Source: Paenibacillus humicola (lineage in GTDB: Bacteria; Bacillota; Bacilli; Paenibacillales; Paenibacillaceae). Taken from it: a stretch of DNA of 64,000 nt. The position numbers were made by a program, and so were the translations under genes. Location: positions 956,501 to 1,020,500 of the forward strand of contig NZ_JAQGPL010000001.1 of assembly GCF_028826105.1 (NCBI RefSeq). Reading direction: 5' to 3'. Within the stretch, counting starts at the first letter, position 1. Every line of letters starts with the position of its first letter. A model generated the notes under the pieces. It was not told the DNA's origin. It worked only from the letters and a program-made list of their open reading frames with translations, and ran no database searches. Shown piece by piece: positions 1 to 64,000 of this stretch.

Positions 1-200
1 CCGCGCAGCACGAGCGCGACCGTTCCGGGCAACCGCAGGGCCAGCAGCGTTCGCAGCGCCCGCGGAAATTCCCGTTTTCCGCGCCGAAGGCTCCGGTGGC
101 CGCGGCCTCGGAAAATCCGGTTCAGCCGGGTTCGCCATCTCGGCAGAACGGCGGCGGACCGAACGGCACACAGAACGGCGGACACGGAAACAACCGTTAG
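1..200 (+). CDS. C-terminal tail of a protein cut by the window edge
   Basis: An open frame enters from the left edge (first full codon at 3) and stops at TAG 198-200. The visible 65 residues are low complexity: a Q/R-rich stretch, a short basic segment KFPFSAPKAP, then a G/N-rich end. Basic Q/R/G tails of this kind occur at the C-terminus of DEAD-box RNA helicases and other RNA-binding proteins, but the catalytic part lies outside the window, so the family cannot be named. It is followed by a strong intrinsic terminator, which supports its being a real 3' end. Confidence 0.5.
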   Translation, partial: AQHERDRSGQPQGQQRSQRPRKFPFSAPKAPVAAASENPVQPGSPSRQNGGGPNGTQNGGHGNNR

Positions 201-231
201 AACGACGTTCTAGTAAAGAAAAACATACGCA

Positions 232-272
232 AGGCCGGCCATGAGCGATTCATGGCCGGCCTGTTGTTTTTT
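232..272 (+). terminator. Intrinsic terminator of the left-edge gene
   Basis: A perfect 13-bp stem (232-244 with 250-262) closes a 5-nt loop and is followed by a T-rich run at 263-272. It lies 31 bp after the stop codon at 200 and before the convergent NAD kinase gene. Confidence 0.85.
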
Positions 273-296
273 ATGTGCATCCCGACGCTTGGCGGT

Positions 297-1094
297 TTAT
301 TTGACCTCATACCCGAGAAACGCTTCCCGCACCCGGTTCCAGAACGGGAACGGGCGATAACGGGCGAAGCTGACCTTGATTGTGGCGACGCTGCACCGGA
401 TCGAGCGGATGTCGCTGCGCGTCACGTTCAAATGGTCGAAGGTCAGCTGCAGGCGCTGGCCTTTCCGCGGCCGGATATCGCAGTGGTGATGCTGCGGCAG
501 CACGACGGAAGAACCGAGCGTACGGTATACCCTGTTGTTGATCGAGGCGATTTCGGCGATTTGCAGCGCTTCGAGCGACGGGTGGATAATCGCACCGCCG
601 ACGCTCTTGTTATAAGCCGTGCTTCCGGACGGAGTCGACAACACAACGCCGTCGCCGCGGAACATTTCGAACAGCTCGTCGTTGATATCGATTTGCGCGA
701 CGAGCATATTGTCCGCGCCTTTTACGGTAAATTCGTTAAGCGCGAGCCTGATGGAAGGCCCCTCCGCCGTCTCGAGCTCGATTTGCGCCAGCGGGTAGCG
801 TACGATTCTGGGCTCGTTTTCCGCCATCATGCGCACCAGCTCCGGCAGCTCGTCCGCTTTCCAATCCGCGAAAAAACCGAGGTGGCCGGTATGGACGCCG
901 ACAAAAGCGACGTCCGCCACCCGGTCGACATAGGAATGAAAAGCCTGAAGCAGCGTGCCGTCGCCTCCGATCGAAATGACGGTTTCCGGATGCCGTTCGT
1001 TTCGGATAAAGCCCTGCGCCGCTGCAAGCGTATGAAATTGATGCGCCAGCTCCTTGGAATGCTGATCGCCTCGATCGATTACGGCATAATTCAC
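297..1094 (-). CDS. nadK: NAD kinase
   Basis: 265-residue ATP-NAD kinase, the length of Bacillus YjbN/NadF. It phosphorylates NAD to NADP in the cytoplasm. Seen: the GGDGT phosphate-binding motif (about residues 44-48), VGVHTGHLGFFADW after it, the LNEF segment, and the STPSGSTAYNKSVGGAI signature near residue 155. The start is GTG at 1094 behind a GGAAGGGG Shine-Dalgarno; an ATG ten bases upstream is out of frame. ylbJ lies 77 bp upstream on the same strand, so the two may be co-transcribed. The globin gene at 2.7 kb recalls the yjbI-yjbN neighbourhood of Bacillus. Nothing unusual in the domain. Confidence 0.95.
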   Translation of the reverse strand: MNYAVIDRGDQHSKELAHQFHTLAAAQGFIRNERHPETVISIGGDGTLLQAFHSYVDRVADVAFVGVHTGHLGFFADWKADELPELVRMMAENEPRIVRYPLAQIELETAEGPSIRLALNEFTVKGADNMLVAQIDINDELFEMFRGDGVVLSTPSGSTAYNKSVGGAIIHPSLEALQIAEIASINNRVYRTLGSSVVLPQHHHCDIRPRKGQRLQLTFDHLNVTRSDIRSIRCSVATIKVSFARYRPFPFWNRVREAFLGYEVK

Positions 1095-1171
1095 AGCCGA
1101 ACATTTCCCCTTCCTAACGCCGTTTCCTTATACCGATCATATCGGAAAATGTCGATGAAAACAACGTCGGG

Positions 1172-2263
1172 TCAGGAAGCCGGTCCGAGCGACGGCCACA
1201 GCGCATAGACGAGCAGAACGGCGAGAAGCCCGTGGGCCAGCCGGGCGAGCAGGAAGGGACGGTAGCGGAGGTCCGTTCTGCTGAGCAGACTGACGACCTG
1301 CGCATGGACCGAAAGCCCGGCCCAGGACAGCACGAACGCGGCGATCGCGGCTTGATGGAGAAGACCGCTGCCGGCGGCCGCTCCCGCCGATTTGGCGCCG
1401 AGCGTCACCTCGAACAGCCCGTTTACGACGGCTTCCGCCAGCGCGGGCGGAATGCCGAGCACCGAGAGAATCGTTTCGACCCCGCCGGCCATCGCGCCGA
1501 TCGCGCCTGTCTTGGTCAGCAGCGCCATGATGCACGAGAAGAAAACGACCAGGCCGCCGACCACGATCATCAGCCGCAGCGCCGCTTGAATCGAGTCCTG
1601 GAGCAGCGTGCCGACAGGCCGGCCGTCGAGCAGTCGCGCGTTATGCATCGCATAGACCGCCCTCGCGAAGCGCGAGCTCCGGCGCATGCCCGGCGGACCG
1701 CCGGAGGTGCCGGCCGGAATCGCCGCCGTCGCCGGCGCGTTCCGGTCGTGGAACCGCATCAGCAGGCCGATTACGAGCGCGCCGCCGTAATGAGCGGCGG
1801 CAAGCAGCGGAGCAAGCGCCGCGTTGTGGAAAAATCCGACCGAGACCGCCCCGATCAGAAAAATCGGATCGGAGGTGGTCGTAATGGCGACGAGCCGCTC
1901 GCCTTCGGCGCGGTTTATAAGCCCCTGCTCCCACAGCTGCGCGGTCAGCCGGGCGCCGACCGGATAGCCGGACGCATAGCCCATCGTCACGACGAAGCCG
2001 CCGATGCCCGGCAGCCGGAACAGCGGACGCATGAACGGGTCGAGCAGCGTGCCGAAGAAATGGACGATGCCGAAACCGAGGAGCAGCTCGGAAATGACGA
2101 AGAAAGGGAATAAAGCCGGGAAGAGCACCTGCCACCAGATCGACAGCCCTTTGACGGACGCCTCGAGCGCTTCCGCCGGGAACAGCGCAAGCAGCAGGAC
2201 GATGAGCGCCGCCGACCATGCCGGGATGACGGCGGGCCTGAACAGAAATCGGACAATTTGCAC
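1172..2263 (-). CDS. ylbJ: Sporulation integral membrane protein YlbJ
   Basis: 363-residue polytopic membrane protein of the YlbJ family, which in Bacillus subtilis is made under sigma-E in the mother cell and is needed for spore cortex formation and heat resistance. It has about eight hydrophobic segments and a nucleoside-transporter-like (Gate) architecture, with the conserved LFPALFPFFVISELL block near residue 48 and MGYASGYPVGARL near residue 93. The start is GTG at 2263 with GGGAGGG eight bases upstream. I saw no convincing sigma-E promoter. It is somewhat shorter than typical YlbJ (about 400 residues), mostly through a short central loop. Confidence 0.9.
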   Translation of the reverse strand: MQIVRFLFRPAVIPAWSAALIVLLLALFPAEALEASVKGLSIWWQVLFPALFPFFVISELLLGFGIVHFFGTLLDPFMRPLFRLPGIGGFVVTMGYASGYPVGARLTAQLWEQGLINRAEGERLVAITTTSDPIFLIGAVSVGFFHNAALAPLLAAAHYGGALVIGLLMRFHDRNAPATAAIPAGTSGGPPGMRRSSRFARAVYAMHNARLLDGRPVGTLLQDSIQAALRLMIVVGGLVVFFSCIMALLTKTGAIGAMAGGVETILSVLGIPPALAEAVVNGLFEVTLGAKSAGAAAGSGLLHQAAIAAFVLSWAGLSVHAQVVSLLSRTDLRYRPFLLARLAHGLLAVLLVYALWPSLGPAS

Positions 2264-2368
2264 CTGAAGGACCCTCCCATGCGTTCAACCTCTTCTTATA
2301 CATATATGACGGGGGTCGGACAAACATCACTTGGGAAATTTTTTAAAGAAAACGCTTGCAAAATGGGG

Positions 2369-2396
2369 TTGATTTTCGACATGACTATGCTAAACT
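2369..2396 (+). promoter_or_regulatory. Candidate sigma-A promoter for the 30-residue ORF
   Basis: TTGATT (2369-2374), a 16-bp spacer and TAAACT (2391-2396) lie about 30 bp before the small ORF at 2429, in an AT-rich island inside GC-rich DNA. Assigned by eye. Confidence 0.5.
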
Positions 2397-2428
2397 ATAG
2401 AAACATCGAACGTTTGGAGTGATGACAC

Positions 2429-2521
2429 ATGAGCTTTATCGCCGGCCTCCTCGTTTGCGCTTTCGTGTATGTGATCCGCGAGTCGCTCTTGGCTCCGGGC
2501 GAAGAAGATTGCGAAAGTTGA
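2429..2521 (+). CDS. Putative 30-residue single-span membrane peptide
   Basis: ATG at 2429 follows a GGAG at 2416-2419 and encodes MSFIAGLLVCAFVYVIRESL followed by a short acidic tail ending in CES. The first 16 residues are a hydrophobic helix and the tail is charged, as in many unannotated bacillar membrane micropeptides. The cassette is compact: candidate promoter, RBS, ORF and intrinsic terminator within 215 bp, between ylbJ and the globin gene. I do not recognise the family; the case rests on gene architecture and hydrophobic pattern. Confidence 0.5.
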   Translation: MSFIAGLLVCAFVYVIRESLLAPGEEDCES

Positions 2522-2556
2522 CGCGAAGCTCGTTTCCGTAACCTTTTCCATGACCG

Positions 2557-2587
2557 AATGCCCTTGGCGGGGCATTTTTTTGTTTTT
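2557..2587 (+). terminator. Intrinsic terminator of the micropeptide cassette
   Basis: A 7-bp stem AATGCCC/GGGCATT (2557-2563 with 2570-2576) with a 6-nt loop, followed by a long T tract to 2587. Confidence 0.75.
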
Positions 2588-2678
2588 TGCGGCTGCGGCA
2601 AAGTTTTCGGCTGGCTGTGATAAAATAACGTTGAGGGCGGGTCAAACCGTCCGGGACATCTTATCATAGACGCGTAAA

Positions 2679-3077
2679 ATGGAGTTGTTGAAGCTGATGA
2701 ACGCCTATCGAACGATTTACGAGGCTGTTGGGGAGGATCGGGGGATCCGAAGCATTGTCGAGGCCTTTTATCCAAAAGTGCAGCGTCATCCGCTGCTTGG
2801 TCCGCTGTTCCCGAAGGACATCCGGCCCGTTATGGAGAAGCAGCGCATGTTTCTGACCCAATTTTTTGGAGGGCCGGCTCTCTATTCCGACCAATACGGG
2901 CACCCGATGATGCGGGCGCGCCATCTGCCGTTTCCGGTCACGCCCGAGCGGGCGGAAGCGTGGCTCGGCTGCATGCGGGAGGCGCTGGCCGAGACGGATT
3001 TGCCGAAGCCGCTGCAGGAGCTCGTATTGGAGAGACTATCCGGACCTGCGCACCATTTTGTAAACACGCAGGAATAG
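2679..3077 (+). CDS. Group II truncated hemoglobin (YjbI-like)
   Basis: 132 residues, the exact length of Bacillus YjbI. A heme-binding 2/2 globin thought to act in oxygen or peroxide/NO chemistry. Seen: HPLLGPLFPKD, FLTQFFGGPALY and the family signature HPMMRARHLPF with the proximal His, then the C-terminal AWLGCM segment. Two starts are possible: ATG 2679, or ATG 2697 (MNAYRTIYE), which fits family N-termini better; neither has an ideal RBS. It stands alone, between two intrinsic terminators. Confidence 0.9.
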   Translation: MELLKLMNAYRTIYEAVGEDRGIRSIVEAFYPKVQRHPLLGPLFPKDIRPVMEKQRMFLTQFFGGPALYSDQYGHPMMRARHLPFPVTPERAEAWLGCMREALAETDLPKPLQELVLERLSGPAHHFVNTQE

Positions 3078-3297
3078 GGGCGAAAAGCACGATCGACGCG
3101 CCGTCAATTCAAGCGTGCCGCGAGCCGTCCGCAGCTCCGCGCGTTCGCCGCAGGCGGGCGGGTAAGCCGTTTGCAAAAATCCTGCGGACATGGGATTGCG
3201 CATGAAAACGGGAGGAACCGCCGGCAGCCCCGAAGCTGCTCTTGACAGCAAGCGGGCAAGCGGTGAAACGGAACGACGGAACGAACGTAGTAAGAAG
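3078..3297. other. Intergenic stretch with no supported gene
   Basis: About 220 bp between the globin stop and a terminator-type hairpin. Frames open here on both strands lack ribosome binding sites and have arginine-rich shadow composition. One 51-codon frame (3202-3357) runs straight through the hairpin and is not credible. I see no known riboswitch signature. Confidence 0.4.
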
Positions 3298-3344
3298 GAA
3301 GCACCCGGAACCTGCCTCATGCCGCAGGTCTCGGGTGCTTCTTT
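3298..3344. terminator. Long hairpin between convergent genes
   Basis: Outer stem GAAGCACCCG/CGGGTGCTTC (3298-3307 with 3332-3341) and inner stem ACCTGC/GCAGGT (3310-3315 with 3324-3329). T-rich bases follow on both strands, so it probably ends transcription from both sides. Confidence 0.65.
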
Positions 3345-3381
3345 GCTCTGCCCGTAGGGTGCGCCGCGATGCGCCGATTCA

Positions 3382-3618
3382 CTAGGCCCGTCTCAGCTTC
3401 GTATCGGTCAGCAGGTAATCCTGGTCCGCGTCGAGCACCGTCACTTTGTTATGGCAGCACGGGAAAACGAGCAGCCGCTTCTTGCCGCCGCGAATGTCGC
3501 CGAGCTCTTTCGGCCTGATCGGAAGCAGCACGTTCTCCGCTCCGCAGAACGGACAGAAGGAGACGTAAACGTCTTTCATGACGATGTCGTAAGGCCATGC
3601 CCGCTCGAACGGAATCAT
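3382..3618 (-). CDS. Small zinc-ribbon-like protein of unknown function
   Basis: 78 residues (MIPFERAW start). It has CPFCG near residue 22 and a second Cys pair, FPCCHNK, near residue 53, which suggests a metal-binding knuckle; most of the remainder is beta-rich. The ATG (3616-3618) overlaps the TGA of the upstream yycC-like gene (3615-3617), an ATGA translational coupling that fixes the start. A longer frame reading upstream of this ATG is an arginine-rich shadow. Function unknown; constant pairing with a YycC-type gene would suggest a common process. Confidence 0.75.
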   Translation of the reverse strand: MIPFERAWPYDIVMKDVYVSFCPFCGAENVLLPIRPKELGDIRGGKKRLLVFPCCHNKVTVLDADQDYLLTDTKLRRA

Positions 3619-3815
3619 GGCGCCTGGTCTCCGGGCTTCTCTCCGCCGCCGTCTCCGGCATCGGATTTGGCGGGCTTGTCCTCTTTGGCGGCGAGCTCGG
3701 CAAGCTTTTGCAGCAGAATATGCTTGGGCATATGCATCAGGTGCTCGAGCGGCACATGGAGTTCCTTGGAAAGTTTTAAAGCCGTTTCCGGCGAAATTTG
3801 CAGCGGGCCCGTCAC
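3615..3815 (-). CDS. yycC: YycC family protein
   Basis: 66 residues beginning GTG at 3813-3815, ten bases after GGAG. The segment PLQISPETALKLSKELHVP and the following HLMHMPKHILLQKLAEL match the YycC family of small uncharacterised bacillar proteins. The C-terminal 20 residues are a polar K/D/G-rich tail. It is the first gene of a two-gene unit and its stop overlaps the next start. Function unknown. Confidence 0.8.
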   Translation of the reverse strand: MTGPLQISPETALKLSKELHVPLEHLMHMPKHILLQKLAELAAKEDKPAKSDAGDGGGEKPGDQAP

Positions 3816-4020
3816 GGTCGATCAGCTCCTTTTTTTTCCGGATGCATGGCATTCCGGGGACCGGTTTCGATATAATTCAGTTATACACCGCTTGGCCGCT
3901 TTACGCAACGCGGGGCGGATTTTCAGGCCATGCACAGTTAACGAAAGAAGCGCAGAAGCCGCATTTTTTAGTGAGGATCCGGCTGCGATGCGTTATTCCA
4001 ACATGCCGAGGAGGAATCGA

Positions 4021-5814
4021 ATGTCAACTTATCCGATGAAGTGGGACTTGGAAGGCATCTATGAAGGCGGGTCGCAATCGGCCGCTTTTACTGAAGAGCT
4101 TGGCGGGATCGAGCGGGATATCGAGGCGCTGGCTGCGGATTTGAAGGAAGCGGCGCGCGCCGGGACGGAACCGGACGGCGGGAAGCTGTCGCGTTGGACA
4201 TCGGCGGTGCAGTCGATCCTGCTGCGCCTGCGCGAGTCCGAGTCGTTCGTGGCGTGCCTGCTCGCACAGCAAGTGAAAGATTCGGCGGCGATCGGGCTGA
4301 ACGACAAGGTGAAGACGCTGGCCGCGAAATTTAACGCCGCGCTGACCGACTTTGACGAGCAGCTGCGGCGCACGGACGAACAAGCCTGGCGGAGCTGGCT
4401 TGCCGGGGGTGATACGGCGCAGGTTGCTTTCGCGCTGAACGAGCGGCGCGAGGCGGCAAGGGAGAAGCTGCCGCCCGAGCAGGAGGCGCTCGCCGGCGAG
4501 CTCGCGGTGGACGGCTACCACGGATGGGGAGATTTTTATAACACGATCGTAGGACGGGCCCGTTTCGAGGCGGTGGAGCCGGACGGGACCCGCAGGACGC
4601 TGTCGGCGGGTCAAATGCACAACCGGCTTTCGAACGCCGACCGGAGCGTCCGGGAAGCTTCGTTTGCCGAATGGGAGCGCGAATGGGGCGAACAGGCCGA
4701 GCTGTGCGCCGAGACGTTGAACCGGCTGGCCGGGTTCCGTCTGAAGCTGTACGGCAGGCGTGGCTGGCAGTCGGCGCTCAAGGAGCCGCTGCTGATGAAC
4801 CGGATGAGCGAGGCGACGCTCGAAGCGATGTGGTCGGCGGTCGGAGAAGGCAAGCCCGAGCTGGTCCGCTATTTGGAACGGAAGGCCGGCATGCTCGGCA
4901 TCGAGCGGCTGGATTGGCACGATGTGGAAGCGCCGATCGGCTCGGCAGGGAGAACGGTGCCATACGACGAAGCGGCGCGCTTTATCCTGGACCGTTTTCG
5001 CGCATTCAGTCCGGATATGGCGAGCTTCTCCGAAACAGCGTTCCGAGACGCCTGGATCGAAGCGGAGGACCGGGCCGGCAAACGTCCCGGGGGCTTCTGC
5101 ACCTCTTTCCCGAAGAGCGGCCAGACGCGCATCTTCATGACTTACTCCGGCACGGCTTCGAATATCTCGACGCTTGCGCACGAGCTGGGGCATGCTTATC
5201 ATCAGCACGTTATGGACGATCTTCCCCCGCTGGCCCAGGAATACGCGATGAACGTCGCGGAGACGGCCTCGACTTTCGCGGAAATGATCGTGGCCGATTC
5301 GGCGCTGCAGGCCGCGGCCGATCCGGAGGAGAAGCTTACTCTGCTCGAAGATAAGCTGCAGAGCTCGACCGCTTTCTTTATGAACATCCATGCCCGTTTC
5401 CTGTTCGAAACGAGGTTCTACGAGCGTCGGCGGGAAGGAATGCTGAGCGCGGACGAGCTGAACCGGCTGATGGAAGAGGCGCAGCGCGAAGCCTTTTGCG
5501 GCGTACTGGGCAAAGCGCACCCGACGTTCTGGGCGTCGAAGCTGCATTTTTATTTGACCGACGTGCCCTTCTATAACTTCCCATATACGTTCGGGTACCT
5601 GTTCAGCTGCGGCATTTATGCGATCGCCAAGCAGGAAGGACCGTCGTTTGCGAAGCGTTATGTCGCGCTTCTTCGCGATACGGGCTCGATGAACGTCGAG
5701 GATTTGGCGCAGAAGCATCTCGGCGTGCGTCTGGACGGCCCGGATTTCTGGCGCGGGGCCGTGTCGCTGACGACGCAGGATGTACGGAATTTCCTGGCAT
5801 TGACGGACAAATAA
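4021..5814 (+). CDS. pepF: M3 family oligoendopeptidase (PepF type)
   Basis: 597-residue zinc metallopeptidase of the pepF/M3 family, which cleaves oligopeptides in the cytoplasm. The catalytic helix LAHELGHAYHQH (HExxH, around residue 386) is followed by the downstream Glu in NVAETASTFAEM. The N-terminal 200 residues are the helical oligopeptidase_F domain. The frame is open for 190 codons further upstream, but GAGGAGG at 4007-4013 places the start at ATG 4021. It is monocistronic and ndk follows 77 bp later. No key residue is missing. Confidence 0.92.
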   Translation: MSTYPMKWDLEGIYEGGSQSAAFTEELGGIERDIEALAADLKEAARAGTEPDGGKLSRWTSAVQSILLRLRESESFVACLLAQQVKDSAAIGLNDKVKTLAAKFNAALTDFDEQLRRTDEQAWRSWLAGGDTAQVAFALNERREAAREKLPPEQEALAGELAVDGYHGWGDFYNTIVGRARFEAVEPDGTRRTLSAGQMHNRLSNADRSVREASFAEWEREWGEQAELCAETLNRLAGFRLKLYGRRGWQSALKEPLLMNRMSEATLEAMWSAVGEGKPELVRYLERKAGMLGIERLDWHDVEAPIGSAGRTVPYDEAARFILDRFRAFSPDMASFSETAFRDAWIEAEDRAGKRPGGFCTSFPKSGQTRIFMTYSGTASNISTLAHELGHAYHQHVMDDLPPLAQEYAMNVAETASTFAEMIVADSALQAAADPEEKLTLLEDKLQSSTAFFMNIHARFLFETRFYERRREGMLSADELNRLMEEAQREAFCGVLGKAHPTFWASKLHFYLTDVPFYNFPYTFGYLFSCGIYAIAKQEGPSFAKRYVALLRDTGSMNVEDLAQKHLGVRLDGPDFWRGAVSLTTQDVRNFLALTDK

Positions 5815-5891
5815 GGCGTCTTGCGCGCGTTTGCCGGCGAATGAGAATTGGGTAAATTTGGGCATGCTGTAGAGGAAAGGAGCGCTGCAGC

Positions 5892-6362
5892 ATGGAACGT
5901 ACATTTGTGATGGTAAAGCCCGATGGTGTAGCCCGCAATTTGATCGGCCCGATTATCGCCCGATTTGAGCAAAAGGGACTGAAGCTGAGAGCGGTCAAGC
6001 TGATGCGGATCGATCGTCCGCTGGCGGAGCGGCATTACGGGGAGCACCGGGAAAAGCCGTTTTTCGGTGAATTGGTCGACTTCCTGACCTCGGGTGAAGT
6101 ATGCGCGATGGTCTGGGAGGGACAAAACGCGGTTGCCTGCGCCCGCATGCTCATCGGCAAAACAAACCCGGTCGAAGCGGCGCCGGGCACCATTCGCGGC
6201 GATTTCGCGCTCGACGTTTCGAGCAATATTGTGCACGGATCGGATTCGCCGGAAAGCGCGGTGCGTGAAATCGGCCTGTTTTTCGGCGAAGCCCGGCCGG
6301 ACGCTTTTCCGTTCGGCGAAGCTGCGCAGGCGGAGGCCGGTCAGGTCAATCCGACGCATTGA
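5892..6362 (+). CDS. ndk: Nucleoside diphosphate kinase
   Basis: 156 residues; transfers the gamma phosphate of ATP to NDPs through a phosphohistidine. Seen: [13 protein letters not shown] at the N-terminus, [14 protein letters not shown], and the active-site block [20 protein letters not shown] with the catalytic His. The C-terminus is about 8 residues longer than the Bacillus enzyme. RBS GAAAGGAG lies just upstream of the ATG. The 3' end overlaps by 22 bp the tail of the convergent deacetylase frame. Confidence 0.96.
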
Positions 6363-7645
6363 CGAGCGGATACCGGCTGAGAACGGCCCAGTTTGGGCGG
6401 CGACAGACGGGTAGGAGAGCGTCCGGCAGCAGGCCGCGGGAGCGAAAATAAAAAGCGCTGTGGAGGATTCCACGGCGCTTTTTGCTGGTGCGGGAAGGAC
6501 GGCTTGCTGCGAAGCCCGGCTGACGGCTGATGCGGTTTTAAGGCAGGCAGCCACCGCCCGGTGTGAGTGACGGTGTGCGGCACGGCATGGGAAAGGTCCG
6601 TATGGTCCGTGCGAGGCGCTGCCTTCAGCAAAGGACGCTTGCCGGTTACGGTGCGGAACGGGACAGCGCGCGGTCCAAGCGGTTCGCTGCCGGTCAGCGC
6701 GGCATTGACGATCTCGCGATATAGGGCGGCCGGGCCGATTTTCGGCGAGCCGCCGTTCAGGCGGGGCAGCAGCATCGGGTTGGCCGTGCGCGCCGCGAGC
6801 CCGGCTTTTGTCGTAAAGGCATACGCGATGCCGGCTTTTCTGAGCGTCTGCACGGCGTCCGGCGAATGGAGCCCGTACGGGTATGCGAACGTATCGATGG
6901 GCCGGCTGTTCAGCGGCATCAGCTTGGAAATGCACGACTTGATGTCGTTTGAAATGCGCCGGATATAGGCCGCCCGCGATTCCCTGACGCCCATTTTCAC
7001 TAAGTAGCCGGTCAGCGCATCGTGCTTCGAATCGATTTTGTAATGAAGCGAATCGGTATGCGCCTGGACCTCGATGTCCGGATCGTCCTCCGTCATCGTT
7101 CGGATTTGAGCGGCCGTCATATGCGGCGTGAAGACCCGCGCATTTTTGCTCAAATCGCCTGTAATGACGAAGCAGACGCCGCCGATGCCCCTTTTTTTGA
7201 GGGCCGGATACGCGTATTTGTAAAAGCTTTCGTATCCGTCGTCGAACGTAACGAGCGCGGCGTTGGGCGGCACGGCGCCGCCCCGCATGAACTGGCGAAA
7301 TTGCCGGAGCGAGATAAAATGGATGTTGCGGCTCCGGAGCTGGTCCAGATCGCCTTCGAATTGCGCAGGAGTAATGATATCGTTGTTGCGCGATACGGGT
7401 TCGATGTCGTGAAACATCAGCACGGCGATTTTCCCGTTGTACAGCACCGCGCCGTCCGAGCCGGACAAAGGCGGCGACTGTTCGCCCGCGAGGAACCGCC
7501 TCGTCTGGCTGCCCGGCCGCTGCCGCGGCGGCTGGACCGCATGGCTTGCCGCTTTATGGGGTCCGAATAGACCGAACACGATCATCGACGCGGCGATCAG
7601 AGCTCCGAGCAGCATCAGCCATTTTTGGCGAACATAAACGTTCAT
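6341..7645 (-). CDS. Membrane-anchored polysaccharide deacetylase (NodB domain) with odd C-terminal tail
   Basis: 434-residue frame. An N-terminal membrane anchor (residues 8-27) is followed by a linker and a NodB-type carbohydrate esterase 4 domain (about 70-325) with the motifs [16 protein letters not shown] (catalytic Asp and metal Asp), HTDSLH (metal His pair) and DTFAYPYG. It probably deacetylates a cell-wall or capsular polysaccharide outside the membrane. RBS AGAGGCGG precedes the ATG. Oddity: the last 110 residues are Pro/Arg-rich, lack family similarity, run through the ndk terminator hairpin (6451-6483) and end inside ndk. This looks like loss of the original stop by frameshift or substitution. 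Confidence 0.85.
6451..6486. terminator. Intrinsic terminator of ndk
   Basis: AAAAAGCGC...GTGGA paired with TCCAC...GCGCTTTTT around a 4-nt loop. T tracts on both strands make it potentially bidirectional, but on the minus strand it lies inside the deacetylase frame. Confidence 0.75.
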
Positions 7646-7845
7646 GCACCATCCGCCTCTTTCTACTCACCTTGGTTATGCCTTCCAACTTCAAGATAGC
7701 ACCGGATGCTTAAAAACAGCTTAAACGCACCTCTTTTTTTTGCGGCGGAGAAGGAAGTAACGGACGAAGCGGTCTTTCGGCGGAACAAGATGTTTCCCTT
7801 CGATTCAGTGAAATCCGGGCGAAAAGTGAGCCTATCCTGGAAATC

Positions 7846-7875
7846 GAAAAAGCCGCGCTTCTGGAGAAGCGCGGC
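7846..7875 (-). terminator. Intrinsic terminator of the nitroreductase gene
   Basis: A perfect 10-bp stem GCCGCGCTTC/GAAGCGCGGC (7852-7861 with 7866-7875) with a 4-nt loop, then T6 on the minus strand (A run 7846-7851), 22 bp past the stop codon. Confidence 0.88.
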
Positions 7876-7897
7876 GGCAGGCCGACCTTTAAGCAAA

Positions 7898-8551
7898 TTA
7901 GAACGTTTCGTTTACGACGAGCGTGCTCAGCGGGAGACGTTCGGTTTGGCGGGCCGGAGCGGCCGCAAGCCCGATCGGAATCATCATGACCGGGAAATAG
8001 CGCGGCGGAATGTTCAGCTCCCGTACAAGCGCGGCGGGATCGAATCCGCCCATCGGTACCGTGTCGTATCCTTTCGCTTTGGCAGCCAGCATCAGCTGCA
8101 TGGCTGCGAGTCCGGCGTTTTTATTCGCTTCGTCGCGGGCAAACTGCGCATTCTGATAGGCGGCTTCGATCTGGCCGACCAGGGTATCGAGAACCTTCTG
8201 CGGGAGCGTTCCGGCCGCAACCTGGGCCTCGTACAGATCGGCGGCGGTTTTGTTCGCTTCGAGGTCGCCCAGAATAACAACGATTACGGAAGCGTCGGAT
8301 ACCTGCTGCTGGCCGTAAGCGATCGCTTTGATCCGGTCCTTCCGCGCCTGATCTTTAATCACGAGAAACCGCCAATGCTGCAAATTCCACGAGGAAGGGG
8401 CCGCCGCGGCCAGCTCCAGTATCTCGTTTAACGTTTCGTCCGGAATGGCGACATTCGGCTGGTACTGCCGAACGGACCGGCGCGCGTGAATGATATCCTC
8501 CAAAGCACTGCCTGCTGCGGCAGTCATCTGCGATTCGTTCATCGTTAACAT
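7898..8551 (-). CDS. Nitroreductase family protein (MhqN/YdfN-like)
   Basis: 217-residue FMN-dependent NAD(P)H oxidoreductase of the nitroreductase superfamily. Seen: ARRSVRQYQP (FMN phosphate binding), AAAAPSSWNLQHWRF, and MGGFDP near residue 173. Length and motif spacing resemble Bacillus MhqN (YdfN), which is induced by quinones and catechols; that regulatory link is inference. It is monocistronic, ends in a clear terminator, and is divergent from the Tad operon. Confidence 0.88.
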   Translation of the reverse strand: MLTMNESQMTAAAGSALEDIIHARRSVRQYQPNVAIPDETLNEILELAAAAPSSWNLQHWRFLVIKDQARKDRIKAIAYGQQQVSDASVIVVILGDLEANKTAADLYEAQVAAGTLPQKVLDTLVGQIEAAYQNAQFARDEANKNAGLAAMQLMLAAKAKGYDTVPMGGFDPAALVRELNIPPRYFPVMMIPIGLAAAPARQTERLPLSTLVVNETF

Positions 8552-8649
8552 CTTCCTTCCGGAATAATTTCCAATCCTTCATGATTATAACTAACGGAAG
8601 TATAGTACAATGTCTGACCGGGAGCAACTTCTTTTGTAAAAAAATCCGG

Positions 8650-8678
8650 TTGACGGATCCGGACTCATGTGGTAAATT
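8650..8678 (+). promoter_or_regulatory. Candidate promoter of the Tad pilus operon
   Basis: TTGACG (8650-8655), a 17-bp spacer and TAAATT (8673-8678). The predicted transcript begins near 8685 and meets a strong terminator hairpin before the first gene. Confidence 0.65.
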
Positions 8679-8709
8679 GTGGACATCCTTTTATAACATG
8701 AATTTACGG

Positions 8710-8759
8710 AAGCACCGTAAAGGACGCGGATTCACACGCGTCGTTTACGGTGCTTTTTT
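8710..8759 (+). terminator. Terminator in the Tad operon leader (possible attenuator)
   Basis: A 12-bp stem (8710-8721 with 8743-8754) is extended by an inner GACGCG/CGCGTC stem (8723-8728 with 8737-8742) and followed by T6. No plus-strand gene lies upstream to be terminated (the neighbour is divergent), so the hairpin sits between the presumed operon promoter and its first gene, as an attenuator would. Confidence 0.8.
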
Positions 8760-8806
8760 GCGTTTTATTTCTCTTGCATCATTGCCGGGAAGGAGTGTTG
8801 GAACCG

Positions 8807-9913
8807 ATGTCCAAGCAGCAGTTCGTCATCGCTGTTAAAGAAGCGGATTACATTGAACGGCTGGGCGAATATATTCGTCATTCCCCTTTCGGGGAGCAGT
8901 GGCAAATGACCGCCTTTACGAACCGTACCGCCTTCCGCCATTTTATCCGGGCCGGGTATCCCATCCATTTCATTGCGGCCCAGTCACACATGCTGGAGGA
9001 ACTGGAGGACCGGGACCTCGGCGTTCCGACGGCGGCGCTTGTTATGCGGACGGGCGAATGTCCCGGCCGGCCGGAAATTTTACAGTATCAGCCGCTGCCC
9101 CGGCTGCTTCAGGCGGTATCTGCCGTCTGCGCGGCAGCAGGCGTCCGGCCGGAGGGAGGCGTTTCGGGCGGGAAAGCGGCCGTTGCGGCCGTGTATTCCG
9201 CGTCCGGAGGCATCGGCAAGACAACGCTGGCGCTGCATCTGTCCCAGCTGGCCGGCGTGCGGGGCATGCGGGTATTTTATTTGAACCTGGAGCCGTGGAA
9301 TGCGACCTCGCTGTGGTTTGGGGATGAAGCCAGTGACGATTTGCCGTACATGCTTTACACGCTGCAGACCCAGCCGGACAAGTCCGCCTTGCGGTTGACG
9401 GAGCTTCGGCGAAGGCATCCGGCAATGGGACTTGACTACTTCGCGCCTTGCGGCAACCCGGACGAGCTGCTCGAGCTGTCACCGGACAACGCACGCCTTC
9501 TGATCGATACGATTGCCGGATCGGGGCAGTACGATCTCGTTGTGGCGGATACGGGCTGGGGCTTGAACCGTCTGCATGTTGAGGTGCTTCTGGCGGCGGA
9601 TTACCCGCTGTGGCTGGTCGGCCGAGACGAGGTTTCCAGACGCAAGACGGAAGCGGCGCTGCGCTATGCCGAACGGAAATGGGGCCGCAGCTTTGAAGAA
9701 GCGAAGCGGCGGTTCCGGTTCCTGCTGGCGGGAGAAGGCTCGCGCGCATCCGGCTTTGACGAACGGCTGAAGATCCGCTTTGACGGCGAAATCCCCTTTG
9801 TCGAAGAATGGCGGCGGGCCGGCGAACCGTTCGGTGCACAAGGCTCGGCGGCATATCGTACCGCGGCGGAAGCGCTGCTCGGCAGAGCGGCCGCCTCCCG
9901 AAAGGAGGGATAA
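8807..9913 (+). CDS. TadZ/CpaE-like pilus assembly ATPase
   Basis: 368 residues. The N-terminal 120 residues are a receiver-like region without recognisable phosphorylation motifs. It is followed by a ParA/MinD-type ATPase with a deviant Walker A, SASGGIGKTTLAL (about residue 130), and a VADTGWGL segment in the Walker B position. In Tad systems TadZ/CpaE localises the secretion complex at the inner face of the membrane. ATG 8807 follows GGAAGGAG at 8788-8795; upstream in-frame codons lie in the terminator loop region. First gene of an operon of nine or ten genes; the next gene follows after 5 bp. Confidence 0.85.
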   Translation: MSKQQFVIAVKEADYIERLGEYIRHSPFGEQWQMTAFTNRTAFRHFIRAGYPIHFIAAQSHMLEELEDRDLGVPTAALVMRTGECPGRPEILQYQPLPRLLQAVSAVCAAAGVRPEGGVSGGKAAVAAVYSASGGIGKTTLALHLSQLAGVRGMRVFYLNLEPWNATSLWFGDEASDDLPYMLYTLQTQPDKSALRLTELRRRHPAMGLDYFAPCGNPDELLELSPDNARLLIDTIAGSGQYDLVVADTGWGLNRLHVEVLLAADYPLWLVGRDEVSRRKTEAALRYAERKWGRSFEEAKRRFRFLLAGEGSRASGFDERLKIRFDGEIPFVEEWRRAGEPFGAQGSAAYRTAAEALLGRAAASRKEG

Positions 9914-9918
9914 GCGAA

Positions 9919-11151
9919 GTGGAGGAAGCGGTGCAGACGCTTAAGGCGGCCATCCGTCAAGATTTGGATTTGGACCATGCGGCTCCGGACGGGGAGTTTA
10001 TGGAACGGATCGAGAGGGCCGTTTTTACCTGGAGCCGGGATCACCCGCTGACGGCTTCCGAGAAGGCGCGGCTTGTCCGGCGGCTGTTTCATTCGTTTCG
10101 CGGCCTGGATGTGCTTCAGCCCCTGATGGATGACCCGTCGGTGACGGAAATTATGATTAACAGCCACGAGGAGCTGTTCGTCGAGCGCGGCGGCAGACTG
10201 AGCCGGCTGCCGGCCGCGTTCGAAAGCCGGGAGCGGCTGGAGGATATTATCCAGTCCGTCGTCGCCGGCGTTAACCGGGTCGTCAACGAGTCGACGCCGA
10301 TCGTGGACGCCAGGCTGAAGGACGGCTCGCGCGTCCATATCGTGCTTCCGCCCGTCGCTTTGAAAGGGCCGACGATGACGATTCGCAAGTTTCCCGCGAA
10401 GCCGCTTCATATGGACGAGCTTGTCGGGCTTGGCGCACTGACGAAAGAGGCGGCCGATACGTTGAGTCAGCTCGTCCGGGCGAAATACAACCTGTTTATC
10501 AGCGGCGGAACGGGATCGGGAAAAACGACGTTTCTGAACGCGTTGTCCCAGTTCATTCCGGAGGATGAACGGATCGTCACCATCGAGGACTCCGCAGAGC
10601 TGCAAATTCGCACCGTGCCGAATCTGGTTTCGCTTGAGACGCGCAATGCGAATACGGAAGGGCGGGGCGAGATCGCCATCCGCGACCTGATCCGCGCATC
10701 GCTTCGGATGAGGCCGGACCGGATCATCGTCGGCGAGGTCAGAGGCGCGGAAGCGGTCGATATGCTTCAGGCGATGAACACGGGGCATGACGGGTCCTTA
10801 AGCACCGGGCATGCCAACAGCGCGCGCGACATGATGTCCCGGCTGGAAACGATGGCGCTGTCCGGCGCCGACCTCCCCCTTGCCGTTATCCGGCAGCAGA
10901 TCGGTTCGGCGATCGATATCGTCGTTCATTTGTCGAGGCTGCGGGACCGCTCCCGGCGGGTGCTGGAGATCAGCGAGGTCATCGGCGCCGGCGAAGAAGG
11001 CGCCCGGCTTCAGCCGCTCTACCGGTTTGAAGAAGAGGGCGAGCGGGACGGAAGGGTAATCGGAAGCTTGAAACGGACGCCGAACGTGATGCAGCGGATA
11101 TGGAAGCTGCGAATGGCCGGCATTTCCCGGCTCGAAGAGGTGGAGGCATGA
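9919..11151 (+). CDS. cpaF: CpaF/TadA secretion ATPase
   Basis: 410-residue type II/IV secretion ATPase that powers Flp pilus extension. An N-terminal helical domain is followed by the ATPase core with Walker A GGTGSGKTT (about residue 196), the TIEDSAELQI Asp box, Walker B IIVGEVRGAEAVDML, and the His box LSTGHANSARDM. The start is GTG 9919, nine bases after AAAGGAGGG; the 37 codons open upstream overlap tadZ. The stop overlaps the tadB start (ATGA), so translation is coupled. Confidence 0.95.
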   Translation: MEEAVQTLKAAIRQDLDLDHAAPDGEFMERIERAVFTWSRDHPLTASEKARLVRRLFHSFRGLDVLQPLMDDPSVTEIMINSHEELFVERGGRLSRLPAAFESRERLEDIIQSVVAGVNRVVNESTPIVDARLKDGSRVHIVLPPVALKGPTMTIRKFPAKPLHMDELVGLGALTKEAADTLSQLVRAKYNLFISGGTGSGKTTFLNALSQFIPEDERIVTIEDSAELQIRTVPNLVSLETRNANTEGRGEIAIRDLIRASLRMRPDRIIVGEVRGAEAVDMLQAMNTGHDGSLSTGHANSARDMMSRLETMALSGADLPLAVIRQQIGSAIDIVVHLSRLRDRSRRVLEISEVIGAGEEGARLQPLYRFEEEGERDGRVIGSLKRTPNVMQRIWKLRMAGISRLEEVEA

Positions 11152-11975
11152 AGAAGTCCGCCGGGATAAGCCGCCTGTTGGAATGGATGGGCTGGCCCGG
11201 GACGGCCGGGGCCGCTTCCGGCAGAACGTACCGCCTGCCCGACTATACGGATTACCGCCTGAGCAGGCGGCAGTTTTTCACCGCTGCAGGCTGCGGGTGC
11301 GGAATCGTGTTCGCGGCGGCTTACTTGTTTTACCACTCTGCGGCGGCGGCGTTCGTCTTGTCTCTGCTGGGAGCCGCAGCGCCGCGTATTCATCGCCGCG
11401 CGCTGCTGGAGCGGAGAAGAGCCAATCTGACGCTGCAGTTTAAAGAGGCGTTGTATTCGCTCAGCTCATCGCTGGCAGCCGGCCGGTCGGTCGAAAATGC
11501 ATTCGCGGCGGCTCTCGAGGATTTGAAGCTGATGTACCCCGATCCGGATACGGCGGTGCTGAAGGAATTCGAGATTATTCGGACCCGCCTGACTTACGGC
11601 GAGCCGCTCGAGCAGGCGCTGTCCGATTTCAGCAGACGCGCCGCAATCGACGACGTCGATCAGTTTTGCGACGTGTTTGTCACATGCAAGCGCTCCGGAG
11701 GAGATTTGGTGGAGGTCATCCGGCGCACATCGCAGACGATCGGCGAGAAGCTTGAGGTACAGCAGGAAATCGCCGTTATGATTGCCCAGAAACGGTACGA
11801 ATCGCGCATTATGATGGCCGTTCCGTTCGTTTTTCTCGCTTTTCTAGGCTTCGCCGCGCCCGATTATATGAAGCCGCTGTACGCGGGAATCGGCTATGCG
11901 GTCTTGACGATTTCGCTCCTGCTGCTCTCCGTTTGCTTTTGGCTGATGGCGAAGGTTATGAATATTCGCATTTAG
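11148..11975 (+). CDS. tadB: Tad pilus platform protein TadB
   Basis: 275 residues, type II secretion system F domain. It has two N-terminal membrane spans (about residues 42-80), a cytoplasmic T2SSF helical bundle beginning at TLQFKEALYSLSSSLAAGRS, and two C-terminal spans (about 222-270). It forms the inner-membrane platform together with TadC. The ATG overlaps the cpaF TGA by the ATGA arrangement. Typical TadB length. Confidence 0.9.
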   Translation: MKKSAGISRLLEWMGWPGTAGAASGRTYRLPDYTDYRLSRRQFFTAAGCGCGIVFAAAYLFYHSAAAAFVLSLLGAAAPRIHRRALLERRRANLTLQFKEALYSLSSSLAAGRSVENAFAAALEDLKLMYPDPDTAVLKEFEIIRTRLTYGEPLEQALSDFSRRAAIDDVDQFCDVFVTCKRSGGDLVEVIRRTSQTIGEKLEVQQEIAVMIAQKRYESRIMMAVPFVFLAFLGFAAPDYMKPLYAGIGYAVLTISLLLLSVCFWLMAKVMNIRI

Positions 11976-11988
11976 AGGGGGGAGCGGC

Positions 11989-12876
11989 GTGGCCGTACTT
12001 ATCGCCGCCGTCTTGATGACGGCGGTATGGCTCGGAGCTTTGGCGGTCGCCGAGCGGACAAAGCGTCAGGGCAACGGGGCTGCGCAGCCGACCGGGATTG
12101 CCGCAATGAATCATCTGTACGGCAGGCGGTTCCTCATGATGCCGTTCCGGCTGTTATTAGACCGCGTCGGCATTTGGGACCGGCTTCAGCCGTTTATGTC
12201 CGGTCTTCATAGCAAGCTCCTCATTCTGCAGGGCGGACGATGGACGGTCGAGTCGACCAGGCAGTATGCGGCGTTTACAATTGGCTCCGGCTACGGATTT
12301 GCGCTTGCCGGCGCATGGCTGGCCGCGCTTAGCGGGGAGCGGCTCGTATTTGCCGTCGGCGCGCTGGTCGGCGTCGTTTTCCCCGCTGCCAAATGGCGGG
12401 ACGTCAGCAAAAAAGTGGAGACGCGGAGGCAGGATATTCAGCTGGTGCTGCCGGAGCTGCTCGATAAGCTGATGCTGCTCATCGGGGCGGGTGAAACGGT
12501 ACAGCGGGCGCTCTTCAAATGCGCCGAGCGCCGAAAAGGGCAGTCCCACCCTCTATACGAGGAGCTGCGCCGCGCGACTGAAGCCGTCCGCAACGGGGAG
12601 TCGTTCGCGGCTGCGATCGAGGCGTTCAGCCGCCGCTGCGCCGTCCAGGAGGTGTCGGTATTTACGACGACGCTGCTCCTCAATTCCCGCCGGGGCGGCG
12701 ACCGGCTGGCGCTTGCGCTGAAGGAGCTGTCGTATGCGCTGTGGGAGAAACGGAAGTCGGTCGCCCGGGCAAGAGGCGAGGAAGCATCCTCGAAGCTTGT
12801 TTTTCCGCTGGTTGGCGTGTTTCTTGTTTTGATGGTGCTGGTTGCATCGCCGGCTATTTTGCTGCTGGGGAAATAG
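11989..12876 (+). CDS. tadC: Tad pilus platform protein TadC
   Basis: 295 residues, the second T2SSF-domain protein of the Tad platform. It has an N-terminal span, two central spans (about 90-130), the cytoplasmic bundle with LVLPELLDKLMLLIGAGETV, and a C-terminal span ending at the stop. GTG start 11989 behind GAGGGGGGAG. It lies 13 bp from tadB; the tadB-tadC pair is the usual order. Confidence 0.9.
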   Translation: MAVLIAAVLMTAVWLGALAVAERTKRQGNGAAQPTGIAAMNHLYGRRFLMMPFRLLLDRVGIWDRLQPFMSGLHSKLLILQGGRWTVESTRQYAAFTIGSGYGFALAGAWLAALSGERLVFAVGALVGVVFPAAKWRDVSKKVETRRQDIQLVLPELLDKLMLLIGAGETVQRALFKCAERRKGQSHPLYEELRRATEAVRNGESFAAAIEAFSRRCAVQEVSVFTTTLLLNSRRGGDRLALALKELSYALWEKRKSVARARGEEASSKLVFPLVGVFLVLMVLVASPAILLLGK

Positions 12877-12925
12877 TGTACCGCCGTATCGTGCGGCGAA
12901 AAAAATTGCAGAGGAGACAACTCGA

Positions 12926-13111
12926 ATGAGCAAGCTTTGGAATGGAGCAGTACGTCTGTGGAAATCGGAGGAAGGCATCGGAACGTTGGAAATCGTTTTG
13001 ATCATTGCCGTCATCATCCTCCTCGCGCTGTTATTCAAAAATTGGATTATCGGGCTGATGAACAATTTGACGGGCAAAGCCAGCAAGCAGGCGGATGAAA
13101 TTTTCAGCTAG
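12926..13111 (+). CDS. flp: Flp-type (type IVb) pilin
   Basis: 61 residues. Leader MSKLWNGAVRLWKSEEG, then a predicted prepilin peptidase site G|IGTLE with Glu at +5 of the mature protein, and a hydrophobic helix of about 20 residues with a short charged end. This is the Flp1-like major pilin of Gram-positive Tad systems and the substrate of the prepilin peptidase encoded at 17.1 kb. AGAGGAG is positioned before ATG 12926. Its 3' end overlaps the next gene by 17 bp. Confidence 0.88.
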   Translation: MSKLWNGAVRLWKSEEGIGTLEIVLIIAVIILLALLFKNWIIGLMNNLTGKASKQADEIFS

Positions 13112-13823
13112 ATTTCACAAGCTGCTCAAGCGGCTGCCGCTTCGGAGCGAAGAAGGGGGCTTCGCAGTCGAAGCTTCACTCGTCCTGCCCGTCGTGTTCG
13201 GCACGCTGCTGGCGATGATTTTGTTCAGCATGTACGTTTACCAGCAGGTAATCGTATACAGCGCGGCGTCCATTACAGCGGAACGAGCCGCTTTTCGCTG
13301 GGACAACAGCTACCGGGAGAAGATGAACGGCATGGGCATTACGGGCAAATACGACGGTTTATATTGGCGGATGTCCGGGAACGGCGCGCTTCAATCGCTG
13401 TTTCAAACCGGAGGCGGAGAGAACTCCGGCGAGACGGCAATCGATTTCGGAGGCGCAGCGCCTGCAGGAGAAGATGGTGCTTCCGGACTCCCGGTTTTAA
13501 AAATGGAGAAAGCCGTCTCCCGTGTTCCCGATTCTTACGAAGGGCGAATACGCTACAGCTTTGGATTGCTCCAGAAAAAAATTTCGGTAACTCTACGCGA
13601 GCCGATGTCGGTCCCCGCCTTGAACAAGCTGCTTGGCCGATCCGAACCGGAAGCCGAGGCCGGAGCCGTCATTGTCGACCCGGTCGAATTTATTCGCGAC
13701 ATCGATTTGGTCCGCTACTATACGGCCAAGTTTAAGGAGGGGCCGGATGCCGGGAAGCAGCGGGAGCAGGCGTCCGAAGTGCTGGAGAGCCGGAAGGCGC
13801 TTGAATCGAAGCCTTCCTCTTAA
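13095..13823 (+). CDS. TadE-like pseudopilin
   Basis: 242 residues. The N-terminus has a basic leader and a processing site EEG|GFAVE (Glu at +5) followed by a hydrophobic helix SLVLPVVFGTLLAMILFSM; the remainder is an extracellular domain rich in Gly, Ser and charged residues. TadE/TadF-type minor pilins have this design. It overlaps flp by 17 bp, consistent with translational coupling. The C-terminal part has no family I recognise. Confidence 0.8.
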   Translation: MKFSARFHKLLKRLPLRSEEGGFAVEASLVLPVVFGTLLAMILFSMYVYQQVIVYSAASITAERAAFRWDNSYREKMNGMGITGKYDGLYWRMSGNGALQSLFQTGGGENSGETAIDFGGAAPAGEDGASGLPVLKMEKAVSRVPDSYEGRIRYSFGLLQKKISVTLREPMSVPALNKLLGRSEPEAEAGAVIVDPVEFIRDIDLVRYYTAKFKEGPDAGKQREQASEVLESRKALESKPSS

Positions 13824-13860
13824 CGAGTGCGACATCCGTTTGAAAGGAGGCAGCGAGGCG

Positions 13861-16116
13861 ATGCTGCGGCAAAACCGGCACAAGCCGTCCGGAATAGGTG
13901 CCGGAAAGAAATGGCGCAGGTTTATATACGGCGATGACGGGGCGGTATCAATCTATCTCGTTATCGCGGCAACCGGTATTTTATTGCTCATGTCCGTGCT
14001 TGTCGATTTTGCCAGAGTGGCGGCTTTCCGCAAACAGCTGGAGCTGTCGGCGGAATCGGGAATCCGATCGTCGCTGTCCGCTTACGACGAGTCGCTTTAC
14101 GAGCGTTACGGCTTGTTCGGCGCCGGCGGAACGGACCGAAATGCGATTTTTTCACGCGTCGCGCAGCATAATTGGGAAGCTTCGAACGGCAGGTTCCGCC
14201 TGCTGGACATCCAATACGGGTCGTCGCATGTTAACAGCTACGAGGTGCTCGGAACGCATGCCGTGTTTAAACGTCAAGTGCTGGAAGAAATGAAATACAA
14301 GGCTCCGATCGATTTTACGCTGGAGGTCGCTTCCCGTTTTGCGCCGGCGGCGTCGGCGATGAAGGAAGCTTCGGCGACCGTTCGGCTTCTGGGGCAAATT
14401 CGCGGCTTGTACGATAAGAGAGAGGCTCATCTGGCGAAGGTGCTGAGCCTTCAGCGCGAAGCGGCGAAAGCGGGCGAAGACGGGATCGCCGAGCTTGTGC
14501 CGGTCAAGCTGCATCACGCCATTGCCGGCAATACGGCACTCAGCGTGGCGGCCGGCTACGGTGCTTATCTCGATTGGATTCGGCACGACGCCTCGCTTAA
14601 AGAGGGCGAAATGCCGTTATTTTCCGAAGCGATTGCTTCTTTTGCAAGCAATGCCCGCTCCGTATCGGGCGAACTGCGGTCGAACAGCCGCAAGGCGCTT
14701 AGCCGGCATCAGGAGCTGGAGAAGCAGGCCTACCAAGAGCTTGAAGAAGCACGAAAATTCAACGACGAGATGCAGCAGGCGGTACGAAACATGATTGCGG
14801 AAGAGGGAAAGACGAATACGGGGTATGACCGTGTGGGAAACAACGGCCAGTTGAAAGGAGCCTCTCCATCCGGGGCTTCAACCGGAGACCTCGCGCAAAT
14901 GCAGCAGTCCAGGCAGGCGGTTCAGCAGCTCATACTGCCTTTGGAATGGTTCGACAGCTATCGGAACGAACTTTCCTCGCAAACGGCCGCTTTCGCTTCC
15001 TTCGATTCGGAAGCGGCCGGTTTTCAGTCGAGCGTTTCGGCTTCACTGGGCGGAGGCGGATCTGCCGCTCTGCTGACAGAAGGGGCGGCTCAGCTGCGTC
15101 TCGCCTATGAGCAGTATGCGGCAAAATATATTGAACCCGGCACTGTAATTAATGCCAGGGAGCAGCAGATGAAAGAAAGACAATCCACGGACGCCGAACA
15201 CAAGAAAAAAGAAGCGGAAGCGAAGTCGAAGCTGGGCGAGGTTCGCAGTATGCTGCACGGCATCACCGCCGTCCCGCAGCTCGAGGAGCATCAGCAGTTG
15301 TTTGACGAGGTCCGCAAACGGTTTGAGGCGAATTTGGCGTTCAATCAACTGGCGGATGCGGACGGCAGTGAAACGGCTGACGTTGTGGACGACCCGGAAG
15401 ACGCTTCGGAGGCTTCGATGTCGCAAATGGGTGCCGTCTTCGGCGGAATCGCCGATATGCTGGACGGCATTCGCGATCCGCTTTACTTGAATGAGTATGT
15501 CGTTCACCGGTTTCATACGTTCGATCCGCAGAAGCTGCAGGCAATATTCGAAAACGGGGATAAAAATGAGTTTGCCCATGCGCTCAGCTTTAACAATCAG
15601 GAAGCGGAGTACGTCTTATACGGGTTCTATCACCCGTCTGCGAATATCGCCGCCGCTTACGGCGAAATCTTTTCCGTCCGGCTTGCCGTCCGCACGATGG
15701 AAGGGCTGATCGAATATGCCAAAACGGGCAATCCGCTGCTCGTGCTTGTCAGCGCCGTCCTGTACGGGATCGAAAAATCGCTGGAAGACATGATGACCCT
15801 GGCCCGTACCGGTTCGACGCCGTTTTCGAAGTATGTATCCGTTCAAGTGAGTTATCTGGATTATTTGCGCCTCTTTCTGATGCTGCACGGCGGAGGCGAA
15901 AGCAGGACGGCCCGGATGATCGCTGTTATCGAGCAAAATACAGGCTTCGACCTTTCGCGGACCTCCACCGGGTTATCGGGTGAACTGAAAGCAAGCGTCA
16001 ATTTGTGGTTTTTGCCCGGCGTTATAAAAAGCTTCGTCAAATTCGGCGTTCTGAGCGGCTATGTAAAGGGCGGTCGTTATGAAGAAACTACCACGATCGG
16101 GTGGTCCTACGGTTAA
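13861..16116 (+). CDS. Large TadG/DUF5702-like pilus-associated protein
   Basis: 751 residues. One N-terminal span (AVSIYLVIAATGILLLMSVL, about residues 28-50) leads into ARVAAFRKQLELSAESGIRS and YDESLYERYGLFG, which resemble DUF5702 proteins of Firmicute Tad loci. The long extracytoplasmic part contains coiled-coil-like Glu/Lys/Ala-rich helices (about 270-560). Unlike its neighbours it lacks a Glu at +5 after the Gly, so it is probably not processed by the prepilin peptidase. ATG 13861 follows AAAGGAGG; the 76 codons open upstream overlap the preceding gene. Role inferred from operon position. Confidence 0.75.
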   Translation: MLRQNRHKPSGIGAGKKWRRFIYGDDGAVSIYLVIAATGILLLMSVLVDFARVAAFRKQLELSAESGIRSSLSAYDESLYERYGLFGAGGTDRNAIFSRVAQHNWEASNGRFRLLDIQYGSSHVNSYEVLGTHAVFKRQVLEEMKYKAPIDFTLEVASRFAPAASAMKEASATVRLLGQIRGLYDKREAHLAKVLSLQREAAKAGEDGIAELVPVKLHHAIAGNTALSVAAGYGAYLDWIRHDASLKEGEMPLFSEAIASFASNARSVSGELRSNSRKALSRHQELEKQAYQELEEARKFNDEMQQAVRNMIAEEGKTNTGYDRVGNNGQLKGASPSGASTGDLAQMQQSRQAVQQLILPLEWFDSYRNELSSQTAAFASFDSEAAGFQSSVSASLGGGGSAALLTEGAAQLRLAYEQYAAKYIEPGTVINAREQQMKERQSTDAEHKKKEAEAKSKLGEVRSMLHGITAVPQLEEHQQLFDEVRKRFEANLAFNQLADADGSETADVVDDPEDASEASMSQMGAVFGGIADMLDGIRDPLYLNEYVVHRFHTFDPQKLQAIFENGDKNEFAHALSFNNQEAEYVLYGFYHPSANIAAAYGEIFSVRLAVRTMEGLIEYAKTGNPLLVLVSAVLYGIEKSLEDMMTLARTGSTPFSKYVSVQVSYLDYLRLFLMLHGGGESRTARMIAVIEQNTGFDLSRTSTGLSGELKASVNLWFLPGVIKSFVKFGVLSGYVKGGRYEETTTIGWSYG

Positions 16117-17083
16117 TTGGCCCCGGAGGAGTCGGGCCGCCGCCGTAAAGGACCGGGGAGATGCGGGCAGCATTACGCTGGAGGCGTCGCTTACGATGCC
16201 GATTATGATGATGGTGATCCTGTTTTTTATCTTTTTGATCCGTATGTCCGCAGCAGAGATGGCGCTTCATGGCGCCGTATCTCAAACGGTTCGGCAGGCG
16301 GCCGCCGATATCCGTCCGGCAGCGCTTGCGGTGAAGCAGGTTTCCGACCGCATGCCCGATTCCTCTGAAAGGCTTGTGCCGCTTCCCGACATCGGCGAGG
16401 CGGCCGGCAAGCTTGCTGGATGGCTGCCGGACCCGGCAGGACCGCTGTTTTCCGCAATAAGCCGCGGCGAATGGAAGCAGACGCTACAGGATTATGCCGC
16501 TACGGAAATCGGACGCTCGGTCGTGGAGCCGATGCTGGGGCGCGAGGCGGACAAGACGGTGCTGAATCCGGACCGGGTTCGGCTGAGCAAGCTTTCGCTT
16601 CCCGATTTGAAGGATGGTGCGGAGCCTTACATCGGGCTGGAAGCGGAGTACGAGTTTATGCTGGGCCTTCCGTTCACGAAGCGCTCCATTGTCTTAAGAG
16701 AACAAGCCGAAGAAAGGGCGTGGATCGCAGATAGCGCTCCCGCTCCAAGCTACGAAGCGGAATCGGACGGCTCAAAGGCGCGGATCCAAATCGTTTCGAT
16801 CGCCCCGAACCCGTTAAGACCGGGAAGGAATGCGCATGTAACGGTCAAGACCGACCCCGGCCGGACCGTCTCGATCGAGGTACGCTATAAAAGCGGTCTC
16901 AGCACGGCGAAACATTTGGGCGACACGGCGGCGGACAGCGAAGGCGCAGCCGAATGGAGCTGGCTTGTTTCGGGCAATACGACGCCCGGAGTATGGGAGC
17001 TGACCGTTTCCGCGAACGACGGTACGAAGGTATCGCGTCATTTTATTGTAGAAAAGTCCGATTCCGGGCAACAAACGCCATAG
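16079..17083 (+). CDS. TadE/TadF-like pseudopilin with Ig-like C-terminal domain
   Basis: 334 residues. A basic leader ends in RGDAG|SITLE (Glu at +5), followed by the hydrophobic helix ASLTMPIMMMVILFFIFLI. The C-terminal 90 residues (from about RIQIVSIAPNP) look like a beta-sandwich of the bacterial Ig/CARDB kind with regular VTVKTDPG and WELTVSAND strands. The start overlaps the previous gene by 38 bp and has only a weak RBS, so expression probably depends on coupling. The pseudopilin-plus-adhesin-like-domain fusion suggests a surface-exposed minor subunit. Confidence 0.75.
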   Translation: MKKLPRSGGPTVNWPRRSRAAAVKDRGDAGSITLEASLTMPIMMMVILFFIFLIRMSAAEMALHGAVSQTVRQAAADIRPAALAVKQVSDRMPDSSERLVPLPDIGEAAGKLAGWLPDPAGPLFSAISRGEWKQTLQDYAATEIGRSVVEPMLGREADKTVLNPDRVRLSKLSLPDLKDGAEPYIGLEAEYEFMLGLPFTKRSIVLREQAEERAWIADSAPAPSYEAESDGSKARIQIVSIAPNPLRPGRNAHVTVKTDPGRTVSIEVRYKSGLSTAKHLGDTAADSEGAAEWSWLVSGNTTPGVWELTVSANDGTKVSRHFIVEKSDSGQQTP

Positions 17084-17098
17084 GGGGCTGTCATTTAC

Positions 17099-17614
17099 AT
17101 GATCGATTCAATTCCACTCGGCGCTGCGGCGGCGCTGCTATTATTCGCTCTCATAACGGATGTCAAAGCCATGCGAATTCCGAATCTGTTGACCGGCAGC
17201 TTTTTTACGGCAGGTCTCGGGTTTCATCTGCTGACGAACGGCTGGAACGGCGGTCTGAACGCGCTGGCCGGAGCGCTGGCGGGCTTTGTTCCGCTCTTGG
17301 TTCTTTATCTGTTCAAAGGCATCGGCGCAGGCGATGTGAAGCTGTTCGCGGCTCTTGGCGCCTGGATCGGGACAGCCCCCGTCCTGCAGGTGCTGGTGTA
17401 TACGATTTTTTATGCGGGCGGCGCGGGCGCTGCAATGGTGATTTTGAAAAGGTCGTTCGGCAGACGGATGGTGATGGGGACGCTATTGCTGCTTTTACCC
17501 CAGCAAGGCAGACTCAAAGCCGCGTGGGGAGCCTGGACCACGGGCGGGATACGCTTCCCGTTCATGATCGCCGTCACGCCCGGTGCATTAACGGCCTGGC
17601 TGCTGATGAATTAG
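17099..17614 (+). CDS. A24 family prepilin peptidase (TadV/CpaA)
   Basis: 171-residue membrane aspartic protease, the short form lacking the N-methyltransferase domain. The two catalytic aspartates are visible: Asp in LITDVKAMRIPN (residue 21) and the GxGD motif in GIGAGDVKLFAALG (about residue 80). It should cleave the leader peptides of the Flp pilin and the two pseudopilins upstream. RBS AGGGGG precedes ATG 17099; the next gene follows after 15 bp. Confidence 0.92.
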   Translation: MIDSIPLGAAAALLLFALITDVKAMRIPNLLTGSFFTAGLGFHLLTNGWNGGLNALAGALAGFVPLLVLYLFKGIGAGDVKLFAALGAWIGTAPVLQVLVYTIFYAGGAGAAMVILKRSFGRRMVMGTLLLLLPQQGRLKAAWGAWTTGGIRFPFMIAVTPGALTAWLLMN

Positions 17615-17629
17615 AAGGAGGATACGCCA

Positions 17630-19510
17630 GTGAATGCGGATTCGATGCGCATCGATTTTGCGTTAAACCGGGAGCATGAAATGGTCGTTGACCGGGAAAC
17701 CGGCATTCGCCGGGAGGAGCTTGACGAAGTGGAGATTCAGATGCTCCAAAGCGGGCCGATCCCGAAGCTGCTCGACATCGGATGGATCGAGATCGACGGC
17801 CGTGTGACGTTCCGTTATCCCTTGAAAGGAAAACGGATGCTGACGCACAGGCTGCAGGCTCAGCCCATCGCGATGGCCGATTTCTATACGCTGCTGCTGT
17901 CCGTCGTGGAGGCGCTCGATGACAGCCGGCACTATATGCTGCAAACGGACGGGTTTCTGCTTGACGAGCATACGATTTTTGTCGGCGAGCGATGGGACGA
18001 TATCGGTCTGGTTTATGTTCCGCTTCGCGCCAAAGGAACGCCTGCGGCTTCAGCCCGCGAAGCCGTGCAGCAAATGGCCGTCCGCTGGATCGGCTGTGTA
18101 GAGCAGCCGGACGGCAAAGGGCTGCAGCTTGTGCTCCAGCATTTGAGAGACAATTCGGGTTCGTGGAACGGGCTGCGGCAATCGCTGCTCTCGCTGATCG
18201 GAGGTATGTCCCCGGCAAGAAGTGCCGGGATTACCCCCGTCGCTAAACCGGCTCCGCTTACTCCCGGCTCGTTTGCCGGCCGGGATAGGGGCTTAGAATT
18301 TCAGGCTCCCTTGGCCGAACCCAATTTCGTCATCGCGGCGAGGCAGTCTGAGGACCGTCTCCGTTCACCGGAAGAATCGTTGCTCGAACGGAATCGCCAG
18401 CATCCCGCATGGAATACCGGACACCAGCCGGATACTCCATTCAATGGAGAAGAATCCGGCATGAAATCCGATCGGCTTTATGAATTTGGCGCTGAAAACG
18501 AAGCGTCCGCGTCCGCCGTTCAAAACGGATTGTCCGGTGAGGAAGAGGAAGAGCCTGCAGGACGCTCCAAGCTGATTGTACCCGCGGGTCTCATCGCAGC
18601 GCTGGCCGTAATTTGGCGCTTTTTGTATTTGGCTTCCCCGACAAAAACAAGTCTGATGCTCAGCTCGAGTCTTTCCCTAATGGCCGTGGCAGGCGCGATC
18701 TATTTTGGCCGAAGGGCCAGAAATACAAGCGGAAGCGCCGTGAAGGCCGCCCGAACGGACGCGGATTGGAGCGGTTCGGACAGTTTCGTCCCGGATTCGG
18801 CAAACCTGGAAAGAAAGCATGCGTCTCCAAAGCGCGGGCTGTCGATGCCGTATGGTGATCCCGATGCGATGGACATATTGGCGTCTGGCTATGCGGACCC
18901 GGATGCTCCTTCGGCAGGCGGTCATTCCGTAGAAGTTTATCAAACTCCAACTGCGGCTCCCGCATTTGCCTCACCATATCCCAATCGCCCGGAGGAAGAG
19001 GGGGGGCGGCTTGCAGCGGGCAGATTCGCCGGCTTTCAGCCGCAGCCTCGGGATTCCGCCGGTCGCGACCCCGATTCACCGGCTTCAACTTGGATGCCCG
19101 AAAGGCTAAATTCGGATTCGACGGTTTTACTCGGTGACGGGGGGGCTTCGATTAAATCCGCAGGCGAAGGAGGTTTTTGTCTTGAACGGGAGTGGAACGG
19201 ACAAGTGACGCGCCTGCCGCTGGAATCGAACCGTTTTATTATCGGGAGATCGGATAACGGAGCGGATTTTGTCGACGATGTTCACGGTATTTCACGCACC
19301 CATGTCGAACTGGCGGCGGAAGCGGATCAAACAAGCTGGAGCATTAAAGATACCGGCTCCCGGAACGGGAGCACGATAAACGGGACCGCGATGATTCCCT
19401 ATAAATCGTATCCCTTGCAGGACGGTGACGTGTTTCAGTTGGCCGGTGACAGCGGTCCTCAATACCGGTTTCGGTCCGGGAATTATATCGGTTCCGGCCT
19501 GAAAGTTTAG
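17630..19510 (+). CDS. DUF6382-FHA domain protein closing the Tad operon
   Basis: 626 residues. The N-terminal 200 residues resemble DUF6382, a domain found in FHA proteins of Firmicute Tad loci. A long Pro/Ser/Gly-rich linker surrounds two membrane spans (about 305-355), and a C-terminal FHA domain (about 535-620) has FIIGRSDNGADF, GISRTHVEL and TGSRNGSTING, the phosphothreonine-binding residues. This suggests phosphorylation-dependent control of pilus assembly by a Ser/Thr kinase encoded elsewhere. GTG 17630 lies eight bases after GAAGGAGG; ATG 17645 is an alternative. Last gene before the terminator near 19.7 kb. Confidence 0.82.
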   Translation: MNADSMRIDFALNREHEMVVDRETGIRREELDEVEIQMLQSGPIPKLLDIGWIEIDGRVTFRYPLKGKRMLTHRLQAQPIAMADFYTLLLSVVEALDDSRHYMLQTDGFLLDEHTIFVGERWDDIGLVYVPLRAKGTPAASAREAVQQMAVRWIGCVEQPDGKGLQLVLQHLRDNSGSWNGLRQSLLSLIGGMSPARSAGITPVAKPAPLTPGSFAGRDRGLEFQAPLAEPNFVIAARQSEDRLRSPEESLLERNRQHPAWNTGHQPDTPFNGEESGMKSDRLYEFGAENEASASAVQNGLSGEEEEEPAGRSKLIVPAGLIAALAVIWRFLYLASPTKTSLMLSSSLSLMAVAGAIYFGRRARNTSGSAVKAARTDADWSGSDSFVPDSANLERKHASPKRGLSMPYGDPDAMDILASGYADPDAPSAGGHSVEVYQTPTAAPAFASPYPNRPEEEGGRLAAGRFAGFQPQPRDSAGRDPDSPASTWMPERLNSDSTVLLGDGGASIKSAGEGGFCLEREWNGQVTRLPLESNRFIIGRSDNGADFVDDVHGISRTHVELAAEADQTSWSIKDTGSRNGSTINGTAMIPYKSYPLQDGDVFQLAGDSGPQYRFRSGNYIGSGLKV

Positions 19511-19582
19511 AGGAACGAGTTCAGGCTATACACATCGCAGACAACTTCGTATGTCAGCTCGGATTTAGGTGTGGGAGGAACT

Positions 19583-19663
19583 ATGGCCCGGGAAATAACC
19601 AGGCTGTCCAAATATTCTGGCATCAAAATGAATGGGCTGCCTGAATGCCACGTATTAAAATAA
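19583..19663 (+). CDS. Putative 26-residue peptide, first copy of a duplicated mini-ORF
   Basis: ATG 19583 follows GGGAGGA and encodes MAREITRLSKYSGIKMNG and eight more residues. A second copy of the core begins 65 bp later in another frame, where a peptide beginning at ATG 19645 shows KLSKCSGNKMNELSG. Retention of the peptide-like sequence in both copies despite the frame change is intriguing, but the second copy has no RBS and its frame runs on into antisense of the next gene. Translation unproven. Confidence 0.3.
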   Translation: MAREITRLSKYSGIKMNGLPECHVLK

Positions 19664-19708
19664 ACAAGCTGTCCAAATGTTCCGGCAACAAAATGAATGA
19701 GCTATCAG
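19600..19708 (+). repeat. 65-bp-period imperfect direct repeat after the Tad operon
   Basis: Two 44-bp copies (19600-19643 and 19665-19708) share the cores CTGTCCAAAT and AAAATGAATG with about ten substitutions and no gaps. They lie between the FHA gene and the operon terminator. Confidence 0.75.
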
Positions 19709-19752
19709 GAGCAGCCCGTATGATGCTTCCGCTACATGGGGCTGCTTTTCCC
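19709..19752 (+). terminator. Probable terminator of the Tad operon
   Basis: AGCAGCCC pairs with GGGCTGCT over a loop of about 20 nt that can extend the stem, followed by TTTT on the plus strand. The hairpin overlaps the last codons of the convergent epimerase gene. Confidence 0.6.
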
Positions 19753-20643
19753 GGTGAGCTGGTGAATGGCGCTTTCGATAGTCGGGTAGCGGAATTCGAA
19801 GCCGGCTTCGAGCGCTTTACCCGGGACGACGCGTTGACCCTCCAGGAGCAGAACGGACAGTTCGCCGAAAATCGCCTTCATGACGAAAGCGGGTACGGGA
19901 AACAAATAGGGTCTTCGCATCGCGGCTGCGAGCGCCCGTCCGAACTGGTCGTTCGTGACCGGAACCGGCGCCGCTGCGTTAACGGGGCCTTCCATCCGCG
20001 GGTTGTCGATGCAGAACAGCAGAAGTCGCGTCATATCGCGGATATGGATCCACGACAGCCATTGCTTGCCGCTGCCGACCCTGCCTCCGGCAAACAGCCG
20101 GAACGGCAGAGCCATTTTCGGAAAAGCGCCGCCTTCCGTTCCAAGCACCACACCGACCCGGACCTTGACGAGACGCGGAACGTCGATTATGTCCGCGGCC
20201 GCTTCCCAATGCTTGACCACTTCCGACAGGAAATCGGTTATATTCGGTGCGCTTCGTTCGTCAAACGTCTCGCTTTCCGAAGTGCCGTAAATGGAAATAC
20301 CCGAGGCGTTTACAACGACGGAGGGCTTGTTAGCAAGTGCCGCGACCGCATTCCCGATCCGTTCGGCGGCATCGAGTCTGGACTGAAGAATGAGCGCCTT
20401 CGCCGCATCGTTCCATCGCTGATTGATCGATTCACCTGCCAGATTGACGACCGCATCGACCCCTTCCATGCCGGAAGGAGCGGCTTCGAGCATGGACCAT
20501 GTGATGCGATGCAGATTTTGGGGATCCGCTAACGAGGCGCCCGTCTGCCTGGATATGACAAGCACCTCGTCGCCGCGTTCCAGCAGCGCTTTTACCAGCG
20601 CCCTGCCGATAAACCCCGTCCCGCCGGTTACCGCAACCTTCAT
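19732..20643 (-). CDS. TIGR01777 family NAD(P)-dependent epimerase (YfhF-like)
   Basis: 303-residue extended short-chain dehydrogenase. N-terminal nucleotide-binding motif VTGGTGFIGRALVKALL, the diagnostic VVNLAGESINQRWND and NASGISIYG segments, and WLSWIHIRDM near residue 190. The family (Bacillus YfhF, E. coli YfcH) is sugar-nucleotide-epimerase-like and the substrate is not established. RBS AGGAGGTCAA lies six bases before ATG 20643. Monocistronic. Confidence 0.93.
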   Translation of the reverse strand: MKVAVTGGTGFIGRALVKALLERGDEVLVISRQTGASLADPQNLHRITWSMLEAAPSGMEGVDAVVNLAGESINQRWNDAAKALILQSRLDAAERIGNAVAALANKPSVVVNASGISIYGTSESETFDERSAPNITDFLSEVVKHWEAAADIIDVPRLVKVRVGVVLGTEGGAFPKMALPFRLFAGGRVGSGKQWLSWIHIRDMTRLLLFCIDNPRMEGPVNAAAPVPVTNDQFGRALAAAMRRPYLFPVPAFVMKAIFGELSVLLLEGQRVVPGKALEAGFEFRYPTIESAIHQLTGKSSPM

Positions 20644-20667
20644 GATTTGACCTCCTAAGCGTTTTTT

Positions 20668-20725
20668 GAAGAAAACGCCGCATCGAAAGGAACGGATAAG
20701 CGATTTCGAAGAAAACGCCGCATCG
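20668..20725. repeat. Short direct repeat upstream of the epimerase gene
   Basis: The 18-bp string GAAGAAAACGCCGCATCG occurs at 20668-20685 and again at 20708-20725 (40-bp period), followed by similar AAGG tails. It fills the gap between the epimerase start and the lipoprotein stop. Confidence 0.7.
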
Positions 20726-20738
20726 TAAGGGTCGTCGA

Positions 20739-21323
20739 TTAAGCGTTCTTCACCGCTTCAATTTTTGTCAGCCACAGCTGCGTCACTTTTTTGCCGCCGG
20801 CGTTGACGACTTTCTCGGTATATTCAAAAGCGACGGTCGTATGGTCGTCGAGCGCGTTAAGCTGATCCGCGATCTTGTCGTCGATTTGATAGACGGTAGC
20901 GTCTTGATCGGTATCGATTTCGACCGAATGGGTATCCACTTGACCGATATAAACGCCCTGCCCTTTCTTCGCCGCTTCGCCGGCTGAATCGCCCGATCCG
21001 CCGTTTTGGCCCGTTTGGCCGCCGTTGTCCGGCTTGGAGGAATCGTTTGCTCCGCTGCCTGAATTTGCCGTCCCGCCGCTGCTGCCGCTTCCGGATGCCG
21101 AATTGTCTGCGGTTCCGCCATTGACGGACCCGGCATCGTTCGCCGAGCTGCCGCCGGCTTGGCCGTCACTTTGATGCTGAGCACTGCTGCTGTTATTTCC
21201 TTCGCTGTTGCTTCCTTGGTTTCCGCTTCCGGCGCAGCCGGCTGCCGCAACGGTCAACACAATGATTCCGGCAGCGAGCCAGAGCGCGCGTTTGCTGCTT
21301 TTCGTTCCGGTTGTTTTGGTCAT
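20739..21323 (-). CDS. Lipoprotein with Gly/Ser/Asn-rich linker and small C-terminal domain
   Basis: 194 residues. The signal sequence ends in a lipobox, LTVAAAG|C (Cys about residue 29). It is followed by about 95 residues of almost pure S/G/N/Q/D linker and a 70-residue folded-looking domain (GVYIGQVDTHSVEID to the end) with alternating beta strands. The start is ATG 21323 with GGAGGTG upstream; 26 further codons are open but unsupported. Such tethered domains sit on the outer face of the membrane. Function unknown. Confidence 0.75.
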   Translation of the reverse strand: MTKTTGTKSSKRALWLAAGIIVLTVAAAGCAGSGNQGSNSEGNNSSSAQHQSDGQAGGSSANDAGSVNGGTADNSASGSGSSGGTANSGSGANDSSKPDNGGQTGQNGGSGDSAGEAAKKGQGVYIGQVDTHSVEIDTDQDATVYQIDDKIADQLNALDDHTTVAFEYTEKVVNAGGKKVTQLWLTKIEAVKNA

Positions 21324-21443
21324 GGTGCAGCACCTCCAGCTATCTTTACGAATGTATACCCGGTAAAGTTTCCGCCAAACCGCAAGGCGGCCAAGCAGCA
21401 TGAAAGCCGCCGTATCGGCGGCTTACGCAGGCAGCGCCTTTTG

Positions 21444-21479
21444 CGCATTTGCTGAACCGATTATTTGTTCAGCAAATGC
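21444..21479. other. 13-bp inverted repeat at the DUF2621 stop codon
   Basis: GCATTTGCTGAAC (21444-21456) and its exact complement (21467-21479) flank a 10-nt loop that contains the gene's stop codon. No T tract follows on either strand, so this may be an RNA 3'-end stabiliser or a protein site rather than a standard terminator. Confidence 0.6.
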
Positions 21480-21898
21480 CGGTAAGGCGTGTAGTCGATT
21501 CCCTGTTTCTCCAGAAAGGCGATCAGGCTTCGGTAATCGCGCTTCGGCGTTGCACGGATGTAGCCTTCGATGCAGTGGCTTCGCGTCACTTCCGTCGCGC
21601 CGCTTTCCATGGCGACCTGTGCGATTTTTGCAGCGATGGAATGCTTCGCAATGTCGCGGAACGCGCCCGGCACCGGGGAAACGAGCTCGTCGAGAAACGC
21701 TTTGGATTCCTCCGGCCACATGCCGCGGCTTCGTTCGACCCAGTAATTTTGCCAATCGAGCTTCGATTTTCCATCGCGCATCGGCAGCACCTTCAGAAAT
21801 TTGCGAAACATGAAATAGCCGCCGATCGACATAAACCCGAGCAGCACGAACGCCCAAAATACGATAAAGTACATAAACCAATTCGGCGTATGGCCCAT
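21461..21898 (-). CDS. DUF2621 family membrane protein (YneK-like)
   Basis: 145 residues from ATG 21898 (GCGAGGTGAT about ten bases upstream; a TTG nine codons earlier is a weaker alternative). One N-terminal membrane span (WFMYFIVFWAFVLLGFMSIG) is followed by a conserved cytoplasmic part with MFRKFLKVLP, KLDWQNYWVE and ATPKRDYRSL, matching the DUF2621 family of bacilli. Function unknown; the family is confined to spore formers as far as I recall. Confidence 0.85.
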   Translation of the reverse strand: MGHTPNWFMYFIVFWAFVLLGFMSIGGYFMFRKFLKVLPMRDGKSKLDWQNYWVERSRGMWPEESKAFLDELVSPVPGAFRDIAKHSIAAKIAQVAMESGATEVTRSHCIEGYIRATPKRDYRSLIAFLEKQGIDYTPYRHLLNK

Positions 21899-22108
21899 GG
21901 TCTTTCGGATCACCTCGCTAAACAATCGCTTTCATTATAAAATACGCCCGGCCCGGCCGCAACTTCGGCGGGCGGACTGCCGGACTTTACAAGCCGCGGA
22001 TGCGCCCGCGTACCTAGATTTATTTCGGTATAGCCTGTAAAATAGGAGGGACAGCCATTATGAGAGACTTCGCCCCCGGAAGAGGGGACAAGTCGAAGGG
22101 AGCGGACA

Positions 22109-23239
22109 ACATTGTTGAAAATTGGATCCCACGTTTCTTTTTCCGACAAGGGCTTGCTGAACGCGGTAAACGAAGCGGTCTCCTACGGCTCCAGCTCGTT
22201 CATGATTTATACCGGAGCTCCGCAAAACACCCGGCGAAAGCCGATTGAAAATTTATACATCGAGGAAGGCAAAGCGGTCATGAAGGAAGCGGACATTAAC
22301 GAGATCGTCGTTCACGCTCCTTATATCATCAATTTAGGCTCCTACAAAGAAGACACGTTCGAGCTGGCCGTCCGTTTTCTGCAGGAGGAAATCCGCCGCA
22401 CCGATTATATCGGCGTTCGGAACATCGTGCTGCATCCGGGCGCTTATACGGACAAAGACGCCGAATTCGGCATCAACCGGATCGCCGAAGGGTTGAACGA
22501 GGTGCTGAGCGGCACGAAAGAAACGAATGTCAACATCGCCCTGGAAACGATGGCCGGCAAAGGGACGGAAATCGGCCGCAGCTTCGAGGAAATTGCAGCT
22601 ATTATCGATAAAGTTCAGGACAACGGCCGGCTGACGGTCTGTATGGATACGTGCCACATGCACGACGCCGGGTACGATCTGATCGGCGATCTGGACGGTG
22701 TGCTCGAGGAGTTCGACCGGATTGTCGGCCTCGACCGCGTTGCAGTCGTGCATATCAACGACAGCAAAAACCCGCGCGGCGCAGGCAAGGACCGGCACGC
22801 GCCGGTCGGCGCGGGCTGGATCGGCTATGAGGCGATCAATCGCGTCGTGCACCATGAGGCGCTGCAAAACCGCCCGTTCATTCTCGAAACGCCGTGGATC
22901 GGGCAGGACGACAAAACGCAGCGCCCGATGTACGAGGCGGAAATCGCGCTGCTCCGCGGCGATGCTTCGGATCGTTTCGGCGGCGATTTTTTCGAGCATG
23001 TGGAGAAGCTGCACCATTTCTTTGGCAAGCAGGAAATCGACCATCGCGAATACGTGCTGTCGACCTGGGACGTGCTGAAAAACGATGCGAAAGCGAAAAA
23101 AGCCGATCCGCGCGAGCCGATGGACCGGCTGTACGAACTCGTTGTGGAGCATCGCGTGCTTCCCGAGCTGTCGGAAGAGGATGTCAATAAGCGGATAACC
23201 GCTTGGTTCGCGGGTAAATCGCTGCTGGCGCGCGTCTAA
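22109..23239 (+). CDS. nfo: Endonuclease IV (deoxyribonuclease IV) with C-terminal extension
   Basis: 376 codons from TTG 22109 or TTG 22112 (AAGGGAG upstream). An AP endonuclease of base-excision repair with a TIM-barrel trinuclear zinc site. Visible metal-ligand blocks: [72 protein letters not shown] and ILETPW. Typical enzymes of this group end near residue 297; here about 75 residues follow (from HVEKLHHFF), helical and charged, with no domain I recognise. A separate ORF beginning at ATG 22060 with a strong RBS overlaps the start out of frame and may couple translation. Confidence 0.93.
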
Positions 23240-23322
23240 TGCGGACAAGCCCCGGGGCAAACGGCGGTCAAAGCGGCTGCCGCACATGACTACAAGCGGA
23301 TGGAAGGAAGTCGGATCAAGTA

Positions 23323-24219
23323 ATGATTACAACTTATACCCCCCAGCAATCCGAGCATCGGCCGGATAAGCTAAACCGGGCGCGCATGCTCATTTCCTGC
23401 CCGGACCGGCCGGGCATCGTTGCGGCCGTTTCGCAGTTTTTGTATGAGCACGGCGCAAATATCGTTCAATCGGACCAGTATTCGATGGACCCGGGCGGCG
23501 GCATGTTTTTTATCCGGTTCGAATTCGATTTGAACGATTTGGAACGAGAGCTTCCGGTGCTGCAGGAGGATTTTTTGCGGGTGGCCGACCGGTTTGACAT
23601 GAAATGGCACACGTTCCGCGCAAGCCGCAAAAAACGGCTGGCCATTTTCGTTTCGAAGGAAGACCACTGCTTGCTGGAGCTGCTGTGGCAGTGGCAGGCG
23701 GGCGATTTGGACGCTGAAATTGCAATGGTGATCAGCAATCATCCCGATATGCAGGGCCTTGTCGAATCCTTCGGCATCGCCTACCATCATATTCCGGTCA
23801 CTCCGGATACGAAGGCCGAAGCGGAGCGCAAGCAGCTTGAGGCTGTGACCGGCAAAGCGGACCTGATCGTGCTGGCCCGCTACATGCAGATCATTACGCC
23901 GAGATTCATCGAGCAGTTCCCAAACCGGGTTATTAATATTCACCATTCGTTCCTACCGGCATTTGTAGGCGGAAAGCCATACGCGCAGGCTTATCAGCGC
24001 GGCGTGAAAATCATCGGGGCCACCGCCCATTACGTCACGGAGGAGCTCGACGGCGGCCCGATCATCGAACAGGACGTGCAGCGCGTCAGCCACCGCGACA
24101 ACGTCGACGATTTGAAGCGAATCGGCCGGACGATCGAGCGGGTCGTTTTGGCCCGTGCCGTCAAATGGCACATCGAGGACCGGATTCTGGTGCATCAGAA
24201 CAAAACGGTCGTCTTTTAA
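23323..24219 (+). CDS. purU: Formyltetrahydrofolate deformylase
   Basis: 298 residues. An N-terminal ACT domain (about 20-95, beginning MLISCPDRPGIVAAVSQFL) is fused to a formyltransferase-type hydrolase domain with NIHHSFLPAFVGGKPY and ATAHYVTEELDGGP. It hydrolyses 10-formyl-THF to formate and THF, balancing one-carbon pools and supplying formate to PurT. RBS GGAAGGAAG precedes ATG 23323. It lies 83 bp after nfo; no terminator separates them. Confidence 0.95.
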   Translation: MITTYTPQQSEHRPDKLNRARMLISCPDRPGIVAAVSQFLYEHGANIVQSDQYSMDPGGGMFFIRFEFDLNDLERELPVLQEDFLRVADRFDMKWHTFRASRKKRLAIFVSKEDHCLLELLWQWQAGDLDAEIAMVISNHPDMQGLVESFGIAYHHIPVTPDTKAEAERKQLEAVTGKADLIVLARYMQIITPRFIEQFPNRVINIHHSFLPAFVGGKPYAQAYQRGVKIIGATAHYVTEELDGGPIIEQDVQRVSHRDNVDDLKRIGRTIERVVLARAVKWHIEDRILVHQNKTVVF

Positions 24220-24607
24220 CCGGCTGTGGACGCTTCCAGCAGGTGTATGACCCGCTTACCCGTTATTTTCGGCATTTATACATTACGGTTTCAGACGTGC
24301 GAGCAGCCCAAACCGGCTGCCCGCACTTTTTTTATCGGCCGCAAAGACCCGGATTCCGCTGTAAAAAACCGGTGCCAGCTATTGATCCGTGTCCGCCGCG
24401 TAACCCGGCCGTGCCGCCCGGCAAGCTTGAAAGGCCAGTCCCGCCGCGGTACCTTGCCGTGCCATGGCGATTTTTGTCCGGACATGCATTAAGGATGGAA
24501 ATGGAGGCATGGTAATGGTACAATATTTCACAGCCAGTGCGGGTAAACCGCTCTATAGACGATAGAGAAAAACTTACGGAAAACAGGATTAGGAGGATTT
24601 TCACATT
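24220..24607 (+). promoter_or_regulatory. tkt upstream region with candidate extended -10 promoter
   Basis: 388 bp without a supported gene. TACAAT at 24519-24524 is preceded by TG at 24516-24517 (extended -10), with no good -35. The tkt RBS AGGAGGA sits at the right end. I see no terminator for purU and no riboswitch signature here; the open frames are shadows. Confidence 0.35.
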
Positions 24608-26623
24608 ATGACTGTCTCCCAAAAATCCGTCGAGCAGCTGTCGATCGACACGATTCGCACGCTCGCTATCGACGCGATTGAGAAAGCGAAATCGGGCCAT
24701 CCGGGGATGCCGATGGGCTCTGCACCGATGGGATATCAATTGTTCGCGAAAACGATGAACCATAATCCGTCCAACCCCGGCTGGATCAACCGGGACCGGT
24801 TCGTGCTGTCCGCCGGCCACGGCTCGATGCTGCTGTACAGCCTGCTGCATTTGTCCGGCTACGACCTGCCGCTCGACGAGCTGAAGCAGTTCCGCCAATG
24901 GGGCTCCAAGACGCCGGGCCATCCGGAGTTCGGCCATACGGCAGGCGTTGACGCGACGACCGGTCCGCTCGGACAAGGCATCGCAATGGCGGTCGGCATG
25001 GCGATGGCGGAAACCCATCTCGGCGCGGTCTATAACCGGGACGGCTTTAACGTTGTCGACCATTTTACGTACGCCATTTGCGGCGACGGCGATCTGATGG
25101 AAGGCGTTGCGAGCGAAGCGGCTTCGCTGGCGGCTCACCTGAAGCTCGGCAAGCTCGTCGTGCTGTACGATTCGAACGATATTTCGCTTGACGGGGAGCT
25201 GAACCTGTCGTTCTCCGAAAATGTGCAGAAGCGTTTCGATGCCTATGGCTGGCAGGTGCTGCGCGTCGAGGACGGCAACGATCTGGAGGCTCTTGGCAAA
25301 GCGGTCGCGGCGGCTCAGTCGGAACCGGGCAAGCCGACGCTGATCGAAGTCAAGACGATTATCGGCTACGGCTCGCCGAACAAAGGCGGCAAGGGCGGCC
25401 ATGCGGGTCCGCACGGTTCGCCTCTCGGTGCGGAGGAAACGAAGCTGACGAAGGAATTTTACGGCTGGGAGAACGAACCGTTTACGGTGCCGGACGAGGT
25501 CCGCGCGCATTTTGCCGATGTAAAAGCGAAAGGCGAGAAGGCGAACGCGGAGTGGGACGGCATGTTTGCCGCCTATAAATCCGCACACCCGGAGCTGGCG
25601 GCTCAATTCGAAACCGCAATCAGCGGCAAGCTGCCTGAAGGATGGGATAAGGATCTGCCGGTGTATAAGACCGAGGACAAGCCGGTTTCGACCCGCGTCG
25701 CTTCCGGCAACGCTTTGAACGGGCTCGCCAAAAACGTGCCGAGTCTGGCCGGCGGCTCCGCCGACCTGGAAAGCTCGACGATGACGCATCTGAAAGGTCT
25801 GCCAGTGTTCAAGCCGGGCAGCTACGAAGGCCGCAACATTTATTTCGGCGTTCGCGAGTTTGCGATGGCGGCGGCGATGAACGGCATCAGCCTTCATACC
25901 GGTATTAAAATTTACGGCGCGACGTTCTTCGTTTTCACCGACTACCTGCGCCCGGCCGTTCGATTGTCCGCGCTGATGAAGCTGCCGGTCACATACGTGC
26001 TGACGCACGACAGCATCGCGGTCGGCGAAGACGGCCCGACGCACGAGCCGATCGAGCAGCTCGCTTCCCTGCGCATCATTCCGCACCTGACGGTGATCCG
26101 TCCGGCTGACGGCAATGAAACGTCGGCGGCATGGGCATTCGCGCTCCAAAATACGAGCCGCCCGGTCGCGCTCGTGCTGACGCGCCAAAACCTGCCGATC
26201 CTCGAAGGCACGGATACGAAAGCGCGCGAAGGCATCGCCAAAGGCGCTTATGTCGTTTCCGATGCGGACGGCGGCAAACCGCAGGCGCAGCTCATCGCGA
26301 CCGGCTCCGAGGTGCAGCTTGCGGTAGCGGCGCAAAAGGCGCTCGCGGCCGAAGGCATCCAGGTCCGCGTCATCAGCATGCCGAGCTGGGACCTGTTCGA
26401 AGCGCAGCCGCAATCGTACAAAGATGCGGTCATCCTTCCGGACGTAAAAGCGCGCCTGGCGATCGAGATGGCGTCCCCGTTCGGCTGGGAGCGTTACGTC
26501 GGCGACAAAGGCGCGGTGCTCGGTATCTCGACGTTCGGAGCTTCCGCACCCGGCGACCGCGTTATCAGCGAATACGGCTTTACGGTCGAGAACGTGGTCG
26601 GCAAAGTCAAGGAACTGCTGTAA
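24608..26623 (+). CDS. tkt: Transketolase
   Basis: 671 residues; thiamine-diphosphate enzyme of the pentose phosphate pathway that transfers two-carbon ketol units. Seen: [19 protein letters not shown], the [13 protein letters not shown] segment, the ThDP-binding motif [15 protein letters not shown] near residue 155, the pyrimidine-domain block [15 protein letters not shown], and [20 protein letters not shown]. Full length for the family. Monocistronic, between an AGGAGG RBS and a terminator. Confidence 0.97.
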
Positions 26624-26649
26624 CCCGAAATAATGAACGTTGACAAGCG

Positions 26650-26694
26650 GGGCCGGCTCCCTTTCAACAAGGGCTGCCGGCCCTTTATTCTTTT
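26650..26694 (+). terminator. Intrinsic terminator of tkt
   Basis: GGGCCGGC (26650-26657) pairs with GCCGGCCC (26676-26683), with an inner CCCTT/AAGGG extension, then a T-rich run. Confidence 0.88.
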
Positions 26695-26715
26695 ACGCAA
26701 AGGAGAAAAACGAAC

Positions 26716-27033
26716 ATGATTCAATTCGATAACGTTTCCGTCGTGAAGAAAGCGAACATTTATTTTGACGGCAAAGTGACTAGCCGCGCGGTGCTTTTTC
26801 CGGACGGCACCAAAAAAACGCTCGGCATCATGCTGCCGGGCGAATACGAATTCGGTACCGATACGATTGAAGTGATGGAGATCGTTGCGGGCGACCTGCA
26901 GGTCCAGCTGCCGGGCGAATCCGAATGGATTCATATCGCCGGAGAAGGCGAGTTTACGGTACCGGCTAACGCGAAATTCAAGCTGAAGGTCGCCGCCGTA
27001 ACGGACTACATTTGCTCTTACCTTCACGAATAG
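26716..27033 (+). CDS. ppnP: Pyrimidine/purine nucleoside phosphorylase PpnP
   Basis: 105-residue single-domain cupin of the DUF1255/YaiE family, broad-specificity nucleoside phosphorylases. Seen: NVSVVKKANIYFDGKVTSR, the LGIMLPGEYEFGT block, and FTVPANAKFKLKV near the C-terminus. RBS AAAGGAG precedes ATG 26716. It follows the tkt terminator, so it has its own promoter or depends on readthrough; a role in feeding ribose-1-phosphate toward the pentose pathway fits its neighbour but is inference. Confidence 0.93.
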   Translation: MIQFDNVSVVKKANIYFDGKVTSRAVLFPDGTKKTLGIMLPGEYEFGTDTIEVMEIVAGDLQVQLPGESEWIHIAGEGEFTVPANAKFKLKVAAVTDYICSYLHE

Positions 27034-27049
27034 CCAAATCGGCTGCGGA

Positions 27050-27955
27050 TCATCGGTCTTCTGAACCGCGCGCTGCGGCGGATTTTCCCGACAACTGCTC
27101 GTAGCACTTTGCCAAAGCGGACAAATCGAGCTCGCCGAAACCATGCGCTTCCGCGATCTGAAAAACGCTTTTGACCGCTTCCAGCACCGGAGTCGGCGTT
27201 TTTAGCCCGTCCGACAGGACGGAGGCAAGACGCAAATCCTTCAGCATGAGCGACAGCGCAAATTGGACGCTGAAATCGCGGCCGAGCAGCTTGCCTCCTT
27301 TCAGCTCGGCGATGCGGCTGGCGGCGCCTCCGGATTGGACGAGCTCGAGGAAGGAAGCGACGTCGATGCCGCCGTTTGTCGCGATGGCCAGCCCTTCGAT
27401 CAAGGCGGCGGTATTAATGCCAAGCACCGTATTGACCGCCAGCTTCGCCGTCGCGCCCGAGCCGCTGGGGCCGAGATGGACGATTTTGCTGCCCATGGCA
27501 AGCAGTATCGGCTCGCAGCGCTTCAGCGCATTCGCGTCGCCGCCGGCCATAAACACGAGCTGGCCGCTCTCGGCCGCCGGCTTGCTCCCGGAGACGGGCG
27601 CATCGAGGTAATCGGCGGATTTCGCCGCGCAGTCCACTGCGAGCTGCCGGGCAAGCGCCGGTGATATCGTGCTGCTGTCGACGACGACGGTGCCGGCCGC
27701 GAGCCCCCCGAGAAGCCCGTTGTCCCCGTAGTAGACTTCGTTTACAGCGTCGTCGTTGCTGATCATCGTGACCACAGCATCCGCGCCGTCCGCCGCCTCC
27801 GCCGGCGTGCCGGCGAGCACGGCGCCGAGCTCGAGCAGCCTGTCCGCTTTGCCGGGGGTCCGGTTATATACGGCAACGCGGTACCCTTTGCCGATCAAAT
27901 TGGCCGCCATCGGCGAGCCCATGACGCCCAAACCGACAAATCCGATTTTGTTCAT
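27050..27955 (-). CDS. Beta-hydroxyacid dehydrogenase (3-hydroxyisobutyrate dehydrogenase family)
   Basis: 301 residues. N-terminal Rossmann motif IGFVGLGVMGSPMAANL, the family substrate loop DAPVSGSKPAAESGQL (about residue 120), the catalytic Lys in GATAKLAVNTVLG (about residue 170) and MLKDLRLA near residue 240. Members reduce or oxidise small 2- or 3-hydroxyacids such as tartronate semialdehyde, glyoxylate or 3-hydroxyisobutyrate; the substrate cannot be told from sequence alone. RBS AAAGGAGAG before ATG 27955. Convergent with ppnP. Confidence 0.9.
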   Translation of the reverse strand: MNKIGFVGLGVMGSPMAANLIGKGYRVAVYNRTPGKADRLLELGAVLAGTPAEAADGADAVVTMISNDDAVNEVYYGDNGLLGGLAAGTVVVDSSTISPALARQLAVDCAAKSADYLDAPVSGSKPAAESGQLVFMAGGDANALKRCEPILLAMGSKIVHLGPSGSGATAKLAVNTVLGINTAALIEGLAIATNGGIDVASFLELVQSGGAASRIAELKGGKLLGRDFSVQFALSLMLKDLRLASVLSDGLKTPTPVLEAVKSVFQIAEAHGFGELDLSALAKCYEQLSGKSAAARGSEDR

Positions 27956-28092
27956 CGTAACCTCTCTCCTTTCGCATCAGATGCCATTCGTTTATTTTAA
28001 CACAGGCGGCGTGAAGCTTCGCTCTAGAAATTATTGATGGGCGCGCATAAAACTGTTGATGGCGTGAAAGCGTTTTCCGAATGCCGATTCCC

Positions 28093-28121
28093 TTGTTTTT
28101 GACTCGAAAATCCATTATTCT
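28093..28121 (+). promoter_or_regulatory. Candidate promoter of pgi
   Basis: TTGTTT (28093-28098), 17-bp spacer, TATTCT (28116-28121). It would give a leader of about 235 nt containing the tandem repeat below. Confidence 0.45.
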
Positions 28122-28178
28122 AATGCTGTATCGCAGGGGGACAACCCCCGGCCCGGGAAAAAAAGAGGAGCTGCTTCC

Positions 28179-28350
28179 GCTCGCGAAGAAGGCTCCGCTG
28201 CAGTGTCGCAAAACATGGAGCGAATGCTTCCAAAGCGAGTTTTGCTCGCGAAGAAGGCTATTCACAGAAGGATTGCAAAACATGGAGCAAATGCTTCCGA
28301 AGCGAGTTTTGCTCGCGGAGAAGAATACTCACAGAAGGTTCGCAAAACTT
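28179..28350 (+). repeat. 67-bp tandem repeat with internal hairpins in the pgi leader
   Basis: Two full 67-bp units (28207-28273 and 28274-28340) about 85 percent alike, with a partial unit before (28179-28206) and after (from 28341). Each full unit carries the cores GCAAAACATGGAGC, AAGCGAGTTTTGCTCGCG and CACAGAAGG. The AGCGAG...GCTCGC arms form a short hairpin. The last partial unit runs into the pgi ribosome binding site. Confidence 0.85.
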
Positions 28351-28365
28351 TGAGGAGGTTTTCAT

Positions 28366-29715
28366 ATGAGTAAAGCCGTCAAGTTCGACTACAGCAAAGC
28401 GCTGGGGTTTATCGGCCAGCATGAAATCGATAATTTGGCCGCGCAGGTGCGCACCGCCCACGAGCAGCTGCATAACGGTACAGGCGCAGGCTCGGACTAC
28501 CTTGGCTGGATCGATCTGCCGAACAGCTACGATAAGGAAGAGTTCTCCCGCATCCGGAAAGCGGCCGCCAAAATTCAATCCGATTCCGACGTGCTCGTCG
28601 TGATCGGCATCGGGGGTTCTTACCTCGGCGCCCGAGCGGCGATTGAAATGCTGTCGCACTCGTTCTATAACCTGCTGCCGAAGGAGCAGCGGAAGACGCC
28701 GCAGGTGCTGTTCGCCGGAAACAGCATCAGCTCGACCTACGTAACGCATCTGCAGCAGCTGCTTGAAGGACGCGACTGGTCGATCAACGTAATCTCCAAG
28801 TCGGGCACGACGACCGAACCGGCGATCGCGTTCCGCATTTTCCGCGAGGCGCTTGAAGCGAAATACGGTAAAGAGGAAGCGCGCAAACGCATTTATGCGA
28901 CGACCGACCGTGCGAGAGGCGCGCTCAAGAAGCTCGCGACCGAGGAAGGCTACGAGTCGTTCATCATTCCGGACGACGTCGGCGGACGTTACTCCGTCCT
29001 TACGGCTGTCGGCCTGCTGCCGATCGCCGCGGCCGGCATCGACATCGAAGCGATGATGAAAGGCGCCGCCGATGCATCGAAGGAATACGGCAACCCGAAC
29101 CTCGCCGAGAACGAGGCGTACCAATATGCGGCAGCCCGCAACGCGCTGTACCGCAAAGGCAAAACGACGGAAATTCTCGTCAACTACGAGCCGAGCCTGC
29201 ATTTTGTATCCGAGTGGTGGAAGCAGCTCTACGGCGAAAGCGAAGGCAAGGACTATAAAGGCATTTATCCGGCATCGGTGGACTTCTCGACCGACCTGCA
29301 CTCGATGGGCCAGTTTATCCAGGAGGGCAACCGGAACATTTTCGAAACGGTCATCCAGGTGAACAACGTCGCCGAGCACATTACGATCGGCAGCGACCCG
29401 GACGATCTGGACGGGCTCAACTTCCTGACGGGCAAAACGATGGATTTCGTCAATAAAAAAGCGTTCGAAGGCACGCTGCTGGCGCATACGGACGGTCAAG
29501 TGCCGAACTTTATCGTCAATATCGCCGATATGACGCCGTATACGTTCGGCTACCTCGTCTATTTCTTCGAGAAGGCGTGCGGCATCAGCGGCTACCTGCT
29601 GGGCGTCAACCCGTTCGATCAGCCGGGCGTTGAGGCGTACAAGAAAAACATGTTCGCACTCCTCGGCAAACCGGGCTTCGAGAAGGAAAAAGCGGCGCTC
29701 GAAGCGCGGCTGTAA
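28366..29715 (+). CDS. pgi: Glucose-6-phosphate isomerase
   Basis: 449 residues, the length of the Bacillus enzyme; interconverts glucose-6-phosphate and fructose-6-phosphate. Seen: [18 protein letters not shown], the SIS segment [14 protein letters not shown], the signature [16 protein letters not shown], and [16 protein letters not shown] C-terminal block ending in [25 protein letters not shown] lies within the last repeat unit. The gene is 67 bp upstream of the YigZ-type gene and may be co-transcribed with it. Confidence 0.97.
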
Positions 29716-29784
29716 GAAAGTCGGCGAACGATTGGCTTCGCAGGCGAAACGGCTCGAAGCGATTAATCGCGAGGTACACGTTCC

Positions 29785-30417
29785 ATGCTGAACCGATACA
29801 AAACGCTGCGGCGGGAGGACTGCAAGGAGATCGTCATCAAGAAATCCCGGTTTATCGGGTACGGGAAACCGGTTGAGAGCGAAGCGGAAGCGTCCGCCTT
29901 CATCGAGGAGATCAAAAAGCTCCACTGGAACGCGAGCCACAACTGCTCCGCTTACATCATCGGCGAACGGGACGAGATTCAGAAGCAGTCCGACGACGGG
30001 GAGCCGAGCGGCACGGCAGGCAAACCGATTCTCGACGTGATTAAAAATCAGGGATTGAAAAATGTCGTCATCGTCGTCACCCGCTACTTCGGCGGCATCA
30101 TGCTGGGAGCCGGCGGTCTGATCCGCGCGTATGCGGACGGCGCCGCGGCCGCCATCGAGGCGGCGGAGCCGGTCGTCAACGTTCTGCACCGCGAGGTGCT
30201 CGTGGACGTCGACTACACCTGGTACGGCAAGCTCGAGAACGAGCTGCACGCCAAGGGCATTCTTGTCGGCGGGACTTCGTTCACCGACCGCGTCGTGATT
30301 TCCTGTCTGCCGGAAGCGGCGGACGCCGAGCGGTTTGCGGCCTGGATGACCGACGTCACGCAAGGTCAGGCGGCGATCACGGTCGGCGGGACGCGATATA
30401 TAGCGGAAGGCGGATGA
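29785..30417 (+). CDS. YigZ/IMPACT family protein (YvyE-like)
   Basis: 210 residues. The N-terminal UPF0029/Impact domain has KKSRFIGYGKPV, HNCSAYIIG, DDGEPSGTAGKPIL and VVTRYFGGIMLGAGGLIRAY; the C-terminal DUF1949 domain begins near residue 140 (VDVDYTWYGKLENEL). The bacterial members are of unsettled function; the eukaryotic relative IMPACT regulates Gcn2. Ends before a strong terminator at 30540. Confidence 0.93.
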   Translation: MLNRYKTLRREDCKEIVIKKSRFIGYGKPVESEAEASAFIEEIKKLHWNASHNCSAYIIGERDEIQKQSDDGEPSGTAGKPILDVIKNQGLKNVVIVVTRYFGGIMLGAGGLIRAYADGAAAAIEAAEPVVNVLHREVLVDVDYTWYGKLENELHAKGILVGGTSFTDRVVISCLPEAADAERFAAWMTDVTQGQAAITVGGTRYIAEGG

Positions 30418-30539
30418 AAATCCGCCGAATCGCCGGAAGCGGCGCCAGTACTCGTACACCGCTCAACGCCCGGCCTGCAGATCTTTTGCCAGCCCGGTGC
30501 CTGAATTTGAAGCGCCCCCGGGCACATCAAAAATATACG

Positions 30540-30587
30540 AAAAGCTCCTTCGACCCGCTTGTGGTCAAGGAGCTTTTTCGTTTTTTG
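30540..30587 (+). terminator. Intrinsic terminator after the pgi-yigZ unit
   Basis: An 11-bp stem AAAAGCTCCTT/AAGGAGCTTTT (30540-30550 with 30567-30577) with an inner GACC/GGTC extension, followed by two T runs. It lies in a 365-bp gene-free stretch (30418-30782) that otherwise holds only the promoter below. Confidence 0.9.
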
Positions 30588-30718
30588 TTCGATTCGAGGT
30601 GTCGTCCGATTCCGTGAAGCCTGTTGTTTATCCGTGTCCGATTGTTTCGCGCTTACCGGGATAGCGGCGCTTAGCGCTTCCGGCAGCATACTTTTATTCA
30701 GCCAAACAAACTTTCTGT

Positions 30719-30746
30719 TTGCCTGAACCGTTTTTTGTGATAGGAT
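30719..30746 (+). promoter_or_regulatory. Candidate promoter of the D-amino-acid module
   Basis: TTGCCT (30719-30724), 16-bp spacer, TAGGAT (30741-30746), followed by an AT-rich start region and AAGGGGGG. Weak match to sigma-A consensus. Confidence 0.4.
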
Positions 30747-30782
30747 CAAAATATAAGCGCGCAAGGGGGGATTTTCGGACAG

Positions 30783-31460
30783 GTGGAGCATATTCGCGAC
30801 GAAAACGAGTTTTTAAACGACTTGGTCAAAGGACTGGCGGTTCAGTTCGGGGGCAGCTGCGAGGTGGTGCTGCACGATTTAACGGGGTCCTACGACAGCA
30901 CGATCGCGGCCATCGCGAACGGGCACGTTACCGGGCGGAAGGTCGGCGATCCGGGCACGAACCTCGGGCTCGAACTTTTGCGCGGCAGCGAGGTGAACGG
31001 CAACAAGTTCGGCTATGTGACTCAGACGAAGGAAGGCCGGATATTGCGCTCCAGCTCGTGGTATATGCGCAACGCCGAGGGCAAAGTGATCGGCTCGCTT
31101 TGCGTCAATTTCGATATCACCGAGCTGATGGTGGCGGGGAAGACGCTGCAGGGGCTGACCGCTCCGGACGCGCAGCCGGCAGTTCGGGAGACCTTCGTTT
31201 CGAATGTCAGCGATCTGCTCGACGCCCTGATTCAGGAAGCCCAGGAACGGGTGGGCAAGCCGGTCGCCGTCATGACGAGGGACGATAAACTTCGCATGAT
31301 CCGGATGCTCGACGACAAAGGGGCTTTCCTCATCAAGAAAGGCGGGGAGCGGATCTGCAGCTACCTGAACATTTCCAAATATACGCTGTACAGCTATCTC
31401 GAAGAGTCGAAAAAAAACGCCGAACGGAGTGAACCAAGCGATGCCGGAAACGACGAATGA
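30783..31460 (+). CDS. YheO/DauR-like transcriptional regulator
   Basis: 225 residues. The N-terminal YheO-like PAS domain (about 10-120) has VVLHDLTGSYDSTIAAIANGH-type and GSLCVNFDIT segments; the C-terminal helix-turn-helix region (about 165-215) has LRMIRMLDDKGAFLIKKGG and LNISKYTLYSYL, as in DauR-type regulators of D-arginine use. GTG 30783 follows AAGGGGGG at a 12-base distance. It overlaps the start of the next gene by 20 bp and so probably controls, and is translated with, the D-amino-acid enzymes downstream. The effector is unknown. Confidence 0.88.
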   Translation: MEHIRDENEFLNDLVKGLAVQFGGSCEVVLHDLTGSYDSTIAAIANGHVTGRKVGDPGTNLGLELLRGSEVNGNKFGYVTQTKEGRILRSSSWYMRNAEGKVIGSLCVNFDITELMVAGKTLQGLTAPDAQPAVRETFVSNVSDLLDALIQEAQERVGKPVAVMTRDDKLRMIRMLDDKGAFLIKKGGERICSYLNISKYTLYSYLEESKKNAERSEPSDAGNDE

Positions 31461-32577
31461 CACGGTGCCCGCAGCAGAGCCGGAAACCCCCAGTCTGATC
31501 ATCGATATGGACAAAATGAAGCGTAATATCGCGGGCATGGCGCAGGTCGCACAGCGCTGCAAAGTGAACCTCCGCCCCCACGCCAAAACGCACAAGCTGC
31601 CGCAAATCGCCCGGCTGCAAATCGAGGCGGGCGCGGCCGGCATTACCGTCGCGAAGGTATCGGAGGCGGAGGTAATGGCCGAGCACGGGATCGGCGATAT
31701 TTTCATCGCCTATCCGCTCGTCTCGCCGTCCAAAATCGAACGGGCTGTCCGCTTAAGCGAGCGGATCCGGCTCATCGCCGCTGCCGACAGCCTCGAAGGG
31801 GCGAGGCGGCTTCAGGAAACCGCCGCGCGGCTCGGGCACGTCCTGGAGGTGCGGCTCGAGGTCGATACGGGGCTGCGCCGCACCGGCGTGCCCTACGAAG
31901 ACGCGGCGCAGCTGGCCGTCCAAATCGCCGGCTTCGCGAACCTGCGCCTGACGGGCATTTACACGTTTCGCGGGGCGCTGCTGTCCGGGAAGCCGACGCT
32001 CGATCTGCGCGCCGCCGGCGCCGAGGAAGGGCGGCTGATGGCGGAGCTCGCGGCCCGGATCCGCGCGGCGGGCGTTCCGATCGCTGACGTCAGCGTCGGC
32101 TCGACGCCAACGGCCGCCGAAGCAGGGGCCGTCGAGGGCGTGACGGAAATCCGGCCGGGCACCTATGTGTTCCAGGACCGGATGCAGGCCCGCTACGGCA
32201 TTTGCAGCCTGGACGACTGCGCGGGAGCCGTGGCGGTGACGGTCGTCAGCCGGCCTTCCCCCGATCTCGCGATCATCGACGGCGGCAGTAAAACGTTCGC
32301 GACCGACGTGCAGCCGGGGACGGAGCCTCTTCGGCTGACAGGCTTCGGTTATGTGAAGGAGCTGGGCGAGGACGCGCTGTTCGAGCGGCTGACCGAGGAG
32401 CACGGCATGCTCCGGCTCGGGCCGTCCGCGCAGGCGGCCGGCGTTCAGATCGGCGACCGGCTGCATATTATCCCGAACCATATTTGCAGCACCGTCAACC
32501 TGCACAATCGGGTTGTGCTGCGAAGCGGGGAGCGGCTGGAAGCCGTTCCGGTTCCCGCGAGGGGCATGCTCGAATAG
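31441..32577 (+). CDS. D-threonine aldolase / D-serine dehydratase-type PLP enzyme
   Basis: 378 residues of the fold-type III family (alanine-racemase-like barrel plus a D-serine-dehydratase-like C-terminal domain). Seen: the PLP lysine in NLRPHAKTHKLPQ, the GSTPTA phosphate-binding segment, and the C-terminal metal site IPNHICSTVNLHN. Members cleave D-threonine to glycine and acetaldehyde or dehydrate D-serine to pyruvate and ammonia; the choice cannot be made by eye. ATG 31441 follows GGAG; it overlaps the regulator. The RidA three genes on fits a dehydratase releasing enamine. Confidence 0.9.
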   Translation: MPETTNDTVPAAEPETPSLIIDMDKMKRNIAGMAQVAQRCKVNLRPHAKTHKLPQIARLQIEAGAAGITVAKVSEAEVMAEHGIGDIFIAYPLVSPSKIERAVRLSERIRLIAAADSLEGARRLQETAARLGHVLEVRLEVDTGLRRTGVPYEDAAQLAVQIAGFANLRLTGIYTFRGALLSGKPTLDLRAAGAEEGRLMAELAARIRAAGVPIADVSVGSTPTAAEAGAVEGVTEIRPGTYVFQDRMQARYGICSLDDCAGAVAVTVVSRPSPDLAIIDGGSKTFATDVQPGTEPLRLTGFGYVKELGEDALFERLTEEHGMLRLGPSAQAAGVQIGDRLHIIPNHICSTVNLHNRVVLRSGERLEAVPVPARGMLE

Positions 32578-32630
32578 CTGACTGCGTATCGCGCAGTACA
32601 TGACATTTTGATAGGAGGAGCAGAGGCAGC

Positions 32631-34238
32631 ATGCTGGACATTATTCTTGCAAACGGGCGGATCGTCGACGGCTCGGGGAACCCTTGGCAGGCGGGCGACG
32701 TCGGCATTAAGGACGGCCAGATCGCCGCCGTCGGCCAATTGGCCGGAGAAGAGGCCGGACGGGTCATTGACGTGAACCGGCAGGTGATCGCGCCGGGTTT
32801 CATCGACGGTCACTGCCATTCGGACCTGATGATCCTCGATTACCCGCTCAGCGAAATCAAGGTCAGACAGGGCGTGACGGCGGAGGTCGTCGGCAACTGC
32901 GGCCTTGCCCCCGCCCCGATCGGCCCGGGCAGGCTGGAGCAGCTGCAGAGCTACGTGCAGCCGGTGCTGGGCATGTCTTCGCGGGAGTGGAGCTGGAAAT
33001 CGGTTCGGGACTATATGGAGATCATCGCCGCGTCCCGGCCGTCCGAGCATATCGCCACTTACGTCGCGCACGGCGCCCTGCGCATCGCCGTCATGGGCTT
33101 TGAGAACCGGCCCGCGACGCCCGCCGAGCTGCAGCAGATGAAGCAGCTGCTTGAGGAAGGCATGGAAGCAGGTGCTATCGGGCTGTCCATCGGACTGCTT
33201 TACGCGCCCGGCAGCTACACGGCCAAGGAGGAAATCGCCGAGCTCTGCTCGGTGCTGCCGAAATACGGCGGCCTCTTCTCCACGCATATTCGCGGCGAAG
33301 GCAACAACCTGCTGCCGTCCGTCCGCGAGGTAATCTGGATCGCCGAGAAGGCCGGCGTTTCCCTGCATATCAGCCATTTGAAGGCGGCGGGCCGTCGTAA
33401 TTGGGGGACGGTGCTGGACGCGCTGGAGCTGATTGAGGATGCCAGAGCCCGCGGCATGGATGTGACGTGCGACGTCTACCCGTACAATGCCGGCTCCACA
33501 AGCCTGACGACGGTGCTGCCGCCGTGGACGCTGGAAGGCGGTATCGACCGTCTCCTCGCAATCGTCCGGGACCCAAGCCTCCGCGCGCGGATTCGCGAGG
33601 AGCTCGGCCGGGAACAGACGGACTGGGATAATCTCGTCTGCTCCACCGGCTGGCAAAGCGTCTTTATTTCGTCCGTCCATTCCGAAACGAACCGCGGGCT
33701 GGAAGGCAAGCATATCGCCGAAATCAGCGAAACGCGTTCGCAGCATCCCGTGGACTGCGTCCTCGATCTGCTGCTTGAGGAGCAGGGCCGCATTTCCATC
33801 GTTTATTTTCATATGTCGGACGAGGACGTGCGTCAGGTGGTCGGTTACGACAAATCGCTGATTGCCTCCGACAGCCTGACCTGCGAAACAGGAAAGCCGC
33901 ACCCGAGACTGTACGGCACGTTTCCGCGCGTTTTTGCCAAATATGTCCGGGAGGAAAAGACGCTTACGCTGGAGCAGGCCGTCCGCAAGGTCGCTTCGTT
34001 TCCGGTTCAGAGGTTCAAGCTCGGCAAACGCGGCTTGATCGTGCCCGGCTATTTGGCCGATCTCGTCGTGTTCGATCCGGACACGATCCAGGACGCGGCG
34101 ACTTACGAGGATCCGAGGCGTCATCCCGAAGGCATTTCGCACGTGTTCGTGAACGGCTCGCCGACGCTGCTAAACGGCGGCCACACCCATGCCCGGGAAG
34201 GCGATCTCATCCGGGCGCAGCACCGCTGCAGCCATTAA
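32631..34238 (+). CDS. N-acyl-D-amino-acid deacylase family protein
   Basis: 535-residue amidohydrolase. Seen: the N-terminal beta domain ILANGRIVDGSGNPW, the metal motif GFIDGHCHSDLM (HxH-type), EVVGNCGLAPAP with the conserved Cys, STHIRGEG, LHISHLKAAG and the C-terminal GYLADLVVFDP that closes the small domain. It releases free D-amino acids from N-acyl or related D-derivatives, supplying the upstream PLP enzyme. RBS TAGGAGGAG before ATG 32631. A dihydropyrimidinase-like substrate cannot be excluded. Confidence 0.92.
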   Translation: MLDIILANGRIVDGSGNPWQAGDVGIKDGQIAAVGQLAGEEAGRVIDVNRQVIAPGFIDGHCHSDLMILDYPLSEIKVRQGVTAEVVGNCGLAPAPIGPGRLEQLQSYVQPVLGMSSREWSWKSVRDYMEIIAASRPSEHIATYVAHGALRIAVMGFENRPATPAELQQMKQLLEEGMEAGAIGLSIGLLYAPGSYTAKEEIAELCSVLPKYGGLFSTHIRGEGNNLLPSVREVIWIAEKAGVSLHISHLKAAGRRNWGTVLDALELIEDARARGMDVTCDVYPYNAGSTSLTTVLPPWTLEGGIDRLLAIVRDPSLRARIREELGREQTDWDNLVCSTGWQSVFISSVHSETNRGLEGKHIAEISETRSQHPVDCVLDLLLEEQGRISIVYFHMSDEDVRQVVGYDKSLIASDSLTCETGKPHPRLYGTFPRVFAKYVREEKTLTLEQAVRKVASFPVQRFKLGKRGLIVPGYLADLVVFDPDTIQDAATYEDPRRHPEGISHVFVNGSPTLLNGGHTHAREGDLIRAQHRCSH

Positions 34239-34266
34239 TTCATTTATCATTCAGGAGGTGCCCGTA

Positions 34267-34731
34267 ATGGGACAAATCGAACAACGTTTACAGGAGCTCG
34301 GCATCGTACTGCCGCCATCTCCGGAGCCGCGCTTTACTTACATTCCGTGCAGCCGCACGGGGAATCTGATTTATTTGTCCGGACAAGACTGCCGCATCGA
34401 CGGCAAGCTGATGTATGAAGGCAAGCTCGGCGCCGGGCTGACGATCGAACAAGGCCAGGAAGCCGCGCGCCAGACGATCATCAACTGCCTGGCCGTCATG
34501 AAAGGCTATCTCGGCGATCTGGACCGGGTGGTAAGGATCGTGAAAATACTCGGCTTCGTCAACAGCGCCCCGGGCTTCGCCGATCAGCCTTATGTCATGA
34601 ACGGCGCATCCAACCTGCTCGTCGACGTTTTCGGCGAGAACGGCAAGCATGCGCGCTCGGCGATCGGTACGAGCGACCTGCCGTTCCATACGCCCGTCGA
34701 AATCGAGCTGATCGCCGAAATTCGCGACTGA
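34267..34731 (+). CDS. RidA/YjgF family protein
   Basis: 154 residues from ATG 34267 (AGGAGGTG upstream; the longer frame overlaps the deacylase). Seen: LIYLSGQDCRIDGKL, EAARQTIINCLAVMKGYLG and VKILGFVNSAPGFADQP. The longer RidA subgroup often keeps the fold without the canonical Arg; here the C-terminal part, ARSAIGTSDLPFHTPVEIE, keeps an Arg-Ser in the usual place. RidA proteins hydrolyse reactive enamine/imine intermediates from PLP dehydratases, which fits this operon. Confidence 0.9.
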   Translation: MGQIEQRLQELGIVLPPSPEPRFTYIPCSRTGNLIYLSGQDCRIDGKLMYEGKLGAGLTIEQGQEAARQTIINCLAVMKGYLGDLDRVVRIVKILGFVNSAPGFADQPYVMNGASNLLVDVFGENGKHARSAIGTSDLPFHTPVEIELIAEIRD

Positions 34732-34791
34732 CCGCGGAAACGGCGTTATGCCTATGCCCCCCGGCGCCAATACGGCGCGGCAGCCCTGATG

Positions 34792-34827
34792 CAAAAACAA
34801 GCCTCCTGCGCCGCAGGGGGCTTGTTC
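34792..34827 (-). terminator. Terminator between convergent ridA and lysR genes
   Basis: AACAAGCC(T)CCTGC pairs with GCAGG(G)GGCTTGTT; a T5 run follows on the minus strand (A run at 34793-34797), so it chiefly ends the lysR transcript. Confidence 0.75.
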
Positions 34828-34864
34828 GATATTTAAGGCCGTACCGCCGCCGCTTCCCGGGCGC

Positions 34865-35776
34865 TCAGGGCAGGCGGCCCTTGGCCAGCCAGTCCCCGCT
34901 TCGCAGCAGCCCGATAAACGCTTCGGCCGCTTTCGTGCGAAACGGGGTTTCCCGCGTTACAATGGAAAATCGGCGCGCGAACGGAGCCTCCCGTCCGGCG
35001 GCTTTCACGATCCGCAGCGTGCCGAGCGCCAGTTCCTTGCGCACCGCCCACTGCGACAGGAACGAGACGCCGAGCCCGGCTTCGACGGATTCTTTGATGA
35101 TCTGCGTGCTGCCGAATTCCATCAGCCGCTCGGGAACAATCCCGAGCTCCCGGAGCATGGCGTCGGCTGCCTCGCGCGTGCCCGAGCCGCTTTCCCGGAC
35201 GATCCAGGTTTGCGCGGACAGCCGCCCGGCCGCTGCAGCTTCGTCCCCGGCAAGCGGATGGTCCGCCGCGGCTACGATTTCCAGCCGATCCTCGGCAAAC
35301 GGTTCGGTGATCAGGCCGCCCTCCGGCGCGCGGCCTTCGATCACGCCGACATCGAGCCGCTGCTCGCGCACCCCCGCGGCGATTTCGGTCGAATTGCCGA
35401 TTGTGATCGCCGGTTGGATGGCGGGATAACGCTCGTGCAGCCCGGCGATGACGTGCGGCAGCACGTATTCGCCGAATGTGTAGCTGGCGCCGATCGTCAG
35501 CGCCCCGCCCGGCACGTGCATCAAATCCGCCACAAGCGCGAGCATCCGCTCGTGCAGCCCCGCGATTTCCTTCGCATGATGGTACACGATTTCCCCCGCT
35601 TTCGTCAGCCGGACGTATTTGTTCGTCCGTTCCAGCAGGGCGGCTCCGGCGGTCCGCTCAAGCGCCTGGATATATTGGCTGACGGCCGGCTGCGTCATAT
35701 GCAGCGCTTCGGCCGCACGGGTGAAATTGCGCTTCTCCGCAACAGCGATAAAAACGGCCAGTGATTGATCCAGCAC
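34865..35776 (-). CDS. LysR family regulator (CysL/YeiE-like)
   Basis: 303 residues. N-terminal winged helix with NFTRAAEALHMTQPAVSQYIQALE, then the periplasmic-binding-like effector domain (about 90-300) with GASYTFGEYVLP and WIVRESGSGTREAAD, the pattern of the CysL/YeiE subgroup. GTG start 35776 behind GGAG. Divergent from the yeiH gene, with AT-rich palindromes between them, so it very likely regulates yeiH and itself. The inducer is unknown; sulfur compounds are suggested by the family. Confidence 0.9.
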   Translation of the reverse strand: MLDQSLAVFIAVAEKRNFTRAAEALHMTQPAVSQYIQALERTAGAALLERTNKYVRLTKAGEIVYHHAKEIAGLHERMLALVADLMHVPGGALTIGASYTFGEYVLPHVIAGLHERYPAIQPAITIGNSTEIAAGVREQRLDVGVIEGRAPEGGLITEPFAEDRLEIVAAADHPLAGDEAAAAGRLSAQTWIVRESGSGTREAADAMLRELGIVPERLMEFGSTQIIKESVEAGLGVSFLSQWAVRKELALGTLRIVKAAGREAPFARRFSIVTRETPFRTKAAEAFIGLLRSGDWLAKGRLP

Positions 35777-35799
35777 CGGATGTTCATCTCCTTTTGATC

Positions 35800-35850
35800 A
35801 TAAGTTATTGCTTATTATAAATATAATGATAATTTATTTTCCTTATCCGG
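35800..35850. promoter_or_regulatory. lysR-yeiH intergenic operator candidates
   Basis: ATAAG-N6-CTTAT (35800-35815) has the size of a LysR half-site pair and is followed by AT-rich dyads around TTATAAATATAATGATAA. It is the only markedly AT-rich stretch in the region and lies between the divergent starts. Confidence 0.5.
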
Positions 35851-35904
35851 TCGAGCGCCGTATCATGAGATCAACCCATCACAAACCGAATCGAGGTCAT
35901 GATC

Positions 35905-36954
35905 ATGGACGCCGTTCCAACCAAAACCGGGCTGCCTTTCGAACGCAAACGGCTTCATCCGCCAGCGGCCGCAATGGCCGGAGGGATCGCCTTTACACTG
36001 CTCGTCGCACTGGCCGGCTACGGGCTCTCCCGGATTCCCGGGCTCGACCGGGTCGGTCAGCTCGCATGCGCCATCCTGCTGGCCGTGCTGTTTCGGCAGC
36101 TGTTCGGATACCCCGAGCAGCTGCGCCCCGGCATCCAGTTCGCCGGGAAAAGACTGCTGCGGGCCGCGATTGTCCTGTACGGCCTGAAGCTGAACGTCAG
36201 TGTCATCGTGCATCAGGGGCTGGGGCTGCTTCTGCGCGATATCGGAACGGTCGCTTTCGCGATTGCCGTAACGCTGCTGATCGCCAAAAAGCTGCGGGCC
36301 GATATGCCCTTGTCGCTGCTGCTGGGCATCGGCACCGGCATCTGCGGGGCGGCAGCGATCGCAGCCGTATCGCCGATCCTGCGGTCGAAGGAGGAGGATA
36401 CCGCCGTCGGCGCCTGGCTGATCGCCCTTGTCGGCACCGTGTTTGCGGTCGGCTACACGGTCGTCCGCCCCCTGCTGCCGCTGACGGACGGGGAGTACGG
36501 CATATGGTCGGGGGTCAGCCTGCATGAAATCGCCCACGTTGCGCTTGCCGCCGCGCCGGCCGGACCGGATGCGCTGGCGGTGGCGATGCTCGCCAAGCTG
36601 GGACGCGTGCTCCTGCTCGTGCCGCTCAGCTTCGGACTGATGGCCTGGATGCGAAGGAAAGGGAGGAATGCCGAACCGGCGGCGAAAATCGAGTTTCCGT
36701 GGTTTTTGATCGGCTTTATACTGATGAGCCTGTTCGGCACATACGGCTTTGGCGGAGGTGGAATAGCCGCAGCGCTTCCGGGCTCGTTCATGAACGGACT
36801 GGCGGTGCTGACGACGTTCTTGCTGACGATGGCGATGGCGGGCCTCGGTCTGAACGTCAACCTTCGCGGCCTGCGCGCTGGCAAGCTGAAGGCGCTCGCC
36901 GCTTTGTCCGCCGCCTCGGTGCTGCTGTCGGCGCTGACGTTTTTCTCGATCTGA
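35905..36954 (+). CDS. yeiH: YeiH/UPF0324 family membrane protein (putative sulfate exporter)
   Basis: 349 residues from ATG 35905 (or ATG 35899). About ten membrane spans, with family segments YGLKLNVSVIVHQG, GIGTGICGAAAIAAVSP, SLHEIAHVALAAA and MAGLGLNVNLRGLR. UPF0324 proteins are annotated as putative sulfate exporters from genetic context; direct transport evidence is limited. Its divergent CysL/YeiE-like regulator is the usual partner. Full length. Confidence 0.9.
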   Translation: MDAVPTKTGLPFERKRLHPPAAAMAGGIAFTLLVALAGYGLSRIPGLDRVGQLACAILLAVLFRQLFGYPEQLRPGIQFAGKRLLRAAIVLYGLKLNVSVIVHQGLGLLLRDIGTVAFAIAVTLLIAKKLRADMPLSLLLGIGTGICGAAAIAAVSPILRSKEEDTAVGAWLIALVGTVFAVGYTVVRPLLPLTDGEYGIWSGVSLHEIAHVALAAAPAGPDALAVAMLAKLGRVLLLVPLSFGLMAWMRRKGRNAEPAAKIEFPWFLIGFILMSLFGTYGFGGGGIAAALPGSFMNGLAVLTTFLLTMAMAGLGLNVNLRGLRAGKLKALAALSAASVLLSALTFFSI

Positions 36955-37029
36955 CCGAAATGCTCCCGGCGAAACCTTATGCAGGGATGCAGCGACCGTT
37001 AAACGAAAATGACCGGGCGGAAGCCGCGC

Positions 37030-37572
37030 TTATCGCACGGACATCGGCCGGTTTTTCATTTTACGAAAAAGGAGGGCGCTGTAGACGGTATAATAGGCAA
37101 ACATAATGAGCATCAGTCCGGATGACCAGGGAGCGGAAGGATCGTACCCGACGGCGGAAAGCCCGCCCGCCGCCGCCGCGCCGTGAGCCGCCGCATCGGG
37201 GCTGCCGAGCGCGGTCATTTCATAAATCCGGAACAGGATCCGCCCGAGGAACAGCACGGAAACGAGGCCGCCTATCCACGTATTCGGCCGGTAATGCCAG
37301 AGGACGCCGCGCCGCTCGAAGCGGGTGGCGGCCGCGCCGAGACAGGCGAGAGCGATGCCGAGCGCTATACCTGCCAGATCCGACACGAGACTGACGGGGT
37401 GACCCGCCCCCGCGGCCAGGAACAAACATCCGACGACCGTTGAAAGCGTCATGACGAATTTCATTCGGCCGCTGTTCAGCGGCTGCCAGCCGAGATTCCG
37501 GCGGATGCGCAAATAAAGCCGGTAGACGATAAAAGCGCCGATAAGCGCAATGATCAGGTTTTGCGAGTTCAT
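37030..37572 (-). CDS. CcdC-like (DUF1453) integral membrane protein
   Basis: 180 residues from ATG 37572; the frame continues 26 codons upstream without a better RBS. Five or six membrane spans, starting LIIALIGAFIVYRLYLRIRR, with a charged C-terminus KMKNRPMS. The pattern resembles CcdC/DUF1453 proteins; B. subtilis CcdC sits with cytochrome c biogenesis genes but is not essential for it. The family call is tentative. Convergent with yeiH, 75 bp apart. Confidence 0.55.
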   Translation of the reverse strand: MNSQNLIIALIGAFIVYRLYLRIRRNLGWQPLNSGRMKFVMTLSTVVGCLFLAAGAGHPVSLVSDLAGIALGIALACLGAAATRFERRGVLWHYRPNTWIGGLVSVLFLGRILFRIYEMTALGSPDAAAHGAAAAGGLSAVGYDPSAPWSSGLMLIMFAYYTVYSALLFRKMKNRPMSVR

Positions 37573-37923
37573 CAAGGGACCTGCCTTCCGATTCATTTTT
37601 CCTGCTGCGATAAACCTAAAGTCCGATTCGGACAACGATGACGTCGACAATAATCAAGGTCGCAGCGAGGGATGGATATGCCTGCGCATATGAGCCTCAT
37701 TTTCGCTGCCGGATCCGACGGTTTAAGCTTATGGCTTTTCTCCGGCTTCGGCGACTAACCCCGGATACAATTTCCCCCGCCGTTCCTCTATCTCCGGATA
37801 GAAAACGAACGTACCATTCAGCCGCGATTGAATTTCCCGGCGCACAACTCTAAAATAAACGATAGGGAGACGCCCGGCGCAGTCAATCGATTGCTCGCAG
37901 CGGCCGATGGGGGTAATGGGACG

Positions 37924-39090
37924 GTGAAAGATGTCTTGGCATTTGGAAGACGGCTTGCCAGCGGCGTGATCATTTTGCTGATTATGCAGCTGGGCGGCCT
38001 GTTCAGCGGACCGCTGCCGAGAGCCGGCTTGAATCTGCTCGTTGGAGCAACCTTCTCGCTTATTTTGCTTTCCCCGACATCGTGGTGGACCCGGGCGCGG
38101 CTGCTGACGGCAATCGGCATCGTCGCGGCCGAGTGCGCGGCGGGCTTGATCTGGTTTCACGAGACGAAGCTGGTGTATTTTCTGGGAGTCCTTGTTTTTG
38201 CCGCTATCATCCGCCTGTCCATGTCCAAATCGCCGCTGCCGGCGCTTGCGGTGCTGGCCGTGACGGCGGGAGTTTACAGCCGGCTCGGCCGCGCGGACCT
38301 GATCAGCATCCTCTCGTTCATTCTCGTGGCGGCTGTCATGTACCTCAACATCCGCAGCCGGATGCAGCGAAACGAAATGTACGAGCTCAATAAGCGGCAC
38401 CTGGCCGAGCTCCAGGAAGCCTACGAGCAGCTGCAGGAGGCGTCCGCGGCGGCGATGCAGGTGGCGATGCTGGAGGAGCGGACGCGTATCGCCAGGGCGA
38501 TTCACGACGACGTCGGCCACAGCCTGACGTCGCTGATCGTCCAAATGCAGGCGCTGCGGTATATGATCGGCAACGATCCGCAGCGGGCGCAGCAGGCGCT
38601 GGAAGGAATGCTGACCGTTGCCCGCGAGGGCCTGCACGATATCCGCGCGTCCGTTCATTCGCTGGCGGACGACCGCCAGGTATCGGGCACCGCGCCGATG
38701 AAGGCGCTGCTCTCGCAAATGGAAGCGTCGGCTTCGATTCCGTATACGTTTCAAGACGAAGCGGCGGAGGACAACGCAGATCCGGCCGTGTTCGGCGTGC
38801 TGTTCCGCGTGCTGCAGGAAGCGATCACGAATATTATCCGCCATTCGCGGGCGTCCTCTGTGGAGGTTCGTCTGACGAAGGAGCGGGGATACCTGGTGCT
38901 GCGCATTCGCGACGACGGCGCCGCCGAGCCCGGCCGGCCGATCCGCGAAGGCTTCGGCCTGAAGACGATGAAGGCGCGCCTGGAGGAGAAGGGCGGCCGG
39001 CTGCGTTATGCGAGCCTGCCCCCGCACGGCTTTGAAATTACGGCCGAAATTCCGGCCGGCGGGGAGAAGCCGTCAGCCGACACGGAATAG
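37924..39090 (+). CDS. NarL-type sensor histidine kinase
   Basis: About 388 residues from GTG 37924 (the start is uncertain; the frame is open from 37828 and no ideal RBS is seen). Five or six N-terminal membrane spans (to about residue 140), a coiled linker (ELNKRHLAELQEAYEQLQEA), a HisKA_3 dimerisation domain with EERTRIARAIHDDVGHSL (phospho-His), and an HATPase_c domain with the N box QEAITNIIRHSRA and GFGLKTMKARLEEKGG. Signal unknown. Pairs with the response regulator five bases downstream. The 270 bp upstream of it holds no other feature I can support. Confidence 0.9.
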   Translation: MKDVLAFGRRLASGVIILLIMQLGGLFSGPLPRAGLNLLVGATFSLILLSPTSWWTRARLLTAIGIVAAECAAGLIWFHETKLVYFLGVLVFAAIIRLSMSKSPLPALAVLAVTAGVYSRLGRADLISILSFILVAAVMYLNIRSRMQRNEMYELNKRHLAELQEAYEQLQEASAAAMQVAMLEERTRIARAIHDDVGHSLTSLIVQMQALRYMIGNDPQRAQQALEGMLTVAREGLHDIRASVHSLADDRQVSGTAPMKALLSQMEASASIPYTFQDEAAEDNADPAVFGVLFRVLQEAITNIIRHSRASSVEVRLTKERGYLVLRIRDDGAAEPGRPIREGFGLKTMKARLEEKGGRLRYASLPPHGFEITAEIPAGGEKPSADTE

Positions 39091-39095
39091 GATGG

Positions 39096-39773
39096 ATGAC
39101 GATGACTTCGGACGACACGATCAAGGTGCTGCTCGCGGACGATCAGACGATGATCCGGCAGGGTTTTGCCTATGTCATTGGCCTGCAGCCGGATATGACG
39201 CTCGTCGGCGAAGCGGCCGACGGGAAAGAAGCGGTTCATCTTGCCGAGCGGCGCCGTCCCGACGTGATCCTGATGGATATCCGGATGCCCGGCATGTCCG
39301 GAATCGAAGCGGCGCGCGAAATCGCGAAGAAGGCTTCGGGCGCCAAGATCGTCATTTTAACGACCTTTGACGATGAAGAGTATATTTACCTCGGAATCCG
39401 AGCGGGGGCGATCGGCTACCTGCTGAAGGATGCGGATGTGGAGGAAATGCTCGCGGCCGTCCGCTCGGCGCACCGCGGCGAAGCTGTTTACAAGACGGGG
39501 CTGGCCGCCGAAGCGTTGTCGCGCGTCGTTTCCACCGGCCTGGTTTTCCCCGGTTCGGAGCCGCAGGAACCGCTTCTCGAGCCGCTGACGGAGCGCGAAC
39601 GGGAAATTTTGCAGGAGATGGCTTATGGCCTTCGAAACGACCAGATCGCCCGAAAGCTGATGATCGCCGAAGGAACGGTCAAATCGCATGTCCACCGGAT
39701 TTTGCAGAAATTCGGCTGCGAGGACCGGACGCAGGTGGTCGTCGCCGCGCTTCGGGGCGGAATGGTCCGTTAA
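39096..39773 (+). CDS. NarL/LuxR family response regulator
   Basis: 225 residues. Receiver domain with the acidic pair LLADDQTM, phospho-acceptor Asp in VILMDIRMPGMSG (about residue 61), Thr in VILTTFDDE and Lys in GYLLKDADVEEML; C-terminal LuxR-type HTH with LTEREREILQEMAYGL and EGTVKSHVHRIL. Forms a two-component system with the upstream kinase; five bases separate them. Target genes are not evident; greA follows after 67 bp in the same direction. Confidence 0.94.
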   Translation: MTMTSDDTIKVLLADDQTMIRQGFAYVIGLQPDMTLVGEAADGKEAVHLAERRRPDVILMDIRMPGMSGIEAAREIAKKASGAKIVILTTFDDEEYIYLGIRAGAIGYLLKDADVEEMLAAVRSAHRGEAVYKTGLAAEALSRVVSTGLVFPGSEPQEPLLEPLTEREREILQEMAYGLRNDQIARKLMIAEGTVKSHVHRILQKFGCEDRTQVVVAALRGGMVR

Positions 39774-39840
39774 TCCGGCGCCGCAGGTGCCGAATCGAGG
39801 CTGGAACAAGATGTGATCGACAGGAAACGAGGGTGAGCGT

Positions 39841-40320
39841 ATGGAGAACGAACAAACCATTTTGACGCCGGAAGGGTTCAAAAAAATCGAGGATGAGCTG
39901 CGGGTGCTTAAAAGCACCGGGCGGAGGGAGCTGGCTGAGCGGCTCAAGGTGGCGATCAGCTATGGCGACCTGAAGGAAAACAGCGAATACCATTCGGCCA
40001 AGGAAGACCAGGCGTTTATGGAATCGCGGATTCAGATGCTGGAGCGGATGCTGAAAAACGCCCGTGTCGTCGATACGGCCGGCATGAATCTCAGCGAAGT
40101 GAACATCGGGTGCGTCGTCACGCTGAACGACATCGAATTCGCCGAGAAGGTCGAGTACCGGATCGTCAGCCCGGCAGAGGCGGACGTGGCCGACAATAAA
40201 ATTTCCTACGAAAGCCCGCTCGGCAAGGAGCTCCTGGGCAAGAAGGTCGGCGATACGATCAGCGTCGAGGCGCCTGTGGGCACTCTGCAGTACGAGCTGC
40301 TGGAGATCAAACTGGACTAA
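39841..40320 (+). CDS. greA: Transcription elongation factor GreA
   Basis: 159 residues. N-terminal coiled coil with ISYGDLKENSEYHSAKEDQ, where the acidic tip residues reach the RNA polymerase active site to promote cleavage of backtracked RNA, and a C-terminal FKBP-like domain (from about residue 85) with SPLGKELLGKKVGD. Standard length. An RBS-like GAGGGTGAG precedes ATG 39841. Many bacilli have a second, longer-diverged GreA-like protein, so this may be one of two copies. Confidence 0.95.
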   Translation: MENEQTILTPEGFKKIEDELRVLKSTGRRELAERLKVAISYGDLKENSEYHSAKEDQAFMESRIQMLERMLKNARVVDTAGMNLSEVNIGCVVTLNDIEFAEKVEYRIVSPAEADVADNKISYESPLGKELLGKKVGDTISVEAPVGTLQYELLEIKLD

Positions 40321-40341
40321 ATATTTGCGAGGTTAAGCTCC

Positions 40342-40370
40342 GCCCCGTCCAAGGACGGGGCTTTTGTTTG
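40342..40370 (+). terminator. Intrinsic terminator of greA
   Basis: A 9-bp stem GCCCCGTCC/GGACGGGGC with a minimal AA loop (possibly opening to a tetraloop), then TTTTGTTT. Confidence 0.85.
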
Positions 40371-40389
40371 CCGATTTGTTGAAAACGGC

Positions 40390-40415
40390 AAACAAGCGGC
40401 CTTTCCGGGCCGCTT
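40390..40415 (-). terminator. Hairpin downstream of the arsR gene
   Basis: AAGCGGCC (40394-40401) pairs with GGCCGCTT (40408-40415); a TGTTTG run follows on the minus strand. It lies about 60 bp past the arsR stop. Confidence 0.6.
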
Positions 40416-40472
40416 ACATTTTATATTTCTACAATTATAGAAACAAGAGTGAAAAAAACGCATTGATAAAAT

Positions 40473-40754
40473 TCACTGGAGCAAATACGGCGCGTATTTC
40501 CGGGCGACGTCGAGGTTCATGCTGTAATAAATGTAGGTGCCGTCCTTGCGCAGGTCGAGCAGGCCGCACTCCGTCAGCTGCTTCAAATGATGGGACAGCG
40601 TCGACCCGGCGACCGATTCCAGCTTGCTGCCGATATCCGAGCAGCAGAGCGTCCGCTCTCCCGTGAGCAGCAAGGCGATTTTGAGGCGGGTCGGCTCCCC
40701 GAGCGCCTTGTAGATTTTGACCGCTTGCCTGATCTCCGCCGTTTCTTCCATCAT
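40473..40754 (-). CDS. ArsR/SmtB family repressor
   Basis: 93 residues, a single winged helix domain with YKALGEPTRLKIALLL, ERTLCCSDI and GSTLSHHLKQLTECGLL. The adjacent Cys pair in the alpha-3 region (TLCCSDI) is where ArsR-type sensors bind arsenite or soft metals, so metal or thiol sensing is possible. Start ATG 40754 (or the ATG one codon later). A TATAAT -10 lies near 40797-40802 on the minus strand. No metal-efflux gene is adjacent. Confidence 0.88.
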   Translation of the reverse strand: MMEETAEIRQAVKIYKALGEPTRLKIALLLTGERTLCCSDIGSKLESVAGSTLSHHLKQLTECGLLDLRKDGTYIYYSMNLDVARKYAPYLLQ

Positions 40755-40903
40755 TGCCGCTCACCCTTGTCGTTTCGTTATTTCTAGATGCATTGAATTA
40801 TACGATATCATACGCTTTTAGGGAAGTAAACAGGAATCGGCCCGGCCGGGCGCGAACTTGTTATCCTATATTTATGTCGATCAGGAAGGAACCGGATACC
40901 ACG

Positions 40904-41557
40904 ATGGAAAACGAACGCGAACGAATCATGGAAGCCGCCAGGCAATTTGCCCGCTCGGAGCTGGAGCATGATGCGACCGGCCACGACTGGTGGCACATTC
41001 ACCGTGTCGTCACGATGGCGGAGCGGCTCGCCCGGGCGGAAGGGGCGGACGTCTTCGTCTGCATCGCCGCCGCCGCGCTGCACGATGTGGCGGATGAGAA
41101 GCTGAACGAATCGAAGGAAGCGGGGCTCCGCAAAGTGAGCGGCTGGCTGGAGCGGCAGGCGATGACGGACGCGGACAGGGCTCATGTGACGGATATTATT
41201 GCGACGATGTCTTATCGCGGCGGCGCCAACCCGCCAATGCGCACGCTGGAAGGCAAGGTCGTCCAGGATGCGGACCGGCTCGACGCGATCGGAGCGATCG
41301 CCATTGCCCGGACGTTTCTGTATGCCGGCTGGAAGGGCGATCCGATCCACGATCCGCAGCTTCCGCCGCGCGAAACGATGACGGCGGAGGAGTACCGGCG
41401 CGGCCGGAGCACGGCGATCAACCATTTTCACGAAAAGCTGCTCAAGCTGAGCGCCTTGATCAACACGCCGTCGGCCCGGGCGATCGCCGAAGAGCGGCAT
41501 GCGTTTATGGAGCAGTATGTCGAGCGTTTTTACCGCGAGTGGTCGGGGGAAATGTAG
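40904..41557 (+). CDS. HD domain phosphohydrolase (YpgQ-like)
   Basis: 217 residues from ATG 40904; the open frame extends to 40754 but overlaps arsR, and an ATG at 40874 has no RBS. HD-superfamily metal ligands are visible: GHDWWHIHRV, the HD pair in AAALHDVADEKL, and the later Asp in VVQDADRLDAIGAIAIART. Bacillus YpgQ is a pyrophosphohydrolase acting on deoxynucleoside triphosphates; the same may hold here, by homology only. Confidence 0.9.
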   Translation: MENERERIMEAARQFARSELEHDATGHDWWHIHRVVTMAERLARAEGADVFVCIAAAALHDVADEKLNESKEAGLRKVSGWLERQAMTDADRAHVTDIIATMSYRGGANPPMRTLEGKVVQDADRLDAIGAIAIARTFLYAGWKGDPIHDPQLPPRETMTAEEYRRGRSTAINHFHEKLLKLSALINTPSARAIAEERHAFMEQYVERFYREWSGEM

Positions 41558-41594
41558 CGAATTGCAGCGGGATGCGAAAGGGGCTGACGTTCAA

Positions 41595-42197
41595 ATGGCG
41601 TGGTCGGAGCTGAGACAAATTCCGAACGAATATAACGAAGCGGCCGAACGAATCGATACCGAGCTGTTGCGCCTGGTGCAGGAGCGAAGACGGCTGGCGA
41701 AGGGCAAGCGGTTTTTTCCGCCGGCGGAGACGGTGGAAGCATGGTCGGCGTCGCTGGGAATCGAGGCCGCGGAAATTCGTTATATTTTGGATAGTATGAA
41801 CGAGAAAATACGCGCAGCGGTTTGGCACGAACCCGGCGAGCTGCGGCAGGTGGTGCCGCTCATGAAACGGACGGTTGTAGAAAATTGCGAATATATGCTG
41901 ACGCACGCGATGAACCACGAGCGCGCGAGCATCGTTTTCGCGGAATTCAACTATTTGGACGAGGATTGCGATGAGATTCGGCTAAAGCCCAATTTGATGC
42001 TCGCAATTATCGGCGGCGATTATACCGTTAGACGGCGCGGCATGCACGGAGGCGGCCCGCAAACGAAGATGGAGTTCATCGTTTCGCCGCCGCTGCCGGA
42101 ATCGCTGGATGGACTGGCGTTTTCGTTCGTACCGGGCGCCCCTTATCTCGAACGAAAAGTGCGGGAGATCCGATTGGAGCGGCAGGTCGATTTTTGA
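41595..42197 (+). CDS. Conserved-looking protein of unknown function
   Basis: 200 residues from ATG 41595 behind AAAGGGG. I do not recognise the family. The N-terminal 40 residues form an amphipathic helix, AAERIDTELLRLVQERRRLA, with the rhythm of the first helix of AroQ-type chorismate mutases, but the rest of that fold is not evident. The C-terminal half is beta-rich with NLMLAIIGGDYTVRRRG and FSFVPGAPYLE. It lies 37 bp after the HD gene in the same direction and may be co-transcribed. Confidence 0.65.
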   Translation: MAWSELRQIPNEYNEAAERIDTELLRLVQERRRLAKGKRFFPPAETVEAWSASLGIEAAEIRYILDSMNEKIRAAVWHEPGELRQVVPLMKRTVVENCEYMLTHAMNHERASIVFAEFNYLDEDCDEIRLKPNLMLAIIGGDYTVRRRGMHGGGPQTKMEFIVSPPLPESLDGLAFSFVPGAPYLERKVREIRLERQVDF

Positions 42198-42354
42198 TTC
42201 CGGCTTGCCGGCCCCGGGAGCATTCAACCGCCGGTTGCACGCGATTCATGAAAGCGATTCAACCAACCGCCGATTGGCTGGGCGCCTGCGCCTATGATAC
42301 GTTGAATACAGCAAATCGGCCGATCTGCAATTGAAGAAGCAGGAGGAACGGTTC

Positions 42355-43242
42355 ATGGATATACGTAAAATCGGTGCCTTTATTTCGGAGTTAAGAAAAA
42401 ACAACAATTATACGCAGGCGGAGCTCGCCCAATCGCTGAACGTCACCCACCAGGCGGTGTCGAAATGGGAGCGCGGCGAGTCGCTGCCGGACATCGGCCT
42501 GCTGCCGCCGGCGGCCCGGCTGCTCGGCGTAACGGTCGACGAGCTGTTAAACGGGGAACGCGCCATGGTTCAAAAGGCGGCTGCAGCGGGAGCGGCGGAC
42601 CGGGCGGAAACGGCAGCGCCGCAGCAAATGGAAGCTGCGGAGCGAATGGAAACGGCAGTGCCGCAACCAATCATTGCGGTTGAGCCGATGGAAACGGCAG
42701 CGCCGCATCCAGTAGCAGCGGCAGAGTCGACGGTATCGGCAGCACCGCAGCAAATAGTAGCAGCGGAGCCGATGGAAACGGCAGCCGCTCTGGAAAAACC
42801 CATTTCGGCCGGGCAGCGGCTGACTTTAGATCAAGTGAGCAGCCTGGCGCCTTTTCTCGAGCGGGCCACCCTGGAGAAGGTCGTGGATAAGGTGGTCGAA
42901 GGCATCGTCGAGCCGGGCAAGCTGCTCGCTCTTGCTCCGTTTCTGGGTCACGAGTCGCTGGACCGTCTGGTCAATCTGGTCGAAGACGGAGTGCTGCACG
43001 GGGACGTCATTTCCGGGCTCGCGCCGTTTCTTTCCAGGGAGACGCTGTCCAGGCTCGTAAGGAGAGCGGCCGACGGGACGATCGACCTGGAGCAAATTTT
43101 GGGCCTGGCTCCTTTTCTCGAGCAGTCCGATCTGGTCCTGCTGATCGAAAGCTCGCCGGACGGCCTGCATCCCGGGCATTTGGCCCAGCTCGCGCCATTT
43201 CTTCCGCAAAGCCTGCTGGAAAAGCTCATTCTCAATTTTTAA
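42355..43242 (+). CDS. XRE family regulator with LAPFL repeats
   Basis: 295 residues from ATG 42355 (GGAGGAACGG upstream). Residues 1-70 form a Cro/CI-type helix-turn-helix (YTQAELAQSLNVTHQAVSKWERG). Residues 75-155 are an Ala/Glu/Pro/Met-rich linker of imperfect AAPQ-type repeats. From about 165 to the end there are five units of 28-30 residues, each opening with LAPFL followed by an amphipathic helix pair. The repeats look like a helical scaffold for protein-protein contact. It is followed by a terminator. Target and ligand unknown. Confidence 0.85.
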   Translation: MDIRKIGAFISELRKNNNYTQAELAQSLNVTHQAVSKWERGESLPDIGLLPPAARLLGVTVDELLNGERAMVQKAAAAGAADRAETAAPQQMEAAERMETAVPQPIIAVEPMETAAPHPVAAAESTVSAAPQQIVAAEPMETAAALEKPISAGQRLTLDQVSSLAPFLERATLEKVVDKVVEGIVEPGKLLALAPFLGHESLDRLVNLVEDGVLHGDVISGLAPFLSRETLSRLVRRAADGTIDLEQILGLAPFLEQSDLVLLIESSPDGLHPGHLAQLAPFLPQSLLEKLILNF

Positions 43243-43275
43243 CGAGACCGCGAAACACCCACGCTTTTCACCTTA

Positions 43276-43310
43276 TCGAAGAGGCTGACCGACGGGCCTC
43301 TTCGATTTTT
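43276..43310 (+). terminator. Intrinsic terminator of the XRE gene
   Basis: A 10-bp stem TCGAAGAGGC/GCCTCTTCGA (43276-43285 with 43296-43305) with a 10-nt loop and T5. Confidence 0.85.
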
Positions 43311-43510
43311 CATTTTATCGGGCTCGAACCCGTCTATGGGGCTCAGGGCGACATGCCGGAGAAGGAGATCCGGTATTGCTCGGGGCAGGTGGCGTTTCCG
43401 CCGCTCGCTGCACTTATACTTCCGGATAAGCCGTCCCCGCCGCCGTTTTGTTTTTTACCGCACGGGGAATAATAATACAATCCTGACATCTTATGACGAA
43501 GCAGAAATGA

Positions 43511-45091
43511 GTGGGAGCTGTGTTTGGCTTTGGATATCGCAAGCAGCCGTCCGGAGGCGGTTCTTCGGGAACTGCGGGTGCCCTGCCGGCTAAGATTACG
43601 ATCGACGCGCAAATCAAGGATAACCTGGATTACGTCCGGGCGATCGTCGGCGAGAGCCCCGACATTACGATCCGCGAATTCGAATACGGACGGTCCGGCA
43701 AGAAGATCGCCGTTGTGTATGCCGACGGCATTTCCGATAAAAAAATCGTTAACGAATTCATCTTGAAACCGCTGGCGATCACCAACAAGCAGGATGATCT
43801 GGACAAGATGAAGCCGGGAGAGGATCTCTTCGATTACATCAAAACGAACGGCACGGCCGTCGGCGAAATCGAGGTTCAGGCGAAATGGAACAAAACGATT
43901 CTGTCCATTCTGTCGGGGGATACCGTCATTTTTGTGGACGGCTGCGAGAAGGCCATGATTTGCGGCTCCAGGGGCGGCAAAGTGAGAGCGATTTCCGAAG
44001 CGAACTCCCAGGTGGTCATTCGCGGATCGAAGGAAGGCTTTACGGAAACGCTCGGCACGAACATCGCGCAGGTCCGCCGCAGAATCCGCAGCTCGAACCT
44101 TTGGCTCGAGACGATGCAGATCGGCAAAGTTACGCACACAGACGTCGCCATTATGTATATCAATGGGCTGGCGAAGGATGAAGTGGTCCAGGAAGTCATC
44201 AGCCGGCTGAAAAAAATCGAGACCGACTCAATTCTCGAATCCGGTTATATCGAGCAGCTCATCCAGGACAGCACGTACACGCCTTTTCCGATCATGTACA
44301 ACTCCGAACGGCCGGACACGGTCGCGGGCAACCTGCTGGAGGGACGGATCGCGATTTTTGTGGACGGCACGCCGTTCGTGCTGGTCGCTCCGGCTTCGTT
44401 TGTCATGTTTTTTCAAGCGGCGGAGGATTATTATCAAAATTACCAGGCCGCCTCGCTCATACGCCTGCTCCGCTACGGCGCGTACCTCATTTCGCTGTTT
44501 GCGCCTTCGATCTATATCGCCGCCATTACCTTTCACCAGGAAATGATTCCGACGCAGCTCGTGATCAGCCTGGCGGCCCAGCGGACGAACGTCCCGTTTC
44601 CGGCCTTTATCGAAGCGGCCATAATGGAAATTTCCTTTGAAATTTTACGGGAAGCCGGCCTCCGGATGCCGCGCGCGATCGGCCAGGCGGTTTCGATCGT
44701 CGGCGCGCTTGTGCTCGGCCAGGCTGCCGTCGAAGCGGGGCTGATCTCCTCCGCTATGGTCATCGTGGTCGCCATTACGGGCATTTCGAGCTTTGCGACG
44801 GCGTCGTACGATTTGGCCTTGTCGGCCCGGATCATCCGTTTCGCCCTCATGGTCGCTTCGGCCTTTCTTGGCTTCTACGGCGTTGCGATTCTGAGCATTA
44901 TCATCCTTGCCCATCTGTGCGCGCTGCGTTCCTTCGGAGTGCCGTATCTCGCGCCTATAACGCCGTTCAAGCTGAACGACCAGAAGGACGTGCTCGTCCG
45001 GCTCCCGTGGCGAAAGCTGCTGTCACGGCCCGATATTGCAAACAGCGAAAATCAGGTCCGGCAGGAGCCTTCCGGAAAGGAACCGCAATGA
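43511..45091 (+). CDS. Spore germination protein, GerA family A subunit
   Basis: 526 residues. A large N-terminal hydrophilic domain (about 25-295) contains REFEYGRSGKKIAVVYADG and ESGYIEQLIQDSTYTPFPIM; four or five spans follow, with LRYGAYLISLFAPSIYIA, PFPAFIEAAIMEISFEILREAG and VSIVGALVLGQAAVEAG. In the spore inner membrane it forms the core of a germinant receptor with the B and C subunits encoded next. GTG 43511 is the likely start. The last codon overlaps the C-subunit start (ATGA). Confidence 0.93.
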   Translation: MGAVFGFGYRKQPSGGGSSGTAGALPAKITIDAQIKDNLDYVRAIVGESPDITIREFEYGRSGKKIAVVYADGISDKKIVNEFILKPLAITNKQDDLDKMKPGEDLFDYIKTNGTAVGEIEVQAKWNKTILSILSGDTVIFVDGCEKAMICGSRGGKVRAISEANSQVVIRGSKEGFTETLGTNIAQVRRRIRSSNLWLETMQIGKVTHTDVAIMYINGLAKDEVVQEVISRLKKIETDSILESGYIEQLIQDSTYTPFPIMYNSERPDTVAGNLLEGRIAIFVDGTPFVLVAPASFVMFFQAAEDYYQNYQAASLIRLLRYGAYLISLFAPSIYIAAITFHQEMIPTQLVISLAAQRTNVPFPAFIEAAIMEISFEILREAGLRMPRAIGQAVSIVGALVLGQAAVEAGLISSAMVIVVAITGISSFATASYDLALSARIIRFALMVASAFLGFYGVAILSIIILAHLCALRSFGVPYLAPITPFKLNDQKDVLVRLPWRKLLSRPDIANSENQVRQEPSGKEPQ

Positions 45092-46263
45092 AGCGGCTGG
45101 TGAAGGTGATCGGCATCATCGCCCTGCTCAGTTTGACGCTTCCGGTTTCGGGCTGCTGGAACGGCAGGGAGCTGAACGATTTGGCGATCGTAACCGGTAT
45201 GGGCATCGACTGGCTGCCTCAATCGAAGCAGTACCGGCTCTCCTTTCAAGTCGTGAATCCGAGAAGCGTCTCGACAGGGGTCAACGGCGGCGGCGGAACC
45301 GGAGACAAGCCGATCGTCGTCTACTCGGAAAACGGCGATACGTTGTTCGGCTCGCTTCGCAAAACGTCCCGGAAGGTGTCCCGGCAGCTGTTTTTTTCTC
45401 ACACCCAGCTGCTCGTGGTCGGGGAAGATATGGCCAGGCAGGGGATCGAAAAGCTGTTCGATTTTTTCGACCGGGCGCACGAATTCCGGCTGAACACGCC
45501 GGTCATCGTTGCCGAGGGCACAACCGCGGAAAACGTACTGGAGCGAGTAACTCCGCTGGAGAAGGTTACCGCGGATGGATTGGCGAAGCGCCTCCGGGTC
45601 ACGAAGTCGGTATGGGCGCATAACGTCACGATGCAGGTCCGGGAGGTCGTCTCGGCGCTGAGCGGATTGGGGGATTTCGCTCTGAGCGGCATCCGGATCG
45701 AACAAAAGGGCACCTTGAAATTCGACCGGATCGCCATTTTTGAAAAGGGTAAAATGATCGGCTGGTTAAAAGGGGACGCCGCGGTCGGCATCCTGCAGAT
45801 CCGAAATCAGATCAGAAGCACGATTGTCGAACTGGACTGCCCGGTTCAATCGAACAACGATAAAATCGCCGTCGAGCTGGTCAATTCCAAGGCGGGCATC
45901 AAACTGGAGATGAGAAACGGCAGCCCGTTTTTCCATCTTTTGGTTGAGGAGGCGGGGAATATCACCGAGGTCCATTGTGCGATGGATTTGAACAATAAAG
46001 AGGCGATGACGAAGCTTCAGGGGCAGTGGGCGAAAATAACGAAAGCGACCATCGTGAGAACCGTGAAAGCCACCCAGCAGAAAAAAAGCGATGTGCTCGG
46101 CTTCGGGGATGCGGTCAAACGCTCCTATCCGAAGCAGTGGAAGAAGATGAAAACGAACTGGGACGAGCGGTATGCCGGCGTTCAGTTCGATGTCCGGGTA
46201 GAGGCCTATCTCCGGCTGACCGGGATGACAGGCAAGACGTATATCGCGGACAGGGAGAAATAA
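45088..46263 (+). CDS. Ger(x)C family germination lipoprotein
   Basis: 391 residues from ATG 45088, overlapping the A-subunit TGA. Signal peptide with lipobox TLPVSG|C, then WNGRELNDLAIVTGMGID, the family hallmark right after the lipid-modified Cys. The middle has RKVSRQLFFSHTQLLVVGE and the C-terminal domain ends with RVEAYLRLTGMTG. C subunit of the germinant receptor on the outer face of the spore inner membrane. Confidence 0.93.
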   Translation: MKRLVKVIGIIALLSLTLPVSGCWNGRELNDLAIVTGMGIDWLPQSKQYRLSFQVVNPRSVSTGVNGGGGTGDKPIVVYSENGDTLFGSLRKTSRKVSRQLFFSHTQLLVVGEDMARQGIEKLFDFFDRAHEFRLNTPVIVAEGTTAENVLERVTPLEKVTADGLAKRLRVTKSVWAHNVTMQVREVVSALSGLGDFALSGIRIEQKGTLKFDRIAIFEKGKMIGWLKGDAAVGILQIRNQIRSTIVELDCPVQSNNDKIAVELVNSKAGIKLEMRNGSPFFHLLVEEAGNITEVHCAMDLNNKEAMTKLQGQWAKITKATIVRTVKATQQKKSDVLGFGDAVKRSYPKQWKKMKTNWDERYAGVQFDVRVEAYLRLTGMTGKTYIADREK

Positions 46264-46270
46264 ACGCTCC

Positions 46271-46492
46271 TCATTTCCTCCCTTTTTTGGCCGATCGGCG
46301 GCCAAGGCCCGGGAGAAACCGGACGAACGGCACGGCAATCAGCGCGATCAGGAACAGGGCTTCCCCCTTCCTCAGCACATGAAACGTATTGATCAGCGTG
46401 AGCACCGCCTGGTGAAGCGACCTGCCGGACACGACGTCCACGGCCGCGAGAAACGACAGCTCGAGCGCAAAGATCAGCAGATAGATCAGCAC
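46271..46492 (-). CDS. Possible small antisense membrane protein within the germination operon
   Basis: 73 residues, GTG start at 46492, only a weak RBS. Two hydrophobic helices (residues 2-20 and about 45-60) and a strongly basic end, RRSAKKGRK, as in small two-span membrane proteins. It occupies most of the 329-bp gap between the C and B subunit genes, on the opposite strand. The composition is unlike the arginine-rich shadows elsewhere in this window, which is the main argument for it. Function unknown. Confidence 0.4.
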   Translation of the reverse strand: MLIYLLIFALELSFLAAVDVVSGRSLHQAVLTLINTFHVLRKGEALFLIALIAVPFVRFLPGLGRRSAKKGRK

Positions 46493-46592
46493 GATTTTAA
46501 TCGGAAATCACCCGGCTCTTTGAATGGATGTTCTATCAGGATTTCCGCATTCACAGGCAGCTAAACGTACGGGAGACGAAGGAGGCGAAAGC

Positions 46593-47708
46593 ATGTCGGC
46601 GGACAAACAAACCATCAACGGAGTTCAGCTTTTTTCCATGATGATGCTGTTTATATTCGGCACCGCGCTGGTCATCCCCGTCGGTTTCCAGTCGGGTCAG
46701 GAGGTGTGGCTGTCGATCCTGCTCGCCCTTCCCGCCGGGCTGCTGCTGTTTCTGGTTTTCGTTTACCTGTACCGTGCCTACCCCCGGCTTATCCTGAGCG
46801 GCTACCTCCGCAAAATACTCGGGGCGCCGATCGGGCTTCCGCTTGCCGTCCTATACGCGATCTATTTCATGTATGTGTCGGCCCGCAATTTGCGGGAAGC
46901 CGGCGATTTGCTCATTACATCAGCCTATGATGTCACGCCGAACTTCGTCATCCAGACCGTCATGATTCTCGCCGTCATCTACGTGCTGCGGAAAGGGCTG
47001 GAGGTCTTTTACCGGCTGGGCCAAGTCTATTTCTTCATCATCGTCTCGATCGGAGTGATCGGCAATATGCTGTTTATTTTCTCCGGTCTGATCGATCTGA
47101 AAAATTTGCTTCCGCTTACCGGAGAGGGGGGCTGGAAGCAGACGCTGTCGTCGGCGTACCCGTCGATATTCATGTTTCCGTTCGGCGAGACGGTCTGCTT
47201 TATGACCGTTTTTACGCATTTGAAAGCGAAAAATGAAGCCCGCAATTACGGCCTTACGGCGATGCTCCTCAGCGGCATTGCCCTCAGCCTGACGCATGCG
47301 ATGGAAATATCGGTGCTCGGTCCCGATATTTATTCGCGGTCGATTTTTCCGCTGCTCTCGGCTCTGCGCCTCGTCAATATCATGAATTTCATTCAGCGGA
47401 TGGACGCGCTCGTCATTCTTGCGCTCATTATCGGCGTATTCTTTAAAATGACCATGTACGCTTACGCATCGATGGCGCTGGCGGCGGACGTGTTTAACGT
47501 GAAGGAGGTGAACAAGCTCGCATATCCCGTATCCATCGTCATTCTGTTCGCGTCCATGATGTCGGCCTGGAGCTTTCCCGAGCATAATGAGGAAGGGCTG
47601 ACCGACGTTAAACTGTTAAAGCCGATCTTCTGCCTGATGATTCCTTGTGTCCTGATGATTGTTCACGTGCTGCGTAAACGGCTGTCCAAGGCGCGGGCCC
47701 GGGCTTGA
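46593..47708 (+). CDS. Spore germination permease, GerB family B subunit
   Basis: 371 residues from ATG 46593 (AAGGAGG upstream). An endospore-germination permease of the APC superfamily with ten predicted spans; family segments FSMMMLFIFGTALVIPVG, YAIYFMYVSARNLREAGDLL and FPFGETVCFMTVF. It binds the germinant (an amino acid in studied homologues). Third gene of the receptor set, in A-C-B order, separated from gerC by the antisense ORF. Confidence 0.93.
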   Translation: MSADKQTINGVQLFSMMMLFIFGTALVIPVGFQSGQEVWLSILLALPAGLLLFLVFVYLYRAYPRLILSGYLRKILGAPIGLPLAVLYAIYFMYVSARNLREAGDLLITSAYDVTPNFVIQTVMILAVIYVLRKGLEVFYRLGQVYFFIIVSIGVIGNMLFIFSGLIDLKNLLPLTGEGGWKQTLSSAYPSIFMFPFGETVCFMTVFTHLKAKNEARNYGLTAMLLSGIALSLTHAMEISVLGPDIYSRSIFPLLSALRLVNIMNFIQRMDALVILALIIGVFFKMTMYAYASMALAADVFNVKEVNKLAYPVSIVILFASMMSAWSFPEHNEEGLTDVKLLKPIFCLMIPCVLMIVHVLRKRLSKARARA

Positions 47709-47730
47709 GCGGGGCCAGGCGATATTTTGC

Positions 47731-47787
47731 TTGACATAAGTAACCATTGGTTATATTATAACCACAGGTTAGTAACCATTGGTTACA
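47731..47787 (+). promoter_or_regulatory. Promoter with three AACC-N3-GGTT operators
   Basis: TTGACA (47731-47736), 17-bp spacer and TATTAT (47754-47759). AACC-ATT-GGTT lies in the spacer (47742-47752), AACC-ACA-GGTT begins near 47760, and a second AACC-ATT-GGTT is at 47774-47784, downstream of the -10. A tandem-operator repressor site of the TetR type is the natural reading. The same arrangement occurs at 56869-56930. Confidence 0.8.
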
Positions 47788-47804
47788 AAGATGGAGACGG
47801 AAGG

Positions 47805-47915
47805 ATGATTTGGGTGAGCTTTGTGGTGTTTATGCTGTTGTTTACAATCGGCTGCGGCGTGCTCGATGCGAAAATCGGGGGCCGCGAGCGGAGCAAAAGG
47901 AGAGAGGTGAGCTGA
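47805..47915 (+). CDS. 36-residue single-span membrane protein
   Basis: MIWVSFVVFMLLFTIGCGVL is a membrane helix, followed by a basic tail with KIGGRERSKRREVS. ATG 47805 lies eight bases after GGAG (47793-47796). The stop codon abuts the ATG of the next gene (47916), and the next RBS, GAGAGGTGAG, lies inside this ORF, so the two form a tight operon under the operator-bearing promoter. Function unknown. Confidence 0.65.
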   Translation: MIWVSFVVFMLLFTIGCGVLDAKIGGRERSKRREVS

Positions 47916-48503
47916 ATGTTTGCGGGACATTTCGGGTTGGCCGCGGCCGTGAAGGCGAAGGAGAAGGACGTGCCGGTATGGGCGCTGATGCTGGGAACGC
48001 AGCTGCTTGACGTCATTTTCGTGCCCCTCTACCTGTCGGGCGTCGAAACGATCGTGCCGGTCGGAGGAATGGGTTACGGAAGCGGGCTGATCCATGCCGA
48101 TTACTCCCATTCGCTAGTTGGGGCCGCAATCATCTCACTTATTTACGGATATATCGGACGGCGCGCATGGGGCAAGAGGGCGGGAACGGTGCTCGGTCTC
48201 GTTACCTTCAGCCACTGGCTGCTCGACCTGATCGTGCATCGGCCGGACCTGCCGATCCTGCCGGGCAATCTCGGTTCCCTTCCGCTGCTCGGCTTCGGCT
48301 TATGGCGCCATCCGGCCGTAAGTGCCTGGCTGGAAGGAATCATGATCGCGGCCGGCTTTCTGCTCTATTTCCGTTCCGCTCTTGCACGTTCAAGGAACGC
48401 GCGCTCCGGAGCGGGCGGGAAGAGCAAAAAGTGGGCCTATATCTCCTCCGCCGCGATGGGCGTCCTGCTGCTGTCGTCGCTCCTGACCGATACGATGGGC
48501 TAA
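47916..48503 (+). CDS. Integral membrane protein, YdjM-like putative metal-dependent hydrolase
   Basis: 195 residues, five or six spans. The opening MFAGHFGLAAAVKAKEKD, with HADYSHSLVGA near residue 57 and FSHWLLDLIVHRPDLP near 95, gives regularly placed His and Asp residues in membrane-embedded segments, as in LexA-regulated YdjM-type membrane hydrolases. The substrate is unknown and the assignment is by motif resemblance. Directly coupled to the 36-residue ORF and controlled by the AACC-N3-GGTT promoter. Confidence 0.65.
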   Translation: MFAGHFGLAAAVKAKEKDVPVWALMLGTQLLDVIFVPLYLSGVETIVPVGGMGYGSGLIHADYSHSLVGAAIISLIYGYIGRRAWGKRAGTVLGLVTFSHWLLDLIVHRPDLPILPGNLGSLPLLGFGLWRHPAVSAWLEGIMIAAGFLLYFRSALARSRNARSGAGGKSKKWAYISSAAMGVLLLSSLLTDTMG

Positions 48504-48536
48504 AATCGAAGCCGTTCCCCGAGCGTTTGCGCATGC

Positions 48537-48650
48537 GGACGTTATGGGAGCGGCTTTTTGCTGGCGTACGCGGCATATGCCGGACGTTGCGGGAGCGGCT
48601 TTTTGCCGGCGTACGCGGCATATGCCGGACGTTGACGGAGAGCGGCTTTT
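48537..48650. repeat. 45-bp tandem repeat, about 2.5 copies
   Basis: Units at 48537-48581 and 48582-48626 differ at only three or so positions, with a partial third to about 48650. Each contains GGGAGCGGCTTTTTGC and GCGTACGCGGCATATGCC. The dyads GCATATGC and GTACGC...GCGTAC-like arms allow small hairpins. It lies between two convergent genes; the 45-bp period would keep frame, but no credible ORF uses it. Confidence 0.85.
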
Positions 48651-48691
48651 CAGCTCACGGCCAAGAGGGGCGCCGCCAAGCCCGGACCGGT

Positions 48692-48958
48692 TCACGGCCG
48701 CCGCTGCTGCTTGACGGCATACTCCCGGACCATGTCTTCCGTGACGAAGACGCGGGTCGGCGATATGCCCTGTTTGGCATGCTCGTTGATGGCCGCCGTC
48801 GCGGCATTGATTTCGTCGACGCCAAACGGTTCTCCGGCGGCGCAGCGGGCAAGCGCCCGTTCGATCGCCTGCTCCCTCAGCTCGTCCAGCTCCATAAACC
48901 GGACCAGATGCCGGTGCTGGGCGGTGACGTGCTTCGTAATCGCTTCATGCGCGGACAT
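48692..48958 (-). CDS. ypbS: DUF2533 family protein (YpbS-like)
   Basis: 88 residues from ATG 48958, eight bases after GGAGGGAG. MSAHEAITKHVTAQHRHLV, DELREQAIERALARC and ISPTRVFVTEDMVREY match the YpbS/DUF2533 family of bacilli. All helical, soluble, function unknown. A TGC-TATAAT extended -10 lies 33 bp upstream. Confidence 0.85.
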   Translation of the reverse strand: MSAHEAITKHVTAQHRHLVRFMELDELREQAIERALARCAAGEPFGVDEINAATAAINEHAKQGISPTRVFVTEDMVREYAVKQQRRP

Positions 48959-48990
48959 GCTGTGCACTCCCTCCGTAAGGTTTACCGCTC

Positions 48991-48999
48991 ATTATAGCA
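48991..48999 (-). promoter_or_regulatory. Extended -10 promoter of ypbS
   Basis: On the minus strand TGC directly precedes TATAAT (plus coordinates 48991-48996 for the hexamer), in an otherwise GC-rich region, 33 bp before the start codon. No good -35 is visible, as expected for an extended -10. Confidence 0.55.
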
Positions 49000-49072
49000 T
49001 AGGGCGGCACGGCACGCTCGCCGGAAACGATTTTGCCCGCGTGCCCCCATAAAATACCAGCCCTTCGCGAAA

Positions 49073-49093
49073 GGTATCGTTGAGAACGTTACC
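49073..49093 (+). promoter_or_regulatory. Palindrome upstream of the secreted Ig-domain gene
   Basis: GGTAtCGTT-GAG-AACGtTACC: 9-bp arms with one mismatch and a 3-bp centre, 29 bp before the start codon at 49122 and just upstream of the RBS. A repressor site is possible. Confidence 0.45.
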
Positions 49094-49121
49094 AAATTTT
49101 GCGAACAGGGAGAGGTTGAAA

Positions 49122-50552
49122 ATGTGGAAACGGGTAGCGGTGCTGGCCTTCGCGGCCATGATGCTGGCCGGCGGCACGGCGATGGCGCACGGCGGCGGAA
49201 ACGGGCACGGCAAAAGCGGCGAGCATCACGGGCACGGCAAAAAGAAAGAAATGACCGCCTGCGTACCTCCGGGACTTAAAAATGCGCTTGCGCATGTAAA
49301 AAACGAGAAGGCGCGGGCGGCGATCAAGCAGGCGCTCGCGAAGCGGATGTCTGCATGCGGGGAGAAGGGGACGAAGCCCTCTCCGCGGCTGACGGATACG
49401 CAGCGCGTGACAGCCGACGCCGCGGCGCTGCAAATCCGGTACAGCGGCAGCGATACGGCCTCCTCCGTAACCGGACCGGTCGCGCTGCCGGTCCGCGGGA
49501 AGAACGGCTCGGCGATCGCGTGGAGCTCGAACCGGCCGGACCTGATTTCCGCTTCCGGCGCGGTCCATCGGCCGCAAGGTTCAGACGCGGCGGTCGTGCT
49601 GACCGCGAAGCTGCACTACAACCGGGCGACGTCGTCGAGAACCTTCACCCTTACGGTGAAAGCGGCGCCGGCGGCGATGACGGACCAGCAGCGGGTAAAC
49701 GCCGACGCTGCGGCACTTCAGCTGTGGTTTAACGGCTCGGATACTTCCGCAAGTGTGACGCAGCCGCTGAAGGCGCTGCCGCTGAAGGGGAAGAACGGCT
49801 CGACGATTTACTGGTATTCCTCCGCGCCGGCGGTCGTGTCGAACGACGGGCGGACGGTAAACCGGCCGGCTTACGGCAGCGGCGACCAGAACGTCGTGCT
49901 GACGGCGGTCGTCAGCTATCAGACCGCTTCGCAGTCGAAGACGTTCACGATCACCGTCAAGGCGCAAATGAGCGATGCGCAGCGGGTGGCCGCGGATAAA
50001 GCCGCGCTCGCCATCGATTTCGGCGGCTCGGATACGAGCTCCCGCGTGACGCGGCCCTTCGATGCACTGCCTTCAGCCGGCCCGAACGGCTCGGCAATCG
50101 TGTGGACGTCCAGCGCGCCGTCCGTGATTTCGAATGACGGCAAGACGGTCAATCGCCCCGCGGCGGGCGCCGGCGATATCAACGTCGTGGTGACCGCCTA
50201 CTTGACCAACGGCACGGCGGCGGATGTGAAGGTATTCGTGCTGACCGTCAAGCAGCAGTTCACCGCCGCCGAGAAGCTGGCCGCCGACAAAGCGGACCTG
50301 GCCGTCCGGTACGCCTCGGGCGATTCCGCGGCGAGCGTAACGAAGTCGGTTGCGCTGCCGACGACGGGCTACTACGGCAGTACCATCGTCTGGTATTCCA
50401 GCGCGCCTTCGATTATCGCCGACGACGGACGGCTGCTCAGCCGGCCGGCCCGCGGGCAGCAGGCTTCCGTTGTGACTCTGCTTGCTTATATCAAGAACGG
50501 CGGCCTAGAGGACGTGAAGACGTTCACGCTGACCGTGAAGCCGCTCCCGTAA
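49122..50552 (+). CDS. Secreted protein with four atrophied Ig-like (aBig) repeats
   Basis: 476 residues from ATG 49122 (GGGAGAGG upstream). A signal peptide (cleavage about ATAMA|HGG) is followed by a His/Gly-rich segment that could bind metal, a 40-residue helical region with two Cys (TACVPP and SACGE), and four repeats of about 95 residues (from about 90, 187, 283 and 379). Each repeat starts Q/K-R/L-V/A-x-A-D-A-A and carries G-x-NGS-x-I-x-W-x-SS-x-P and a final TFTLTVK. These match atrophied bacterial Ig domains, often found in surface glycan-related proteins. No anchor or SLH domain is present. Confidence 0.82.
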   Translation: MWKRVAVLAFAAMMLAGGTAMAHGGGNGHGKSGEHHGHGKKKEMTACVPPGLKNALAHVKNEKARAAIKQALAKRMSACGEKGTKPSPRLTDTQRVTADAAALQIRYSGSDTASSVTGPVALPVRGKNGSAIAWSSNRPDLISASGAVHRPQGSDAAVVLTAKLHYNRATSSRTFTLTVKAAPAAMTDQQRVNADAAALQLWFNGSDTSASVTQPLKALPLKGKNGSTIYWYSSAPAVVSNDGRTVNRPAYGSGDQNVVLTAVVSYQTASQSKTFTITVKAQMSDAQRVAADKAALAIDFGGSDTSSRVTRPFDALPSAGPNGSAIVWTSSAPSVISNDGKTVNRPAAGAGDINVVVTAYLTNGTAADVKVFVLTVKQQFTAAEKLAADKADLAVRYASGDSAASVTKSVALPTTGYYGSTIVWYSSAPSIIADDGRLLSRPARGQQASVVTLLAYIKNGGLEDVKTFTLTVKPLP

Positions 50553-50571
50553 GGCTTCCTCATGACAAACG

Positions 50572-50616
50572 AAAGGCCCTCGCCGACTGTCATTGGTCGA
50601 TGAGGGCCTTTTTTAA
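50572..50616. terminator. Terminator between the Ig-domain and HAD genes
   Basis: AAAGGCCCTC pairs with GAGGGCCTTT over a 20-nt partly paired loop, then T6 on the plus strand and T-rich sequence on the minus strand; probably bidirectional. Confidence 0.82.
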
Positions 50617-50675
50617 CTTCCCGAAGAAACAAACCTGTTCCACCGTCAAAGGGCGGTGCCGGCCGTTTCTTCCTC

Positions 50676-51491
50676 TCATTTATCCAGCACGATTTCCTTG
50701 TTCAGCACGAATTTCTCGATGACCCGGCGCACGCCTTCCTCGTTGTTCGACACCGTCACGTAATCGGCAATCTCCTTGAGCCGCGGCAGCGCATTGCCCA
50801 TCGCCACGCCGAGTCCGGCTACCTCGATCATCTCATGATCGTTCCAGGAATCGCCGATTGCGATTACCTCGTCCAGGCTGCAGCCGATATGCTGCGCCAT
50901 GAACGCGATCGCATGCCCCTTCGTGCCTTCCTTATGCATGAATTCCAAATAATGCGGCTTCGATTTCGTAATATGCACCCGGTCGCCAAACAATCCGCCC
51001 AGCTCAGTCTTCAGTTCGTCCAAGACGGCTGGCTCGTCGATGATGAGCATTTTCGTCGACGGACGGCCGATCAGCTTGCCGAGGTCCGGCTCGACGACGA
51101 ACGGGATTTTGGACAGGCCCGCGTAGTCCCGCGATTTCTCGTTATCTTCGGCGACGTACAGCACATCGTCGATATAGAGCTGCAGGTGCAGCCCCCGCTC
51201 CCGGCAAAACGCCAGCAGCTCCTCCGCGACGTCCTGCGGCACCTTCCGCTCGTAAAGCACCTGCTCATCCATGAGCGTCTTCACAAGCGAGCCTTGGTAC
51301 GTAATAATCGGCACGTTCAGCTCGGTCTGCATCGCGATTTTTTTCGCGGAGGGGAACATGCGGCCGGTGGCCAGCGTGACGAACACGCCGCTTGCCACCG
51401 CTTCGGCGAGCGCCGCCTTCGTGCCGGGCGTCACGACGAGGTCGTCCGTCAGCAGCGTATCGTCGATGTCGATCGCAATCATTTTGTACAT
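50676..51491 (-). CDS. Cof-type HAD-superfamily phosphatase
   Basis: 271 residues from ATG 51491 (GGAG eight bases upstream; a longer open frame is unsupported). HAD motifs: DIDDTLLTDD (nucleophile and acid Asp), TGRMF, Lys in EFMHKEGTKGHAI, and AIGDSWNDHEM. The C2B cap of the Cof family lies between about residues 85 and 190. Such enzymes dephosphorylate sugar phosphates, FMN or other small phosphate esters; specificity cannot be read from sequence. Confidence 0.93.
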   Translation of the reverse strand: MYKMIAIDIDDTLLTDDLVVTPGTKAALAEAVASGVFVTLATGRMFPSAKKIAMQTELNVPIITYQGSLVKTLMDEQVLYERKVPQDVAEELLAFCRERGLHLQLYIDDVLYVAEDNEKSRDYAGLSKIPFVVEPDLGKLIGRPSTKMLIIDEPAVLDELKTELGGLFGDRVHITKSKPHYLEFMHKEGTKGHAIAFMAQHIGCSLDEVIAIGDSWNDHEMIEVAGLGVAMGNALPRLKEIADYVTVSNNEEGVRRVIEKFVLNKEIVLDK

Positions 51492-51637
51492 ATCGGTTTC
51501 TCCTGCTCCTTTAAGTTCGTGCATTTTCATTGATTGTATCGGAATTTGCGGGGACCGACAACCCTCTCGCTTGCGGGACGGGCCGTAAATGCGATAAAGT
51601 GAGGAGACGAGCTGATGCGAAAAGAGGTGGACCGGCC

Positions 51638-53077
51638 TTGAGCCTTTTCGGGGAAAGAGCGGAGAAGCAGCGAAGGAGAGCGGCTGCGACAGCTGCGGTA
51701 GTGATCGCATGCGGGATCGGATTTGCCGGCGGACGATTGTCCATGACGGCGCAGTATCCGATTATAAAGGATGCGAGCTTCCGCAATTTATCGTTTGCAT
51801 ATAACGAAATTATGGCGAACTATTTGACCGGGGCCAAATCGAAGTCGCTGGTCGACGGCGCGGCCCAAGGGATGGTCGCGTCGCTGGACGACCCGTATTC
51901 GGTCTATTTGTCCGGCGAACAGGGCGAGCAGTATATGGAGTCGTACCAGGACCATTTTGTCGGCATCGGGATTGAAATCCGGCAGCAGGACGGCGACTTC
52001 ATCATCCAGGATACGATCGAGGGCTCTCCGGCGGCCAAATCGGACCTCAAGGCGGATGACGTCATCCAGGCGGTTGACGGCAAGCCGGTGAAAGGCATCA
52101 CGCTGACCGAGCTGAAAAACCGGATACAGGGCAAAGCCGGCACGGTCGTCAAGCTGACGGTCCTCAGGGAAGGGACGGCCGAGCCGCAGCAAATTCCGGT
52201 CACGCGGGGCGAAGTGCCGGTAATTACCGTGACGTCGGAAATGATGGCGAATCGGATCGGGGAAATTACGATTACCCGGTTTGCGGAGAAAACGGCGGAC
52301 GAGTTTAATCGCGCGATCGAGTCGCTGCAGAAACAGGGCATGAAGGCGCTGCTGATCGATTTGCGGGGAAATCCGGGCGGGCTGCTCGACCCGACGATTC
52401 AGCTCGCAAACCGGTTCGTGCCGAAGGGCCAGGTTATCGTGCAGGTGGTATACAAGGACGAGAAAAGCGTCATCACGCATAAATCGGAGCAGCAGACGCC
52501 CTGGAAGCTGCCGATCGCCGTTCTGGTCGACGACAATACGGCAAGCTCCGCGGAGGTGCTGACGGCGGCGCTGAAGGAGCGGGCGCACGCGACGGTCGTA
52601 GGACAGAAAACGTTCGGCAAGGGGATCGTGCAGAATTTCCGGCAGCTGAAGGACGGCTCCGTGCTCAAGCTGACCGAAGCCCAGTGGCGCGCGCCGGACG
52701 GGGAGTGGATCCACAAGAAGGGGATCGAGCCGAACGTGCCGGTGCAGGCGCCGGCTTACGCCCTGCTGCCGAGCCTGCCGGTCGGGCTGCAGCTGAAGGA
52801 AAACGACTACGGCGACAAGGTGAAAACGGTACAGACGATGCTGCAGACGCTTGGCTACAGCGCTCCTTCGACCGGCATCTTCGACGCCGCGACGGATGCG
52901 GCAGTCCGGGCGTTCCAGCGGGACGAGTCGCTGCCGGCAACCGGCATCGTCAACGACAGGACGGCTTACCAGTTTTCGGTACGGCTGCTCGACAAGTTCA
53001 AAAAAGAGGACCCGCAGCGCAACAAGGCGCTCGAGCTGCTGGAGGCGGCCGAGACCGCAGGCGCTGCGGGGTCATGA
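51638..53077 (+). CDS. ctpB: S41 carboxyl-terminal processing protease with peptidoglycan-binding domain (CtpB-like)
   Basis: 479 residues from TTG 51638 (AAGAGGTGG seven bases upstream). One N-terminal membrane span (about 14-32) is followed by a PDZ domain (about 100-190, HFVGIGIEIRQQDG) and the S41 domain with catalytic Ser in DDNTASSAEVLTAALK and Lys in VVGQKTFGKGIVQ. A C-terminal PG_binding_1 domain (about 385-455) has LKENDYGDKVKTVQTML and GIFDAATDAAVRAFQ. Bacillus CtpB of this design cleaves SpoIVFA in the sporulation signal to sigma-K; a paralogue with another role is possible. Confidence 0.9.
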   Translation: MSLFGERAEKQRRRAAATAAVVIACGIGFAGGRLSMTAQYPIIKDASFRNLSFAYNEIMANYLTGAKSKSLVDGAAQGMVASLDDPYSVYLSGEQGEQYMESYQDHFVGIGIEIRQQDGDFIIQDTIEGSPAAKSDLKADDVIQAVDGKPVKGITLTELKNRIQGKAGTVVKLTVLREGTAEPQQIPVTRGEVPVITVTSEMMANRIGEITITRFAEKTADEFNRAIESLQKQGMKALLIDLRGNPGGLLDPTIQLANRFVPKGQVIVQVVYKDEKSVITHKSEQQTPWKLPIAVLVDDNTASSAEVLTAALKERAHATVVGQKTFGKGIVQNFRQLKDGSVLKLTEAQWRAPDGEWIHKKGIEPNVPVQAPAYALLPSLPVGLQLKENDYGDKVKTVQTMLQTLGYSAPSTGIFDAATDAAVRAFQRDESLPATGIVNDRTAYQFSVRLLDKFKKEDPQRNKALELLEAAETAGAAGS

Positions 53078-53079
53078 AG

Positions 53080-53107
53080 CGCGGGCTGCTGCCCGCGGTT
53101 TTTTTTC
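53080..53107 (+). terminator. Intrinsic terminator of the ctpB-like gene
   Basis: CGCGGGC (53080-53086) pairs with GCCCGCG (53091-53097) over a TGCT loop, followed by T8. Confidence 0.88.
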
Positions 53108-53296
53108 GTTCAAGCGCCTTGTGCGGTCAGCCGTTCCCGGCGGCTATGGGGCGGCATATCCGGCGCGTTCGGCAGGCGCTCCGGATCGCCTCATGTTTTC
53201 CATTGCGCACGGACGCCCGCTGTGATATGATTGTAAAAATTTACGCGAAAACGGAAAGCGCCGCTTCCAAAAAACAAGAGGAGGAATACGTTTCAA

Positions 53297-54796
53297 ATGG
53301 CTCATTATTACACCGAACCGTCCCGGACCTTCAGCGAGTATTTGCTTGTTCCGAATCTGACGACGAAGGATTGCACCCCCGGCAATGTCAGCCTGAAAAC
53401 GCCGATCGTCAAGTACGGGCAGGGCGAGCAGCCGGCCTTTACGCTTAACATTCCGTTCGCATCGGCGGTCATGCAGGCCGTATCGGATGACCGGATGGCG
53501 GTTGCGCTCGCGCGCTGCGGAGGCATTTCGTTTATTTACGGATCGCAGGCGGTGGAGGATCAGGCGGCTATGGTACGGAAGGTCAAGGCGTATAAAGCGG
53601 GCTTCGTTGTCAGCCGCTCCAATTTGACGCCGCAGCATACGCTGCAGGACGTGCTGGAGCTGAAGCGGCAGACCGGCCACTCCACCGTGGCGATTACGGA
53701 CGACGGCACCCCCAACGGCAAGCTGCTCGGCATCGTGACGAGCCGCGATTATCGGGTGAGCCGCGATTCGCCGGACAAGCGGGTGCAGGACTTTATGACG
53801 CCGTTCGCTTCGCTTATTTACGGGCGTTCCGGCTGTACGCTGTCGGAGGCGAACGACCTGATCTGGGAACACAAGCTGAACTGCCTGCCGATCGTGGACG
53901 AGGCGCAAAATCTCGAATATCTCGTCTTCCGCAAAGACTACGACGCGCATAAGGAAAATCCGTACGAGCTGCTCGACGTCAACAAAAGCTATATTGTCGG
54001 CGCGGGCATCAATACGAGGGATTATAAAGACCGCGTACCTGCGCTCGTCGAAGCCGGCGTCGACGTGCTTGTCATCGATTCCTCCGACGGCTATTCCGAA
54101 TGGCAGCGGGAAACGGTGCAGTACGTCAAAGCGAATTTCGACGTGAAAATCGGCGCAGGGAACGTCGTCGACCGCGAAGGGTTTCTTTATCTGGTCGAAT
54201 CGGGCGCCGATTTCGTCAAGATCGGCATCGGCGGCGGCTCGATCTGCATCACGCGCGAACAGAAAGGCATCGGCCGCGGCCAGGCATCGGCGCTGATCGA
54301 GGTAGCTGCGGCGCGCGACGAATATTTCCGGAATACCGGCATTTACGTGCCGATCTGTTCCGACGGCGGCATCGTGCACGATTATCACATTACGCTCGCG
54401 CTCGCGATGGGAGCGGATTTCGTCATGATGGGCCGTTATTTCGCCCGCTTCGACGAAAGCCCGACCCGGAAGCTGAAGGTCGGCAACAATTTCGTGAAGG
54501 AGTTTTGGGGCGAGGGCTCCAACCGGGCGCGCAACTGGCAGCGGTACGATACGGGCGGCAAGGAAAGTCTCGTGTTCGAGGAAGGGGTCGATTCGTACGT
54601 TTCGTATGCGGGCGGCCTGCAGGAGAATCTTGACAAAACGATTCACAAAATGAAATCCACGATGTGCAACTGCGGCGCGAAATCGATCGAGGAGCTGCAG
54701 CGCAATGCCCGTATCACGCTCGTCTCCGCGACGAGCATCGTCGAAGGCGGCGCGCACGACGTCATCCTGAAGGAAAGCAGCCTGTCGGCGGAGTAG
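53297..54796 (+). CDS. guaB: IMP dehydrogenase, divergent type
   Basis: 499 residues. The catalytic loop [18 protein letters not shown] carries the active-site Cys; two CBS-like segments lie at about 95-220 ([11 protein letters not shown] and [14 protein letters not shown]), and the NAD/IMP region has [14 protein letters not shown]. The flap contains [12 protein letters not shown] with an Arg-Tyr pair. It converts IMP to XMP. Sequence around the loop differs clearly from canonical bacillar GuaB (which has GPGSICTTR), so this may be a second, specialised enzyme. RBS AGAGGAGG before ATG 53297. Confidence 0.88.
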
Positions 54797-54818
54797 TCAT
54801 AGTCTCCGCTGACATAGC

Positions 54819-54849
54819 ACCCCTGTCGGCAAGCCGGCAGGGGTTTTTC
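54819..54849 (+). terminator. Intrinsic terminator of the IMP dehydrogenase gene
   Basis: ACCCCTG(T)CGGC pairs with GCCGGCAGGGGT over a very small loop, then T5. Confidence 0.85.
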
Positions 54850-54885
54850 GGCATGGCCGGCGAACGGGATTCGCCGGCCGGTTCA

Positions 54886-55662
54886 TCAGCCCCGGATTCG
54901 CCGGAAATCCTCCATGAAGGCAAGCTGCAGCCGGGCCATAACGGCATCGTATACGATGAGCCAGACGAGGAACAGAAACGGCAGCCAAAGCGCATTCACG
55001 ACGAGTCCGGCGATGACGTTGACGAGCACGGCCGCCCCGACGAGCGGCAGGGTGGACGGCGTCCGGCTGCGGAAATAGGCGCGCGAACGGGAGAACGCCT
55101 CGGAGAGGGAGCAGTCCTCCGCTACCATCGTGAACTCCAGGTACAGGAACAGGACGCGAAGCACGAGGAACAGGACGAAAAACAGGATCATGCCGGGCAC
55201 CATCAGGATCAAGGTGAAGATCGCCCCAACAATAAACAGGAAGGCAAATACAACAATATTGAGCAGCAGAAAACGGAAGAAGAATCGCCGTCCGTATGCG
55301 GCGAATTGCGCCATCGACAGCTTGCGGCCGTTCGAGGCGTCGCAGAGCAGGCCGACGTAGCCGCCTTGAAGGAAGGATTGTACGGCGAGGTACAGGGCGA
55401 GATACAGCAGGACGCCGAGCAGGCTCGCGGCATGAATGCCGCCGCCTCCGGGCAGCTGCACGCTTCCCGGCATGAAGCCCTGCTCCGTTACGGCGCCGAT
55501 GGACGGCAGGCCCATCTGCAGCGCAAGCTTGAACGTGAGATGCGGACTCCCCTGATAGCCGTGGATGGTCGTGCCGAGAAGCACGGAAAGCGCATCGATC
55601 ACAATCGGGACGACGACAAGAAGCGGAAACGGGGACAGTTTACCGAAAGGTCCGAATGACAA
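54886..55662 (-). CDS. Polytopic membrane protein of unknown function
   Basis: 258 residues if started at TTG 55662, which has GGGAGGAGGAG directly upstream; the frame is also open to an ATG at 55743 with no RBS. Five or six spans: FPLLVVVPIVIDALSVLLG, LLGVLLYLALYLAVQSFL, FLLLNIVVFAFLFIVGAIF, VPGMILFFVLFLVLRVLFLY and a C-terminal pair. No family recognised with confidence. It lies just downstream of the ArsR-DUF2087 gene on the same strand and is probably in its operon. Confidence 0.65.
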   Translation of the reverse strand: MSFGPFGKLSPFPLLVVVPIVIDALSVLLGTTIHGYQGSPHLTFKLALQMGLPSIGAVTEQGFMPGSVQLPGGGGIHAASLLGVLLYLALYLAVQSFLQGGYVGLLCDASNGRKLSMAQFAAYGRRFFFRFLLLNIVVFAFLFIVGAIFTLILMVPGMILFFVLFLVLRVLFLYLEFTMVAEDCSLSEAFSRSRAYFRSRTPSTLPLVGAAVLVNVIAGLVVNALWLPFLFLVWLIVYDAVMARLQLAFMEDFRRIRG

Positions 55663-55744
55663 GCAGACTCCTCCTCCCGCGTAGGGAATAACTTTCTTAC
55701 ATACGTGGAAGAAGCTGGGATGGTTGCGCGGAAGACGAATCATT

Positions 55745-56350
55745 TTAGGAAAGCTTTTCCCAATCCTCCCACATTTCCCTCGGGTTAAGCTCGTAAATGT
55801 CCTGCTCCCGGTACATGAAGGCGTGCATAATCAATTCCCGCCGGATGGTGGCGAAATCGGGGTGGAATTGAAGAATGAATTCGTTGATTTCCTTCTCCGT
55901 ATACGATTTGCCCGGCTCAAGCTTCCCGGCGAGATGCTCCAGCACAATCAGCTTCTTCTTCAGCTGCACCGGGATATGCTTCAGCCTTCCTTCGGCGGTG
56001 AAGAAATTGCGGATCACCGACTGCTGCAGCTTGGCGCCCAAAGGTTCCATGGCGTCCTCCTTTCCTTCGCTTGCTGCGGACTGCGTAATCAACGTCTCCA
56101 GTGCCCGCGAATACTGGGTTAAAAAATAACGGTTCAGCGTAAAAAAAATGGCGTTTTTGTCCCGTCTTTCGTTAATCAACCCGACGGTGCGCAGCTTGGC
56201 CGCATGATGGGTAATTGTGGCGGGGGACAGGCACAGCCGGTTAGCCAGCTCCAGCCCGGTAAGCTCCCCTTTGGCCAGCAAAATGAGCATCCGCACCCGG
56301 GTCGGATCGGCCAACGCCTTATGGTAATGAACGATTTTGTCGAGCTGCAT
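55745..56350 (-). CDS. ArsR family regulator fused to DUF2087
   Basis: 201 residues. The N-terminal winged helix (ALADPTRVRMLILLAKGELTG, LSPATITHHAAKLRTVGLI) is followed from about residue 118 by DUF2087, with RLKHIPVQLKKKLIVLEHLA, YTEKEINEFILQFHPDFATI and RRELI. No ArsR metal-site Cys is present, so it probably senses something else, perhaps through DUF2087. RBS GGAGGGCG before ATG 56350. Its own promoter and an 18-bp palindrome lie upstream, implying autoregulation together with the downstream membrane protein. Confidence 0.9.
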   Translation of the reverse strand: MQLDKIVHYHKALADPTRVRMLILLAKGELTGLELANRLCLSPATITHHAAKLRTVGLINERRDKNAIFFTLNRYFLTQYSRALETLITQSAASEGKEDAMEPLGAKLQQSVIRNFFTAEGRLKHIPVQLKKKLIVLEHLAGKLEPGKSYTEKEINEFILQFHPDFATIRRELIMHAFMYREQDIYELNPREMWEDWEKLS

Positions 56351-56384
56351 GGCTGAACGCCCTCCGTTATTTGATGTTCATTTA

Positions 56385-56418
56385 ATTAGATATTAATCTA
56401 ATCCAAAGCGCGTGTCAA
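56385..56418 (-). promoter_or_regulatory. Promoter and operator of the ArsR-DUF2087 gene
   Basis: Minus strand: TTGACA (plus 56413-56418), 17-bp spacer, TAATAT (56390-56395). The palindrome ATTAGAT-N4-ATCTAAT (56385-56402) covers the -10, a good site for the regulator itself. Confidence 0.8.
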
Positions 56419-56420
56419 AC

Positions 56421-56463
56421 GAAAAATAGGGACCCGGCCGTCGCAACCAGCCGGAATCCCTAT
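56421..56463 (-). terminator. Terminator of the unassigned RNA
   Basis: ATAGGGA (56426-56432) pairs with TCCCTAT (56457-56463), with an inner CCGGC/GCCGG stem, and the minus strand continues into T5 (A run at 56422-56426). Confidence 0.82.
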
Positions 56464-56698
56464 CCCTTCACAAACGCATTCAATTGTTACCTGCACACTC
56501 CATTCTTACAACTCGCGTTGCTCATTTCAAACCGAAGACGTCGTCCGACTGCGGGTTCCCGCATGTCCCGAAAGCCAACTTCCTACTGGCTTACTCCTTT
56601 CCATTCCGAATTATAGGAACACGCTTCGCTTACCTGCTTCATTGGACTATCCCCTTCCGGTGAGGTCATATCATTCGGCAAAGGAATGATATGGTTAT
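56421..56698 (-). ncRNA. Unassigned structured RNA of about 270 nt
   Basis: A self-contained minus-strand unit: promoter at 56699-56728, hairpin CATATCATTC/GAATGATATG (56667-56676 with 56684-56693) at the expected 5' end, internal stems AAGCCA/TGGCTT (56572-56577 with 56587-56592), TGCGG/CCGCA (56550-56563) and CAAC-GCGA-GTTG with a GNRA loop (56509-56520), and a rho-independent terminator at 56421-56463. No ORF of note is present on either strand. It ends just upstream of the separate arsR promoter, so it is not an arsR leader. I could not match it from memory to 6S, SRP, tmRNA, RNase P, T-box or known riboswitches. Confidence 0.6.
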
Positions 56699-56728
56699 AG
56701 TGTACAAGCCCACCTGCAGTTTTGTAAA
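56699..56728 (-). promoter_or_regulatory. Promoter of the unassigned RNA
   Basis: Minus strand TTTACA (plus 56723-56728), 18-bp spacer, TACACT (plus 56699-56704). The predicted start, near 56692, coincides with the first base-paired residue of the 5' hairpin. Confidence 0.6.
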
Positions 56729-56868
56729 TATTCAGAAAAATCAATTAAATGTAGTTGAAAGCGCTTTTACGCCTTAAATCTCCTTTATTCTCGTTTTTAT
56801 TTACAATTTCGCAAAAATTGAAGACCAGATATCCCGGATCGTCATGCATAAGCGGCAGTGAAAAAAGA

Positions 56869-56930
56869 TTGACACATTGAGTAAAGTGAACTATATTATA
56901 ACCGACGGTTACTAACCAATGGTTATAATA
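56869..56930 (+). promoter_or_regulatory. Promoter with two AACC-N3-GGTT operators
   Basis: TTGACA (56869-56874), 17-bp spacer and TATATT (56892-56897), followed by AACC-GAC-GGTT (56900-56910) and AACC-AAT-GGTT (56914-56924) over the transcription start. From TATATTATAACC onward it aligns without gaps with the operator region at 47752-47786. Confidence 0.8.
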
Positions 56931-56951
56931 GATGAAGGCGGTGTAGGCAGC

Positions 56952-57638
56952 ATGAAAGCGGAGCGTGTATCGGAACATATTTGGAGCCTGAGAACGTGGA
57001 TAATCATCCCCATCCGCGTATGGATCGTCGTGGAAGAGGACGGCGTGGTGCTGGTCGATGCAGGGATCGGCGCCATGGCCCGGGGAATTCTCGCGTTTAT
57101 CGATAAGCTGGACGCCGGCCCGCTTAAAGCGATCGTATTGACGCACGGGCACTCCGATCATACCGGATCGGTGAAGGCGATTTTGCGGAACAGGCAGGTC
57201 CCGGTTTACGCGGACGGCATCGAGCTGCCGTACATGGAAGGCGAGCAGCCCTATCCCCGCCGCAAGAAAGCGGTCCCGTTCCTGCCGAAGGGCATCGCCC
57301 GTCCGCTTCCGGAAGCGGGAGGCGAGCCGGCGCCGTTCGGTTCGCTGACGCCTTTCCGGACGCCGGGGCATTCGCCCGGCCATGTCGCTTACTACCACGA
57401 ACGGGACGGAGTGCTGCTGGCCGGCGACCTGTTCACCTCGAAGCGGGGCCGGCTGCAGCGGCCGATGCCGATGTTCACGGCCGATATGGCGGATGCGGTT
57501 CGCAGCGGCGCGATCGTGAAGAAGCTCCGCCCGGCCAGCGTCGAAATTTGCCACGGCGGACCGGTCCTTCACCCCGCGGAGCAGTACGACGCGTACGCGC
57601 GGAAGGCAGGGACTGTAAATAACGGATTGAGCCTATGA
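56952..57638 (+). CDS. MBL-fold metallo-hydrolase
   Basis: 228 residues from ATG 56952 (GAAGGCGGTG upstream). Zinc-ligand motifs of the metallo-beta-lactamase fold: LTHGHSDHTGSVKA, TPGHSPGHVAYY, LLAGDLF and ICHGGP. The substrate is unknown; relatives include glyoxalase II-like and lactonase-like hydrolases. The gene is controlled by a promoter overlapped by the same operators as the membrane-protein operon at 47.8 kb, so it probably belongs to the same small regulon. Confidence 0.9.
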   Translation: MKAERVSEHIWSLRTWIIIPIRVWIVVEEDGVVLVDAGIGAMARGILAFIDKLDAGPLKAIVLTHGHSDHTGSVKAILRNRQVPVYADGIELPYMEGEQPYPRRKKAVPFLPKGIARPLPEAGGEPAPFGSLTPFRTPGHSPGHVAYYHERDGVLLAGDLFTSKRGRLQRPMPMFTADMADAVRSGAIVKKLRPASVEICHGGPVLHPAEQYDAYARKAGTVNNGLSL

Positions 57639-57656
57639 CTCGTGTTCGTATATAAT
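57627..57656 (+). promoter_or_regulatory. Promoter of the FusB-type gene
   Basis: TTGAGC (57627-57632), 18-bp spacer, TATAAT (57651-57656). The -35 overlaps the end of the MBL gene. The predicted leader is about 185 nt. Confidence 0.7.
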
Positions 57657-57682
57657 GTCTATATACAAGGGAGGCGGTAGGA

Positions 57683-57730
57683 ATGGCAAAGCATTTTGCC
57701 GGAATAAGAAGCTCCTCATGCAAAGCCTGA
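57683..57730 (+). CDS. Putative leader peptide of the FusB-type gene
   Basis: A 15-codon ORF, MAKHFAGIRSSSCKA, behind a strong GGGAGGCGG ribosome binding site. Its 3' end enters one arm of a 9-bp inverted repeat. Its position, about 20 nt from the predicted transcript start and upstream of a gene that rescues ribosomes from a translation inhibitor, is typical of attenuation leaders. Translation is not shown. Confidence 0.5.
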   Translation: MAKHFAGIRSSSCKA

Positions 57731-57774
57731 TATAGGGGCGATAACTTTGCATGGGGCCGACGATTCGTCGCCCG
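57717..57774 (+). promoter_or_regulatory. Leader hairpins upstream of the FusB-type gene
   Basis: CATGCAAAG (57717-57725) pairs with CTTTGCATG (57745-57753), and immediately after it GGGC-CGACG pairs with CGTCG-CCC (about 57755-57774). The first stem begins inside the leader ORF. Confidence 0.55.
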
Positions 57775-57849
57775 ATACAAGCGAATATCGTTTCTGATAA
57801 CGGGCTTTGCGCGTTGTTTTCTCCATCAAGCCAAAGGAGCTGACAAGCG

Positions 57850-58512
57850 ATGTGCAAACCGTTTATTAGAAACCATCACTATAACCTGATCAAGAAGCAG
57901 GCCGGACTGCTGCAGCATGCCTGCAGCACGGTGTCCGATCCGAAAGTCGTGGAATCGGTACGATACGGCGTGCTGGCTAAAATCGCCGAGGCGTTCCCGG
58001 ATGCGTCGGACGCGCAGATGAGGAAGCTGGAGAAGCTGGCGGAGCTGAATTCGGCTGCGGAATTCCAGGCGTATTTGAAGGCGCTCGAGCCGGATGTGCT
58101 GGAGTTTGCCGAAACGACCGAGCGGCAGCTGAAAAAGCTGTTCCCGAAAATCAAAAAGCTGAAGACGCCCGCTTTGACCGGCATCGACCGCAGCTTTCTG
58201 ACCTATCTCGGCTGGACCGATATTGCGGCGAATAAAATGTACCTCGTCTACGAGCTGCACGGCCGGCTCGTCGGCATCGAGGGGAGATTTACGCCGGTGG
58301 GCAGGAAAGGCGTCTGCTTTCTGTGCAGCAAGCACGAAGAGATCGCGCTGTTCTCGGCAACGACGAAATGGAAGCCGGCAGGCGCCTCGCCCGATTATTA
58401 TAAGGCCATCGGGAATTATCTCTGCGCGAACAGCCGCGCATGCAACCGCAACATTACCGATGTCGCCGCATTGGAGAAGTTTATGCAGGACGTTTTAGGG
58501 CAGCGCCAATAG
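57850..58512 (+). CDS. FusB/FusC-type EF-G-binding protein
   Basis: 220 residues. The N-terminal helical domain (about 1-125) and C-terminal treble-clef zinc domain (about 130-215) match the FBP/FusB family. Zinc ligands: CFLCSKHEE and the later pair in YLCANSRACNRNI. FusB-type proteins bind EF-G and free it from fusidic-acid-stalled ribosomes; chromosomal homologues are widespread in bacilli. AAAGGAG lies ten bases before ATG 57850. It has its own promoter, a leader ORF and a terminator. Confidence 0.9.
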   Translation: MCKPFIRNHHYNLIKKQAGLLQHACSTVSDPKVVESVRYGVLAKIAEAFPDASDAQMRKLEKLAELNSAAEFQAYLKALEPDVLEFAETTERQLKKLFPKIKKLKTPALTGIDRSFLTYLGWTDIAANKMYLVYELHGRLVGIEGRFTPVGRKGVCFLCSKHEEIALFSATTKWKPAGASPDYYKAIGNYLCANSRACNRNITDVAALEKFMQDVLGQRQ

Positions 58513-58524
58513 ACGAAATGGCAG

Positions 58525-58572
58525 GGAGCATCTGCAGCCGCTTGACAAGAAGCGGAGCGGATGCTCCTTTTT
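58525..58572 (+). terminator. Intrinsic terminator of the FusB-type gene
   Basis: GGAGCATC (58525-58532) pairs with GATGCTCC (58560-58567), extended inside by CCGCTT/AAGCGG, then T5. Confidence 0.9.
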
Positions 58573-58750
58573 GCTGTGGCCCGGGATATTGAAGCGGAGG
58601 GGTACGGCTGCGGTCGCCGGCGGAAAGCAGGCTCATGCCCGCGTTTATGGCTGCCCTCGTTTGGCAAATCCTCCGCTCTGCGCACGTTAGAGAAGCCGGG
58701 TTTGAAAGGGAATTTTGGCAGTTTGGCGAATACTTCCATATTAAGGGCAG

Positions 58751-59683
58751 GTGATATCATACAAGTCATACTTGAGAACACCAATACGCAAAGAAAGGCG
58801 GAGTTTTAATGGGGTAACGAAATTTTTGGAAATCGGGCTTATCGACGACGAGTTCCCGATACGGGTCGTCCATACGGGGTCCCGCTTTCATTTCGGCGCG
58901 CATTGGCACGAGGAAGTCGAGCTTGTCTACGTTTCGGAGGACCGGGGAAGGGTCGGCGTCAACAGCCGGACCTACGAATTAAGCAAAGGCGACCTGCTCC
59001 TGATCAAGCCGGGAGACATTCACTCCTTCCTCCCGGGGACGGGCGAGCTGATCATCGTGGTGTTCCGGCTGCGCTATCTGGCCTGCGGCTTCACCGCCGA
59101 ACGGGACCTTCAGGATCTGCACCGGCTGTTCGCCAAAACGGCCGTCGTTCCGGCCGAACAGGCTGGACAGGCGAAGCTGTCGGATATTATGAAAGCGATA
59201 TTATTGGAAAACGAAACGCGCGAAGCCGGCTACCGCTGGGCCTTGAAATCGCGGTTGTTCGACCTTGTCGTTCAGCTCCTTCGCTCTCAGGCTGTCGAGC
59301 GCGAGTCCGAACCGGAAGCCGTTTGCGCGCCGCACGGCAAGTTCGCCTGCATCGAGCGGGTCTGCGCTTATTTGGAGGACCATTACGACGAGAACGTGAA
59401 CATTTCGCAGATTGCCGACCACGTCAAGTTCAACAAGTTTTATTTGTGCAAGCTGTTCAAGGAGATGCGCGGCGTAACGCTGCTCGATTATTTGAACCGT
59501 CTCCGGATTACGAAGGCCGAATGGGCGCTGCTGAGCAGCGGGGATTCCATACTGGACATCGCGGTGCAGCACGGCTTCAACAACCTCGGTTCCTTCAACC
59601 GCCTGTTTAAGAAATATAACGGCTGCACCCCTTCCCAGTTCCGCAAGCGCAACGGCATGGACAGCGCAATATTTGAACGATGA
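58751..59683 (+). CDS. AraC family regulator
   Basis: 310 residues by GTG 58751 (the start is uncertain; residues 1-20 are weakly conserved-looking). An N-terminal cupin (about 30-110) with HFGAHWHEEVELVYVSE and LLLIKPGDIHSFLPG; a C-terminal double HTH (about 205-305) with VNISQIADHVKFNKFYLCKLF and ILDIAVQHGFNNLGSFNRLFK. It precedes a sugar ABC transporter by 115 bp in the same direction and is probably its activator, with a sugar as effector. Confidence 0.92.
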   Translation: MISYKSYLRTPIRKERRSFNGVTKFLEIGLIDDEFPIRVVHTGSRFHFGAHWHEEVELVYVSEDRGRVGVNSRTYELSKGDLLLIKPGDIHSFLPGTGELIIVVFRLRYLACGFTAERDLQDLHRLFAKTAVVPAEQAGQAKLSDIMKAILLENETREAGYRWALKSRLFDLVVQLLRSQAVERESEPEAVCAPHGKFACIERVCAYLEDHYDENVNISQIADHVKFNKFYLCKLFKEMRGVTLLDYLNRLRITKAEWALLSSGDSILDIAVQHGFNNLGSFNRLFKKYNGCTPSQFRKRNGMDSAIFER

Positions 59684-59735
59684 AAGCCAATATCCGGTGA
59701 GCGCGATCCCGCACCGATTGGATAGCATGAGTATA

Positions 59736-59748
59736 TGTAAGCGGTTAC
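59736..59748 (+). promoter_or_regulatory. cre-like site upstream of the ABC transporter
   Basis: TGTAAGCGGTTAC is close to the CcpA-binding consensus TGWAARCGYTWNC, with one mismatch at the Y position, and lies 51 bp before the transporter start. It implies carbon catabolite control. Confidence 0.5.
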
Positions 59749-59798
59749 GAAATGCCGGCTGCACGGAATCGAAATCTTTGGAAGAAGGACGGGTGCGA

Positions 59799-61073
59799 AT
59801 GAGAAGCATGAAAATCGCCGTTTCCCTGATGCTGAGTCTTCTGGCCGTCATCATCGTTTTGGCCGGCTGCACGCAGGTGGGAGCCAAAGCGGATACCCGC
59901 CGGGAAATTACGGTCTGGAGCTTTACCGACGAGGCGAAGTACGCCATCCAGAAATTCGAGCAGAAATATCCGGACATCAAGGTGAATTTCGTCAATATCC
60001 CGGGCACGTTCTACATTACGAAGCTGAAATCGGCGCTTCAGACCGCATCCAAGGCACCGGACGTGTTCATGATCGAGAACGGCAATATCCGCGAAATGAT
60101 CGACGTGCCGTATCTTGAAAATTTGTCCGCGCCGCCCTACAACGCGAATGCGCTGCTTCCGCAGCAGTATCCGTTCGTGCAGGCGAACGAGAAGGACTCC
60201 GAAGGCAACGTCAGGGCGCTCGGCTACCAGGCGACGCCGGGGGGCATTTATTACCGCCGGGATTTGGCCAAGCAGTATTTGGGCACCGACGATCCCGATC
60301 AAGTGAGCAAGATGATCGATACGTGGGATAAAATTTTCGACATCGGCGAACGGGTCCAGAAGGAAAGCGGGGGTAAAATTCACGCGCTGGCCAACTGGAA
60401 CGCGATCACGATCTCCTACGACAATTTGCCGTGGGTGAAAGGGAACAAGCTCGTGTTCGACGATTCCTACCTGCACATGCTCGATCTGGTGCGCGAAGCA
60501 AGGCAGCGGCACGTTTTCGCCGAGCTCGATAACGGCAGCGCGGGCTATGCGGCTTCGATGCAGAAGGGCGAGGTCATGTTCTATCCGGGCGCGAGCTGGG
60601 CGCTGCAGTATACGTTCAAGGCGAACGCCCCGGACACGTCCGGCAAATGGGGGCTTGCCCACGGGCCGACCTCATTCAGCTCGGGCGGGACGTACATTGC
60701 GATGTACAGCAAAAGCGACAAGAAGGACCTGGCCTGGAAGTTTATCTCCTTTTATAATTTCGACCATCAATTTCTGACCGAGCTTTCGCACGATCAGGAC
60801 TATTTTACGAGCAATATGGTGGTGGACGATCAGCTGGCGCAGACGGTGACGTCGGATTTTCTCGGCGGACAAAAGCACTTCGAATTTTTCTCCGAGGAAG
60901 CGAAGAAGGTGCCGAGCTACAACCGGACCAAATACGACAACGTCATCATCAACGATATTTACAAAAACGTGCTGCAGCTGTACCTGAACAACAAGATCGC
61001 GACGAAGGACCAAGCCGTGAAGAGAATTAAACGGGACGTCAAGCTGCGGTTCCCCGAGCTCGACGTCGATTAA
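59799..61073 (+). CDS. Sugar ABC transporter substrate-binding lipoprotein
   Basis: 424 residues from ATG 59799 (GAAGG upstream). Signal peptide with lipobox VIIVLAG|C, then a family-1 extracellular solute-binding fold beginning ITVWSFTDEAKYAIQKFEQK and including PDVFMIENGNIREM and FYPGASWALQY. It captures an oligo- or monosaccharide for the two permeases that follow. No glycosidase nearby hints at the sugar. The stop is 15 bp before the first permease. Confidence 0.93.
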   Translation: MRSMKIAVSLMLSLLAVIIVLAGCTQVGAKADTRREITVWSFTDEAKYAIQKFEQKYPDIKVNFVNIPGTFYITKLKSALQTASKAPDVFMIENGNIREMIDVPYLENLSAPPYNANALLPQQYPFVQANEKDSEGNVRALGYQATPGGIYYRRDLAKQYLGTDDPDQVSKMIDTWDKIFDIGERVQKESGGKIHALANWNAITISYDNLPWVKGNKLVFDDSYLHMLDLVREARQRHVFAELDNGSAGYAASMQKGEVMFYPGASWALQYTFKANAPDTSGKWGLAHGPTSFSSGGTYIAMYSKSDKKDLAWKFISFYNFDHQFLTELSHDQDYFTSNMVVDDQLAQTVTSDFLGGQKHFEFFSEEAKKVPSYNRTKYDNVIINDIYKNVLQLYLNNKIATKDQAVKRIKRDVKLRFPELDVD

Positions 61074-61088
61074 CAGGGGGTGCGGAGG

Positions 61089-61976
61089 ATGTTTGCCAAA
61101 ACGATACGCAAAAATCATTACGGGTATCTGTTTATCACGCCGTATTTTATCATTTTCCTTCTCTTCGGGCTGTATCCGATCCTGTACTCGCTCTATCTCA
61201 GCTTTACGAACTGGGACGGCATCGGCACGCCGGTGCTTGTGGGGCTCGGCAATTACATTGCCGTCGTGCAGGACCCGCTGTTTTACAAAACGCTGCTGAA
61301 CACCTTGTTCATCTGGGGCGTCTCCGTCATTCCCCAGCTGACCGTGTCGCTCGTGCTCGCCTTTATCCTGAACGACAAATTGCTGAAAGGAAGGGACATC
61401 TTCCGGGCCGTCTATTTCTTTCCGAATATCGTGACGGCGGCATCGCTCGGCCTGCTCGTCAGCCTTATCTTCGACTGGCAGTCGGGAGGACTGAACCATT
61501 TCCTGGTGGAGAGCGGCATCGTGAGCCAGCCGATTAACTGGAAGGTCAATCCGTGGTTCATGCGGCTGATCGTGTCGGCCATCCTGTTTTTCCAGTATTT
61601 CGGCTATTCGATGGTTATTTATCTCGCAGGGCTGCAGGGGATCGATCCCGCGCTGCACGAGGCCGCCCAGATTGACGGGGCGACGAAGAAGGATATTTTT
61701 TTCCGGATTATCGTGCCGATGCTGCGCCCGATCATTCTGTTCCAGATGATCACCTCGACGATCGGCGGGATTCAAATTTTCGACCAGCCGTTTACGCTGA
61801 CGAACGGCACCGGCGATCCGGACCGCGCCGCGATGACGAGCATCATGTACCTGTACAACGTCGCGTTCCAGAGCACCCGGTACGGGTACGGCGCCGCCAT
61901 CGCATTTTGCCTGTTCATCATCATCATTCTGCTGTCCGTAACATCGTTTGTGCTGACAAACCGAAAAACGGCCTAA
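61089..61976 (+). CDS. Sugar ABC transporter permease (MalF-like)
   Basis: 295 residues from ATG 61089; AGGGGG lies nine bases upstream, while a GTG at 61080 is an alternative. Six spans, with the EAA loop HEAAQIDGATKKDIFFRIIVPML that contacts the ATPase. Carbohydrate uptake family 1 (CUT1). No ATP-binding subunit is encoded here, as usual for CUT1 systems of bacilli that share one MsmX/MsmK-type ATPase. Confidence 0.93.
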   Translation: MFAKTIRKNHYGYLFITPYFIIFLLFGLYPILYSLYLSFTNWDGIGTPVLVGLGNYIAVVQDPLFYKTLLNTLFIWGVSVIPQLTVSLVLAFILNDKLLKGRDIFRAVYFFPNIVTAASLGLLVSLIFDWQSGGLNHFLVESGIVSQPINWKVNPWFMRLIVSAILFFQYFGYSMVIYLAGLQGIDPALHEAAQIDGATKKDIFFRIIVPMLRPIILFQMITSTIGGIQIFDQPFTLTNGTGDPDRAAMTSIMYLYNVAFQSTRYGYGAAIAFCLFIIIILLSVTSFVLTNRKTA

Positions 61977-61995
61977 GGGCGAGGAGGCGAATTCC

Positions 61996-62877
61996 ATGGA
62001 AGCGGTTAAGCAGGCAAGCCAGGAGCAGGTGTACGCTGCGGCGCGGGAGGGACGCCGCCGGCTGACGGCCGGCAAAGTGCTGCTGTATGTTATCCTCATC
62101 GCGATCGCCGTCGTTTGTATCATTCCGTTCTACCTGATGCTCATTTATTCGACCCACAGCAACGCGGAAATCGCGTCGTCGTTCATTTTTTTGCCCGGCT
62201 CCTCCCTGATCGCCAACTACGTCAACATGGCATCGAAAATCAACATATGGCGAGGGTTTCTGAACAGCTTCTTCATCGCCGGCTCCTCGACGGTGCTGAC
62301 CCTGTACATCGGGGCGCTGACGGCCTACGGCTTTGCCAAGTACCGGTTCCGTTTTCGCAACCAGCTGTTCCTGTTCATCCTGGGCACGATGATGGTGCCG
62401 GGGCAGCTGGCGCTGATCGGGCTGTACCGGCTGTTCAGCACCTACGGGATGCTCGACAGCTACTCGGCGCTTATTTTGCCGGCGGCGGCGAGCGCGTTTA
62501 ACGTTTTTTTCATCAAGCAGTTTATGGACAACAGCGTGCCCGACGAAATCATCGAATCCTCCCGCGTGGACGGGGCCGGGGAGTTCCGGACGTTCAACCA
62601 GATCATCCTGCCGATTCTCGCGCCCGCCGTGTCGGCGCTCGGCATTTTTCACTTCATCGGCTCGTGGAACAATTTTCTCACCCCGCTCGTGCTGTTTTTC
62701 TCGCTGAACAAGTATCCGCTGCCGGTGCTCGTGGCGCTCGTTCAGGGATACTACGGCATGGACTACGGACTCTTGTACCTTGGCGTCGCCATCTCGATCC
62801 TGCCGATCATCATCGTGTTCGCGATTTTCTCGCGGCAAATTATCGGCAGCGTGGCCGTCGGGGCGGTAAAAGGGTAG
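61996..62877 (+). CDS. Sugar ABC transporter permease (MalG-like)
   Basis: 293 residues, ATG 61996 behind GAGGAGG. Six spans, EAA loop ESSRVDGAGEFRTFNQIILPIL, and a typical C-terminus FSRQIIGSVAVGAVKG. Partner of the preceding permease. The operon ends at the terminator at 62893. Confidence 0.93.
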   Translation: MEAVKQASQEQVYAAAREGRRRLTAGKVLLYVILIAIAVVCIIPFYLMLIYSTHSNAEIASSFIFLPGSSLIANYVNMASKINIWRGFLNSFFIAGSSTVLTLYIGALTAYGFAKYRFRFRNQLFLFILGTMMVPGQLALIGLYRLFSTYGMLDSYSALILPAAASAFNVFFIKQFMDNSVPDEIIESSRVDGAGEFRTFNQIILPILAPAVSALGIFHFIGSWNNFLTPLVLFFSLNKYPLPVLVALVQGYYGMDYGLLYLGVAISILPIIIVFAIFSRQIIGSVAVGAVKG

Positions 62878-62892
62878 CGGGCCGAAAAATCG

Positions 62893-62928
62893 CGCCGGGC
62901 CTGCTGTAACAGGGCTCGGCGTTTTTTT
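62893..62928 (+). terminator. Terminator of the sugar transporter operon
   Basis: CGCCGGGCCTG pairs with CAGGGCTCGGCG (one bulge) around a 6-nt loop, then T7. Confidence 0.87.
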
Positions 62929-63027
62929 CAATTCGCGGCGTTGCCCGGCTTGACACCGGCAGACTTCGTTTCGATGTCGTAATACGCAATGAAGGCGTGC
63001 AGCGGCATGTAAGGAGGTACGATTGAC

Positions 63028-63193
63028 ATGAGGCAGATCATTGCGATGGGCGGCGGAGGTTTCTCGATGGAGCTGGACAATCCGCTGCTGGGCCGTCAGC
63101 TCGCGCCCGCAGGCTATGGCCTACGACGTCAGCGCCGTCAACGGGCGCATTATAGAAAACAAAATCGTCCCGGATTATTTGGGAAGCGAATGA
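63028..63193 (+). pseudogene. Internally deleted S51 (peptidase E-like) family gene
   Basis: AAGGAGG and ATG 63028 begin MRQIIAMGGGGFSMELDN, the typical N-terminus of Firmicute S51-family class I glutamine-amidotransferase-like proteins. After about 25 residues the frame changes; from 63119 another frame reads AYDVSAVNGRIIENKIVPDY and LGSE before TGA 63191-63193, the usual C-terminus of the same family. Some 170 central residues, including the catalytic Ser, are absent. The remnant is therefore a deletion plus frameshift product and not functional. Confidence 0.75.
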
Positions 63194-63216
63194 AACTCAG
63201 TTTGTTCGGCTTCGCT

Positions 63217-64000
63217 TCAAACGGGTTCGTCACCATACGCTTTCAGCTCAATCCCGTTCGCCGCCTTTGCAATCATGCGCATCATCATCCGGAACATGGC
63301 GCTCATCACGAACGGAAGGCGCAGCATCGCGTTGCGCAGCCTGATTTTGAAGCGGGAACGTTCGATCATGCCGCCGGCCGCCATCCGCCCGATTTTTTGG
63401 TTTTGTTCCACAAACGCTCTCATATGCCGCTCGTAAGCCGCAAAAGCAGCCGCGTAATCCCCGTTTGCCAGCTTCAGCTCGCCGGCCAGGACAAAAGCGC
63501 CGACAATCGCGAGGCTGGTGCCTTGGCCGGAAAGGGGCGAAGGGCAATACGCCGCATCGCCGACCAGCGCGACCCGGCCTTTCGACCAGCTTGGCATGCG
63601 GATCTGGCAGATCTCGTCGAAATAAAAATCGTCCGCTTCGTGCATCGCCTGCAGCAAGCGCTGGGTCTCCCAGCCCGTTTCATGGCGGAACGCATCAGCG
63701 ACCAGCTCCTTCTGCATGCCGGTATCGCGGCGGCTGAAGACCATCGACTCCGGCGTGAACAGAAACATCCCCTTGGCCTCGGCGCTGCTTCGGGCGCTTT
63801 TCATCCCGACCGTTTTTCCCGGCACCGAATGGAGCAGCTCGCGATGATCGAGGTTTAAATAATTGTCGAGCGTAAAAATCGATATGAAGCAGCCGAGCGT
63901 CTGTTTAAACTGCTCTTCGGCGCCGAACGTCAGCGTGCGCACATTGGAATGAAGTCCGTCCGCACCGATCACCAGGTCGAAGGTCTGCGGCTCGCTGCGG
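63217..64000 (-). CDS. FAD-dependent monooxygenase, 3' part
   Basis: The gene enters from the right edge; about 261 C-terminal residues are visible. The DG motif (DLVIGADGLHSNVR) and the GD motif (RVALVGDAAYCPSPLSGQG) of the p-hydroxybenzoate-hydroxylase fold are present; the N-terminal dinucleotide motif is outside the window. The C-terminus (RMMMRMIAKAANGIEL) is membrane-associating in character. Members hydroxylate aromatics or antibiotics such as tetracycline and rifamycin; the substrate is unknown. Convergent with the deleted S51 gene. Confidence 0.9.
   Translation of the reverse strand, partial: RSEPQTFDLVIGADGLHSNVRTLTFGAEEQFKQTLGCFISIFTLDNYLNLDHRELLHSVPGKTVGMKSARSSAEAKGMFLFTPESMVFSRRDTGMQKELVADAFRHETGWETQRLLQAMHEADDFYFDEICQIRMPSWSKGRVALVGDAAYCPSPLSGQGTSLAIVGAFVLAGELKLANGDYAAAFAAYERHMRAFVEQNQKIGRMAAGGMIERSRFKIRLRNAMLRLPFVMSAMFRMMMRMIAKAANGIELKAYGDEPV

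Follow-up and report, generated by a model that had tools for sequence, protein, structure and literature searches.

A stand-alone RNA gene of Paenibacillus humicola belongs to a new RNA family of Bacilli whose conserved start sites may serve to engage ribosomes

The window analysed here is a 64,000-nucleotide stretch of the P. humicola genome, and its minus strand carries, from position 56741 to 56421, a compact transcription unit made up of a promoter, a 5' hairpin, a module of about 110 nt, a GNRA-type hairpin and a terminator. The RNA at this locus is about 270 nt long. The features of the unit and of its neighbours, in the order in which they are met along the minus strand, are as follows.

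56919 to 57638, plus strand: diverging ORF resembling the metallo-beta-lactamase fold, named by eye
56727 to 56741, minus strand: CodY-like box ATTTTTCTGAATATT, with 2 mismatches to AATTTTCWGAAAATT, overlapping the -35 element
56699 to 56728, minus strand: sigma-70 type promoter TTTACA-N18-TACACT, from a sequence scan, its -35 context conserved
56667 to 56693, minus strand: 5'-terminal hairpin, a perfect 10 bp, CATATCATTC/GAATGATATG, from fold and sequence
56643 to 56656, minus strand: SD1, the Shine-Dalgarno (SD) sequence AAGGGG of the module with its spacer, from anti-SD duplex energy
56583 to 56642, minus strand: ORF1, AUG-AAG-CAG..., 19 codons in the window copy, its start codon conserved in the family
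56620 to 56635, minus strand: near-invariant core AGGUWAGCGAAGCRUG, from 137 unique loci
56616 to 56624, minus strand: 5' strand of helix P1, from pairing and covariation
56561 to 56569, minus strand: 3' strand of helix P1, then conserved GGGAAC, from pairing and covariation
56509 to 56520, minus strand: CAAC-GCGA-GUUG hairpin, a stem also seen, with GNNA-type loops, in many relatives, as read from alignments
56484 to 56504, minus strand: SD2, the SD sequence GGAG of ORF2 with its spacer, from anti-SD duplex energy
56460 to 56483, minus strand: ORF2, UUG AAU GCG UUU GUG AAG GGA UAG, 7 codons, with its stop at the terminator base
56421 to 56461, minus strand: intrinsic terminator, its stem covarying in relatives
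56418 to 56390, minus strand: promoter-like site of arsR, TTGACA-N17-TAATAT, from a promoter scan
55745 to 56350, minus strand: ArsR-type regulator, named by eye

Much of this layout had been described in an initial annotation made from the sequence, which proposed the promoter, the perfect 5' hairpin, a GNRA-type tetraloop (CAAC-GCGA-GTTG), the intrinsic terminator and a separate arsR promoter beyond it, and all of these elements are indeed present where they are listed above. Single-sequence scans need careful interpretation here, as five promoter-like sites in the scan compare with 2.2 +/- 1.3 in shuffled sequences and five terminator-like sites with 4.6 +/- 2.1, which makes either signal weak alone. 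The folding z-score of the window copy is -1.87 (7 of 200 shuffles fold equally well or better), and its minimum-energy fold lacks helix P1 despite the covariation that supports this helix. We therefore judge the RNA gene to be real not from such scans but because it is conserved across genomes and its helices covary. The annotation had also stated that there was no ORF, but we find the 19-codon ORF1 and the 7-codon ORF2, each preceded by an SD sequence and each with a start site that is conserved family-wide. Since it carries these conserved short translation units, the RNA is not simply non-coding.

The Rfam search that the annotation had recommended gave no family at threshold for this RNA, either in the window or in the homologues tested. 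Using Rfam 15, the window produced no match at the gathering threshold and only three sub-threshold matches at E<=10; among 18 homologous loci only a tRNA matched, 16 further loci gave only two riboswitches lying outside the RNA, and distant loci (5 + 1) gave sub-threshold matches only. An RsaOG match in locus L231 was rejected, being on the other strand and below threshold (E 0.24), as was an RNase P-like similarity of GGAUAGUCC noticed by eye, for which Rfam offered no support. Among the stable structured RNAs of Bacilli, 6S RNA is similar in size; its model (RF00013) has no match at the locus, and the genome's own 6S RNA lies elsewhere (G000:C1:4104112-4104295). No Rfam model of bacterial SRP RNA matched in the window either, which agrees with the earlier view that this is neither SRP nor 6S RNA. 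The family appears to be missing from Rfam 15, and so, of the original wording 'uncharacterised regulatory RNA', the first adjective stands in that no Rfam 15 family reaches threshold, whereas 'regulatory' is still inference. In the accessible portions of the literature we found no description of this RNA, and it may already be an unnamed transcript in RNA-seq data from P. riograndensis, the available part of which reports 27 small RNAs among intergenic transcripts, most of them of unknown function (PMC5670726).

Homologous sequences were found by blastn in 53 of 146 genomes, the source genome included, and a core-pattern search of species-representative genomes returned at least 120 stretches; among the matches listed from that search (80 titles) were Paenibacillus, Cohnella and one 'Bacillus sp.'. 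Two covariance models were also used, R1 being built from 68 modules (alignment A1, the remainder of 124 candidate modules after redundancy removal) and R2 from 26 divergent modules (alignment A4, for which 27 were chosen and L207 was left out). R1 matched 187 of 392 genomes of the order, and the other 205 gave no match under strict filters, so any role the RNA has must be dispensable or have diverged there. At the level of the class, R1 matched 14 of 299 genomes, seven of them outside the order with one of those (G656) at chance level, and R2 matched 22 of 398, twelve from the order and ten outside it, two (G507 and G576) being chance-level; the weakest class matches in general, with E-values of 4e-4 to 9e-4, are to be read as chance. 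Three matches at the level of the phylum (R2, 299 genomes, E 5.7e-4 to 7.5e-4) are likewise at chance level and were discarded as evidence for presence outside Bacilli. Phages and plasmids gave no match to the RNA and viral contigs gave none with one exact pattern; an origin in phages, plasmids or viruses was rejected on these sets, which distant copies could escape. Throughout the family the architecture consists of one module, or two to four tandem modules of about 115 nt, followed by a 3' unit, with two or four tandem modules in divergent genera. Inside otherwise single-module lineages the core module is seen duplicated in L028, L056, L059, L082 and L119. Taken together, we hold with very high confidence that the RNA gene is a member of a new stand-alone RNA family of Bacilli, and one that is common in a heavily sequenced group.

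That the RNA should be an independent gene and not a simple leader had been proposed at the outset, and its surroundings bear this out. Only 59 of 165 loci have a co-directional downstream ORF, and in the other 106 it lies on the opposite strand. These downstream ORFs form 68 families, and the upstream ORFs, taken from 170 loci, form 73 (neighbouring ORFs were called by a mechanical procedure, at loci that are not independent of one another). Given such varied and mostly non-co-directional downstream genes, the RNA is best regarded as a gene of its own, with its own promoter and terminator, unrelated genes downstream, covarying helices and no Rfam 15 match at threshold; the conserved co-directional downstream gene that marks a cis-regulatory leader, riboswitch or attenuator was not found. 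This bears on one alternative in particular. In leader-peptide attenuators a short ORF has its stop at the terminator stem, a likeness that ORF2 shares in most loci, and a ribosome at the ORF2 stop could in principle melt the terminator and so control read-through into downstream DNA. Such a translation-dependent attenuator seems to us improbable, as the RNA family, unlike those leaders, is not tied to a conserved co-directional gene, and arsR in the window has its own promoter-like site. Similar metallo-beta-lactamase-fold-like and ArsR-type neighbours are present at a minority of the loci (7 and 13 respectively).

A covariation test had been suggested along with the Rfam search, and helices P1 and P3 do covary. 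All eight tested pairs of P1 are formed in 110 of 130 loci, a set from which seven loci with duplicated or truncated cores had been excluded and in which the P1 closing strand is misassigned for L061 and L126. In alignment A1, 97.2% of P1 cells are paired, compared with 90.2% when shuffled and at most 55.7% when slid, and there are 53 both-side changes compared with 11.7 in shuffles; the number of pairs with a both-side change (five) is not exceptional, being reached by 97 of 500 shuffles, but shuffles reach the other covariation measures far less often or never. In the divergent modules (A4), P1 and the inner hairpin P3, whose GUGA(A/C)A loop is conserved, show covariation by all measures, with 93.1% of cells paired compared with 76.5% in shuffles and both-side changes in 13 of 14 pairs. 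In the terminator stem of relatives, 13 of 15 pairs have both-side changes. The window copy lacks the GUGA(A/C)A loop (A4 columns 82-91). It also deviates from the upper terminator stem sequence GGUUAUC...GAUAAGC, which most rows of alignment A2 share and which is kept more strictly than a terminator requires. We rejected a possible switch helix, P0, in which UCC before the start codon would pair with GGGA after P1, as the complementary run was 3.73 in the observed sequences and 3.73 in shuffled ones and there was no covariation.

Outside the covarying helices lie the near-invariant segments GGUWAGCGAAGC and GGGAAC, which ribosome binding alone does not account for. If one considers these together with the 5' and 3' hairpins and the varied neighbours, a trans-acting base-pairing RNA comes into view, in which the core, GGGAAC and AAUUGAAUA would recognise target mRNAs or a protein, and ribosomes on the mini-ORFs would only stabilise the RNA or tune its availability, in the way that a bound ribosome is known to stabilise a B. 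subtilis RNA. We consider this possible, and rate a base-pairing regulator with merely protective mini-ORFs nearly as likely as an RNA that engages ribosomes, the reading we prefer; base pairing alone, however, leaves unexplained the tandem modules as well as two features of the ORFs described below, the frame-keeping of ORF2 and the enrichment of stops at codon 3 of ORF1.

A polypurine SD sequence and a start codon lie just 5' of P1 in nearly every module. The start codon is present in all 30 loci found by blastn (L001-L030), and AUG, UUG or GUG is found in 87 of 90 modules from the covariance-model search, where start offsets of 10-14 were allowed and 90 of 92 matches were used, with L194, a duplicate, and one weak match dropped. 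These two sets are free of the bias of the core-pattern set (n=137), in which only the first base of the start codon is informative (T in 83, A in 54) because the pattern fixed its T and G. Upstream of ORF1, an anti-SD duplex of -5 kcal/mol or below can form in 73 of 73 nonredundant modules, and the mean anti-SD energy is -8.1 kcal/mol for ORF1 and -6.7 for ORF2 compared with -2.2 for other NTGs of the same RNAs. Being purine-rich, the stretches upstream of ORF1 remain almost as SD-like after shuffling (mean -6.9 kcal/mol, with 293 of 365 at or below -5), so that the comparison with other NTGs is the useful one. Our confidence that the start sites are functional is high.

What follows the start codon is equally distinctive. 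A stop occupies codon 3 in 99 of 217 modules, the 19-codon window copy not being among them, and in the remaining 118 the length of ORF1 varies. Of the 73 nonredundant modules, 31 have a T as the first base of codon 3, and in 30 of these the codon is a stop (UAG 24, UAA 5, UGA 1), an enrichment with a P of about 3e-7 if independence is assumed. Two-codon minigenes of this kind are known, bar of phage lambda being an example. Another is the axe-txe minigene, according to the accessible part of one report (PMC8708949). The likeness extends to the SD sequence, the start codon, the single sense codon and the stop, but the family's versions differ in lying in a covarying RNA module, sometimes in tandem, within a separate RNA gene, and in most members they are not followed by a long downstream reading frame. 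The segment GGUWAGCGAAGC is near-invariant whether it is translated or not, which indicates that the constraint on it acts on the RNA.

The 3' unit carries the second translation unit, with the SD sequence GGAG, or AGGAGG in some divergent genera, followed mostly by UUG-AAU. At 174 loci (127 of the 130 together with 47 distant loci) ORF2 starts with UUG in 156, GUG in 10 and AUG in 8; within this set L184, L185, L225, L226 and L228 look misassigned by the mechanical choice of site, and the stem finder misplaces some terminators. The first in-frame stop falls between +18 and +27 in 127 of 130 loci, or in 166 of 174 once divergent loci are added, and the stops used are UAG (102), UAA (44) and UGA (23). 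Where a stop-like triplet occurs within 6 nt of the terminator base, the nearest one is in frame in 153 of 163 loci, and the frame is kept regardless of whether ORF2 has 6, 7, 8 or 9 codons, 7-8 being the usual length. An anti-SD duplex of -5 kcal/mol or below is available in 109 of 119 distinct upstream stretches. For ORF2, omega is 0.49 in frame compared with 1.23 and 1.38 in the other frames (84 non-independent pairs), which hints at some constraint on the peptide; the value is a soft one because third codon positions, with 71 differences, are hardly more variable than second positions, with 69. The ORF2 peptides are unlike one another between clades.

The best indication that the start sites are able to function is given by the genus g4, where the ORF1 start opens a frame of 68-72 amino acids in eight loci (L012, L017, L018, L029, L030, L268, L269 and L270). 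Omega for this frame is 0.10 compared with 1.86 in both other frames (six sequences and 15 pairs, L269 being left out; pairwise counts of this kind are not phylogenetically independent). Its stop, UAA, directly precedes the ORF2 UUG in seven of the eight loci, and in L269 a UGA overlaps it. To judge from the substitution pattern, the module ORF of g4 is now a protein under purifying selection; a search of the protein collection yielded no homologue of it, and g4 may be regarded as a candidate case of protein birth from a structured RNA. In the light of g4, and of the ORF2 omega, one may ask whether the whole unit is a mini-operon of functional small peptides in which the ORF1 and ORF2 products act and the RNA structures regulate their translation. 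We think this unlikely for the family, given the Met-X-stop arrangement of the 99 modules above, the core that stays near-invariant even where untranslated, the clade-to-clade differences of the ORF2 peptides and the lack of a match for the g4 protein in the protein collection.

A related comparison is with dual-function small RNAs such as RNAIII/hld, SR1/SR1P and SgrS/SgrT, which are stand-alone and structured, end in a terminator and contain an internal SD-led ORF. The RNA family shares these traits, and g4 resembles such RNAs most directly. In most family members, however, no conserved peptide is seen, ORF1 often has only two codons and it is the start and stop sites that are kept instead. 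The conserved functional peptide by which dual-function RNAs are recognised was thus not found across the family, purifying selection being clear only for ORF1 of g4 and soft for ORF2. Selection apparently keeps the initiation sites and the nearby stops and, in most members, not the peptide, which is an unusual pattern of selection. In some lineages it has also increased the number of modules.

The tandem arrangement invites a further alternative, that the RNA is a sponge for a protein binding SD or GGA sequences in the manner of CsrA, with the GGA/GGGG-rich modules, repeated one to four times, as repeated protein sites. This is very improbable in our view, for a CsrA sponge would have no use for the start codon, and often also a stop codon, that belong to the conserved element, and the GGA is found within or next to a predicted 3-bp hairpin and not in a clear loop.

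As to when the RNA may be made, the promoter offers an indication. At 132 of 172 loci the motif CTGAATATTTA occurs with at most two mismatches in the upstream 330 nt, compared with 13 of 172 base-shuffled sequences, and it was not found within that distance of the remaining 40; it was derived from the same loci in which it was counted, and the control is a simple base shuffle. It shares its shape, AATWWTCWGAATATT, with the CodY box AATTTTCWGAAAATT, a sequence associated with CodY in the available portions of the literature, apart from one systematic change (A12 to T) next to the -35 element. The 5.9-Mb genome has 15 sites within two mismatches of the CodY consensus, one of them at the RNA promoter, compared with 8 for a reversed control pattern, and it possesses a codY gene. 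The RNA gene therefore resembles CodY-controlled transcription units in having a putative box, with two mismatches, overlapping its -35 element in a genome that encodes CodY, and departs from them in the one systematic mismatch found across the family. We have moderate confidence in this predicted control of the RNA by CodY.

Considering these data as a whole, the reading that we place first, albeit at somewhat less than even odds, is that of a nutrient-controlled stand-alone RNA that engages ribosomes. CodY would repress the RNA in rich medium, and nutrient limitation would release its expression. The start sites would then be bound by ribosomes or 30S subunits, which would cycle through the mini-ORFs or be parked there. 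Counted from the first base of the start codon, P1 starts at +19, the expected position of the ribosome's mRNA entry, and may slow or hold a ribosome that has initiated. Many initiating ribosomes would meet an early stop before P1 and then recycle or stay, and those at the 3' end would terminate at the terminator, so that the nearby stops would make an initiating ribosome terminate ahead of structured RNA or of the 3' end. The RNA could in this way act as a ribosome-engaging decoy or sensor for which the peptides are usually irrelevant. Our confidence in ribosome decoy or parking as the function is low to moderate. It is a more doubtful proposition that we are dealing with a new kind of RNA altogether, a nutrient-controlled ribosome trap or sensor that works through being initiated on and not through its coding content, built from tandem structured start-stop modules and a terminator-abutting mini-ORF, and from which a new small protein has arisen in one genus. 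If ribosomes are engaged on purpose, then the RNA would have a part like that of the protein factors by which ribosomes are stored or restrained in starvation.

Variable parts of the RNA have been expanded by tandem repeats in several loci. The P1 loop is affected in L010, L011 and L144, with a hairpin-like unit of about 48 nt present in about 4-5 repeats in L010 and 7-8 repeats in L011, and the linker is affected in L003, L019, L023, L024 and L036. These repeat-expanded variable loops suggest a scaffolding that is tolerant of length.
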